Shown here: positions 1-43,203 of the stretch, piece after piece
How the letters are laid out: each line of letters begins with the position of its first letter
Numbering within the stretch: position 1 is the stretch's first letter
Assembly (NCBI GenBank): GCA_029247265.1
Contig: JAQWLN010000074.1
Location: forward strand, 1-43,203
Source: Fuerstiella sp.
Lineage (GTDB): Bacteria; Planctomycetota; Planctomycetia; Planctomycetales; Planctomycetaceae
DNA: 43,203 nt
Direction of reading: 5' to 3'
Program-made: the position numbers and the translations under genes
Notes under the pieces: model-generated
Databases searched by the model: none
Told to the model about the DNA's origin: nothing
The model's input: only the letters and a program-made list of their open reading frames with translations

Positions 1-186
1 GTCACTGATGTTCCTCCTGATTGAACTAACTTATGCTCCGTCAAACTCAGCCAATAGTACGCACCGACTCCAAGTTCGAACAGAGGCTTGCCCTGAGCTT
101 CTGGCCCACCCGGTTGACGTTCGTGGCAGAAGTGTGTGCAATCTGCAGCCTTCCGCCGCTAACTCCCTCCGAAGTCGAGACCTGCT

Positions 187-558
187 GTGAACACGTCTGC
201 TGCCGCACTGGACGCTGATCCGGACTTGGAACCGGATCCCTTATTCGTCGCCGCCTTCCGCGAAACCCGCTGGATCCTGCTGATGTGGCTGTCGTGTTTT
301 GCGTGGACATTGACCGTCTGCCTAAACTTCGGGTATCCCGAAACAGTCGATCCATTGAACTTTCCTATGGTGCTCGGAATTCCCGCCTGGGTGGCGTGGG
401 GCATCGCATTTCCATGGCTGATTGCCAATGGGGTGACAATTTGGTTCTGTCTGTGTGTGATGGAAGACGCAGACCTTGGAGAAGATGTCAGCGAAGCGCA
501 AGCGGCGCAGGCAGCAGAATCAGCTGGCACTCCAGTAGAGGGAGGCAGCGATGTTTGA
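187..558 (+). CDS. small two-helix membrane protein, DUF997/YhdT-like symporter partner
   Basis: A 123-residue protein with two hydrophobic segments (about residues 29-49 and 60-90) and an acidic, alanine-rich C-terminal tail. The start is GTG at 187, the only reasonable start in this frame, with just a weak purine stretch upstream. Its stop codon lies inside the first codons of the next gene (the shared bases read ATGTTTGA), so translation of the two is almost certainly coupled. Small two-helix proteins of the DUF997/YhdT type are commonly encoded directly upstream of sodium/solute symporters such as PanF, and the size, topology and position here fit that pattern. Role as an accessory subunit of the transporter is inference from context; no catalytic motif is visible. 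Confidence 0.72.
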   Translation: MNTSAAALDADPDLEPDPLFVAAFRETRWILLMWLSCFAWTLTVCLNFGYPETVDPLNFPMVLGIPAWVAWGIAFPWLIANGVTIWFCLCVMEDADLGEDVSEAQAAQAAESAGTPVEGGSDV

Positions 559-2503
559 ATTCTCACTGCTGCACCTGCCGATCACTATCGCCGCAGCCGG
601 ATCATCGGCTTTGGTGACTTTCTGCCTGTACACGCTGGCCGTGTTCGGCCTGGCGGCTCTGTCGAGTCGCCTGCTGAAGAACCGCAATTTTCTAAACGAA
701 TATTTCCTTGGAAGTCGCAGTCTGGGCGTCTGGGCGCTGGCCCTGACATTTGCCGCGACCAGCGCTTCGGGAGGCTCCTTCACGGGGTTCCCGTCGTTGA
801 TTTACACTCATGGCTGGGTGTTGGCGCTGTGGATCGCCAGCTACATGATTTTTCCAATCTGTACGATGGGGCTACTGGGTAAACGTATCAATCAGGTGGC
901 CCGAAAGACGGGCGCAATCACTGTTCCTGATATTCTGAGAGACCGATTCCAGAGTGCGTCGTTCGCCATTCTGGCCACTGCGCTGCTGGTGTTTTTTACC
1001 TGCGTCAATCTTGTGGGGCAGTTCAAAGCCGGCAGTATGATCCTGCAGACGCTGCTGGGAGAAAACGCGACGTATCTGGCTTTGCGTGGCATTGTCGGAA
1101 ACTTCATGCAGTCTTCACAGATGCTGGCTGGACTGGACCCCGGCTATTTTCTGTGCCTGCTTACGTTCGGGGTGGCTGTGATTATCTACACGACGTGGGG
1201 AGGGTTTCACGCAGTTGTGTGGACCGATGTGATGCAGGGCGTTGTGATGGTTTTGGGTGTCATCATCATGCTGCCACTGGCGATACACCAGGTCGGCGGT
1301 TTGCAGCATGCCACCGAGACGCTGGCGCAGATGGTGCCGCCGCATCGGGCCGAGATCGTGATTCAAACTGATTTAGAAGATCCCGACGTTCCGAAAGGGA
1401 CGTGGTTGCAGACAAGTGAGTCGCCTTCGCGAATCTTTCGTATCGGTGAGGCCGCGTCATTTGATGGGGCCGGCAAAGCCATGGTCAATGGGATTGAAAT
1501 CGTCGATACAGGCGACCAGCAGCGCATTCGTTCCGGCTCCGTTGATGTCAGCTTTGAAGAAGCTGTCTCTATTGTTGAAGTCAGGAGTTCAACGCCAGCT
1601 GCCTATCCGGGGGATGCGCGTCCCGGAGTCTACGTGACGGCTCCGGGGCCGGACGCCAACAAGATGGACGGCATGCTGCCGATGAGCCTGGCGTTTTCCA
1701 TGTTTTTCTACTGGGCCATTTCCGGCACTGGCCAGCCCAGCAGCATGGTCCGCCTGATGGCCTTCAAGGACACTCGCACGCTGCGGATCTCCATTGCGAG
1801 TGTGGCTATGTATTTTTCCTTCATTTACTTTCCGCTGGTGGTGATCTTTTGCTGTTCGCGTCTTCTGCTGCCGGGAATGGAGGTCGAATCGGACCGGATC
1901 ATGCCGCAGATGGCAGTGACTCTGACTTCCAATATCGGTGCCGGCTGGCTGGCCGGCCTGCTGGTAGCCGCACCCTTTGCGGCCGTGATGTCCACGGTCG
2001 ACAGTTTTCTGCTGATGATCTCGTCAGCGGTCGTGCGGGATTACTACCAGCGGAACGTGAACCCTGACGCTTCTCAGAAAACGCTGCAGCGGATGAGTTA
2101 TGCCTGCACGATTGTCGTGGGGATTGGCGTTGTTATTGCCGCCTTGAACCCTCCGGAGTTTCTGCAGTACGTCATTGTGTACGTCGGCAGCGGTCTGGCC
2201 GCCTGTTTTCTGGCGCCGATGTCGCTGGCCCTGTACTGGAAACGGATGACAACGTCGGGGGCCTTCGCCAGCATGCTGGGCGGTTTTCTGTGCCATCTTT
2301 CGCTGTACGTCGTGGGCTGGTATCGCGGAGACGGTTTCACCAAACCCATGCGGCCGTTTTCTCTCGATCCGGTCGTGGTCGGGATCGTAATGTCATTCAC
2401 GGCCGGGGTCGTTGTGTCACTGCTGACGCCACCACCGCCGAAGGAACTGATCGAAAAGTATTTCTACACTCGTCGGGATAAGGTGTCCGGTCAAAAACCA
2501 TAG
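551..2503 (+). CDS. sodium:solute symporter (SSS family), PanF-like with a soluble insert
   Basis: A 650-residue polytopic inner-membrane protein. Serial hydrophobic segments and the early glycine/serine-rich stretch (FLGSRSLGVWALALTFAATS, near residue 52) are typical of the SSS family, which couples uptake of a small solute to a sodium gradient. PanF-type members are about 480 residues; this one is longer mainly because of a hydrophilic insert at roughly residues 273-376, between membrane segments, with a beta-rich composition. A strong ribosome binding site (GGAGG at 541-545, five bases before ATG) supports the start, which lies within the previous gene. The substrate cannot be told from sequence; pantothenate or another carboxylate are possibilities. 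The gene converges on ribBA with an 80-base gap in which I see no terminator. Confidence 0.9.
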   Translation: MFEFSLLHLPITIAAAGSSALVTFCLYTLAVFGLAALSSRLLKNRNFLNEYFLGSRSLGVWALALTFAATSASGGSFTGFPSLIYTHGWVLALWIASYMIFPICTMGLLGKRINQVARKTGAITVPDILRDRFQSASFAILATALLVFFTCVNLVGQFKAGSMILQTLLGENATYLALRGIVGNFMQSSQMLAGLDPGYFLCLLTFGVAVIIYTTWGGFHAVVWTDVMQGVVMVLGVIIMLPLAIHQVGGLQHATETLAQMVPPHRAEIVIQTDLEDPDVPKGTWLQTSESPSRIFRIGEAASFDGAGKAMVNGIEIVDTGDQQRIRSGSVDVSFEEAVSIVEVRSSTPAAYPGDARPGVYVTAPGPDANKMDGMLPMSLAFSMFFYWAISGTGQPSSMVRLMAFKDTRTLRISIASVAMYFSFIYFPLVVIFCCSRLLLPGMEVESDRIMPQMAVTLTSNIGAGWLAGLLVAAPFAAVMSTVDSFLLMISSAVVRDYYQRNVNPDASQKTLQRMSYACTIVVGIGVVIAALNPPEFLQYVIVYVGSGLAACFLAPMSLALYWKRMTTSGAFASMLGGFLCHLSLYVVGWYRGDGFTKPMRPFSLDPVVVGIVMSFTAGVVVSLLTPPPPKELIEKYFYTRRDKVSGQKP

Positions 2504-2583
2504 ACACTTCTCTGCCGAACAGCGAGTTGAAAGTTTCGCATTCCGGTTCGTGCAAACAGACGAAATTCCGGCGTCTACACGCC

Positions 2584-3813
2584 TCATTCGGCTGTAGTTT
2601 CGTCCGGCAGGATGTGTCCCATCTTTTCTTTCTTGGTGGCCATATAGCTGGTTCGACATTCGTGTGCAGGAGCAATGATCGGCACCTGTTCGACCAGTTC
2701 AAGATCGACTGCGTTATAGACGAAGTCTTCGGTCTTCTTGGGATTATTCGTCAGCAGGCGGACTTTGTGCAGCCCCAGATCCTTCAGGATCTGCAGGCCG
2801 ACCATGTAGTCCCGCATGTCGGCCTTATAGCCGAGTTTGTGATTGGCTTCGACCGTATCCAGGCCTTCGTCCTGCAGCTTGTAGGCCTTCAGTTTCGCTA
2901 GCAGACCAATTCCACGGCCTTCCTGCGGCAGATAGACGACGGCGCCGGCACCTTCGTTCTGGATCATTTGCATGGCCATATGCAACTGGTCACCGCAGTC
3001 GCAGCGAAGTGAATTCAGAACGTCACCCGTGAAGCAGGATGAGTGCATGCGTACCAGTGGTGCGTCCGTTTTTGACAGATCCCCCCAGACGATCGCCATC
3101 GGTTCCTGGTCTTCGTGCGTGACCTGATAGGCGATCACTCGAGGTGTACCGCAATCTCGCATGGGGATTTTCACTTCGACGATCCGGGTTATCAGCTGTT
3201 CCCGAATTCGGCGGTATTTGATCAATTCTTCGATCGTAATGATCGGGATGTCATGTTGGGCTGAAATGGCTTCCAGTTCCTCAAGGTCAGCCATTCCGTG
3301 GCCACCCTGACTGCAGATTTCGATAATCGCGCCCACTGAACGCAGGCCTGCCAGTCTCATCAGGTCGACCGTGGCTTCCGTGTGCCCGGCTCGACGCAGC
3401 ACTCCACCGTCCATGGCCATCAGTGGAGACAGGTGACCGGGGCGCAAGAAATCATCCGGCCCCGCCTGCGGGTTGGCCAGCTCCTTGATCGTCCTGGCTC
3501 GATTGTCGGCACTGACGCCGGTACCCGCTTCCAGGTGGTCGACAGTCGTAAGAAATGCCGTCTTGTGGGGAGCCGTGTTGTAGGAATCGTCGATGACCGG
3601 CTTGAGCCGCAGGCGGTCCGCTTCGTCTGCGGACATAGGTACGCACATCGTGCCTCGTCCGACTCTCAGCATAAAGTCGACCTGTTCTGCCGTTATGGAT
3701 TCCGCCGCGCAGATGAAGTCTCCTTCGTTTTCACGGTCTTCGTCGTCCACCACGATAATCATTTCGCCCCGCTTGAGCGCGGACAACGCATTTTCGATTG
3801 CTTCAAACGGCAT
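2584..3813 (-). CDS. ribBA: bifunctional 3,4-dihydroxy-2-butanone-4-phosphate synthase / GTP cyclohydrolase II
   Basis: A 409-residue cytosolic enzyme supplying both precursors of riboflavin: it makes dihydroxybutanone phosphate from ribulose 5-phosphate and opens the GTP ring. The N-terminal half (about residues 1-205) carries the DHBP synthase motifs DDEDRENEGD and RAGHTEATVDL. The C-terminal half carries the GTP cyclohydrolase II zinc-site motif (CFTGDVLNSLRCDCGDQ), the YLPQEGRGIGL loop and the LLTNNPKK motif. The start is placed at ATG 3813 because the protein then begins MPFEAIENAL, as in relatives. The frame stays open for another 50 codons upstream, but that stretch is low complexity and includes a tandem DNA repeat. 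No other rib gene is nearby, and I do not see an FMN riboswitch in the upstream region. Confidence 0.95.
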   Translation of the reverse strand: MPFEAIENALSALKRGEMIIVVDDEDRENEGDFICAAESITAEQVDFMLRVGRGTMCVPMSADEADRLRLKPVIDDSYNTAPHKTAFLTTVDHLEAGTGVSADNRARTIKELANPQAGPDDFLRPGHLSPLMAMDGGVLRRAGHTEATVDLMRLAGLRSVGAIIEICSQGGHGMADLEELEAISAQHDIPIITIEELIKYRRIREQLITRIVEVKIPMRDCGTPRVIAYQVTHEDQEPMAIVWGDLSKTDAPLVRMHSSCFTGDVLNSLRCDCGDQLHMAMQMIQNEGAGAVVYLPQEGRGIGLLAKLKAYKLQDEGLDTVEANHKLGYKADMRDYMVGLQILKDLGLHKVRLLTNNPKKTEDFVYNAVDLELVEQVPIIAPAHECRTSYMATKKEKMGHILPDETTAE

Positions 3814-3846
3814 AGCAACACCATTTCCGAGATAAGGGTAGGAGAT

Positions 3847-3882
3847 TAGCAGGGCCAACGACGCTAGCAGGGCCAACGACGC
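3847..3882. repeat. 18-bp tandem duplication
   Basis: Two perfect adjacent copies of TAGCAGGGCCAACGACGC. The length is a multiple of three, so read on the minus strand it lengthens the open frame upstream of ribBA by a repeated six-residue unit rather than breaking it. Probably a replication-slippage duplication in non-coding leader. Confidence 0.85.
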
Positions 3883-4259
3883 GGGGGCGGGGCTTTTTTC
3901 GTTTGCAACGCTGTGTTGCTCCAGTCCATCGCTGGACTGAAAAAAAAACGGTTTCAGCAACACGAAATAGAAGCACGAAGCGCGAACGAGTCAAAATCGT
4001 GAGCAAACGAGGGCGGTATCTCACATACTGATGCTGCGTGCTGCTATTGAAACTGCCTCCAGGGCTCTGCAATCAACCTGAAAATCGGCCCGGTCACATG
4101 TCCCGGCCTCAGGTGATTCATTCTACGAGTGGCGGGTCGATCGACAACATAGTGCTGCCTGTGAGGGAAAAAGCGTGCAGAATTGATCAGAAAGTCAACG
4201 GCAATTGACTGGTTGAATCTCTAGTTTCGTAGCGAGCAATAGTTCGGCCATCCTGTGTC

Positions 4260-4287
4260 TTGACTCTCATCGCTCAACAAATACCCT
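4260..4287 (+). promoter_or_regulatory. possible sigma70-type promoter for the DUF1549 gene
   Basis: TTGACT (4260-4265) is a five-of-six match to a -35 box, followed after 16 bases by TACCCT (4282-4287), a weak -10 match. It lies about 100 bases ahead of the start codon, just before a palindrome. The -10 element is poor, so this is tentative. Confidence 0.25.
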
Positions 4288-4297
4288 AGTCATTGTG

Positions 4298-4312
4298 CAG
4301 AACACCGTTCTG
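4298..4312. promoter_or_regulatory. 15-bp palindrome, possible operator
   Basis: CAGAACACCGTTCTG is a perfect inverted repeat with six-base arms and a three-base centre, 75 bases ahead of the DUF1549/DUF1553 gene and immediately downstream of the possible promoter. The arms resemble half sites of dimeric regulators. It differs from the Gram-positive LexA box because the spacer between GAAC and GTTC is three, not four. Confidence 0.4.
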
Positions 4313-4386
4313 TCCCACCAAGTTAACTCTAACCTGCCCTCCATACATACGGCATGATGCCGTGCTCACCATCTGGAGATCAACTC

Positions 4387-6840
4387 ATGATGAAGATCCG
4401 CTTCGTCTTTCTTCTCGCTCTGGTCTGTGCATTCGGTACGTCGAACACCAATGCAGACACACCGTTGCAGATCGGCCCCGTCGATGACTCCGGCGTTGTT
4501 CAGATCCGCAGTCGGGATACTCGACAGCAACTGTTTGTGACCCACTCTGCCGATGCCAGCGAAATCGACGTGACTCGCACGGCCACGTTTTCTGTTCAGC
4601 CGGAAGGTGTGCTGCAAGTTGACGAGACCGGACTGGTGACTCCGCTGGCTGATGGTGAAGCCGTCATCAAGGCCCAGCAGGGCGATCACGCTGTGGAGCT
4701 GAAAGTTGTGGTGAGTGGGTTTGAAAAACCGTTGCCCATCAACTTCCGTAACCAAATCGTCCCGGTCTTTACGAAGCTGGGCTGCAACAGCGGTGGTTGT
4801 CACGGTAAATCCGGTGGTCAGAATGGCTTCAAACTGTCGCTTCTGGGGTTCTATCCCGCAGACGATTTCGAGTTCCTTCGCAAAGAGTCTCGCGGTCGCC
4901 GCATCTTTCCAGGCGCGCCATCGGAAAGCCTGCTGCTGACGAAGGCGACCGGACGCTCGCCACACGGCGGTGGCAAACGGATGGATCTTGCGAGCTATGA
5001 ATACCGGATGTTGATCGGCTGGATCGAACAGGGAATGCCCTTCGGCAAGGCCGAAGACCCGTACGTGACGGCCATTCAATGCTATCCGGATGCGCGAGTC
5101 ATGCCGCAGGGCAGTGACCAGCAGATCAGTGTCATCGCGACGTATAGTGATGGGACGACTGAAGACGTAACTCGCATGGCACTGTACGAACCGAATGATG
5201 CAGAAATGGCCGAATCCAGTGAATCCGGTCTCGTCTCGACGCTCGACCTTGCTGGCGAAGTTGCCATCATGGCTCGCTATCAGGGACAGGTAAGTACCTT
5301 TCGGGCGACGATCCCGCTGGGCGCCGATACTTCCAGCATGCCGGAAGCGAAAAATCTTGTCGACACGGCCGTGTTCAACAAGCTGCACCTGCTGGGTATT
5401 CCACCTGCCGAACAAAGCGACGACGCAACGTTTCTGCGGCGAGTGTCTCTGGACATCGCGGGAGCTCTTCCGTCCGACGCGAAGGTCCGAGAATTTCTGG
5501 CAAGCACTGATCCGGCGAAACGTGACAAGCTGATTGACGAACTGTTGGACAGCACCGAATACGCCGATCACTTCGCCAATAAATGGAACTTTATTCTGCG
5601 AAATAAAAAGTCCAAAGGCGAGGACGCGTCCGGCACGCATCTGTTTCATCAGTGGGTCTGGAACAATATCTACGAAAATAAACCGTACGACCGATTCGTT
5701 CGTGAAATCATTACGGCATCCGGTGAGCCGCTGATGAATCCCGCTGTGACGTGGTACCGCGAAGTTGACCAGGTGGAAGAACAGGTTGAAGATACGGCGC
5801 AACTGTTTCTGGGGATTCGCATCCAGTGTGCTCGCTGTCACCACCATCCGTTCGAAAAGTGGAGTCAGAACGATTACTACAGTTTGGCGGCGTTCTACAA
5901 ACGTGTCGGCAAAAAGGCGATTCCCGGCGTTGCCGGAGGTTTCCGCGATCGTCAGATCTTCCACAACGAAGGTGTGGCCACGGCCAACAATCCTCGATCC
6001 GGTGCAGCGTTGAAGCCCGCCGGACTGGGAGGTGAGCCACTGGACATTTCCGCGGAACAGGATCCTCGTGTCCAGCTGGCGGATTGGATGAGCAACCCCG
6101 AGAACCCGTTCTTCGCCAAGTCCCTTGTAAACCGATATTGGAAGCACTTCTTTAACCGCGGGATTGTCGAGCCGGAAGATGACATGCGGGAAACGAATCC
6201 TCCGTCCAATCCGGAACTTCTGGACGGTCTCGCCAATCACTTCATTGAATCAGGTTTTGACCTGAAGGAACTTGTGCGCACGATCTGCCGTTCGAAGACG
6301 TACCAGCTGAGTTCGCTGCCGAACGAATACAACGCGAACGATAAACAGAACTTCAGCCGATACTATCCTCGTCGCCTGAGCGCCGAGGCGCTGTATGACG
6401 GATTTCACAAGGTGACCATGACATCCGAAAAATTCGGTGGTATGCCAGCGGGGACTCATGCTCTGCAGTTGGTGGATTCGTCCAACGGTCCATATTTCCT
6501 GAAGGTGTTCGGTATGCCTCAGGGCGATACTGCCTGTGAGTGTGAACGCAGCCAGGACGCCAATCTTGCTCAAAGTCTGCATCTGCTCAACAGCAAAGAG
6601 ATTCAGGATAAAATTTCCAAGAACGAAGCTCGAGCCGCAAAGCTCGCGGCTGATACAGAACGCAGCAATGAAGACCGCATGACAGAACTTTACCAGGTCG
6701 TCTTTGCTCGTAATCCTCGGCCGGACGAAATGGAAGTCGCCGTCAACTACATTGGTCGTCACAAAGAAAATCCTCGGATCGCGTACGAAGATATTCTCTG
6801 GGCTCTGATCAACACGAAGGAGTTTCTGTTCAATCATTGA
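4387..6840 (+). CDS. exported DUF1549/DUF1553 planctomycete cytochrome-like protein
   Basis: An 817-residue protein with an N-terminal signal peptide (MMKIRFVFLLALVCAFGTS). Reading along it: a bacterial Ig-like (BIG2) domain at about 35-112; a cytochrome c-like region at about 130-230 with an unusual CNSGGCHG motif (four residues between the cysteines) near residue 133; a DUF1549 domain at about 324-525 that contains a canonical CARCH haem-binding motif near 481 followed by HHPFEKW; and a DUF1553 domain from about 559 to the end (NRYWKHFFNRGIVEPEDD). These proteins are abundant in planctomycetes and are thought to act in the periplasm, possibly in redox steps of polysaccharide use, but no activity is proven. 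The start at 4387 follows GGAG at 4375-4378 and gives a clean signal peptide. The usual DUF1501 partner is not adjacent. Confidence 0.93.
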   Translation: MMKIRFVFLLALVCAFGTSNTNADTPLQIGPVDDSGVVQIRSRDTRQQLFVTHSADASEIDVTRTATFSVQPEGVLQVDETGLVTPLADGEAVIKAQQGDHAVELKVVVSGFEKPLPINFRNQIVPVFTKLGCNSGGCHGKSGGQNGFKLSLLGFYPADDFEFLRKESRGRRIFPGAPSESLLLTKATGRSPHGGGKRMDLASYEYRMLIGWIEQGMPFGKAEDPYVTAIQCYPDARVMPQGSDQQISVIATYSDGTTEDVTRMALYEPNDAEMAESSESGLVSTLDLAGEVAIMARYQGQVSTFRATIPLGADTSSMPEAKNLVDTAVFNKLHLLGIPPAEQSDDATFLRRVSLDIAGALPSDAKVREFLASTDPAKRDKLIDELLDSTEYADHFANKWNFILRNKKSKGEDASGTHLFHQWVWNNIYENKPYDRFVREIITASGEPLMNPAVTWYREVDQVEEQVEDTAQLFLGIRIQCARCHHHPFEKWSQNDYYSLAAFYKRVGKKAIPGVAGGFRDRQIFHNEGVATANNPRSGAALKPAGLGGEPLDISAEQDPRVQLADWMSNPENPFFAKSLVNRYWKHFFNRGIVEPEDDMRETNPPSNPELLDGLANHFIESGFDLKELVRTICRSKTYQLSSLPNEYNANDKQNFSRYYPRRLSAEALYDGFHKVTMTSEKFGGMPAGTHALQLVDSSNGPYFLKVFGMPQGDTACECERSQDANLAQSLHLLNSKEIQDKISKNEARAAKLAADTERSNEDRMTELYQVVFARNPRPDEMEVAVNYIGRHKENPRIAYEDILWALINTKEFLFNH

Positions 6841-6849
6841 TGGCATCGC

Positions 6850-6875
6850 GGGGTCAGGTCCAACGACCTGACCCC
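6850..6875. repeat. REP-like perfect hairpin
   Basis: GGGGTCAGGTC, loop CAAC, GACCTGACCCC: an 11-bp perfect stem starting nine bases after the DUF1549 stop codon. There is no U-tract after it, so it is not a standard intrinsic terminator. The GGGGTCAGGTC core resembles REP/RAYT-type palindromes that occur in many copies in other bacterial genomes. Only one copy is visible here. Confidence 0.6.
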
Positions 6876-7093
6876 CGTGTGTCCTGTGTTCGCGACGTGT
6901 TCACGGGTAGGCCAGCGGTGAGTGTGAAAGCGAGGTCAAAGGACCCGCGCACCGCACCGTTCAACGGTCCACCAAATCTGTCCGGCACTCGGACAGTTGC
7001 CAACTCGTGTATACGACAGTTAGAACAGTCAGCAGTCCGCTTCCGCGGCACAACCTTCCACCCTCCCTCCCTCCTCTCTCAGCCCGAAACGCC

Positions 7094-10000
7094 ATGAAAC
7101 GATTTCTGCTCTGCGGCCTTTCATTGGTCCTTTCTGCAACCGTCCAGGCTCAGTTGCCGCAAATTCGGATTACCGGTGTGTTCCCGCCAGGAGCTCAGCG
7201 GGGCACCAGCGTGGACGTAACCGTTACTGCCGGCACGGATCTCGACGAGGCCAGTGAGCTGGTCACAAGCCACCCGGGTATCAAGGCGACGTCAAAGCTG
7301 GATGGCAATGGCCAGCCAGTGGCCAATCAGTTTACTCTGGCAATAGATCCGGCGTTGAACGCCGGACTCTACGATCTTCGTCTGCGAGGTCTGTTTGGGG
7401 TCAGTAACCCGCGAGTTTTTCGCGTGGATACCATCCCTGAAGTTCAGGAAACTGAACCAAATAACACAGCTGAACAGGCCCAGGAGGTCGGCCTGAATAC
7501 CATCGTGAATGCTCGTTCCAACGGCGCTGCTGATGTCGACACCTTTAAGCTGACGGCAAAGGCCGGCCAGGCCATCGTTATACGCTCTGAAGCCGCTGCG
7601 CTGGATTCGCTGATGCAACCGGTGCTGGAATTGTTTGATGCCGCAGGTCGCAGAGTTGCCCAGTCTAGACGACGCCGGCAGCAGGACGCAGTCATTGTCC
7701 ATACCAGCCCCATCGATCAGGTGTTGCTGCTGAAAGTGCATGATACGGTCTACGCTGGAAGTAATGACTACGGTTATCGCCTGAGCGTTGATACGCGATC
7801 AGTCGTTGACTTTGCGCAGCCGCAGATTGTTCAGGTGAATGTCGATTCAAAGGTGACAATTTATGGTCGACACCTTGTCGGTGGCCAGCCGGCGAATATC
7901 GAGCTTGACGGTGTTCCGCTGATGAAGAAGGACGTGACTGTAAAAATCACCACGCCCGAGGACCAGGCCGTCGGCACGGATTCATCAGCCGTTTCCATCG
8001 ACACTGCGATCTACGCCGGCATTGACGGCAATCTGCTGCCGCTTGCAGTCCGCCGCGAAGCTGTGGCCGCGGTTCCAGAAGCGGAAGGCGCTGCGACCAC
8101 ACAGGTTCTGGTCGTGCCTGCTGATGTGACTGGCAGTTTCGCCACAGAACTTGACGAAGATATCTTCCGTTTCGACGCAAAGAAGGGCGAACAGTGGCAA
8201 ATTAACGTCATGGCTCACCGACTTGGCAGCAGTGCTGATCCAATGCTAATTATTGAACAGGTTGTCAAGGCTGCCGATGGCCCCGAAACACTGAAGCGGC
8301 TGGCCCGGGTCGACGAAGATAAACAGAATCCGGGCGGAGCGAATCTGCCAACGCTGACCAGTGATCCCACCTTTCTGCTGACTGCACCCGAGGATGGTCA
8401 GTATCAGATCCGGCTGAAGGATCGATACGCCGCGTCGCGCGGTGCCCCCAATCTCACCTACGGCATTTCTATTCGCAAGCCGACACCTGATTTCCAGGTG
8501 GTCGTCTTCGATTCCTTTCCCTCGGCAGACGGCAAGGCGCCACCGACTACCGGAGCGATCAGCATTCGCAAGGGCGGCACCTATCACGTGCCTGTCTACG
8601 TCTATCGGACCGGAGGACACAACACCGATATTCAACTGAAAGTCGATGGGCTGCCGAAGGGGATTACGGCGGCCGACACAAAGATTCGGGCGGGAGCGGC
8701 TTCAACGCTGCTTGTCCTGACCGCTGCGGCCGACGTCGGCGAAATTGCTGCTCCTGTCCGCATTGTCGGTACATCAGTCAGCGGCGAGCAGAAGACGGAG
8801 CATGCTGCCAGGATCGCTACTCTCGTTCACGCCGGTGTGAACGGACTGCCGCGTACCGGTCGAGTTTCCCGGGCGCTGTTGGTCAGCGTGATGAAGGACG
8901 AACAGCCATTCCATATCCAGCCTGAGGTGGTGACTGCAGAAATGACGCAGGATCAGCAGTTGCTGATTCCCCTGAAGCTGACTCGCAGAGCCGGCTTTGA
9001 TGCCAAAGTTGACGTCGCGTTCGTGGGGCAGCCTAAGAACGTTGACGTGCCAAAAGTGGCCATTGAGAAGGGCAAGGACACGGCCGTCGCCCGCTTCTTC
9101 TTTAAGGAGAATGCTGCTGTCGGTCCCGCTACGCTGCTGATGTACACAACCGCAGCGGTCCCGTACAGTCGTAACCCGTGGCAGGTGGAGCGAGCGACCG
9201 CGAAGGTGAAGGAGGCAGCGGATAAACTTGCGGCGGAGCAAAAAGTGCTTGCCGATGCCAAGGCCGCTGCGGAAGCAGGCGCCAAAAAAGTGACTGAACT
9301 GGCCGCTGCCCTGAAGACGTACGACGGACAGTTGAAGGCCGAACAGGCGGCACAGACAAAGGCGCAGGCGGATCTTAAGGCTGCTGTCGCCGGAAAGGTT
9401 GAGGCTACGAAGCAGCTGCTCGCTCTGCAGGATACACTCAGCGCTGCGGCAGCAAACAAGACGCCGGAAGGTCAGGACCTGGATGTCGCCATTAAGGCCG
9501 TTCAGGATGCGACTGCGGCCGTCAGCGAAGCTGCGAAACCAGTGGCCGCACTTGTGGCCAAGATTAATGGCGTAAATGCTCAGATCGCTCAGAAGCAGAA
9601 GCTGGTCGCTGACAAGACTAAGCAGATCGCTGATGCGACAGCTCAAATGACCGCTCAGCAGCAGGTCGTTGACAAGGCGAAGGCAGCTGTGACCGCAGCC
9701 GAAGCGACTCTCAAAACTCGCGATGCCGAAAAGAAAGCTGCTGACGCTGCAGCAAAGAAGGCCACAGACGCTGCCAAACCCAAGAACATCAATGTCCGCA
9801 CGATCGCGATACCGGTTCGGTTGACCGTACACACGACTCCCGGCAAGATTGCTGCAGCCGTGCCGGACAGCGGAGCGATCAAGAAGGGCGCTTCTGTTGA
9901 TGTGAAAGTGACTTTGACACGTAAGAATAAGTTTGCCGGGCCCGTAAAAGTGGCTTTGGCTTTGCCCGCAGGCACAACCGGTGTGACTTCCAACGTCGTC

Positions 10001-10162
10001 GATATTCCGGCCGACAAAACTGAAGCCACGCTTTCACTGACCGCCGCTGCGGATGCTGCTCCGGCAGACATCGCCAACGCGGTTATTCGAGCGACTGCTG
10101 CCGATTTCAACGGTCGCGTCGCCCACTTTGATGCTCCTATCGCCTTGAAGGTGACAGAATAA
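7094..10162 (+). CDS. secreted PPC-domain protein with a long coiled coil
   Basis: A 1022-residue exported protein with a signal peptide (MKRFLLCGLSLVLSATVQAQ). After an Ig/IPT-like N-terminal region it has a bacterial pre-peptidase C-terminal (PPC) type domain marked by ETEPNNTAEQAQEV near residue 120, then a second PPC-like segment near 345-480 and further beta-rich regions. Residues 695-895 are an alanine/lysine/glutamate-rich segment with strong heptad character, predicted to be a coiled coil. A final beta-sandwich of about 125 residues follows. The start at 7094 is chosen for the signal peptide; the frame is open further upstream, and no ribosome binding site is evident. The stop overlaps the next start by one base (TAATG), so the two are co-translated. 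Probably a cell-surface or periplasmic adhesion or scaffold partner; no catalytic residues are seen. Confidence 0.9.
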   Translation: MKRFLLCGLSLVLSATVQAQLPQIRITGVFPPGAQRGTSVDVTVTAGTDLDEASELVTSHPGIKATSKLDGNGQPVANQFTLAIDPALNAGLYDLRLRGLFGVSNPRVFRVDTIPEVQETEPNNTAEQAQEVGLNTIVNARSNGAADVDTFKLTAKAGQAIVIRSEAAALDSLMQPVLELFDAAGRRVAQSRRRRQQDAVIVHTSPIDQVLLLKVHDTVYAGSNDYGYRLSVDTRSVVDFAQPQIVQVNVDSKVTIYGRHLVGGQPANIELDGVPLMKKDVTVKITTPEDQAVGTDSSAVSIDTAIYAGIDGNLLPLAVRREAVAAVPEAEGAATTQVLVVPADVTGSFATELDEDIFRFDAKKGEQWQINVMAHRLGSSADPMLIIEQVVKAADGPETLKRLARVDEDKQNPGGANLPTLTSDPTFLLTAPEDGQYQIRLKDRYAASRGAPNLTYGISIRKPTPDFQVVVFDSFPSADGKAPPTTGAISIRKGGTYHVPVYVYRTGGHNTDIQLKVDGLPKGITAADTKIRAGAASTLLVLTAAADVGEIAAPVRIVGTSVSGEQKTEHAARIATLVHAGVNGLPRTGRVSRALLVSVMKDEQPFHIQPEVVTAEMTQDQQLLIPLKLTRRAGFDAKVDVAFVGQPKNVDVPKVAIEKGKDTAVARFFFKENAAVGPATLLMYTTAAVPYSRNPWQVERATAKVKEAADKLAAEQKVLADAKAAAEAGAKKVTELAAALKTYDGQLKAEQAAQTKAQADLKAAVAGKVEATKQLLALQDTLSAAAANKTPEGQDLDVAIKAVQDATAAVSEAAKPVAALVAKINGVNAQIAQKQKLVADKTKQIADATAQMTAQQQVVDKAKAAVTAAEATLKTRDAEKKAADAAAKKATDAAKPKNINVRTIAIPVRLTVHTTPGKIAAAVPDSGAIKKGASVDVKVTLTRKNKFAGPVKVALALPAGTTGVTSNVVDIPADKTEATLSLTAAADAAPADIANAVIRATAADFNGRVAHFDAPIALKVTE

Positions 10163-13053
10163 TGAAACAAGTTCGCAGCATTTCAGTCGTCTCCGTTCCA
10201 GCCTTTGGGCCGCGCACGCCTCTGTTGAGGCTCGCTGTTCGTTTGTGTCGTACCGCCTCGTGTTGGACGATGTGCGCCATTATCGCAGCGCTGTCGGCAC
10301 CGGGCTCCGTGCTCGCCGATGAAGAAGAAAAGGCTATTACGCCGGAAGATGTCAAACTTGGTCGGCCGGTGGAATTTGAACGGGACATCTACCCCATCCT
10401 GCAGGCCAGCTGCATTGCGTGTCACAACAAGGTGAAGTCTGAAAGTGAACTGAGTCTGGAGAATGCCGCTGCCATCATGAAAGGTGGCGCTGCCGGACCG
10501 TCGATTGTTCCCGGGAAGCCGGAAGAGAGTTATCTGTATCAGGTTGCCGCTCGCATTGAAGAACCCCAAATGCCGCCTTGGCCCAACGAGGTACAGGCGA
10601 AGAAGCTGACCCCTCATCAGGTGGGTCTGCTGAAACAATGGATCCTTGAAGGCGCTAAGGTGGGTGCTGCGGCATCTGCCGCCAATATGCAGTGGCAGAC
10701 GATTAATTCACAGTTGACGGCCATTTATTCCGTCGACGCTGACCCGTTCGGGCGATTTGTCGCAGCTGGTCGAGCCGGCATGGTCAGCATTTATGACCTG
10801 CTGGCCCAGGATGAAATTGCCTCGCTGATCGACCCCGCTCTGGTTAACGATGCGTCTCCCTCCCAGACAGCGCATCGGGACTATGTTCACGCCATTGCCT
10901 TTCACCCCGAGGGGCAGATACTGGCAACCTCCGGATTTCAGGTTGTGAAGTTGTGGGATCGGGATATCGGCAGCACCATCGCACCGATAGCTCTGCCAGG
11001 TACCACTGTCAGGACGGTAAGCAGTTCCGACAATATTCTGGCGGCAGCTCATCAGGCGGATGGTGTCATTCGGGTGATCGACCTCAACACGAATGCCGTC
11101 GTGAATGAGATTCCCGGAAATGATCCAGCTGCCGTTACACTGCTGGGTTTGCATGGTCCGGAGAACCAGTGGCTATCTGTGAGTACTGCCGAAGGAGTGG
11201 TGACGCTGATCAATCGAGCGGACGGAGTGGTCGTTGCCACCAGCGAAGCTCTGGGTGCGAAAGCTGTTGCAGCGGCGTTCATCGCAGCGGGCAACAAGCT
11301 GGTTGTGCTGCAGGACGATGGGGCGCTGCGTCCACTGACTTTAGACGCGGCTGCCAAAGCACTTGCTGCTGCAGAACCTGTGAAATCTGATAAAGGTGCT
11401 ATCCGACAGATCGCCGTTGCCGGCGCAATGCTGCTGTGCCGAATTGAAGGACAGGCTTTTGAGCTGCGAAAGACGGATACGCTGCAGCCAGCGATTAACA
11501 TTCAGAGCGGTACTGCCCTGAACCATGCTGCCATTTCCACGGACGCTCAGCGAGTCGTCACGGTGACGACCGACGGCAAACCGGAACTGTGGAATGCTGC
11601 AGATGGCAAACTGCTGGCGCCGCTCAATACTGACCTTGTGACTGCAAGAACGCTGGTCCGTCGTACTGCGGACAAGACCGTTCGCGACGCACGAGTCACT
11701 GTCGTGAAAGCTCAGGTCACTGAGGACGAAAAACGCGTTACTGAGCAGAAGGCGTCTTTGACCAAGGCGGAAGAAGAACTCAAGAAGGCGACGACCGCTG
11801 TTGCGGAAGCAAAAAAGAAGTTCGATGAAACCGTTCCCAAGACCGCGGCCGCAAAGAAGGCCAGTGAAGAAAAGCCTGAAGACGCAGCTCTGAAGAAGGC
11901 ACTGGAAGCGGCTACCAAGGCTGAGCAAGCGGCCAAAGACGCCGTTACCACGGCAGAAAATGCTCTGAAGTCCGCCAACAAAGGCAAGGAATTGTCTGAG
12001 CAGGCTATTAAACGAGCCGAAGCCCGGGTGGTGGAACGCAAACAGGTACTGACTGCTGTTGAGCAGGAAGCGAAGACGTCAACAGAATCTCAGGTGGCAT
12101 CTGATGCAGCATCGAAGCAGACGATCGTCAGTCAGTTTGCCGGTTTTGTTGGAACGTCATTTGTCGCGACCGTCGACAACGCAGGTACGGCGCGTCTGTG
12201 GAAGAGCAGCGATGGAGTGGCCGTGGACGTGTTTCCCGGGGCCCTGCCCGAAGCAGCAAAGCCTGTCTATGCGGGGGGCGGAATTAAAGGTCTGCTGCTG
12301 CAACAGGCGAATGGTCAACTGGCTCGGGTGAACGCCTTTCCGCAATGGAAGCTGAAACAGATTCTGGGACCTCAGGGGGAAGATAAACCGTCGGTCTTTG
12401 CGGATCGAGTTCTGGCACTGGCATTCTCGCCGGACGGTACAACTCTCGCTGTCGGTGGTGGCGAAGCCTCGCGAAGTGGTGAGCTCACGTTATGGAACGT
12501 GGCGAACGGAAAACTCGTTCGCACGTTTGAGGATGCACACAGCGATACCGTGTACGGTGTCGACTTCTCCGCCGACGGTAAGTTGCTGGCGTCGGCCGCC
12601 GCCGATAAGTTTGTCAAAGTCTTTGATCTGTCCACTGGCAAACACGTGCGGTCCTATGAAGGGCATACACATCATGTGATGGACGTCAGCTGGAAGGGCG
12701 ATGGGACCGCTTTGGCCAGTGCTGGTGCCGACAATGCTATCAAGGTCTGGAATGCTGAGACCGGGGAACAGTCACGGACAATTACGACCTACAAGAAGCA
12801 GGTGACGTCATTGTCCTACATTGGCATGGAAGACGACTTCATCAGCTGCAGCGGCGACAAGCGTGTCTTCCGTCACAAAGCCAGTAACGGTGGCACTGTC
12901 CGCGAATTCAAGGGCTGCCCGGATTACGTTTACTGTTCGGCGACTACGGCGGATGGCGCCATTGTGGCGGCAGGCTGTGAAGATGGCGTGCTGCGAATCT
13001 GGAACGGTAAGGACGCCAAAGAAATCGCCAGTTTTGCGCCAGCGGCGAAGTGA
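10162..13053 (+). CDS. exported cytochrome c / WD40-repeat protein with a coiled-coil insert
   Basis: A 963-residue protein. A long N-terminal leader ends in a hydrophobic stretch and a likely signal cleavage site (about residues 34-52). A planctomycete cytochrome c domain follows, with the haem-binding motif CIACHNK near residue 84 and a possible distal methionine in MPPWPNE near 134. WD40-type repeats occupy about 185-490 and again 690-960 (for example LAFSPDGTTLAVGG and IKVWNAETGEQSRT). Between the two propeller portions lies a Lys/Glu/Ala-rich coiled coil at about 494-650. The start overlaps the stop of the PPC gene, and the matching coiled coils suggest that the two products may bind each other. 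Likely periplasmic or surface-exposed; a role in redox or polymer handling is inference. Confidence 0.92.
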   Translation: MKQVRSISVVSVPAFGPRTPLLRLAVRLCRTASCWTMCAIIAALSAPGSVLADEEEKAITPEDVKLGRPVEFERDIYPILQASCIACHNKVKSESELSLENAAAIMKGGAAGPSIVPGKPEESYLYQVAARIEEPQMPPWPNEVQAKKLTPHQVGLLKQWILEGAKVGAAASAANMQWQTINSQLTAIYSVDADPFGRFVAAGRAGMVSIYDLLAQDEIASLIDPALVNDASPSQTAHRDYVHAIAFHPEGQILATSGFQVVKLWDRDIGSTIAPIALPGTTVRTVSSSDNILAAAHQADGVIRVIDLNTNAVVNEIPGNDPAAVTLLGLHGPENQWLSVSTAEGVVTLINRADGVVVATSEALGAKAVAAAFIAAGNKLVVLQDDGALRPLTLDAAAKALAAAEPVKSDKGAIRQIAVAGAMLLCRIEGQAFELRKTDTLQPAINIQSGTALNHAAISTDAQRVVTVTTDGKPELWNAADGKLLAPLNTDLVTARTLVRRTADKTVRDARVTVVKAQVTEDEKRVTEQKASLTKAEEELKKATTAVAEAKKKFDETVPKTAAAKKASEEKPEDAALKKALEAATKAEQAAKDAVTTAENALKSANKGKELSEQAIKRAEARVVERKQVLTAVEQEAKTSTESQVASDAASKQTIVSQFAGFVGTSFVATVDNAGTARLWKSSDGVAVDVFPGALPEAAKPVYAGGGIKGLLLQQANGQLARVNAFPQWKLKQILGPQGEDKPSVFADRVLALAFSPDGTTLAVGGGEASRSGELTLWNVANGKLVRTFEDAHSDTVYGVDFSADGKLLASAAADKFVKVFDLSTGKHVRSYEGHTHHVMDVSWKGDGTALASAGADNAIKVWNAETGEQSRTITTYKKQVTSLSYIGMEDDFISCSGDKRVFRHKASNGGTVREFKGCPDYVYCSATTADGAIVAAGCEDGVLRIWNGKDAKEIASFAPAAK

Positions 13054-13445
13054 CGTTGGTGTGATGGAAACCCGGGCAGAGGAATGATTTGAGCTACGGG
13101 TGTGCACGGGTTGCCATCTGCCTCAGATTGACTTCAAGTTTACCCTGTTCCTTTTGATTCGGGATAGGTGCCGGAACGAACCTGTCGGCAGCGAGTCCCC
13201 CGGCGCGTCATTCTCGCAGTTCTTGAGCGGCGCAGCTTTCGGAGGGCGGTTTCTGTTCCTGTCGATTACCGGAACATGGCGCCACGTTTCTGCCAATAAT
13301 TGCGTTTCCCGGGCGAACAACAGTCAGATCGGCTGCAAACTGTCAGACGATGTTTCACCGGCCAGCCATCTAAACTACAAGACACATGTCCGGACTGGGT
13401 GGTCGGGATCACGTTTTGCCGGGTTGTTTGTGGTTGTCGTTCCTG
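13054..13445. other. intergenic region without a recognised feature
   Basis: About 390 bases. Short open frames cross it but none has family resemblance or a ribosome binding site. I see no clear promoter, hairpin or repeat. The next gene could start as early as 13386. Confidence 0.5.
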
Positions 13446-14774
13446 ATGAAACAACGTCACGTCATCTTCGGGGTTCTGTTCTGGACTGCAGCGGTCTGCT
13501 GGAGCTGGTACGTTCTGCGCACGGCACTGACCGCTCAGTCCAGTGACGTGTCACATCTTTCGTCCGACGTTACTCGATGGCTGAGTGGTCAGTATCGTCA
13601 TTTGCAGGCCACCTGCGATGACCGGCTGATGGTCGCTGTTGGTGATCCGGTATTTCTGCAGTCAGCGGAAGGGACGTGGTGGCAGGTTGGTCTGGCTACG
13701 AATATCAACGGAGAATTCAGTCGTGATCCGTTCATTACAACGACAACCGAAGTGTTGATTTACGAAGATGCAGTCGCCGCCTGTGCCGACAGTTTTCAGT
13801 TGCAGTACCACACGACACCCATGTCACTGGATTGGGTCGTGATGACGATGATACCTCCGGAACGGCAGAAGGCCATTGCCCTGCTGATTGCTGAAGAATG
13901 GAAGGTTCACCAGGAAGAGATCATGGACCGATTGCGCCCCGTCATGAAAGATGGGCTGCGTAAAGGGATGAAAGCCGTCGAGGCCGAGCTGCCGCAGATT
14001 CTCAGGGAACATCGAGATGGATTTCGGAAGTTAGGCGACCGTTACGAAACAGAAATACTGAAGGCTGAAGTCCTGCCACTTGTTCGCGATGAGATTCTGC
14101 CGATTGTCGAGTACGAAGCGCTGCCAGTTGCAGAAGACATTGGCCGAGCGCTGTGGAAGCGAGTGTCGCTGCTGTCCTTCGCGTATAGTTTTCTATACGA
14201 CAAATCTCCACTGCCGAGACGTGACGCGCTGAAGGCAGAATTTCAACGCTTTATTGACGAAGTGGCCCTGCCAGAGCTCCGGTCACGCAGCGATCAGTTT
14301 ATTCAGGTCACTGAAGATATCGTCAGACGCTCCATGGAAAACCCGAAGGTCAAAGATGCACTGAAACGAAATTTGCGACGTGTGGCAGAGGATCCTGAGC
14401 TGCACGAACTGATCAAGGCGATCGTCCGCGAGGCCATCGTCGACAACCAAACGCTTCGTCTGGAAATGGAAGCGTACCTGGATGATCAACAGACACAGGC
14501 AGCGCTCGACGTCGCGGGAGACCGGCTGGAACCAGTTGTTCGGCAGATCGGTGATCTGATCTTCGGTACGCGGGAAAAGGGAATTACTCCCGAGTTCTCT
14601 CGCATTCTCAGGTCGCAGATTCTGAAGAAGGATCGTCGCTGGTTTGTGATGGTGCCGGCGGATCGCGATGTTGTTCCGGGCCACCCGATTGAAATCGTCT
14701 ATGCGGATATGCCGATGACCTACCCGATGGGTTTCGGTGGTAATGGTCAGAGTCCTTTAACGCCGACTCGTTGA
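13446..14774 (+). CDS. membrane-anchored helical protein of unknown family, beside an MlaE-type transporter
   Basis: A 442-residue protein not recognised as a known family. It starts with one transmembrane helix (about residues 5-25), then a short beta-rich stretch (VAVGDPVFLQSAEGTWWQVG near 70), followed by about 300 residues of charged amphipathic helix with repeated patterns such as LPLVRDEILPIVEYEALPV, and a short beta-rich C-terminus (RRWFVMVPADRDVVPG). This plan of one anchor, a small beta domain and long helices recalls MlaD/MCE substrate-binding proteins, but the MCE domain is not convincing. Its stop is eleven bases before the ABC-MlaE gene, which uses AAGGA overlapping the end of this gene as ribosome binding site, so both belong to one operon. 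The start could instead be 13386, which adds 20 residues; neither has a good ribosome binding site. Confidence 0.75.
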   Translation: MKQRHVIFGVLFWTAAVCWSWYVLRTALTAQSSDVSHLSSDVTRWLSGQYRHLQATCDDRLMVAVGDPVFLQSAEGTWWQVGLATNINGEFSRDPFITTTTEVLIYEDAVAACADSFQLQYHTTPMSLDWVVMTMIPPERQKAIALLIAEEWKVHQEEIMDRLRPVMKDGLRKGMKAVEAELPQILREHRDGFRKLGDRYETEILKAEVLPLVRDEILPIVEYEALPVAEDIGRALWKRVSLLSFAYSFLYDKSPLPRRDALKAEFQRFIDEVALPELRSRSDQFIQVTEDIVRRSMENPKVKDALKRNLRRVAEDPELHELIKAIVREAIVDNQTLRLEMEAYLDDQQTQAALDVAGDRLEPVVRQIGDLIFGTREKGITPEFSRILRSQILKKDRRWFVMVPADRDVVPGHPIEIVYADMPMTYPMGFGGNGQSPLTPTR

Positions 14775-14785
14775 AGGATTGACAA

Positions 14786-16468
14786 ATGACGAAACCTCAG
14801 TCCGACAGTCCGCCTCCAAAGATATTGCCGACCGGTCGATCGACAGTGGCGCAGGATGTTAATGCGGAACAGTCTGCGGGGACCGAGATTGTTCTGCATG
14901 ATTTTTCTCTGTGTGCCGGTGGAAAGCCGCTGCTCAACAATACGTCTGTACAGTTCCCGGCCGGTGAACTCACACTGATTCTCGGCTGCAGCGGCGTCGG
15001 CAAGTCGTTGCTGCTGCGCATTCTTGCCGGACTCATTGATCGGGATCATGCGGCGATCAGGTATTCGGGCGAAATACGCTTTCAGGCGCACGGAGAAGCC
15101 GGGAAGTCCAGTGAGGTACGCGATCACCGGAATCAGCCGGTGGCCGTGGTGTTTCAGAGCTTTGCTCTGTTTGACGAACTTTCTCCAGCTGAAAATATCG
15201 AAATCGCCATTGAACATTCTTCTCAGGCGGTGGCATCAGTTTCATCGAATCAAAAGGCCAGAGACCTTCTGAAGGAGTTGGCGGTTCCGGGCGATCGTCC
15301 GACGTCCGTACTCAGTGGAGGACAACAACAGCGTCTGGCGATTGCCAGAGCACTGGGAATGGACACTGACGTTGTCTTGTATGACGAGCCGACATCCGGA
15401 CTCGATACCAACACGGCGGCTCAGGTGGCAGAGCTGATTCGCGACACGCAGACTCGTTTTGGGCGAACGTCCATCATCGTGACCCACGACTACGCTACGT
15501 TGCTGGATGTTGCGGATCACGTGGTTGTCTTAAATCATCACAATCGCAGTCTGCAGGCAGTGCCAGGCAAAGACTGGAGTCGTCTGTCAGAGATTCTGGG
15601 AGTGCCTCCCGAGGCAGATGATGCAGCCTCTGTAGATCAGCCGATGCTGCAGCGCCTCGCCGTTCCAGTACGGAATGCCTTCGCTGCGTCGGGCGAATTT
15701 CTGGAGCAGTTTCTTCTGCTTCCGATCGCTCTGCTGCCGCGCTGGCGCAGTTTCCGTTGGGGGGGGCGTCTGACCTGGCATTACCTGAATCTTGTCGCTG
15801 GCTGGTCAGCGTGTGTTTATATTGCGATTGCTGGCATGATCATTGGTTTTGTGGCACAGGATTTCATCTTTCGATATCTGCCGTTCCGGCAATATACCGA
15901 GCCATTGTTGATTGAAAATCTGCTGCACGCCACTGGATTTTCTCTGTACCGATTCCTGGTGCCGATTCTGTGTACGATTCTGATCGCGGCCCGTTCAGGT
16001 GCGGCAGTTGCGGCTGATGTCGGCAGCAAGGTGTATGGCAATCAGCTGGACGCGATGAAGACCATCGGCATGGACCCGCTGCGATCCGTGCGGACGCCGA
16101 TTCTGTACGCATTTCTGGTCGGCACGCCGTTGTTGACGTTTCTCAGCTACGGAGTTGCCAGCGTCACCAGCGCCGTTGCCTTTCTTTCGACTCATGCAAC
16201 TGAGGGCGTTGCCTTCTGGGACGCTCATTTCCATCGCGAACTGCGACTGCCGGCATCTGTCTTCTACAAGGGGACCGGTTGGCTGGTCACAAAGCTGCTG
16301 ACCTGTGCGGTTGGCATCGCCATGATTTCATGGAAGTGCGGCGCGGCTCCGAAACAGTCTGCGGCCGAAATCAGTCGGGGCGTCACCCGGACGATTCTGT
16401 GGTCGACGCTGTTCACATTGATGGTCCACTTCGTTTTTTCATTCTTCGAATTCAAAGCCCCTCAGTAG
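14786..16468 (+). CDS. fused ABC ATPase and MlaE-family permease
   Basis: A 560-residue protein combining two subunits that are normally separate. Residues about 30-255 are an ABC ATPase with Walker A (GCSGVGKS, near 69), a Q-loop (VVFQSFALFDELSP), the signature LSGGQQQRLAIARAL near 176, Walker B with DEPTSGLD near 195, and the H-loop VTHDY near 232. Residues about 315-560 are a membrane permease of the MlaE family, shown by several hydrophobic helices and the hallmark stretch AARSGAAVAADVGSKVYGNQ followed by LDAMKTIGMDPLRSVRTP. MlaFE complexes move phospholipids between inner membrane and periplasmic MCE proteins. A homodimer of this fusion would supply a complete transporter core. It is preceded by a membrane-anchored helical protein. 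Lipid as substrate is inferred from family membership. Confidence 0.93.
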   Translation: MTKPQSDSPPPKILPTGRSTVAQDVNAEQSAGTEIVLHDFSLCAGGKPLLNNTSVQFPAGELTLILGCSGVGKSLLLRILAGLIDRDHAAIRYSGEIRFQAHGEAGKSSEVRDHRNQPVAVVFQSFALFDELSPAENIEIAIEHSSQAVASVSSNQKARDLLKELAVPGDRPTSVLSGGQQQRLAIARALGMDTDVVLYDEPTSGLDTNTAAQVAELIRDTQTRFGRTSIIVTHDYATLLDVADHVVVLNHHNRSLQAVPGKDWSRLSEILGVPPEADDAASVDQPMLQRLAVPVRNAFAASGEFLEQFLLLPIALLPRWRSFRWGGRLTWHYLNLVAGWSACVYIAIAGMIIGFVAQDFIFRYLPFRQYTEPLLIENLLHATGFSLYRFLVPILCTILIAARSGAAVAADVGSKVYGNQLDAMKTIGMDPLRSVRTPILYAFLVGTPLLTFLSYGVASVTSAVAFLSTHATEGVAFWDAHFHRELRLPASVFYKGTGWLVTKLLTCAVGIAMISWKCGAAPKQSAAEISRGVTRTILWSTLFTLMVHFVFSFFEFKAPQ

Positions 16469-16648
16469 GGCCTCTTCGACGCATGATGAGCCGCGCGGGA
16501 TTTTTGTCTGGGCTCGTGAGCGTCAACCGCAGTGTCCCTTCGTCATTCGTCCCTGGCGGTGTTCTGCAGTTCACATTCTTCGGTTGCCCGAATCAGGCTG
16601 CTGTCGGTAAACTGCAATGGTCGTGCTGGTGCGCGTTGCAGTTCGGCG

Positions 16649-16677
16649 TTTTCAAAAGCATCGGAAAAAAGTATACA
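16649..16677 (+). promoter_or_regulatory. putative sigma70-type promoter for the FlgG-like gene
   Basis: TTTTCA (16649-16654) and TATACA (16672-16677) are separated by exactly 17 bases, with four-of-six matches to each consensus box. The predicted start of transcription would be near 16684, about 86 bases before the GTG start codon. Confidence 0.4.
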
Positions 16678-16682
16678 CGTAG

Positions 16683-16692
16683 CGTCATGACG
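16683..16692. promoter_or_regulatory. 10-bp palindrome at the predicted transcription start
   Basis: CGTCATGACG is perfectly self-complementary and sits at the expected +1 of the promoter at 16649-16677, where a bound repressor would block initiation. The operator role is an inference from position only. Confidence 0.3.
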
Positions 16693-16769
16693 GCGCACAG
16701 CAGTAAACACCGGACCTCGGCTCGTATCGACAGGCGAAGACGGTGACGAAACCGGCAGGAGGCCAGCAG

Positions 16770-17942
16770 GTGAAACCGTTTTTTTCGATTTTGATGTTTG
16801 TCGGTGTCTTTGGCTTCGGAGTACTTGCCGGTCGCTGGATGGTGTTACCGGGAAGTTCTTCTGCCGTGGGCGAGCTGCACTCCGATACGGATGCGGTTGC
16901 TCAGATCTCTGCCCTGTCGTCAGATAACCGCGACAGCGGTTTCGCCGTGAATCGCTTCACTGCTATGGAAACGGGACTTGCTGCCGACGCCGGGAATGAA
17001 GTCGTGCCGGTGTCATTCGAAGAGTTTGCGGCGAACAGCCCGACAGCAGCGTCTAAGGAGCTTCCGAGTGTACGGCCATCCCGAAAGGTGTCTCGTGAAC
17101 AGGTTCGGGCTGTCATCACGAACCGTTTTCCAGACCTGCCTGCCGAGGCCGTGTCTGGTTGGACGGACACGTATGAAGGTACTCCTCCGGATGAACTGGA
17201 ACTGCTGCTGGAACAACGGAAAGGGCTGCCACCCATGCTTCCTGGAGGATCATTTTTGTCGCAGGCAACTTCTGAATTCGGCAAGCTGCAGCCGACCCCA
17301 GGCGACACTCAAGGGCCATTCGCGAGCGCTGCGACGATTGTTCATAAGAATCTCCTGCATGTCGCGACTCCAGGGTTTCGCCGGCGACGCATCGTTACGC
17401 GACTTAAAAACTTCTCAAGTGCGGCTGACTCCGGGCACGGTCTTCAGCAACGCCGGATCTTCGATTTTCAGCCGGGGGCAATAAATCCGTCTCAGCACCC
17501 ACTTCATTTGGCTATCGTCGACCATCCGGAACTGATGTTTCAACTGGAGCCGGGAAATCTGCTGACGCGCAGTGGAACATTCATTCGTCTGGCAGACGGT
17601 CGGCTCGGCATAGAGACAGATGGCGGAACAGCCGCGATTTTTTCCCGAATTACCATTCCTGAAGACGCAGGCACCATTTCTGTCTCGATGAATGGTGTCG
17701 TTCGATTCAACGATTCAACAGGGAAAGTTCAGTCGGTTGGAAACCTGAAGCTGGCCATTGTCAGTGGATTGGATGATCTTCAAAGTGTGAACGGCGTGTT
17801 CTTCACAACGTCGACCGATCCGTCGTGGATCCCCACAGCGGAGGGCACTCCGGTCGTGACCAATGCACTGGAATCTTCCAACGTCGACATTGACTACGAA
17901 TGGAAACTGGCCGACCATTATTCTCGGTTGAACAGTTTGTAG
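16770..17942 (+). CDS. membrane-anchored protein with a C-terminal FlgG-like flagellar rod domain
   Basis: A 390-residue protein. The GTG start at 16770 is preceded by AGGAGG (16757-16762) at a spacing of seven, one of the best ribosome binding sites in the window; an upstream in-frame GTG at 16743 lacks this. Residues about 5-27 form a single membrane anchor or uncleaved signal (FFSILMFVGVFGFGVLAGRW). Residues about 28-165 are a low-complexity linker containing a short helical segment. From about 166 the sequence follows FlgG/FlgF rod proteins: NLLHVATPGFRRRR matches the conserved ANNLANVxTxGFK region, then FQPGAINPSQHPLHLAI, LTRSGTFIRLADGRLGIETD, ITIPEDAGTISVSMNGVVRF, and finally LESSNVDIDYEWKL, like the LExSNV element of rod proteins. 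No flagellar gene is nearby, so this is an orphan rod-like protein. Confidence 0.85.
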   Translation: MKPFFSILMFVGVFGFGVLAGRWMVLPGSSSAVGELHSDTDAVAQISALSSDNRDSGFAVNRFTAMETGLAADAGNEVVPVSFEEFAANSPTAASKELPSVRPSRKVSREQVRAVITNRFPDLPAEAVSGWTDTYEGTPPDELELLLEQRKGLPPMLPGGSFLSQATSEFGKLQPTPGDTQGPFASAATIVHKNLLHVATPGFRRRRIVTRLKNFSSAADSGHGLQQRRIFDFQPGAINPSQHPLHLAIVDHPELMFQLEPGNLLTRSGTFIRLADGRLGIETDGGTAAIFSRITIPEDAGTISVSMNGVVRFNDSTGKVQSVGNLKLAIVSGLDDLQSVNGVFFTTSTDPSWIPTAEGTPVVTNALESSNVDIDYEWKLADHYSRLNSL

Positions 17943-18141
17943 AGCGTTATTCCGTTTACGGCATTTCATGCTGACTTGTGGCCGTGAAGAATTCCGTTCG
18001 ATAGCAGTTTCGTTACTCCCGCGAGTCAGTGTCGTCTTGGAGAGTTGGCAACGTGGTCATAGGCTGCGGAGTGAATATATCCGGAATCGGGCCGTGCTGA
18101 CTCAGGATGGCAAAGACAGATATCATGAAAAGGATCTGAGA

Positions 18142-18687
18142 ATGCGTGTAAACGTGTCCGGCTGCACTTTGGAGCTGCTGCAGGGCGATATTGTTGAGCA
18201 AAGTGTCGACGCAATTGTGAACGCGGCAAATTCGGAGTTGGCAGGTGGTGCTGGCGTTGATGGTGCGATCCATGTCGCTGGCGGACCGGCGATTATGGAC
18301 GACACGAATGCGAAGTATGCTGATGGTTGTCCGACGGGTAGTGCCGTGGAATCCGTCGCGGGGCTGCTTTCGGCAAATCACGTCTTTCACGCCGTCGGCC
18401 CGGTCTGGCGGGGCGGCAAAGAAGGTGAACCGGAACTGCTTTCGTCTGCGTACAGAAAGTGTCTGCAACTGGCTGTCGACCACGAATGCAGCAGCATCGC
18501 TTTCCCCGCGATCAGCGCCGGGGTCTACAGTTATCCGCTCGGTCTGGCGGCCAACGTGGCGCTGAAAACCTGCATCGACTTCCAGAAATGGCATAAGCAG
18601 CCACGTGAAGTTCGATTTATCCTGTTCAGCGAGGGAGTGTTTGGAGCTTTCGCCCGTTCGCTGGAAACATTGGTTGAGATGAAGTGA
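18142..18687 (+). CDS. macrodomain protein, probable ADP-ribosyl hydrolase
   Basis: A 181-residue single-domain protein. The motifs QGDIVEQSVDAIVNAANSEL and GGAGVDGAIHVAGGP are those of MacroD-type macrodomains, with the catalytic asparagine in NAAN and the aspartate in GVDGAI; FPAISAGVYSYPLGLAA matches the second substrate loop. Family members remove O-acetyl groups from O-acetyl-ADP-ribose or ADP-ribose from acidic residues of proteins. The start at 18142 is preceded by AAGGA at a suitable distance and begins just before the domain; the upstream open frame looks non-coding. It converges on the NRAMP-like gene with a 26-base gap. No ADP-ribosyltransferase is visible nearby. Confidence 0.92.
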   Translation: MRVNVSGCTLELLQGDIVEQSVDAIVNAANSELAGGAGVDGAIHVAGGPAIMDDTNAKYADGCPTGSAVESVAGLLSANHVFHAVGPVWRGGKEGEPELLSSAYRKCLQLAVDHECSSIAFPAISAGVYSYPLGLAANVALKTCIDFQKWHKQPREVRFILFSEGVFGAFARSLETLVEMK

Positions 18688-18713
18688 ATCGGTGGGTGGC
18701 GCCCCGGTGTTTC

Positions 18714-20399
18714 TCAACCCAGGAACTTCATCACAGTTTTGTAAACGCCCCAGCTGCCGGCCGTCAGCAGGCCGACACAAGAAACGATCAGGAACGTGTC
18801 CCAGAGCTTGCCCGGTCGCAGTCGTTTGTCAGTTTCACGGTAGCGGAAGTACATAGAACTAAACCCGATGATCGGCAGCATGACCGCCTGGGTGATTCCA
18901 GCGATCGCAACCAGAATCACTGGGTTCGGGAATACGTTGTACGCCACGACACACGCCAGCGGCAGAACGACGGACCAAATGGACACCATTTTTCTGCGAG
19001 CAGGAGAGTCGGCCTCGTTCCTGCGCAAGCCGACGACACTCAGAAAATCGGATACCATGCGAGCGTTGCTGGCGTTGGCCACCAGGTACGTGGAATACAG
19101 CACTGCGATGGCTCCGCCCAGGAACAGCCAGCGAGCGTAGCTACCGAAAATCGGCACGTAACTTTGCGCCAGCGTGCTGACCATACGTCCGCCTTCGGGA
19201 TTGCGTCCTTCGGAATGCAGCACGGCCACTCCCATCAGGAAGAAGGCTGCGGTCGCAATCGTGTAAATGACCATCGATGCAAACGCGTCGTACTTCATCA
19301 CTCGAAACCAGCCCCTGGCCCGACTCAGCCAGGCGTCCGTGTCTTCTCGAGGGCCCACCGAACGAGCGTAGCCTTTTTCAAGGCACCAGTATGGGTAACT
19401 GATCAGTTCCGTGGCCCCGACTCCAATGATTCCGAACGTCGCGAAGGCGGTTACCAGAGCGTTTGGAACATCCGGAAAACCGAAGCTCAGCCCCTGCAGC
19501 AGCATGTCGGTCGTAATCGCGTAGCGGTCTGTCATCTGTAACGCGATCACATTGCCCATGGTGATAATAGAAAACGAAACAACCAGCGTCACAGAAAACC
19601 GTTCAATCAGTTTGTAACGACCGACGAACAGCACGGCGGCCGTCAGCAGTCCCACGATCACCACCCAGATTCGGTCATCGACGGTCTTGAATGTGGTCAG
19701 ACTGTTTCCCGCTGAATCCTCCAGTGGCAGACCAGCCTTTGCCAGACGCATCAATTCGATTCCGCGTTCGCCAAGCTGGTCCAGATCGTGCCCGATCCAT
19801 CCCATTCGGGATTCCTGAATCCGCAGCGCTTCCGGCGAAAGGGTTGCAAGGTTGGCTGCGCTATCCGGTGCGTTAATCGGTGATTTTCCGGCCTGAAACA
19901 ATTGCCAGTCGGCAAAGTCGCGAATATCAGTTTCCGCCGGCGTTCGCACGGCGACATCGAAATCACCGGTGATGGGAATCGTCAGTGAAAGTGCCTGGCC
20001 GACGCCACCGACGATTCCACCAAGTTGTCCCACGGTCGTCATCATCATGAATCCCCACAACATGACCACCCAGTTAACACGACTGCTGCGAGGACCGGGG
20101 ACTCGGTTGAGAGAAGATAACGTTGTCTCGCCGTGACTGATCGTGAATCGTCCGAGTTCCAGTTGGACGAAGATCTTCACAACACAGCCCAGCAGGATCA
20201 GCCACAGCAGCGCAATGCCAGCCTCCGCGCCTGTTTTCGTCGTCATGATCAATTCGCCGGAGCCAACAATGTTGGCCGCAATGATCAATCCCGGGCCAAC
20301 CTGTCGCAGGATGTTTCCCAGTGACGTCGGGGGGGCGACGATGTTTTCCGGTTTGCGACGATCGGCGGTCGCAGACTCAGTAAGTGTCGGTTCGGCCAT
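18714..20399 (-). CDS. divergent NRAMP-like membrane transporter lacking the metal-site motifs
   Basis: A 561-residue polytopic membrane protein with the LeuT-fold organisation of NRAMP transporters. The first helix reads GPGLIIAANIVGSGE (about residues 35-49), where metal-transporting NRAMPs have DPGN in the unwound part of helix 1. Helix 6 reads GATELISYPYWCLEKG (near 330-345) where classical members have the MPH motif. Both metal-coordinating elements are therefore missing. A hydrophilic insert of about 100 residues (near residues 150-250) lies between two hydrophobic regions. The fold assignment is fairly secure from overall pattern, but the substrate is unlikely to be manganese or iron bound in the usual way. 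ATG 20399 is chosen; no ribosome binding site is evident. Confidence 0.82.
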   Translation of the reverse strand: MAEPTLTESATADRRKPENIVAPPTSLGNILRQVGPGLIIAANIVGSGELIMTTKTGAEAGIALLWLILLGCVVKIFVQLELGRFTISHGETTLSSLNRVPGPRSSRVNWVVMLWGFMMMTTVGQLGGIVGGVGQALSLTIPITGDFDVAVRTPAETDIRDFADWQLFQAGKSPINAPDSAANLATLSPEALRIQESRMGWIGHDLDQLGERGIELMRLAKAGLPLEDSAGNSLTTFKTVDDRIWVVIVGLLTAAVLFVGRYKLIERFSVTLVVSFSIITMGNVIALQMTDRYAITTDMLLQGLSFGFPDVPNALVTAFATFGIIGVGATELISYPYWCLEKGYARSVGPREDTDAWLSRARGWFRVMKYDAFASMVIYTIATAAFFLMGVAVLHSEGRNPEGGRMVSTLAQSYVPIFGSYARWLFLGGAIAVLYSTYLVANASNARMVSDFLSVVGLRRNEADSPARRKMVSIWSVVLPLACVVAYNVFPNPVILVAIAGITQAVMLPIIGFSSMYFRYRETDKRLRPGKLWDTFLIVSCVGLLTAGSWGVYKTVMKFLG

Positions 20400-20551
20400 G
20401 GAATAGATGCTTCAATGCTTTGGGTGAATGTGGCGAGTGCCGGACGATTGATGACGTGTTTCTGCCACCACAAGATTTTTGCTCTGGTCGCCGCTGTCTG
20501 ATCGAGTGCCGAACATTTACGCTCGCATCGCGGCCTCGGGACGTAACGGTA

Positions 20552-20908
20552 TCAGAACAAAGTGGATGGTTCGGCGTCATCATCCTTTTCGGTGTCGTCC
20601 TGTGTCCCGGCAGCTGAAACGGAGTTTTGTTGCCTGGTGAGGGTTGCCGTGGCGTCGAATGGCGCAGTTTCAATCACCCCATCGTCGCCAATCCGGGTGA
20701 GAATTTCGATTCTCTGGGCAGCGTCATCCAACTGCCGATGGCAGATTCCCAGAAGGCCCATGCCTCGCTCAAATTTTTGTAATGACGCTTCGAGTGGCTC
20801 CTGACCGGATTCCAAGACCTGCACGATTTCCTGCAGTTCGTCCATGGACTCTTCGATGGATGGTTCGGGGGCTGTCTTTTTCTTCCTGGCACCTTTGCTT
20901 TTGGCCAT
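20552..20908 (-). CDS. xseB: exodeoxyribonuclease VII small subunit
   Basis: A 118-residue protein. The core (SIEESMDELQEIVQVLESGQ through EPLEASLQKFERGMGLLGICHRQL) is the XseB signature: a helical hairpin that binds the large subunit XseA to form a nuclease degrading single-stranded DNA from both ends. XseB is usually about 80 residues; here there is a basic N-terminal tail (KSKGARKKK) and an acidic C-terminal extension rich in D and E. The start is at ATG 20908, just ahead of the basic tail; the frame is open 21 codons further but that part is not conserved-looking. xseA is not in the window, although the two are often adjacent in other bacteria. Confidence 0.9.
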   Translation of the reverse strand: MAKSKGARKKKTAPEPSIEESMDELQEIVQVLESGQEPLEASLQKFERGMGLLGICHRQLDDAAQRIEILTRIGDDGVIETAPFDATATLTRQQNSVSAAGTQDDTEKDDDAEPSTLF

Positions 20909-21108
20909 TTTTATAACTCTCGTGTTATTCGTTGAAAGACCGTTGTTCGTGCAATTAAATGCCTTTGGCACGGAGAGACTCTAGGCGCAAATGACGCGAT
21001 TTGGAAGCAGCAGAGAAAGGACAAAGGGTCGGGAGTCTTTTTCGGCCCAGGATCACTCGAAAGTCAAACGTACTTCATCCGCCGAAGATTCCTGACTCTC
21101 TGGTTAGC

Positions 21109-21789
21109 TCATGCGCGGTCGGTACCCTGCCCCGCTCCAGTCACCACGTCCAGCAGCTCCTGGCCTCGGTCCGATAACAGTTGGCGTGCCCACGCCAGCA
21201 CTTCGATGTTTGTTTTTTCCATCACCGGAAGATTTACTCGGTGCAGGACCTGGTTGATACGAACGAACATGCGTTCGTCGTCAGCATAGTCCTCAAGGAA
21301 TTTTTCTTCTCGAAACCGATCGATGAACCATGCGAGTCGATCTGTCTCTCGTGTCGCCATTCGATTGACGGCGCGTGCGACGACGCTGGAGTCAACCAGG
21401 CTCATTGCCGAATAATAGCGATTCAGCAGTGTTTCGTCGCGGGCTACCAACGTCGCGTCAAGCATCAGTTCGACGACGATGTGGCCCAGGAACCCCGGGC
21501 GATGATCGTATTTGTCCGGCATCTGACGGCGAAACCGTGCGCTCAGCTGAGCTTCCATTTGTTGAAACGATTCACAACGGTGAAACGTATCGTCGTCCTG
21601 GTGATGCTGAAGAATTCCTCTGCCAACGTCGCGCACGACATTGCAGTCTGTTGCATCGACTATCGGCTGCACCAGCCGACTTCGGGCACGGACACGGCGA
21701 TTCACAACACTCAGCCAGTCCGGAACGGCCGTTCCGGCCAGAAACAGAGGGGAATCCAGGAACCGATATCCATGAGCCAGATAGTTCAT
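21109..21789 (-). CDS. acyl carrier protein phosphodiesterase-like (AcpH/DUF479-like) protein
   Basis: A 226-residue protein beginning MNYLAHGYRFLDSPLFLAG, resembling the MNYLAHLxLA start of the AcpH family. GRGILQHHQDDDTFHRCESF matches the region of AcpH that has histidines and aspartates for metal binding, and PGFLGHIVVELMLDATLVAR matches the second conserved helix. AcpH removes the phosphopantetheine arm from acyl carrier protein and belongs to the HD-like superfamily. The start is ATG 21789; a 16-codon upstream extension is possible but looks non-native. Divergence from the characterised enzymes is considerable, so the activity should be regarded as probable at best. Confidence 0.7.
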   Translation of the reverse strand: MNYLAHGYRFLDSPLFLAGTAVPDWLSVVNRRVRARSRLVQPIVDATDCNVVRDVGRGILQHHQDDDTFHRCESFQQMEAQLSARFRRQMPDKYDHRPGFLGHIVVELMLDATLVARDETLLNRYYSAMSLVDSSVVARAVNRMATRETDRLAWFIDRFREEKFLEDYADDERMFVRINQVLHRVNLPVMEKTNIEVLAWARQLLSDRGQELLDVVTGAGQGTDRA

Positions 21790-21963
21790 TGATCGAGTCG
21801 AAAGGGCCGGTGTCTGCAGCGAGAAATCACCGCCCATCGTAGAAGCAAACGGGATCTGAGCCTATTGCAATCGTTGACTGAACGTGGATTTGGCTGACTC
21901 GATTCACATCGACACGAATTCGTGCCATCATGCGTCATCGACAATATCAACAGGAACCAAATT

Positions 21964-23562
21964 ATGCCGCACATGAACCGATCGGACGACCATCGCAAAC
22001 CATCCCGCCAGACGCAGATGGCGCAGCCCGATGTTGTCGGAATACGTGGACTCTGGTCGCGTGACCTGGTGAAACGTTACCTGCAGTCCATCGTTCTGAT
22101 TCTGATCGTGTTCATTCCCACGATAGGGCAGGCAGAAGACTGGGCCCAGTTTCGCGGACCCAATTGCACTGGTATTGCGGACGCTTCCGGCCCGTTACCG
22201 GAAAAGTTTTCCGCGACACAGGCCGTCCGCTGGAAGGCGGACCTGGGGGATGGAATCGGCTGTCCGATCGTGGCGGCCGGCAGATTGTTTACATCGGCGA
22301 TGATCGACGACAAGACCGTCGGGCTTTATGCATTCGATGCAGCGACCGGCGAGGAACTTTGGAAACGCTCCTGGCCCGCGGGCGATGTTGAGGAAATCCA
22401 CAAGACAAACAGTCATGCCGCGACTACTCCGACAGCCGACGCGGAACGTGTTTATTTCTACTTCAGCACTCTCGGAATGCTGACTGTCGATGCGGCAACC
22501 GGAAAGGACGTTTGGCAGAAGGAACTGCCGGTCCCGTATTTTGTGTTTAAGTGGGGGGCTGGCATGTCGCCCGTTCTGTACAAGGATCTGTTGTTGTTCT
22601 GCCAGGATGACGATCTGAATCCGGCGTTCTTCGCGTTCGACAAGCGGACGGGAGAAGTGCGGTGGAAGGATGATCGCAGCGATATGGCAGTCAACTATTC
22701 GCATCCGGTCATCTGTGAGGCGGCAAGCGGCGACGAGATCGTCGTGGGCGGCACGGGATTGCTGATCGGATACGATCCGGCAACGGGCAAACGACTGTGG
22801 CACGCTCGGACACTGCTGCGAAATATCAAGACGACGCCGGTGTGCGTTGACGGTGTTGTTTATATTTCGTTGCAAAGCGGAGGCATTGCCAATCAATGGC
22901 TGGCATCCGTCGATCGGGCTGAAACCGGCAACAGCGACGACAAAATCACCAGAGATGAGATTCAGGCATTTGTGGGCAAGCGGCCGGTCCCGGAAAGCTT
23001 CTACCGTAAGACATTTGGTCGCGGCGACCTTGACGGGGATGGTGATCTGGAAGGAAAGGAACTGGATGCTGCTTTTCTTAATGCCGACAACTTTGCCGGG
23101 GCGGCGTATGACGCGAAAGACCCGGCTGCCGAATTCATTCTGGCAGTCAAAGGTGGTGGACGAGGCGACGTGACGGAGACTCACGTTCTGTGGAAGCACC
23201 CCACGAAACACACCGATCACATTGTGTCGCCGATGGTGGTCAATGACCGAATGCTGCTCGTCAAGGGCGGTGGAATTGCGACCTGTTTTGACACGAAGAA
23301 CGGTGAGTCTCTGTTTGGCCCGGCGCGAATTCGAAACGAAGGCGACTACTTCGCATCGCCGATTTATGGTGACGGAAAAATATATGTTGCCAGTGAAAAC
23401 GGAAGAGTGGTTGTTCTGAGTGACGGTCCCGAACTGAATATTCTTGCCGTGAATGATATGGGTGATTCCATTCTGGGAACTCCGGCCATTGCTGATGGCG
23501 CACTTTTCGTCCGAACTCGACGGGCAATCTTCCGAATTCAGAAGCCGGATGTCGTGGAGTGA
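21964..23562 (+). CDS. PQQ-type beta-propeller protein with an EF-hand insert
   Basis: A 532-residue exported protein. ATG 21964 is preceded by AGGAA (21952-21956) seven bases upstream; about 35 polar residues precede a hydrophobic signal segment (SIVLILIVFIPTIGQA). The mature protein begins EDWAQFRGPNCTG, the usual opening of planctomycete outer-membrane or periplasmic PQQ-like propellers. Blade motifs include LYAFDAATGEELWKRSW and GYDPATGKRLWHA. Near residue 355 an EF-hand loop (DLDGDGDLEGKE) interrupts the propeller, preceded by a partial second one (DDKITRDEIQAF), so calcium binding is likely. No catalytic residues for alcohol dehydrogenase activity are visible; a structural or sensory role is possible. 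The long N-region of the signal is unusual, and a GTG at 22069 is a possible alternative start. Confidence 0.88.
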   Translation: MPHMNRSDDHRKPSRQTQMAQPDVVGIRGLWSRDLVKRYLQSIVLILIVFIPTIGQAEDWAQFRGPNCTGIADASGPLPEKFSATQAVRWKADLGDGIGCPIVAAGRLFTSAMIDDKTVGLYAFDAATGEELWKRSWPAGDVEEIHKTNSHAATTPTADAERVYFYFSTLGMLTVDAATGKDVWQKELPVPYFVFKWGAGMSPVLYKDLLLFCQDDDLNPAFFAFDKRTGEVRWKDDRSDMAVNYSHPVICEAASGDEIVVGGTGLLIGYDPATGKRLWHARTLLRNIKTTPVCVDGVVYISLQSGGIANQWLASVDRAETGNSDDKITRDEIQAFVGKRPVPESFYRKTFGRGDLDGDGDLEGKELDAAFLNADNFAGAAYDAKDPAAEFILAVKGGGRGDVTETHVLWKHPTKHTDHIVSPMVVNDRMLLVKGGGIATCFDTKNGESLFGPARIRNEGDYFASPIYGDGKIYVASENGRVVVLSDGPELNILAVNDMGDSILGTPAIADGALFVRTRRAIFRIQKPDVVE

Positions 23563-23884
23563 AGTATCACCCTCGTGGAGCGATACGTCACTGCACTCCC
23601 TTTCTGCGATCTCGAAGTCTGGTCCGGTGACGCAGAGTCATCATTCCCTGGCCTCGCGGTCGGCAGCTGCTGAATTCAATGCGCATTGACCAGGAAGAAT
23701 TCCTACCGTGGTTGCGCTCTCAACGAAAGAATGGTCAGGCATTTTTTGCACAGTTTTCATTTTCCTCCAGACAATATTATTCTTCCTCTGAATGGCCTGG
23801 CCAAAGATCTGTACTTGGTCCGTTCAATGTATGATCGGCTTCAGTCGAACTTTGCGATGTGCGTTCTGCTGAATCTGACTGATC
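23563..23884. other. intergenic region between the PQQ-propeller and DUF2617-like genes
   Basis: About 320 bases. A 49-codon frame from ATG 23679 is present but has no ribosome binding site and resembles nothing that I know. No hairpin or promoter stands out. Confidence 0.45.
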
Positions 23885-24457
23885 ATGTCCGACCACGGGA
23901 CCGATCCTATGCCGCTGCAACTTAGTCGCCCCGATGCTGCTGACATGGTGCTGCGCACTTTTGAACGGCCCATTCATCCGGAACTGTTCGATGCTGCTAA
24001 GCAGTGTACGATTCGATTCGGAGGGCAAAAAGCTCAAATGCGTCTGGGGCCGACCGGGCATCTGCTGGAGTTTCGGACGGATGAATCCGTCGTCACAGAA
24101 GTGGTGGCCACGAAACACGAGGGCTTTCCGGAACACCTGAAAGTGATCGATCGACGGCTGATCGGTTACCGCACGCACATGATCGATCTGCCCCAGGTGA
24201 GGTACCATTGCAGTTATCAGCTTGAGAGTGTCCCGCTGGACGTTTACCTGCAGTTGCACCGGGAGTTTGAGTTGGATGCGCAGAACGCGACTCTATCCCT
24301 GGTCGTACCTGGAGCAACGCCCCAGAGTCCCGACTGTATCAGTCTGCTGAAGTGTGACGTGCTGCAGGAGGGACTCGTTGTCCATGCATTTCATACGTTT
24401 CCTGAGAACGCTGCGATTCTGCGAACTCAAACACTGTTCGAGTTGTTGGACTGCTGA
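23885..24457 (+). CDS. DUF2617-like protein of unknown function
   Basis: A 190-residue soluble protein without signal peptide or membrane segment. The N-terminal part (LQLSRPDAADMVLRTFERPI) and the mixed alpha/beta pattern that follows (IRFGGQKAQMRLGPTGHLLE) resemble the DUF2617 family, small proteins of unknown role found in planctomycetes and actinobacteria. An alternative start is ATG 23909, nine residues in, just before the conserved-looking region; neither has a clear ribosome binding site. It converges on the ceramidase-like gene, with seven bases between stop codons. Coding status is supported by codon pattern and length; family assignment is moderate. Confidence 0.7.
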   Translation: MSDHGTDPMPLQLSRPDAADMVLRTFERPIHPELFDAAKQCTIRFGGQKAQMRLGPTGHLLEFRTDESVVTEVVATKHEGFPEHLKVIDRRLIGYRTHMIDLPQVRYHCSYQLESVPLDVYLQLHREFELDAQNATLSLVVPGATPQSPDCISLLKCDVLQEGLVVHAFHTFPENAAILRTQTLFELLDC

Positions 24458-24464
24458 CAGCGTG

Positions 24465-26597
24465 TTACTTCGGCGAACCTAAGCTGCCGATTTCAGCCGC
24501 GGTCAGAACTCGGTCGAACACCGCGATTTCATCCAGGCGGCCTTCCCAGTTGGAATCGTTGTCACACCGTCCGCCCCAAAAGTATCGGTCGCTGGTGGAC
24601 CGAACCTTCGGCGACACGACGCCTTCAATTTCCGGTTTTGGATTACCGTTCAGATACGCTCGGACAGTGTTGCCATCGCGAACCAGAGTGACATGATTCC
24701 ATGTCCAGCGGGCAATCTCTGTTGAACCGAGCAGCGGACTTGCGCTGTTGCCTCGCGCGAAGATCAGGTGACCAGGCTGGGTCGACGTTCCGCCGATGCC
24801 CAGATGTTCGCTGTCTGCGCTGAGCCCGTTGTTGTGCCCTCTGGAACACATCCAGCCGGTGACATCGCGTGCATCGTTTGGCATTCCGTTCCAGAACCAC
24901 ATCGTCACTGTATACGCGTCAGTCAGCTGGGAAAGCCGGGTCAGCATGCGGCCTCCGGCAAAGTGCGCCGCGCGGTTTCTTTCTCCGTTGGCACACAGTG
25001 TTTCAGAGGCCGGACCTTCCAGAAAATACGCGACGGCCGGTTCGTAATGTCCGTCCCGGCCGTTGCCTGATGAATCCACGGCGTACGTCCCCCTCATTTC
25101 GTCCAGCCGCCACCATGCCAGCGGCTTGGCCTTGGCAAGAGCAATCGCTGCCTTCCCCCGACTCTGCTGATAATGACGCCGTGGTCTTGCGGAAGATTCT
25201 TCCAGTAGCTGCAGTGCGGTTTCTGTGATCTTTGGTTCCGCCTGTACTTCAAGTCCCGCAGAACGAGCAGCCCACGTATTGTAGCCTCCCAGGACGTGCT
25301 GCTCCGGCGGTGGACTATAACCGTCGCCGCCGTTGGCAAGCTCGATGACCATCGTTTTCGGCAGCGGACTCTGCAGCTTCACTTTCAGCCCCGTGAGCGC
25401 GTATGTTTCATTCGGTGTCGTGGCGATGCCGATGTCGCCGATGCGCAGGCCCTGGACGACAATCTCTGTCGTTTGTCGTTCGTGCAGAATGATTTGTTCC
25501 AGGGCGTAGACTTCTTCAGGGGTCTTCGGCGGACGGTCGCCTAATTCGGCAACGATTCTCTTCGCCCAGTCCAGCCGCTGCAGATCAGGCACGCGATAGT
25601 TCAGCACGGGTCTGGCTTCCGCCATTGCCAGATCAGCGTCCGCTTTGTGCTCAATCGTGGCGTATGCCTTTACTGCAATCTCAAGCAGCCCAGCCGTATA
25701 GTCCTCGATTGTCTTGAATGGGTTCTGCTCTGCGGGTGGCTTCTTGTAGTCGCGGCGCCAGATATCGCCGCTGCAGCCGTGCGACATGATACCGACAAAT
25801 GGTGGATGGTTTCTGTCGGGGGTGACGATTTGTTTCTGCAGCCCCTCACTGAACAGGCCAAAGTAATCGGCTGCCAGCGCTTTCTGTCCTGAGAAATAAT
25901 GCATCGAAAAATTTGCCAGCACCGCAATCGGCCGGCCATCAAGGGCCTGCAGAGATATCATCGAAAGATCAGGATCTTCCGGGCCGGATTCGCCGGTGAC
26001 GTCATCCCAGTTACTCCCGGAATGCATATTCGCCCGTACGGTCGCATTGCCGAAGGGGTCGTCCGCCAGTCGGTCCGGTCTGCGAATCCATCGCCGCAGC
26101 GCTGTGAATTGAGCCGCGTTCTCGACGGCCCAGCCAACGGTTGCTGGCTCCAGGTTAGCCTCTGCCTTCATTAATGCTTCAGCAATGCCAGCTCTGAGAA
26201 CCGGCAGGTAATCGGTATCCGCATCTGTTCCGAGTGCTCCCATTGATGACGGTGCGGTGTGTGTGTGTGTCGCGGAGATCAGAATCCGTTCTGGCTTCAG
26301 ACGGGTTTGCTGTGCTGCCAGCTGCTTGGCTTCGTCCAGCAGAGGTCTCGGCATCATGCAGCTGTCAACCACCACAATACCAATTTGTTCGCGACCGTCG
26401 TCGAGCACGATCGCTCGAGCATTGATTCGGGTAACCACTTCTGACGCGCTCCGACTTGTCATGCCTCCGTTCACCAGTACCGGGAACTTCGATGGTGTGA
26501 CGTCGACGACAGCAGCTCCTGCTTTTAGTTCTGCGTTGACGTGACCTGTTGATATCAGGAATGCGGCAGCAACGGCAGGAAAAAACGAAAATCGCAT
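24465..26597 (-). CDS. secreted neutral-ceramidase-like protein with a C-terminal LamG domain
   Basis: A 710-residue protein with signal peptide (MRFSFFPAVAAAFLISTGHV, cleavage after VNA). The N-terminal 450 residues resemble the neutral/alkaline non-lysosomal ceramidase family as seen in planctomycetes: LKAGAAVVDVTP at the mature start, and ISATHTHTAPSSMG near 112, whose histidines would bind zinc. From about 495 (LAWWRLDEMRGTYAVDSSGN) to the end lies a LamG/concanavalin-like jelly roll, a carbohydrate or ligand binding module. Ceramidases split ceramide into sphingosine and fatty acid, but planctomycete relatives are untested and may act on other amides. The start at 26597 has GAAGGG seven bases upstream; the frame continues five codons to ATG 26612. 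It is the last gene of the kinase-apt run. Confidence 0.87.
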   Translation of the reverse strand: MRFSFFPAVAAAFLISTGHVNAELKAGAAVVDVTPSKFPVLVNGGMTSRSASEVVTRINARAIVLDDGREQIGIVVVDSCMMPRPLLDEAKQLAAQQTRLKPERILISATHTHTAPSSMGALGTDADTDYLPVLRAGIAEALMKAEANLEPATVGWAVENAAQFTALRRWIRRPDRLADDPFGNATVRANMHSGSNWDDVTGESGPEDPDLSMISLQALDGRPIAVLANFSMHYFSGQKALAADYFGLFSEGLQKQIVTPDRNHPPFVGIMSHGCSGDIWRRDYKKPPAEQNPFKTIEDYTAGLLEIAVKAYATIEHKADADLAMAEARPVLNYRVPDLQRLDWAKRIVAELGDRPPKTPEEVYALEQIILHERQTTEIVVQGLRIGDIGIATTPNETYALTGLKVKLQSPLPKTMVIELANGGDGYSPPPEQHVLGGYNTWAARSAGLEVQAEPKITETALQLLEESSARPRRHYQQSRGKAAIALAKAKPLAWWRLDEMRGTYAVDSSGNGRDGHYEPAVAYFLEGPASETLCANGERNRAAHFAGGRMLTRLSQLTDAYTVTMWFWNGMPNDARDVTGWMCSRGHNNGLSADSEHLGIGGTSTQPGHLIFARGNSASPLLGSTEIARWTWNHVTLVRDGNTVRAYLNGNPKPEIEGVVSPKVRSTSDRYFWGGRCDNDSNWEGRLDEIAVFDRVLTAAEIGSLGSPK

Positions 26598-26711
26598 GGG
26601 AATGCCCTTCATCTGGTGAGCCAGGTAATAACGCAGAACCCCGTTTTACGACACACACGTCCCAACGTCAAACCGCTGATGTGCTTTGAAGATCCGGATT
26701 TCGATCCGACA

Positions 26712-27083
26712 CTAATCGTTGCTTTGAATTGCCGCTTTGGCTTCTGCGAGAATGGCTTCCATCTGTTCCGTGGCATACAGCACAGAGCGGACGGCCTGCT
26801 GGAAATTCGTGTGCGTGGAGGCACTCCAGGCATCCTGCTGAAACTGCTCTGCGGCTTTACGGAGCTTTCCAATCTTCTTTCCAGCAAAGCGAAAATAGGC
26901 GGCCGGATCCTCCGTCTTTGACTCAATTGCACGGCTCATATCGAACACTGATCGTACGATCCCCATCAACTCCGGATAGTCCTCAACTTCGTCGCAGTGC
27001 TTGATGAAGGTCCGCACCATCCATGCGTGCGCCATCGTCTTTTGAAACCGCTCTACGAGTTGTGGAAGGATTGAATCAGACAT
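26712..27083 (-). CDS. small conserved-looking helical protein, unknown function
   Basis: A 123-residue protein predicted to be almost entirely alpha-helical, with no signal peptide or membrane segment and no motif that I recognise. It starts eight bases after the apt stop codon and has normal codon composition, so it is very probably a real gene co-transcribed with apt. The aromatic- and charge-rich N-terminus (LVERFQKTMAHAWMVRTFIK) suggests a helical bundle. No function is proposed. Confidence 0.75.
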   Translation of the reverse strand: MSDSILPQLVERFQKTMAHAWMVRTFIKHCDEVEDYPELMGIVRSVFDMSRAIESKTEDPAAYFRFAGKKIGKLRKAAEQFQQDAWSASTHTNFQQAVRSVLYATEQMEAILAEAKAAIQSND

Positions 27084-27091
27084 AGCACGAT

Positions 27092-27625
27092 CTACTCGTC
27101 AGCGTCTTCTGACTGATATCGAATCAGGCTGTGAACGGTCGTGTCTCCCAGTCGATCTCGGCCATTGAGAAAGTCCAGCTCAATGACAAACGCCGCGCCG
27201 ACGACGGCTGCTCCTTGTTTCGTTGCCAGTTCCAGACAGGCTTCAATGGTCCCCCCGGTGGCAAGCAGGTCGTCAACCAGTAATACTCGATCACTTCGCT
27301 CAACCGCGTCGGCGTGAATCTCCAGCGTGTCAGAGCCGTACTCCAGGTCATAGTGCAGCGTCTCCGTGTCGAATGGCAGTTTCCCCGGTTTTCGTACCGG
27401 AACAAATGCCGCCCCCAATTCCATCGCCAGCGGAGCACCGAAGACGAATCCCCTGGCCTCTGCTGCCAGAACAGAAGAGATGCCGGCGTCTCGAAACGGT
27501 TCAGCCAGCTGACGGACAACTTCTTTCATGGCGGCAGCCGATTTCAGCATCGGTGTAATGTCGCGAAACATGATGCCCTGTTTGGGGAAATCCGAAACGG
27601 AACGAATATAATCTTTAAGGTCCAT
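27092..27625 (-). CDS. apt: adenine phosphoribosyltransferase
   Basis: A 177-residue cytosolic purine-salvage enzyme that converts adenine and PRPP to AMP. It opens with [20 protein letters not shown], typical of Apt, contains [14 protein letters not shown] and [11 protein letters not shown] (substrate hood), and the PRPP-binding signature [16 protein letters not shown]. Length is that of the family. The upstream kinase gene ends 82 bases before, and the small unknown gene begins eight bases after, which suggests one transcript. There is no clear ribosome binding site. Confidence 0.96.
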
Positions 27626-27660
27626 AATGAATCGGGGCTTCTTTTGATGGTCTGCTCAGC

Positions 27661-27678
27661 GGCCAATGCGGCCAATGC
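27661..27678. repeat. 9-bp tandem duplication
   Basis: Two adjacent copies of GGCCAATGC in the short gap between the kinase and apt genes. Small, probably slippage-derived, with no evident function. Confidence 0.7.
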
Positions 27679-27707
27679 GGGGAATGTACTCAGGCGAAGT
27701 TCGTCTG

Positions 27708-29438
27708 TCACGGGACTGGCTCCGTAGATTCAACTTCCGACTGTTTGTTGATTGCTGCTGTCTCCAGTTGATCCAGCAGGCGGCTGCAATCGGCCAGTTC
27801 CCGTTCGACGGTGGTATCCTTCTGATACAGGTGAATCGTTGAACGCAGGACGGCAGCTGCACGAATGGTCTTGTTTTCTGCGGCCAGATTTTTGGCGCGG
27901 TCGCGCATCGCGGTCACAAGCTCGCGGCGACCCGCAATGTTCTGCTCATTTCCCCAGTCATTCAGTGTTGCTGCTGTGAAATTTGCAAGAAATGTGTACC
28001 TGGGATCGTCGTGAATGATCTCATGTACCGTTTCCAGTTCTGTACGTCCGTTGGAAATATCGCCGTCGGCGTATGTCTGAAAGGCGCGACGGATCAAACG
28101 CTGTAATTCCGAATCGATGGACGGATCACTCGGCGTTGAGATCCTGACGTCTCGACAGAATTCGTACTGATCCACACGGCGAATCCAGTTTTCAATTTCC
28201 GTTCGACGTTTCGGGAGCGCATCAGATTCGAGTAATGGGACGAGAGTTTCATCTCGAACTCTTAGCCATGCCGGAGTGGCTTCATCTGCCAGGATCTCTT
28301 CGGCCGCCGCAAGTTCCTCAGCCGGATCGGGAGCTGTTTCTTTGGCAAGGTAAAAGCCAGCGGCGATCACGATCGCGAACAAGGTTAACAGAACCACAGT
28401 GTTGTCAAAAAACTTCGCGACCGGGGACTGTTGCAGCTGTCGTTCAATATCATCCCTGACAAAATTCCGGACCATCGTTGCCGGACCTGGGCCATGTTCT
28501 GCGTTATCCCTGTGCGGCGTTGCTCCAAGGGTGTGATCGGACGCACGGTCAGCCGTGCGGTCTGACACCACTTCGCCATTTCCGATAACGGTGTCAATAT
28601 TTGCTTTTCCGGAAAACTCGATGCGAGCTCGTATGTTCTCCAGCTGTTTGATGGCGACTAGTCCGTCAGGAAAGCGATCCCCCGGTTTCTTTTCCAGTAG
28701 TTTGCAAACGAATTCTTCCAGCAGTCGGGGGATATCGGGAACGTAATGGCTCGGCTTGTCGAATTGTGCGAACTGATGCTTGTGCAGGATGTCATTGGCC
28801 ATCTTTCCGGTGAAAGGTGGGCGACCTGTCAACATCGCGTACATTACAGCGCCAAGAGAATAAAGGTCGCTGTGTTTCGTCGCGCGTTGTCCACGTGCCT
28901 GTTCGGGAGACATGTATTCGGCGGTTCCGACAACGCCGCCGGTGCGAGTCAGTCGTGTCGTGGCAAATATGTGTGCAACGCCGAAATCGGTCAGTTTGAT
29001 GGTGCCGTCATTCGCCAGCATCAGGTTCGATGGTTTCAGATCCCGGTGTATAATGCCTGCGTTGTGCGCGGCTTTGAGTGCGCGGGCGATCTGCAGTGAG
29101 ACGTCGATAACCTCCTGCCACGGGATTTTCTTTCGCCGCGAAATCATAGCCGTCAAGGTTTCGCCATCCACGAACTCCATCGAGTAGTAATAGCTGCCGT
29201 CGTCGGATGTGCCATTGTGAAACAGTTTGACAATGTATGGACTGCTGAGGGCCTTCAGTGCGTCAATCTCGCGCGAGAATCTGATGACGAATCCGTCTTC
29301 CTGCGCCATGGACGCCGGCAGCACTTTTATCGCCGCTTCCTCGCCGGTGTCTTCGTGGACACCCAGATAGACGTTGCCCATCCCGCCGGAGCCGATCTTA
29401 CGGTTGATTCGGTACGAGCCGATCCTGTCCGGGTGCAT
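27708..29438 (-). CDS. membrane-anchored Hanks-type serine/threonine protein kinase
   Basis: A 576-residue protein. The kinase domain spans about residues 8-275, with a glycine-rich loop (IGSGGMGNV), the ATP-binding lysine in AAIKVL, the catalytic loop HRDLKPSN, DFG, and the activation segment ending GTAEYMSPEQ. A polar linker leads to one transmembrane helix (about 347-367, VVLLTLFAIVIAAGFYLA), and some 200 residues of helical domain follow on the outside, rich in charged residues and resembling tetratricopeptide-like packing. This is the PknB-type layout of cytosolic kinase plus external sensor, but without PASTA domains. All catalytic residues are present. It is the first gene of the minus-strand run into apt. 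Targets and ligand are unknown. Confidence 0.95.
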   Translation of the reverse strand: MHPDRIGSYRINRKIGSGGMGNVYLGVHEDTGEEAAIKVLPASMAQEDGFVIRFSREIDALKALSSPYIVKLFHNGTSDDGSYYYSMEFVDGETLTAMISRRKKIPWQEVIDVSLQIARALKAAHNAGIIHRDLKPSNLMLANDGTIKLTDFGVAHIFATTRLTRTGGVVGTAEYMSPEQARGQRATKHSDLYSLGAVMYAMLTGRPPFTGKMANDILHKHQFAQFDKPSHYVPDIPRLLEEFVCKLLEKKPGDRFPDGLVAIKQLENIRARIEFSGKANIDTVIGNGEVVSDRTADRASDHTLGATPHRDNAEHGPGPATMVRNFVRDDIERQLQQSPVAKFFDNTVVLLTLFAIVIAAGFYLAKETAPDPAEELAAAEEILADEATPAWLRVRDETLVPLLESDALPKRRTEIENWIRRVDQYEFCRDVRISTPSDPSIDSELQRLIRRAFQTYADGDISNGRTELETVHEIIHDDPRYTFLANFTAATLNDWGNEQNIAGRRELVTAMRDRAKNLAAENKTIRAAAVLRSTIHLYQKDTTVERELADCSRLLDQLETAAINKQSEVESTEPVP

Positions 29439-29813
29439 GTCTTGCCGTCTGAGTTGAGATTGGAAATCATCTGAAAACGAGTGTCATGTTTACTGCTGGC
29501 AGAATCATAAGTCGTTGAGACACCATTTCGCTATCCACTCCCGCGGTTACGAGCTTAGCGATGGCCGTACCTGAATTCATTCGAGCCCCTGTGCAGTTTT
29601 TCTGCGGTCACGGCCGCTGCTGAACCCCAGGAGTTTCTGCCGGAAGATGGACTTTAACGAGTATCGCAATCGGGATGTTTGACGGAATGCTGTCGAAAAA
29701 CACTGCTCCGTCATCTTTTGAATGACGGCGGGGCGCCGGTGAGATTGTTTCGCAGTGGACTTTCATGATCTTTCCGTAGACAATTCAGGACTACTCTCCA
29801 CAGGTGCCCACCC
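29439..29813. other. divergent promoter region between kinase and DUF1501 genes
   Basis: About 375 bases that must hold promoters for both directions. An inverted repeat CCGTCAT/ATGACGG (29708-29728, seven-base loop) lies roughly 85 bases ahead of the DUF1501 start. No clear -35/-10 pair is visible. Confidence 0.45.
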
Positions 29814-31250
29814 ATGAGCCACGCTGAACACGCCTTCACCAATTATTATCCGCTGGTCAACGAGGGGCTTACGGTCTGTAGCCGCCGAAATATGTTAAAG
29901 GCCGGACTCGCCGGAATCGCGGGCCTGACGGTGCCTGATCTGCTGAAGACACGCGCGGCCGCTGCTGATCTTGGTAAACCGATGAGCCGGAAAAGTGTCA
30001 TCCTGCTGTGGATGACCGGTGGGCCCAGTCATATCGACACGTGGGATCCCAAGCCGGATCGCCCATTTAACAATCGAGGACCGTTTGCTCCGATTCCCAC
30101 CGCGCTGCCCGGCACATTCATTTGCGAGCATCTGCCGAAGCAGGCGGCAATGCTGGACAAGTTTACCGTCATTCGCTCTGTGGATCCTCGCAAGAGCAGT
30201 CACCAGCCGAATCAGGTGATGCAGACCGGCAACCGCGCAGCGGCTCCACGCACGAATCCGAAAGGAGACCGTCATCCGGCCATCGCTTCCATCGTGGCTA
30301 AGCACCACGGACCCAATCATCCTGCGATGCCGCCGTACGTAGCCTTCATGAAACATCCGACGCACGTTGCATGGGGCGGTTGGCTGGGTAAACAGTACGA
30401 TCCATTCGTTGGTGATAAGGCATCTGTTTTGCCTCAGTATGACCTGCTGGGCAAGCCTCTTGACAGAACGACAGGCGCTGATCTGTTCCAACTGCCGGGG
30501 CAGCTGGATGTCGGTCGACTTTCTGACCGGCGGCTGCTGATGAAAGATCTGGATCGGATTCGCAGCGGACTTGATCAATCGGGTTCAATGGAGGCCGTCG
30601 ACCAGTACGGACAGCAGGCATTCGACATGGTGCTGGGGCGGCGAGCGCAAATGGCATTTGATATTTCCCGGGAACCGGCGAAGTATCGTGAGCGTTACGG
30701 AGATCACCTCTGGTGTCAGCAGGCTTTGCTGGCTCGACGCCTTGTTGAGTCCGGCGTCAGCTTCGTGACGCTGGATCTGAGCCACCACACAGCATCGGGG
30801 ACCTGGGATAACCATGGTATTCCGGGTGGTGTTTACGGTGGCATCTCAAAGGGACTTAAACCGCTACTGCCGCTGTTCGACCATCTATTGACAACGTTGG
30901 TATCAGATCTGGATGAACGCGGCCTGCTGGACGACGTGCTTGTTATCGCCATGGGCGAATTCGGACGGACTCCCAACATGGGTACGCAGAAAAGTGTCGA
31001 CGGGCGCAATCACTGGCCCGTCGTCATGTCCATGTGTATGGCCGGAGGCGGTCTGCGTCATGGTCAGGTGATCGGAGCAAGCACAAGCGACGGGGGCACG
31101 ATCAAAGAACGCCCGGTGACTCCTGCCGACCTGGCAGCGACGATATATCGACACATGGACGTGCCCCTGGGCGGCACCTATCTCGACGAACGTCAGCGAC
31201 CTCGCTACTTCGTGGAAGAAAACGGGCAGCCGTTGGCGGAGCTGTTCTGA
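29814..31250 (+). CDS. Tat-exported DUF1501 protein (sulfatase-like fold)
   Basis: A 478-residue protein. A twin-arginine signal is visible (CSRRNMLKAGLAGIAGLTVP, about residues 22-41), so it would be exported folded. The DUF1501 family is distantly related to alkaline phosphatases and sulfatases; characteristic stretches are LWMTGGPSHIDTWDPKP, VMQTGNRAA and VIAMGEFGRTPNMG, with histidines and aspartates able to coordinate metals. DUF1501 genes in planctomycetes usually sit directly after a DUF1549/DUF1553 gene; here that gene is 23 kb away. The start at 29814 has a modest AGGTG upstream. The next gene begins 22 bases after the stop, consistent with an operon. Confidence 0.94.
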   Translation: MSHAEHAFTNYYPLVNEGLTVCSRRNMLKAGLAGIAGLTVPDLLKTRAAAADLGKPMSRKSVILLWMTGGPSHIDTWDPKPDRPFNNRGPFAPIPTALPGTFICEHLPKQAAMLDKFTVIRSVDPRKSSHQPNQVMQTGNRAAAPRTNPKGDRHPAIASIVAKHHGPNHPAMPPYVAFMKHPTHVAWGGWLGKQYDPFVGDKASVLPQYDLLGKPLDRTTGADLFQLPGQLDVGRLSDRRLLMKDLDRIRSGLDQSGSMEAVDQYGQQAFDMVLGRRAQMAFDISREPAKYRERYGDHLWCQQALLARRLVESGVSFVTLDLSHHTASGTWDNHGIPGGVYGGISKGLKPLLPLFDHLLTTLVSDLDERGLLDDVLVIAMGEFGRTPNMGTQKSVDGRNHWPVVMSMCMAGGGLRHGQVIGASTSDGGTIKERPVTPADLAATIYRHMDVPLGGTYLDERQRPRYFVEENGQPLAELF

Positions 31251-31272
31251 GAATGTGCCAAAGGAATATTAC

Positions 31273-32274
31273 GTGAATTCGTTGACTGCAATTTCCACTG
31301 CGGCGAGGTGGACGCCGATTCAGTGTCGTCGTTTCTGTCGTACCGAATTCCGTTGTTTCTGGTGCGCAATACTTCTTGTAGTCTGGTCGTCCGCGCAGCT
31401 GCCTGCAGGGGCCAACGAGAATATCGGACCCCGAAGAGGAACACTTGTTATTGATGGCGGCGGTGCCGGCAACGGCTTCAGGCATTTCCTGACACTGGCA
31501 GGTGGCCCGGATGCAAAAGTTGTGATCGTGTCGACGGCCTCGTCCAGTTCAGAGGAGTACGACTATTTCGCGCACCGCTCAGCAAAGTTTGCTCGTGAAA
31601 AATGTGAAATGTCGAATGTTACGGTCGTTCATACCCACGACCGAAGCGAGGCCGACACCGAAGCATTCGTTCAGCCGATTCGTGACGCAGACGCGGTCTG
31701 GTTCACAGGAGGTCGGCAGTGGCGGATTGCGGATGCGTACCTTGGAACGCGGACAGAAACGGAATTTCGTAATGTTCTGGAACGTGGCGGTGTCATCGGT
31801 GGCAGTTCGGCAGGCGCGTCGATTCAGGGGTCGTTTCTGGTTCGAGGTGATACCAGTGGCAGCGACGTGATGATTGGTGACCACCAGCGCGGGTTGGGAT
31901 ACATTAAGAATTCAGCCATCGATCAGCATGTGATTCCTCGGAAACGCCAGCAGGGGCTGATCGAAGTTCTCATGGATCCTGAGGGGAAGATGCAGCCCTC
32001 CATCGACCGCAGGAAATTATTGGGCATCGGTATCGACGAAGGGACGGCGATCGTTGTGGTCGGCAATGAGTTTAACGTCATCGGGAAAAAAGACGGCGTG
32101 GTGTTGCTCTACGACCCGAAGACGTGGACTTCAGACTCCACTGACAGCGAAAGGTACATACCACTGTGGGTGGGGGCGAAGTACGACTTGCAGAATCGAG
32201 AGATCCTGAGTCGCGGTACACCGCCGGTGTCGGAGGAAGTTGACGCACAGGGCTCCTGTGGCGAGACATTCTGA
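31273..32274 (+). CDS. secreted peptidase S51 / cyanophycinase-like protein
   Basis: A 333-residue protein with an N-terminal hydrophobic signal (FWCAILLVVWSSAQLPAGA) after a long basic n-region. The body follows the peptidase S51 family (cyanophycinase, dipeptidase E): GTLVIDGGGAGNGFRHFLTL, then ADAVWFTGGRQWRIADAY, and the nucleophile-elbow motif GGVIGGSSAGASIQG with the catalytic serine. Cyanophycinase releases Asp-Arg dipeptides from cyanophycin; exported relatives exist and their substrates are largely unknown. The GTG start at 31273 has AAGGA (31261-31265) at seven bases; an in-frame GTG at 31255 is the alternative. The 3' end overlaps the opposing glycosyltransferase frame by 166 bases. 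Confidence 0.88.
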   Translation: MNSLTAISTAARWTPIQCRRFCRTEFRCFWCAILLVVWSSAQLPAGANENIGPRRGTLVIDGGGAGNGFRHFLTLAGGPDAKVVIVSTASSSSEEYDYFAHRSAKFAREKCEMSNVTVVHTHDRSEADTEAFVQPIRDADAVWFTGGRQWRIADAYLGTRTETEFRNVLERGGVIGGSSAGASIQGSFLVRGDTSGSDVMIGDHQRGLGYIKNSAIDQHVIPRKRQQGLIEVLMDPEGKMQPSIDRRKLLGIGIDEGTAIVVVGNEFNVIGKKDGVVLLYDPKTWTSDSTDSERYIPLWVGAKYDLQNREILSRGTPPVSEEVDAQGSCGETF

Positions 32275-33902
32275 TGATGCCTGATGTGTTCACCAGCGTT
32301 TTGGTGGCAGGCAGGATTTCTGCTCAGAATGCAGCCCGGACTCCGTCGATGCCTACAGAGTGTTGTGGACTTCGTCCGAGCATCTGTGGCCAACACTCTG
32401 TATGTGCCGGCTTCGAATACGACGGGAAGATTCCATGGGAATTCGTCCGCAGAGTATTCACTCGTGAGTTCAGATTCGACAGATTCTGTAACAACTAATC
32501 GTGACGTGTTTTGGCGCACGGATTGATTAATGCTTGTGGCGCGACGTTTGAAGAGATCCTGCAGAATCAAAGTACACCAGTATCGTGTCGCCGGTTGTAC
32601 TCTGAGTTCTCGGAAAACGTGTACGCTGTGAACGTTCAGACACGTTAGCTCACCGTCTTTCACGGGTTCTTCACGCAGGAAATCGACGACGCGAATTAGA
32701 TTTTGCCACGCCGGAAATGTGCCGTGAGCCAGTGTGGCACGAATCTGCGTGGAGCTTCCCTCGGACCAGCAACGCGGCCACAGAGCCAGACGCTGCAGAT
32801 TCAGGATCGGTGCAGCAAGCAACGCCAGACAGACAAAACAGGATGTGGCAACTCTGCGAGGTGCCACATTAAATTGCCACGGCCACGCGCTGATTAACAG
32901 CAGACCGAGAACGATTGTCGGTGCGTGGATATAGTCCATCGCGTGCTGCAGGATAACGGCCTGCAGCAACCATCCGACGTAGATGGCGGCCACGAGGCTC
33001 AGACTGCGGTTATCCGCATTCCCGTCTCGCACCGTAACGGCATTGAGGGCGACTCGAAAGGCCAGTGGTATGGCGACAGCATGCACGACCCACCACGGAT
33101 GAAAGCGGTAGGCCATCATCTGCCAGCGGTCCAGGTTCCCTCGTTCACGTCCTGCTGCAAGATACTCAGGATTCCATTCCAACATCATTTCCCAGAAATG
33201 CGGCCATGCGCCGTTGTCGATCAGCCACCAGATGCCGGGTAGCGCTGCGAGTATTCCGCCGGCAACCACGGCTGCGGTTTCCGTGACGATGTGACGTTGT
33301 TGTTTTCGGGGCAGGACATCGATGGCAATGACAAATATCGCGGGCACCGCGATATGGGGCTTAATCCAGAATGCGCAGCCCCACAGTGTTCCTTCCAGGA
33401 TGGCCAGCTTCAGGTCGCGCGGCTTTACCGCCCCGCCCTGCAGCCTGAGCAGCACAGCGGCCAGGGCTGGCAACAGCATCCATGTATCTCGCTGGCAATG
33501 GCACCATTCGTTGCAACAAAGATAGAACGCCGACGCTGTGAATGCGAACGCGCCCCCGGCCTGCGGAGTGCGAAGCATACGCATCCCCAGGAATACGATC
33601 CCTGCGAAAATCAGCAGATCGACAGTACGGATGGCTTCAGATGACCAGCCAACCAGAGGGCGAACGGCGAGATGAATCCAGACAACTCCGGGCAGATTGG
33701 GTTCCACGATGTCACGATAAAGAACTCCGCCCTCCAGAACGCATTCGGCCTGGAGATCAAATAGCGCTGTGTCCGAATTCAGCGGCATACACACGAACAG
33801 GGGGCCCAGCACGAGCAGCAACAGCGCGCAGCCTCCACCCAACATTCGCCCCGATGCGATCGTTGATGCACTGCTGCGGTTTGGGCATGTGGCTGCTGGC
33901 AC
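32109..33902 (-). CDS. GT-C type membrane glycosyltransferase (GT39/ArnT-like) with an unusual C-terminal tail
   Basis: A 597-residue protein with roughly nine to eleven hydrophobic helices. After the first helix it has NSDTALFDLQAECVLEGGVL, where GT-C enzymes carry their acidic catalytic loop, and then VEPNLPGVVWIHLAVRPLVG. Such enzymes move sugars from polyprenyl phosphate carriers to lipids or proteins in the periplasm. The GTG start at 33902 is chosen because AGGAG lies five bases upstream (33908-33912); the frame is open a further 38 codons, and ATG 33845 is also possible. The natural end appears to be near VFEAGTYRVLATDA; the last 89 or so residues are Arg/Ser/His-rich and run into the 3' end of the S51 gene on the other strand. 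A lost stop codon or a frameshift near 32380 would explain this. Confidence 0.78.
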   Translation of the reverse strand: MPAATCPNRSSASTIASGRMLGGGCALLLLVLGPLFVCMPLNSDTALFDLQAECVLEGGVLYRDIVEPNLPGVVWIHLAVRPLVGWSSEAIRTVDLLIFAGIVFLGMRMLRTPQAGGAFAFTASAFYLCCNEWCHCQRDTWMLLPALAAVLLRLQGGAVKPRDLKLAILEGTLWGCAFWIKPHIAVPAIFVIAIDVLPRKQQRHIVTETAAVVAGGILAALPGIWWLIDNGAWPHFWEMMLEWNPEYLAAGRERGNLDRWQMMAYRFHPWWVVHAVAIPLAFRVALNAVTVRDGNADNRSLSLVAAIYVGWLLQAVILQHAMDYIHAPTIVLGLLLISAWPWQFNVAPRRVATSCFVCLALLAAPILNLQRLALWPRCWSEGSSTQIRATLAHGTFPAWQNLIRVVDFLREEPVKDGELTCLNVHSVHVFRELRVQPATRYWCTLILQDLFKRRATSINQSVRQNTSRLVVTESVESELTSEYSADEFPWNLPVVFEAGTYRVLATDARTKSTTLCRHRRSPGCILSRNPACHQNAGEHIRHHQNVSPQEPCASTSSDTGGVPRLRISRFCKSYFAPTHSGMYLSLSVESEVHVFGS

Positions 33903-34350
33903 GTAGTCTCCTGATTTGCGAAGCGTGACGAATTGCTGTTTGTGCACACCACGTATTCGGACGCGAATTTTGTGTGATGTAGACGGCAGGTCGTGTTCAA
34001 TAGAAAACTGTCTCACTGTATTGAGTTCGCCAATTTGAAACCGACAGCGTGTTACGTCTTTGGCGACGCTCTTATTGAAGGCCGCGACTGTTTACACAAC
34101 GACGATCATGCCGGTTGTAGTGATTGAAACGTGTCGTTGGTCAGTTCGTGTGGATGCAGATGTTGCCAAAAATCAACATGATGAGCACGACCGTCATACT
34201 TTCCGGAACATCCGCACAATACGTTGCCGTTCCAGACGTCAGTCCGGAGCGAACTCACACAGATGATAGCTTCGTCCATGAGACCGGTGCTCTGCCCACC
34301 AGTGATACAGATTCCCCAGGACTCTTTTCTGCCTCGGAAATCACGGACAT
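33903..34350. other. divergent intergenic region, glycosyltransferase to methyltransferase
   Basis: About 450 bases between two divergent genes. Short frames on both strands cross it, but they have no recognisable similarity and no ribosome binding site. No clear promoter pair, hairpin or repeat was found, although it must contain promoters in both directions. Confidence 0.45.
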
Positions 34351-35076
34351 ATGCAAGCCAGCCACCTGCAACAACTTGTCGATCTTGAAGACAGCTACTG
34401 GTGGCACGTCGCCAAACGCCAGTTGGTGACCCGGCTATTGCAGAAGCATTGCCCGCCACCAGGCCGCCTGGTGGAAGGTGGCATTGGGTCTTGTCGCAAC
34501 CTGATCGAATTTCGCGAGACCGGTTACGACGTGACGGGTTATGACCTGATGCCCGAATCGGTGGAGCACGTGCGCAGTCGGGGAGTACAGGATGTGCATG
34601 TCCACGACCTCGGAGACACATGGCCTGTCGAAGACAGTGAGCTGAAGGCAGTTGTGCTGCTGGATGTTCTGGAGCACGACGAGTTTCCCGTTGAGGTACT
34701 GCAGCACGTGCACCGGGCATTGGCGGACGACGGAGCTGTCATTGTGACTGTGCCGGCCTATCCGTGGCTGTTCAGTCGCTGGGATGTACAGCTTGGCCAT
34801 TTTCGACGGTACACTGCCAATGAGTTTCGTCGCCACGCGAATGAAGCGGGATTCCGAGTGCAGTGGTTGAATCACTGGAATAGCTTTACTCTGCCTGCGG
34901 CGATGGCGGTTCGAGGCTGGGAAAAAATCTTCCCCAAGCGAGAACAGCCCGATTTTCCGGAAGTCTCTTGCTTCACGAATCGGGCTCTGTTGTCGGCGGC
35001 TGCCGCCGAGCGATGGTGCATGGACAAGCTGCCTGTTCCGGCGGGATTGTCACTGGCTGGAGTTCTGCGAAAATGA
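34351..35076 (+). CDS. SAM-dependent class I methyltransferase
   Basis: A 241-residue protein. It opens with a helical cap (LVDLEDSYWWHVAKRQLVTR) and has a methyltransferase motif I in the form LVEGGIGSCRNLIEF, which departs from the usual DxGxGxG, followed by the acidic end of strand two (VTGYDLMPES). The segment ELKAVVLLDVLEHDEFP is a clear motif post-I with the conserved LEH of polysaccharide-type methyltransferases, and VTVPAYPWLFSRWD matches the later core. The C-terminus has a hydrophobic patch that may associate with membrane. Its stop overlaps the next start by four bases (ATGA), coupling it to the GT2. A methyl acceptor among the glycolipids of this cluster is likely but not shown. 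Confidence 0.9.
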   Translation: MQASHLQQLVDLEDSYWWHVAKRQLVTRLLQKHCPPPGRLVEGGIGSCRNLIEFRETGYDVTGYDLMPESVEHVRSRGVQDVHVHDLGDTWPVEDSELKAVVLLDVLEHDEFPVEVLQHVHRALADDGAVIVTVPAYPWLFSRWDVQLGHFRRYTANEFRRHANEAGFRVQWLNHWNSFTLPAAMAVRGWEKIFPKREQPDFPEVSCFTNRALLSAAAAERWCMDKLPVPAGLSLAGVLRK

Positions 35077-36164
35077 TCGATGCGACCGATGCCCCAATTC
35101 GAGACCGTCGAACATGCTTTGTCTCAGTGGTGATGCCCATTTTTAATGAGGCCGCCAATCTACGACAGCTGACCGATGCTGTGCGCGACGCGCTTCAGGA
35201 TTGCTGCCGCGCGTGCGAAATCGTATATGTGAACGATGGCTCTACTGATGGCAGCCGGGAATTGCTGGATGGTCTTGCCGGTCAGGACGAACGAATTGTT
35301 GTCGTTCACCTGTCACGTAATTTCGGACATCAGCCCGCTGTGCATGCCGGTCTGGAGCAGGCCCGTGGCAATGTTGTAATTCTGATGGATTCTGATCTGC
35401 AGGATGATCCGGGTGCGATTACGAAGTTCCTTACGCAGTGGGAATCTGGTTTTGACGTTGTTTACGCTCAGCGTGTTAACCGCAAGGAATCGCTGCCCAA
35501 ACGCGTCTTATTTCATGGGTTCTATCGCGTACTGAACGCAGTTGCCGAAAGTAGAATTCCGGATGACGCCGGCAACTTCAGCCTGATGGATCGCAGCGTT
35601 GTCGACGCCATGCTGAGTCTTCCGGAACGGGATCGATATCTGCCAGGCCTTCGCAGTTGGACAGGCTTTCGTCAGACCGGAATTCCGGTCGAACGTCTGG
35701 CCCGTCACGACGACAATCCGCGGGTTTCACTTCTGGGTTTGTTTAAACTCGCTAAGACGGCCATCTTCTCTTTTTCCTCGTTCCCCCTGACACTTTTTTA
35801 CGGTATTGCTGCTGCATCGTCAGTGGTTTGCCTGTCCGCTGTCGGCTTCGTGCTGTATCACAAAGCGTTGACGGGATTCGCCATTCCAGGCTGGACGTCC
35901 ATTATCATCACGGCGTCGTTCTTTGGTGCGTTGAACGCATTCGGAATCATCGTGCTTGGTGAATACGTGATACGAATCTATGATCAGGTTCGCGCCCGGC
36001 CGATATATGTGACCAATGAAGTCAGGAATGGCCTGGCTGCCACTGCTCAGAGGCCCGGCGGTGGTCGACGAGGGGTTCACAAAATACTCGAAGACGTTGA
36101 CGTTCGCTGGAATTCCCCGGCGCCGTCTGAAGTTGATGCTCATCCGGTAGCCAATCGGAAGTAG
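35073..36164 (+). CDS. polyprenyl-phosphate glycosyltransferase, GT2 family (ArnC/GtrB/DPM1-like)
   Basis: A 363-residue membrane enzyme. The N-terminal GT-A domain has the nucleotide-sugar motif [17 protein letters not shown], the [11 protein letters not shown] segment, and the metal-binding DSDLQDDPG. Two transmembrane helices follow at about 240-310 ([20 protein letters not shown] and [20 protein letters not shown]), as in ArnC and GtrB, which attach a sugar to undecaprenyl phosphate on the cytosolic face. The C-terminal 60 residues are polar. The start at 35073 overlaps the methyltransferase stop. With ugd downstream, glucuronic acid or a derivative is a plausible donor, but the donor cannot be read from the sequence. 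Confidence 0.93.
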
Positions 36165-36286
36165 ATGCACGTTCCACTCGTGACGAATTCGGGTTGAGAC
36201 GTCGAGCAGACATTGGGTGTCCGACAACCAAAAATCAAGACTTATTTAAATTAGTTGAAATATCGCGACGGCGAAAGGCTAAATCG

Positions 36287-37621
36287 ATGAAAGTGACGAT
36301 GATTGGGACTGGTTACGTTGGACTCGTGACGGGGACCTGTTTTGCCGAAAGCGGCAACGACGTTACTTGCCTGGACGTCGACCAGAAGAAGGTTGACTTG
36401 TTGAATAGTGGCGGTGTCCCGATCTATGAACCGGGATTGACTGAACTTGTCACTCGCAATGCGTCTGCATGTCGATTGTTGTTTACAACGGATTATGCAG
36501 AGGCGATCAGCGGTGCCAAATGCGTCTTCATCTGCGTTGGTACTCCGCAGGACGACGATGGGGCGGCCGATCTGAAATACGTTCAAAGTGCAGCCGAGCA
36601 GATGGCTCCGTACCTGGACGAGGGCACTGTTGTTATCTGCAAGAGTACTGTGCCCGTAGGTACGAATCGGCGGGTGCGCGCGTGGATTGAGGCAAAAACG
36701 GAAACGAAGTTCTACTCGGCGTCGAATCCGGAATTTCTGAAGGAAGGCGCCGCAATTAATGACTTCACCAAACCGGACAGAGTTGTCGTGGGAGTGGACG
36801 AACAGGCTGCTTCCGAAATCCTGAACGAGCTGTACAAGACATTCCTTCGCACTGAAAAACCATTCATATCCATGGGGATTGAAAGTGCTGAAATGGTCAA
36901 GTACGCAGCCAATTGCATGCTGGCAGCGAAGATCAGCTTCATTAACGAGATTGCCAACATCTGTGAAAAGGTAAATGCAGATATTAACGAGGTTCGTAAG
37001 GGGATTGGTCACGACGCGAGAATCGGCTTTTCGTTTCTGTTCCCCGGGGTCGGATACGGTGGGTCCTGTTTTCCCAAAGACGTGCGTGCTCTTGCCGCGG
37101 TTGCCGAGGTGAACGGGATTAAACCTCGGATTCTTCGCACCGTCGACGAAACCAACAACGAGCAGAAGAATGTGCTGTTCGCGAAGCTGAAGAGCTACTT
37201 CGGTGGAGACCTTGCCGGCAGGACGATTGCCGTATGGGGGCTTTCGTTTAAGCCTTGCACAGACGACATTCGGGAGGCACCGTCCTTGATTCTGATTCGA
37301 TCGCTGCTGGAAGCTGGTGCCAGCGTTCAGGCATCTGATCCGGTGGCCGTGGAAAATGTGAGGCACGAACTTGGCGACAGCATTACCTACTGTCAGCACC
37401 ACTATGATGCGTGTGACGGAGCTGACGCATTGGCAATTCTGACTGAGTGGAATGAGTTCCGGAGTCCTGACTTTGACTATATTAAGTTGAAGATGAATGC
37501 TCCGGTTATTTTCGACGGTCGTAATCTGTACGATCGCCATCAGATGTCCCGTCACGGATTTTACTATTCGGGGATAGGACTGGCGGCCTTGCCCGTGGAA
37601 CAGCAGGTTTCCATGCAGTAA
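36287..37621 (+). CDS. ugd: UDP-glucose 6-dehydrogenase
   Basis: A 444-residue cytosolic enzyme oxidising UDP-glucose to UDP-glucuronate with two NAD. The NAD-binding motif is [18 protein letters not shown] at the N-terminus, followed by the conserved EPGLTELV. The lysine-containing [16 protein letters not shown] and the catalytic cysteine motif [14 protein letters not shown] are intact, and the C-terminal UDP-binding region includes [20 protein letters not shown] 36287 is preceded by AAAGG; the frame is open 31 codons upstream, but the family begins MKVTMIGTG. Position between a GT2 and an LpxL-like acyltransferase suggests supply of a uronic acid for an envelope glycolipid. Confidence 0.97.
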
Positions 37622-37713
37622 CGGCGCAATGTGCAGGCCGGTCTGGCGAGTGGCAGCAAAGTGCGCTAAACTTCACCGTGGCAGTGACAGCATCGAAATC
37701 GGAACGATCAGGC

Positions 37714-38673
37714 ATGGACGCCCGCAAATTCAGACACTTCTGCGAATACGTATTCTTCTGCGCCGTTCTTTTTTTGTTGCGGTGCCTTCCGGTGAGGTCA
37801 GCTCGCCGGTGTGCTGATTCCGCAGCCTGGTTTCTGCACTGCGTGGTGCCACGACGACTGACTCGGTACGGCATCTCTGCGGAGAACATTCGTCAGGCCC
37901 TTGGCGAAGATTATTCTGACGCGGATGTTGACCGTATGACTTACGGAATGTGGCGACATTTGTTCCGTATGGTCTGTGAAATCATCCAGCTGGAACGTCG
38001 TTTTCGTCTGTACAACTGCACTGATGTACTGCGATTCTATCAGCGCAATGAATGCATTCAGGCGGTCGCGACCGGCCGACCAGTGTTGTTTCTGGGAGGA
38101 CACTTCGGTAATTGGGAAATTTCAGTGAACACTTTTGGCCACTTCGATTTTCCGATGGGGGTCGTCGCCCGCGATCTCGACAATCCCTGGCTGGACGCAT
38201 GGTTCAGGCGTTTTCGGGAGTCCACAGGCAACTGGACGATTTCAAAGTCCGGGGCCAGTACCCAATTGTTGGAAGAACTCTCAGTCGGAAACAGCGTTTC
38301 GCTGCTGTGTGACCAGGATGCGGGGCGTCGCGGTGTGTTTGTCGACTTCTTTGGCAAGCCTGCGTCCACGTTCAAGTCCATCGCCCTGCTGGCTCTTCAG
38401 TATGATGCGATTATTGTGGTTGGGGGAGCGTGGCGACTTCCTGATGACGAACAATACGAGAGTCGCTGGACACAGTTTGAGCTGGCGACCGAGGACGTCA
38501 TTGACAGCCGTGAGTTCACGACGGCTGATGCTGTGGTGAAGATCACTCAGGAATTCACGACCGCGCTGGAATCACTCGTTCGAAGGGCTCCGGATCAATA
38601 CTTCTGGGTACATCGTCGCTGGAAGTCTGCGCCCCGAGTGAAGCAGGCGAAACAGCGCAGGCAGTCCGCCTGA
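37714..38673 (+). CDS. lysophospholipid/lipid A acyltransferase, LpxL/HtrB family
   Basis: A 319-residue membrane-associated enzyme. After a hydrophobic helix (FFCAVLFLLRCLP) the family pattern follows: GISAENIRQALGEDYSDADV, then GRPVLFLGGHFGNWEISVN with the catalytic HxxxxE (HFGNWE), GVVARDLDNPW, LLCDQDAGRRGVFVDFFGKP, and FWVHRRWKSAP. Relatives add secondary acyl chains to lipid A, which fits a diderm envelope. The start is taken as ATG 37714 (MDARKFRHFCEY); GTG 37678 would add 12 residues without a ribosome binding site. It lies 92 bases after ugd and is probably in the same envelope cluster. Confidence 0.92.
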   Translation: MDARKFRHFCEYVFFCAVLFLLRCLPVRSARRCADSAAWFLHCVVPRRLTRYGISAENIRQALGEDYSDADVDRMTYGMWRHLFRMVCEIIQLERRFRLYNCTDVLRFYQRNECIQAVATGRPVLFLGGHFGNWEISVNTFGHFDFPMGVVARDLDNPWLDAWFRRFRESTGNWTISKSGASTQLLEELSVGNSVSLLCDQDAGRRGVFVDFFGKPASTFKSIALLALQYDAIIVVGGAWRLPDDEQYESRWTQFELATEDVIDSREFTTADAVVKITQEFTTALESLVRRAPDQYFWVHRRWKSAPRVKQAKQRRQSA

Positions 38674-38743
38674 GTTTACGCACTGGAATTCAGCGGGCAC
38701 CGGTGTCAGCAATTTCGATTAACCGGTAACATACCAAATCAAC

Positions 38744-39676
38744 ATGTTCGACATCATCGGAGACATTCACGGTCACGCGGACGAACTGGTTGAGCTGCTG
38801 GCGAAACTGGGGTACTCGGAGCAGTCCGGGTGCTTTCGCCATCCCACCCGCCGTGTGATATTCTGTGGGGACTTTGTCGATCGTGGCCCCCACATTCCGG
38901 ACGTCGTGCGGATCGCAAAGTCTATGGCGGAAAATGATGCCGCACTCGCAGTGATGGGTAATCATGAGTTCAATGCTCTGGCCTATCACACTCCTGATCC
39001 CGCAGTTCCGAATCAATTCCTTCGCGTTCACTCGAAGAAAAACGAACACCAGCACAGCCAGACACTGCGGCAATTTACGGACGATGAACTCGAAACGGCT
39101 CTGGATTGGTTTCGAACGTTGCCTCCCGCTTTGGATCTGGGGAATCTGCGAGTTGTTCATGCCTGCTGGGACAGTGCGGGCATAGAGACGATCAATGCCG
39201 CAGTCAATCAGGATGGCAGTATTACGGCCGCATTTCTGAAACAGGCGACCACTCCTGGTGATCCGTTGTTTGAGGCCGTGGAGTGTGTGATGAAAGGCCC
39301 GGAGCTCGCGCTGCCTGACGATGTGACAGTGACAGACAAGGAAGGAAACGTGCGGCGGCGAATTCGCATTCGCTGGTACGACGAACCAACCGGTGAAACG
39401 TGGGCCTCTTACGGTTTGCCAGTGAACCCCGGACTTTCGAAGGAGCCGATCCCCATCGATGCGCCTGCGGTCCCCTACTCTGCCGACCAGCCACCTGTAT
39501 TCGTTGGGCATTACTGGCTGCCGAATCCGACTCCTGCACCGCTCAAGTCGAACATCGCGTGTCTGGACTACAGCGTCGCCAAACTCGGATTCCTTTGTGC
39601 GTATCGTTTCGACGGTGAACAGTCGTTATCGGCGGATCACTTTGTCACGGTTCCCGCAAAGGAGACGCAACCATGA
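38744..39676 (+). CDS. calcineurin-like metallophosphoesterase
   Basis: A 310-residue soluble protein of the PPP-type phosphoesterase fold. Metal-binding motifs are all present: GDIHGHADELVELL at the N-terminus, FCGDFVDRGPH near 45, MGNHEFNALAYH near 70, HACWD near 140, and FVGHYWL near 250. The nearest known types are PrpE-like and ApaH-like enzymes that hydrolyse phosphoproteins or dinucleoside polyphosphates. Its stop codon overlaps the start of the UvrA-type gene (ATGA), so the two are translationally coupled. No ribosome binding site is evident ahead of ATG 38744. Substrate is unknown; coupling to a DNA-repair ATPase is unusual. Confidence 0.92.
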   Translation: MFDIIGDIHGHADELVELLAKLGYSEQSGCFRHPTRRVIFCGDFVDRGPHIPDVVRIAKSMAENDAALAVMGNHEFNALAYHTPDPAVPNQFLRVHSKKNEHQHSQTLRQFTDDELETALDWFRTLPPALDLGNLRVVHACWDSAGIETINAAVNQDGSITAAFLKQATTPGDPLFEAVECVMKGPELALPDDVTVTDKEGNVRRRIRIRWYDEPTGETWASYGLPVNPGLSKEPIPIDAPAVPYSADQPPVFVGHYWLPNPTPAPLKSNIACLDYSVAKLGFLCAYRFDGEQSLSADHFVTVPAKETQP

Positions 39677-42387
39677 CTGACATTGGGGTACCACCATCCA
39701 TAAGGATTCGTGGCGCCAGAACGCACAACCTGCAGAATGTCAGTGTTGATCTGCCGCTCGGAAAACTGATCGTTGTGACGGGGGTCAGCGGATCAGGAAA
39801 AAGTTCGCTGGCATTTGATACGCTGTTTGCGGAAGGTCAGCGACGATATCTGGAAAGCGTCTCCGTCCACACCCGCACTCTGCTGAAACAGTTGCCTCGA
39901 CCGGCCGTGGACGAAGTCAGTGGACTGCCGCCCACTGTGTGCGTTGACCAGCGCGTCACCACCGCCCCTGCTCGCAGTACGCTGGCCATCACGACCGACA
40001 TCTATGACTATCTGCGACTGCTTTTCGCTCGAGCGGCAACGGCTCATTGCACTACGTGCGGGAAGCCGGTGGAAAGCCAGTCTGTGGATCAGATCGTGGA
40101 GCGAGTGCTGCGACTTCCCGAACGCAGCAGACTGATGGTGCTGTCGCCAATGGTTCGTGCCCGCCGAGGCAGTCATAAGGACGTCTTTGAACGCATCAGC
40201 CGCAACGGTTTCGTCCGCGTTCGAGTGGATGGTGAACTGCTGGATATCGCCGATGTGCCGGACCTTTGCGCCCGCAAAGAACACAACGTTGATGCTGTGA
40301 TTGACCGGATCATTGTGAAGGACGGGATCGATCAGAGGCTGCGGGAATCAGTTCATCTGGCCGTCCGGGAAAGCGATGGCACATGTGTTGTCTGTGAGCA
40401 GATTGACGGGCAGTGGCGGGATCAATTTTTCAGCACAAAATTCAGTTGCCCGGACTGTGACCTCAGCTTTCCGGCACCCGAGCCGCGTACGTTCAGCTTC
40501 AATAGTGCGCGTGGAGCATGCCCTGACTGTGAGGGCTTCGGAGTGACGGGCGTTACAGAAGACGTTGCTGACATTACTGTGTTCCGTCAGATTCCGTGTC
40601 GCACCTGTAACGGCTCACGCCTGCAGCCGTTCGCGCGCGGTGTAACTTTTCTTGGTGATTCGATCGCTGACTTTACTTCGCTCAGTGTTGATGATGCTCT
40701 TGTACGACTCCGGTCGTGGGAATCGTCTCTCCGAAATCGACGACCAGGTGCCGACGCCATCGAAGCGGAGATGGAGCAGTCACTTTCAAACGATGCGGCC
40801 CTTGTCGCCGCCAAAACACTTCCTGATATTCAACGTCGACTCAAATGTCTGCAGCAGGCCGGCATCGGGTATCTCACGCTTAACCGTCCCACGCGAACTC
40901 TTTCGGGCGGTGAATTTCAACGCGCACGTCTTGCGGCGTGTCTGGGCACAGGACTTCATGGGGCCTGCTTCGTTTTGGATGAACCAACGGCCGGGCTGCA
41001 TCCTCGTGACACTCAGAATCTGCTGCAGACACTGTTCGATATCCGTGATTCCGGTGCAACGGTTGTCATTGTTGAACACGATGGCCTAGTGATGCGTGCG
41101 GCCGATTTTCTGGTCGACCTTGGTCCGGGAGCCGGCGTAGAGGGCGGCCGCCTGTTGTTCGCCGGGACGCCCGAAGATGCCGCAGGTACTGCTGACACGC
41201 CCACCAGTCGTTATCTGCGTGGCGATCTCACTGCCGACGCCCCGATTTCCAGAGTTCTCGCTGGTGACGACACCAACCGAAATGGAAAACAGGTGAACAG
41301 GCAGCCCGCCGTTTCCGACCCTGACGCAGCACAGCGGCAGTTGTTCTCTACCGACGAAGAACTCTCTTCGGGGGAACTGACGATTCGCAACGCACGCTGC
41401 AACAATCTGAAGAATGTGACGGTCAGCATCCCACTTAACAAACTGGTGTGTGTCACGGGAGTCAGTGGGTCGGGAAAGAGTTCACTGGTCATTGACACGT
41501 TGCTGCCGATCATCGTCGCTCACCTGAACAGGAATCTCGACAGTTCGCTGGCGGCGGCTGACGCTGACTGCGACGGCGTCGACGGGATGGAACATTTGCA
41601 CCGAATTGTGGCGGTCGATAATCGTCCTTTGTCGGGGACCCGCCGGTCCTGCATTGCCACATACAGCAAGCTCTGGAACGACGTCAGGAAGATATTTGGC
41701 AAAACCCGGGAAGCACGTGCGCGAGGTTACGCGGGCGCGCGTTTTAGTTTCAATTCCGGCGATGGGCGTTGCGCGGCGTGCAAGGGGACGGGCCTTCGTG
41801 ATCTGCAGATGAGTTTTCTTCCGGACGCTGTCGTCAGCTGTCCTGAATGCAGTGGCCGCCGATTCAACAGGGCAACCCTGACGATTCGATTTGCAGAAAA
41901 GAACGTGGCAGATGTCTTGGCGATGAGGGTCGACGAGGCGTGTGAGTTTTTCAGTGAATTCGCCGCGCTCCGAAATCTGCTGCAAACCTTTCAAAACGTG
42001 GGTTTGGGATATCTGACCCTCGGGCAGCCATCAGCCACGTTTTCCGGTGGTGAAGCTCAGCGAGTGCGTCTGGCCACGGAACTGGCTGCCAATCGTCCCG
42101 AGAAAACGCTCTATATTCTGGATGAACCGACCAGTGGGCTGCACCCTCAGGATGTCCTGTATCTGAACACTCTGCTGCGAAGTCTGGTGGATTCCGGGCA
42201 CAGCGTTGTGGTGGTCGAACACAATATCGACGTGATGGAGGCGAGTGACTGGATCATCGATATCGGCCCGGAAAGTGCGGTGACCGGCGGTTCGGTCGTA
42301 GCCCAGGGGCCGCCTGAAGTCATCGGAAAGACAGGCCGGAGCCTGACTGGTCCATTTCTGGTTTCCGGCAATTCCAGCCATTCCTGA
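39673..42387 (+). CDS. uvrA: UvrA-type excinuclease ATPase lacking the insertion domain
   Basis: A 904-residue twin ABC ATPase. Both halves have a Walker A (GVSGSGKSSLAF near 36; GVSGSGKSSLV near 597), signature motifs (LSGGEFQRARLA; FSGGEAQRVRLATELA) and Walker B with DEPTAGLHP or DEPTSGLHP. Conserved UvrA segments include AEGQRRYLESVSVHTRTLL and TDIYDYLRLLFARAATAHC. The region corresponding to the UvrB-binding domain is present. Zinc modules are visible as CPDCDLS with ACPDCEGFGV, and CAACKGTG with CPECSGRRFN. Between CEGFGV and CRTCNGSRL there are only about 17 residues, where E. coli UvrA has roughly 120, so the DNA-contacting insertion domain is gone. AAAGGAG (39658-39664) precedes the start. 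It may be a second, specialised UvrA rather than the main repair protein. Confidence 0.93.
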   Translation: MTDIGVPPSIRIRGARTHNLQNVSVDLPLGKLIVVTGVSGSGKSSLAFDTLFAEGQRRYLESVSVHTRTLLKQLPRPAVDEVSGLPPTVCVDQRVTTAPARSTLAITTDIYDYLRLLFARAATAHCTTCGKPVESQSVDQIVERVLRLPERSRLMVLSPMVRARRGSHKDVFERISRNGFVRVRVDGELLDIADVPDLCARKEHNVDAVIDRIIVKDGIDQRLRESVHLAVRESDGTCVVCEQIDGQWRDQFFSTKFSCPDCDLSFPAPEPRTFSFNSARGACPDCEGFGVTGVTEDVADITVFRQIPCRTCNGSRLQPFARGVTFLGDSIADFTSLSVDDALVRLRSWESSLRNRRPGADAIEAEMEQSLSNDAALVAAKTLPDIQRRLKCLQQAGIGYLTLNRPTRTLSGGEFQRARLAACLGTGLHGACFVLDEPTAGLHPRDTQNLLQTLFDIRDSGATVVIVEHDGLVMRAADFLVDLGPGAGVEGGRLLFAGTPEDAAGTADTPTSRYLRGDLTADAPISRVLAGDDTNRNGKQVNRQPAVSDPDAAQRQLFSTDEELSSGELTIRNARCNNLKNVTVSIPLNKLVCVTGVSGSGKSSLVIDTLLPIIVAHLNRNLDSSLAAADADCDGVDGMEHLHRIVAVDNRPLSGTRRSCIATYSKLWNDVRKIFGKTREARARGYAGARFSFNSGDGRCAACKGTGLRDLQMSFLPDAVVSCPECSGRRFNRATLTIRFAEKNVADVLAMRVDEACEFFSEFAALRNLLQTFQNVGLGYLTLGQPSATFSGGEAQRVRLATELAANRPEKTLYILDEPTSGLHPQDVLYLNTLLRSLVDSGHSVVVVEHNIDVMEASDWIIDIGPESAVTGGSVVAQGPPEVIGKTGRSLTGPFLVSGNSSHS

Positions 42388-42407
42388 CTGCACAATCCGG
42401 GAGTGCG

Positions 42408-42426
42408 TTATTCTGAGTGAGAATAA
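42408..42426. other. AT-rich hairpin after the UvrA-type gene
   Basis: TTATTCT, spacer GAGTG, AGAATAA: a seven-base perfect inverted repeat 20 bases after the stop. Too AT-rich and without a T-run to be a confident terminator. Confidence 0.3.
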
Positions 42427-42553
42427 TTCGATGTGGCTCTGGAAACAGGCCAGTCGCCCGGCTAGACTTCGGACCCTTGAACTGTCCCAGTTGGCTCTCA
42501 CGAACCTTTTCGGTTTTGGATTGTCTGACAGGGAACCAAGAATTATGACGCCC

Positions 42554-42628
42554 CGGGGCGTAGCTCAGCCTGGCTAGAGCGCCTGGTTTGGGACCAGGAG
42601 GTCGCATGTTCGAATCATGTCGCCCCGA
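42554..42628 (+). tRNA. tRNA-Pro (anticodon UGG)
   Basis: A complete cloverleaf. The acceptor arms CGGGGCG and CGCCCCG pair perfectly, with discriminator A at 42628. The D-arm contains AGCTCAGCCTGGCTAGAGC. The anticodon stem CCTGG/CCAGG encloses loop TTTGGGA with anticodon TGG at 42589-42591, which reads proline codons. The T-arm includes GTTCGAATC. CCA is not encoded. A strong terminator follows directly, and the tRNA flanks the prophage relic, so its 3' end is the probable integration site. Confidence 0.97.
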
Positions 42629-42634
42629 CTCAAT

Positions 42635-42675
42635 AAAAACGCTGGTCAACTCGCTTTGAGTGACCAGCGTTTTTT
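42635..42675. terminator. bidirectional intrinsic terminator
   Basis: ACGCTGGTCA (42639-42648) pairs perfectly with TGACCAGCGT (42661-42670), with extra pairing in the loop. The right arm continues into a run of six T, and the left flank is an A-run, so it can stop transcripts from both sides: the tRNA on plus and the integrase remnant on minus. Confidence 0.9.
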
Positions 42676-42680
42676 CGTGA

Positions 42681-42704
42681 AGTCGCAGGTTAAGTCGCAG
42701 GTTA
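42681..42704. repeat. 12-bp tandem duplication beside the integrase remnant
   Basis: Two adjacent copies of AGTCGCAGGTTA between the terminator and the integrase stop codon. It lies in the interval where an attachment or integrase-binding site would be expected, but two copies alone do not prove a role. Confidence 0.75.
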
Positions 42705-42711
42705 TGTGTCA

Positions 42712-42896
42712 CTATCCGGTTCGTTCGTTCCAAAATTTGCTGACTTGCTCCAGTTCACCCACCATTAGATGACTGTAATGATCCAACGTCGTCGACTGTT
42801 TCGCGTGACCCAGATACTTGCTCACTGCGGCCAGACTGACCTGTCCTGAATTCAGGCTCCACGTCGCGAACGAATGCCGCAACGTGTACGGCATTG
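42712..42896 (-). pseudogene. tyrosine recombinase (phage integrase) C-terminal fragment
   Basis: About 60 residues remain, corresponding to the end of a tyrosine integrase. PYTLRHSFATWSLNSG holds the arginine and histidine of the catalytic box, with the commonly seen Y replacing the first H. LGHAKQSTTLDHYSH carries the LGH element and the nucleophilic tyrosine. The N-terminal DNA-binding domains and the first catalytic arginine are missing. Upstream DNA switches abruptly to a phage portal gene in another reading frame, so the ATG at 42894 is only the accidental first methionine. Location next to tRNA-Pro fits an integrase that used this tRNA as attachment site. It cannot be active on its own. 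Confidence 0.85.
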
Positions 42897-43203
42897 GCCT
42901 CGTTATTCGTCGTCAGCACCTGTAATCGCGGTCCGCACCCAACAATGTGATTGGCAGCGGTTCGCAGAATCCCGCTGTACCACGAATTGTTGTCGAATTC
43001 ATGACGAGATCGTTTTCGGACGATGGCCCGTACAGCCGGTGACATGGACGCTCGCGCGGCCAGACTGTCCGCATTGGCCCAGTGCCGGCGGTTATGAACT
43101 GTTGTCTGTGCGAGATCAAACGTTGCCTGAATTTCAGGGGGGCGAACTGCCGTGACCGGAGTCTGCACGCCAAACAGGCCGCGGAACGCAGATTGAATAC
43201 GAT
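42891..43203 (-). pseudogene. lambda-type phage portal protein, 5' fragment (continues past the window end)
   Basis: The minus-strand frame entering from the right edge gives IQSAFRGLFGVQTP, then FDLAQTTVHNRRHWANADSL, AARASMSPAVRAIVRKRSRH, EFDNNSWYSGILRTAANHIV and GCGPRLQVLTTNNEAN. This matches the N-terminal region of lambda-family portal proteins (pattern AQTTxxNRRHWANADxLSA, then NNSYxxGIxxTLANxxxGxGPRLQ). After NNEAN the frame continues only as an out-of-frame reading of the integrase fragment and stops at 42755. The portal would normally be around 500 residues, so most of it has been deleted. Its start lies beyond the window. Confidence 0.8.

Follow-up and report, generated by a model that had tools for sequence, protein, structure and literature searches.

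A conserved gene pair of Planctomycetota encoding a predicted split MCE domain and a fused ATPase-MlaE permease

Genes at the locus and conservation of the pair

The window, a stretch of 43,203 nucleotides, is contig C168 of a 6.5-Mb genome (90.5% complete). The source-named protein relatives closest to its genes are from Fuerstiella MAGs (Planctomycetota). The original prediction of three consecutive genes on the plus strand agrees with the open reading frames that we find (Table 1), separated by 11 bp (genes 1 and 2) and 274 bp (genes 2 and 3). We take them as genes and not chance reading frames because homologues of all three keep the frame. The 442 residues of gene 1 are counted from the ATG at 13446; its longest frame begins at 13386. 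Elsewhere in the window, on the minus strand (32109-34016), a 635-aa open reading frame has no Pfam match at E 0.001.

Table 1. Genes and predicted features of the locus, in window coordinates.
Feature	Coordinates	Strand	Evidence
Gene 1, predicted split-MCE protein, 442 aa	13446..14774	+	ORF, homologues, two models
Gene 1, predicted N-terminal membrane anchor, about residues 6-27	13461..13526	+	Model helix 2-31, hydrophobic sequence
Gene 1, predicted MCE N-half, residues 48-126, predicted beta1-beta5	13587..13823	+	Models, profile comparison
Gene 1, predicted helical arm, residues 127-397, at the beta5-beta6 pore-lining-loop position	13824..14636	+	Models, alignment
Gene 1, arm tip, conserved and aromatic-rich, residues 237-256	14154..14213	+	Family consensus ELWxxxPxWxLxWR
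Gene 1, predicted MCE C-half, residues 398-424, predicted beta6-beta7	14637..14717	+	Models, couplings to N-half
Gene 2, one-piece ATPase and MlaE permease, 560 aa	14786..16468	+	ORF, Pfam
Gene 2, ABC_tran ATPase domain	14933..15397	+	Pfam
Gene 2, MlaE permease domain	15800..16444	+	Pfam; solved MlaE chains
Gene 3, anchored FlgF/G-like protein, 399 aa, residues 198-383 FlgF-like	16743..17942	+	Pfam/NCBIfam

Gene 2 is, as originally proposed, an ATPase and an MlaE permease in one polypeptide. Both domains score over their Pfam cut-offs, ABC_tran at residues 50-204 (E 7e-26) and MlaE at residues 339-553 (E 8e-24, 84.8 bits against a cut-off of 22.5), and in a profile search the permease half matches solved MlaE chains (best E 2e-19). 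The ATPase motif stretches, which we take to be Walker A, signature, Walker B and H-loop, are conserved in an alignment of 11 sequences (A7). All relatives seen whole have the same single-chain build as the window gene.

The fusion is present in 15 of the 39 near genomes, in one of them (G023) as two pieces. Gene 1 is directly upstream of it in 14 of the 15 (in G023, where the contig ends, only a fragment of it is seen); in G017 gene 1 is on a different contig from the fusion. Among 294 sampled Planctomycetota genomes, at least 37 have gene 1 (with up to 5 candidates scored per genome) and at least 44 a fusion-type permease (with up to 9 scored, by a criterion of E 1e-40, which alone does not prove fusion), with 34 genomes in common among the matches listed (Fisher p 4e-32, kinship not corrected). 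Three genomes have gene 1 only: G175, where the ATPase half is seen before the contig ends, G200, where gene 1 is itself at a contig end, and G123, where the match is weak. Ten genomes were matched for the fusion only. Eight of them carry a diverged gene 1 immediately before it; in the remaining two (G160 and G170) a contig end interrupts the fusion, and a search of the rest of the genome finds no gene 1. We fetched 30 of the 40 gene 1 matches of the phylum sample as loci that extend 1.5 kb past gene 1, which leaves the region beyond the fusion outside view there. Three are cut by contig ends, and in 25 of the 27 uncut loci the fusion directly follows gene 1, the exceptions being G307 and G070, with the fusion on another contig. 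Altogether, 54 locus records run from gene 1 into the fusion; three of these (L002, L003 and L093) represent the window, and a further six pairs each duplicate one locus, which leaves 46. For five loci the query was a narrower gene 1 alignment.

Based on this synteny and co-occurrence, across near genomes and phylum sample, what is conserved is the pair of genes 1 and 2, linked or co-occurring across the phylum. The results support the original proposal of an undescribed envelope system as far as it joins a helical protein to an ABC-MlaE fusion: rather than never being linked, the two go together across Planctomycetota. Of the three-gene order proposed for planctomycetes, the part made of genes 1 and 2 holds and the part that adds gene 3 does not.

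A predicted MCE domain with a helical arm

Neither Pfam nor NCBIfam gives gene 1 a match above cut-off. The predicted structure agrees with the original description of the protein: an anchor, a beta region of small size and long helices. A single N-terminal anchor is predicted before the domain, as a model helix at residues 2-31, and the N-terminus is hydrophobic across the alignment. We compared two predicted structures, one for the window protein and one for a relative with 20% identity to it (monomer models, pTM 0.45-0.46), and MCE structures lead the match lists for both. The matches of the window model are modest and those of the second model clear: its best Foldseek match is mycobacterial Mce1, and over 90 residues it superposes on MlaD at 1.7 A. 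The seven-stranded beta-barrel of MCE domains is predicted in both models. Thus, where the original prediction saw no convincing MCE domain, the models, together with the profile comparison below, place a predicted one in gene 1 itself, split by a helical insert of about 270 residues in the order beta1-5, insert, beta6-7.

The profile work used 29 members of an alignment (A3), hand-picked from the fetched loci, in which the window stands for L093 and from which phylum-sample loci L100, L111, L115, L118, L121 and L122 were left out. For the Pfam MCE model PF02470, gene 1 of the window has no match, intact or with the insert spliced out, and none of the 29 unspliced members scanned reaches the cut-off. 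Two of the 29 (L098 and L099) match below it, only at positions 3-65 of 81, which is the half before the insert. When the insert is removed from ten chosen sequences, one scores over the Pfam cut-off, three match below it, and six, including the window, are unmatched. Because the PF02470 cut-off is not reached, we file gene 1 as a divergent relative by predicted fold and not as a PF02470 member.

Between the spliced family profile and one of planctomycete MlaD, hhalign finds a 99-column alignment with probability 90.6%. None of 200 column shuffles does as well (2 of 200 for a gappier version of the spliced profile). With the halves swapped, 71.5% is still reached, and random insert pieces standing in for the C-half score 34.5 on average and 41.6 at most, versus 42.5 for the real one. 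Since these controls still score high, most of the profile signal comes from the N-half, which alone reaches 62%; the C-half alone is not recognised by profile or sequence comparison. The whole gene 1 profile finds nothing among planctomycete MlaD and PqiB-like proteins, as the insert would explain, and against PDB sequences it gives six weak matches (best E 0.11), none of them MCE.

Covariation bears on the barrel without MCE templates. The set has 158 sequences (effective 102), after removal of the rod proteins (P0121-P0132) and of any gene 1 homologue no longer than 330 aa. Pairs joining the N-half and the C-half across the insert make up 23 of the top 200, versus 7.3 expected, including 8 between beta1 and beta7 (0.5 expected). 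This supports a barrel shared by the two halves, with a weight limited by the N-half itself, where there is no excess (5 pairs, 6.8 expected).

The insert is 268-275 residues long in 28 of the 29 members, namely the window and 27 relatives that are 17-53% identical to it. The other member, L016, is the most distant (15% identical) and has 292 residues. Among closer members, 84 of 85 have exactly 271. All lengths are measured between alignment columns. The loop between beta5 and beta6, about 271 residues here, has 5-27 in known MCE domains according to the cited part of PMC8420772, a range that describes known members and does not define the family; given the predicted fold, an insert of this length at this position is a new trait. 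Conservation peaks where the arm exits and re-enters the predicted barrel (WVxxTLLP and ARVLRxxxLxKD) and in a mid-arm segment with 16.5% aromatic residues, against 5.6-5.8% in the shafts.

The outgoing and returning stretches of the arm are nearly equal in length, and the best antiparallel coupling axis, i + j = 512, puts a turn at residue 256. Its mean coupling is 0.17, against 0.17-0.21 for parallel bands of few cells. The hairpin coupling passes one permutation control and fails a second (a circular shift is a harsh control, since any ridge moves along with it), and we consider antiparallel packing of the arm moderately supported. Four of five arm segments have a helical hydrophobic periodicity over the shuffled 95% level. 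A helix of about 125 residues would span up to about 190 A if straight (1.5 A per residue). For comparison, the cited part of PMC9882608 has Mce1 reaching about 225 A into a periplasm of about 200 A.

DUF445 (PF04286) gives weak matches, all below cut-off, in 6 of the 29 members, the best of them (E 0.0015, 19.0 versus 33.8 bits) falling in the helices of L016 (genome G028). We reject DUF445 as a relative of the arm on these scores; a DUF445-like source is a possible origin of the insert. Two other clades keep the gene pair with insert lengths that, by eye, are visibly unlike 271 residues. In the first (L137-L140, L143, L144 and L146) most proteins end soon after beta6, and in the second (L141 and L142) there is an MCE-like tail at the end.

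A candidate lipid transporter and its alternatives

We think it likely that genes 1 and 2 form an MCE-type lipid transporter, in which a ring of split MCE domains sits on the fused ATPase-permease and the pore-loop arms prolong the pore as a conduit. The cited part of PMC7790496 describes MlaFEDB as having six MlaD anchors around MlaE and an MCE pore that extends the permease pocket; by analogy, six copies of gene 1 would form the ring on a dimer of the fusion, with their anchors packed round the permease. Following the order of elements in the two models, each arm would exit the pore as a helical run (residues 128-250, approximately), turn at the aromatic tip near residue 256, and return antiparallel, so that strands 6-7 close the barrel. 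Six of these hairpins together would extend the pore as a helical tube or picket aimed at the outer membrane; the needle would then come from the pore loop, where that of Mce1 comes from the C-terminus. Powered by ATP hydrolysis in the fused ATPase, lipids would move between the inner membrane and the conduit with no need of an MlaC shuttle. Such a carrier-free route fits the genomes, because MlaC is matched in only 2 of 42 genomes with gene 1 (one over cut-off), the window genome not among them, and MlaA has no match in the window genome, the one searched (90.5% complete). In the fullest form of the model, the pore loop has become a hairpin of fixed length, six of which form a tube to the outer membrane where the aromatic tip docks. 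We hold this trans-envelope form as tentative, with the odds somewhat against it.

Besides the pair, the window genome (G000) carries an mlaE-mlaF-mlaD operon of the conventional type on contig C270 and, on contig C100, a PqiB-like gene in which MCE is matched twice (L001, L035 and L053 cover C270/C100). Of the 42 gene 1 genomes, 39 contain an ordinary MCE match over cut-off. Because ordinary MCE systems are also present, the gene 1-gene 2 pair likely has a lipid or task of its own. In genomes G028 and G224 (88% complete), which have the pair, Pfam finds no MCE domain at E 0.001, and split MCE may be the only kind of MCE system there.

The arms could do something else in the same transporter, as a plug, a lid, a tether to peptidoglycan or outer membrane, or a docking post for a soluble lipid carrier, with lipid exiting from the pore alone. 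Monomer models of pTM 0.45-0.46 cannot show a tube, the hydrophobic periodicity of four in five arm segments is expected of any bundle, and in A. baumannii MlaD a 47-residue helical insert in another loop has a function described as unclear in the cited part of PMC7677376. We regard such roles as unlikely, given that the insert replaces the pore-lining loop, so that the exit would have to be from the pore, that its near-constant length and conserved tip suggest a fixed span, and that MlaC is nearly absent. Another alternative is that gene 1 is not MCE but has some other small barrel, and works in the periplasm as a general helical adaptor to an MlaE transporter with an unspecified carrier. It is favoured by the lack of a Pfam MCE match for the window protein, the negative whole-protein profile comparison, the C-half unrecognised by sequence, and the modest MCE matches of the window model; even so, it seems to us very improbable.

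The original prediction also cast gene 3 as a rod-like conduit, a FlgG-like protein that polymerises to become the third component of the lipid transporter. We put the chance of this close to nil. Gene 3 does adjoin the fusion in the same direction in G000, G001 and G002, which are the three closest species, but these are the only such cases, three of the eight same-genus genomes and 3 of 15 near loci (within the 1.5 kb or so, less at contig ends, fetched beyond the fusion), and a 274 bp gap separates it from gene 2. Its relatives are elsewhere in the genome in G003, G004, G005, G007 and G012, and four genomes with the fusion (G006, G016, G017 and G031) have no gene 3 match at E 0.001. The 10-14 kb around the unlinked relatives match window genes only through low-identity hits of common families, such as an ordinary ABC-ATPase-like frame in G007. 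Gene 3 is also only 61% identical in G002, versus 86-90% for the two flanking genes. A FlgG-like gene normally located elsewhere had been named beforehand as grounds against membership, and this is what the genome comparison finds: gene 3 is a neighbour, not part of the conserved system, and we reject it as a third component on synteny. The promoter of its own once suggested for it does not appear in a sigma-70 scan, which covers one promoter type. As for the protein, the rod-like ending shows as a FlgE/F/G D1 match below the Pfam cut-off (22.4 versus 27 bits), and the FlgG assignment gives way to FlgF, the best NCBIfam model (70.1 bits against a cut-off of 178.5). Gene 3 evolves faster than its neighbours, with unlinked relatives in genus and family. 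One relative is in G007 (96% complete), which has no Flg_bbr_C match; gene 3 may be a rod protein turned to other use.

Relation to known MCE systems

Lipid crossing between two membranes is an open question to which MCE proteins are one main answer, and the envelope biology of planctomycetes is debated; the gene pair offers them a testable trans-envelope candidate. By predicted fold and by partner it is an MCE transporter, new in domain build and gene economy. Among the titles and abstracts listed by searches of open-licence PMC text, none describes a fused MlaF-MlaE, an MCE pore-loop insert like this one or a planctomycete MCE system of the sort. Two surveys of MCE architectures relied on the Pfam MCE model, according to their cited parts (PMC5561183, PMC10665443), and probably missed this family, found across a phylum, since 0 of 29 members reach its cut-off. 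If the model of an arm-lined conduit holds, the pore loop is an evolvable site for needle growth, and the two-gene system is a compact object for cryo-EM and reconstitution. Should the trans-envelope tube also prove true, two genes would do the work of six in Mla.

The system shares with MlaFEDB of E. coli and A. baumannii an MlaE permease, an ABC ATPase and an anchored protein with a (here predicted) MCE domain. It differs in that ATPase and permease are fused, where Mla has separate MlaF and MlaE subunits, in the predicted helical insert of about 270 aa at the pore-lining loop, and in the scarcity of the other Mla parts (MlaC in 2/42 genomes, MlaA in 0/1, the window's own). A. baumannii MlaD also has a helical insert inside its MCE domain, of 47 residues and between strands 4 and 5 in the cited part of PMC7677376. 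LetB and PqiB of E. coli have the fold predicted here and share the notion of a tunnel through the periplasm. Most of their domains already have long pore-lining loops, of 16-27 residues (PMC8420772, cited part); PqiB has three MCE domains and LetB seven, whereas here there is one, with a loop about ten times longer. Mycobacterial Mce1 (YrbE1AB-MceG-Mce1A-F) also combines an MCE ring and a long helical needle on a YrbE/MlaE permease, but its needle and portal follow the MCE domain, and its subunits are six distinct proteins (PMC9882608, in the part cited). The long MlaD of Veillonella parvula, beside MlaE and MlaF, is likewise a single gene proposed as an envelope bridge, with a helical extension and beta-barrel that follow the MCE domain; the same survey, which detected MlaD by PF02470, reports PVC bacteria without an MlaD beta-barrel (PMC10665443, for the part cited). 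In the planctomycete pair, one gene supplies the helices, and they instead interrupt the predicted MCE domain after strand 5 and before strand 6.
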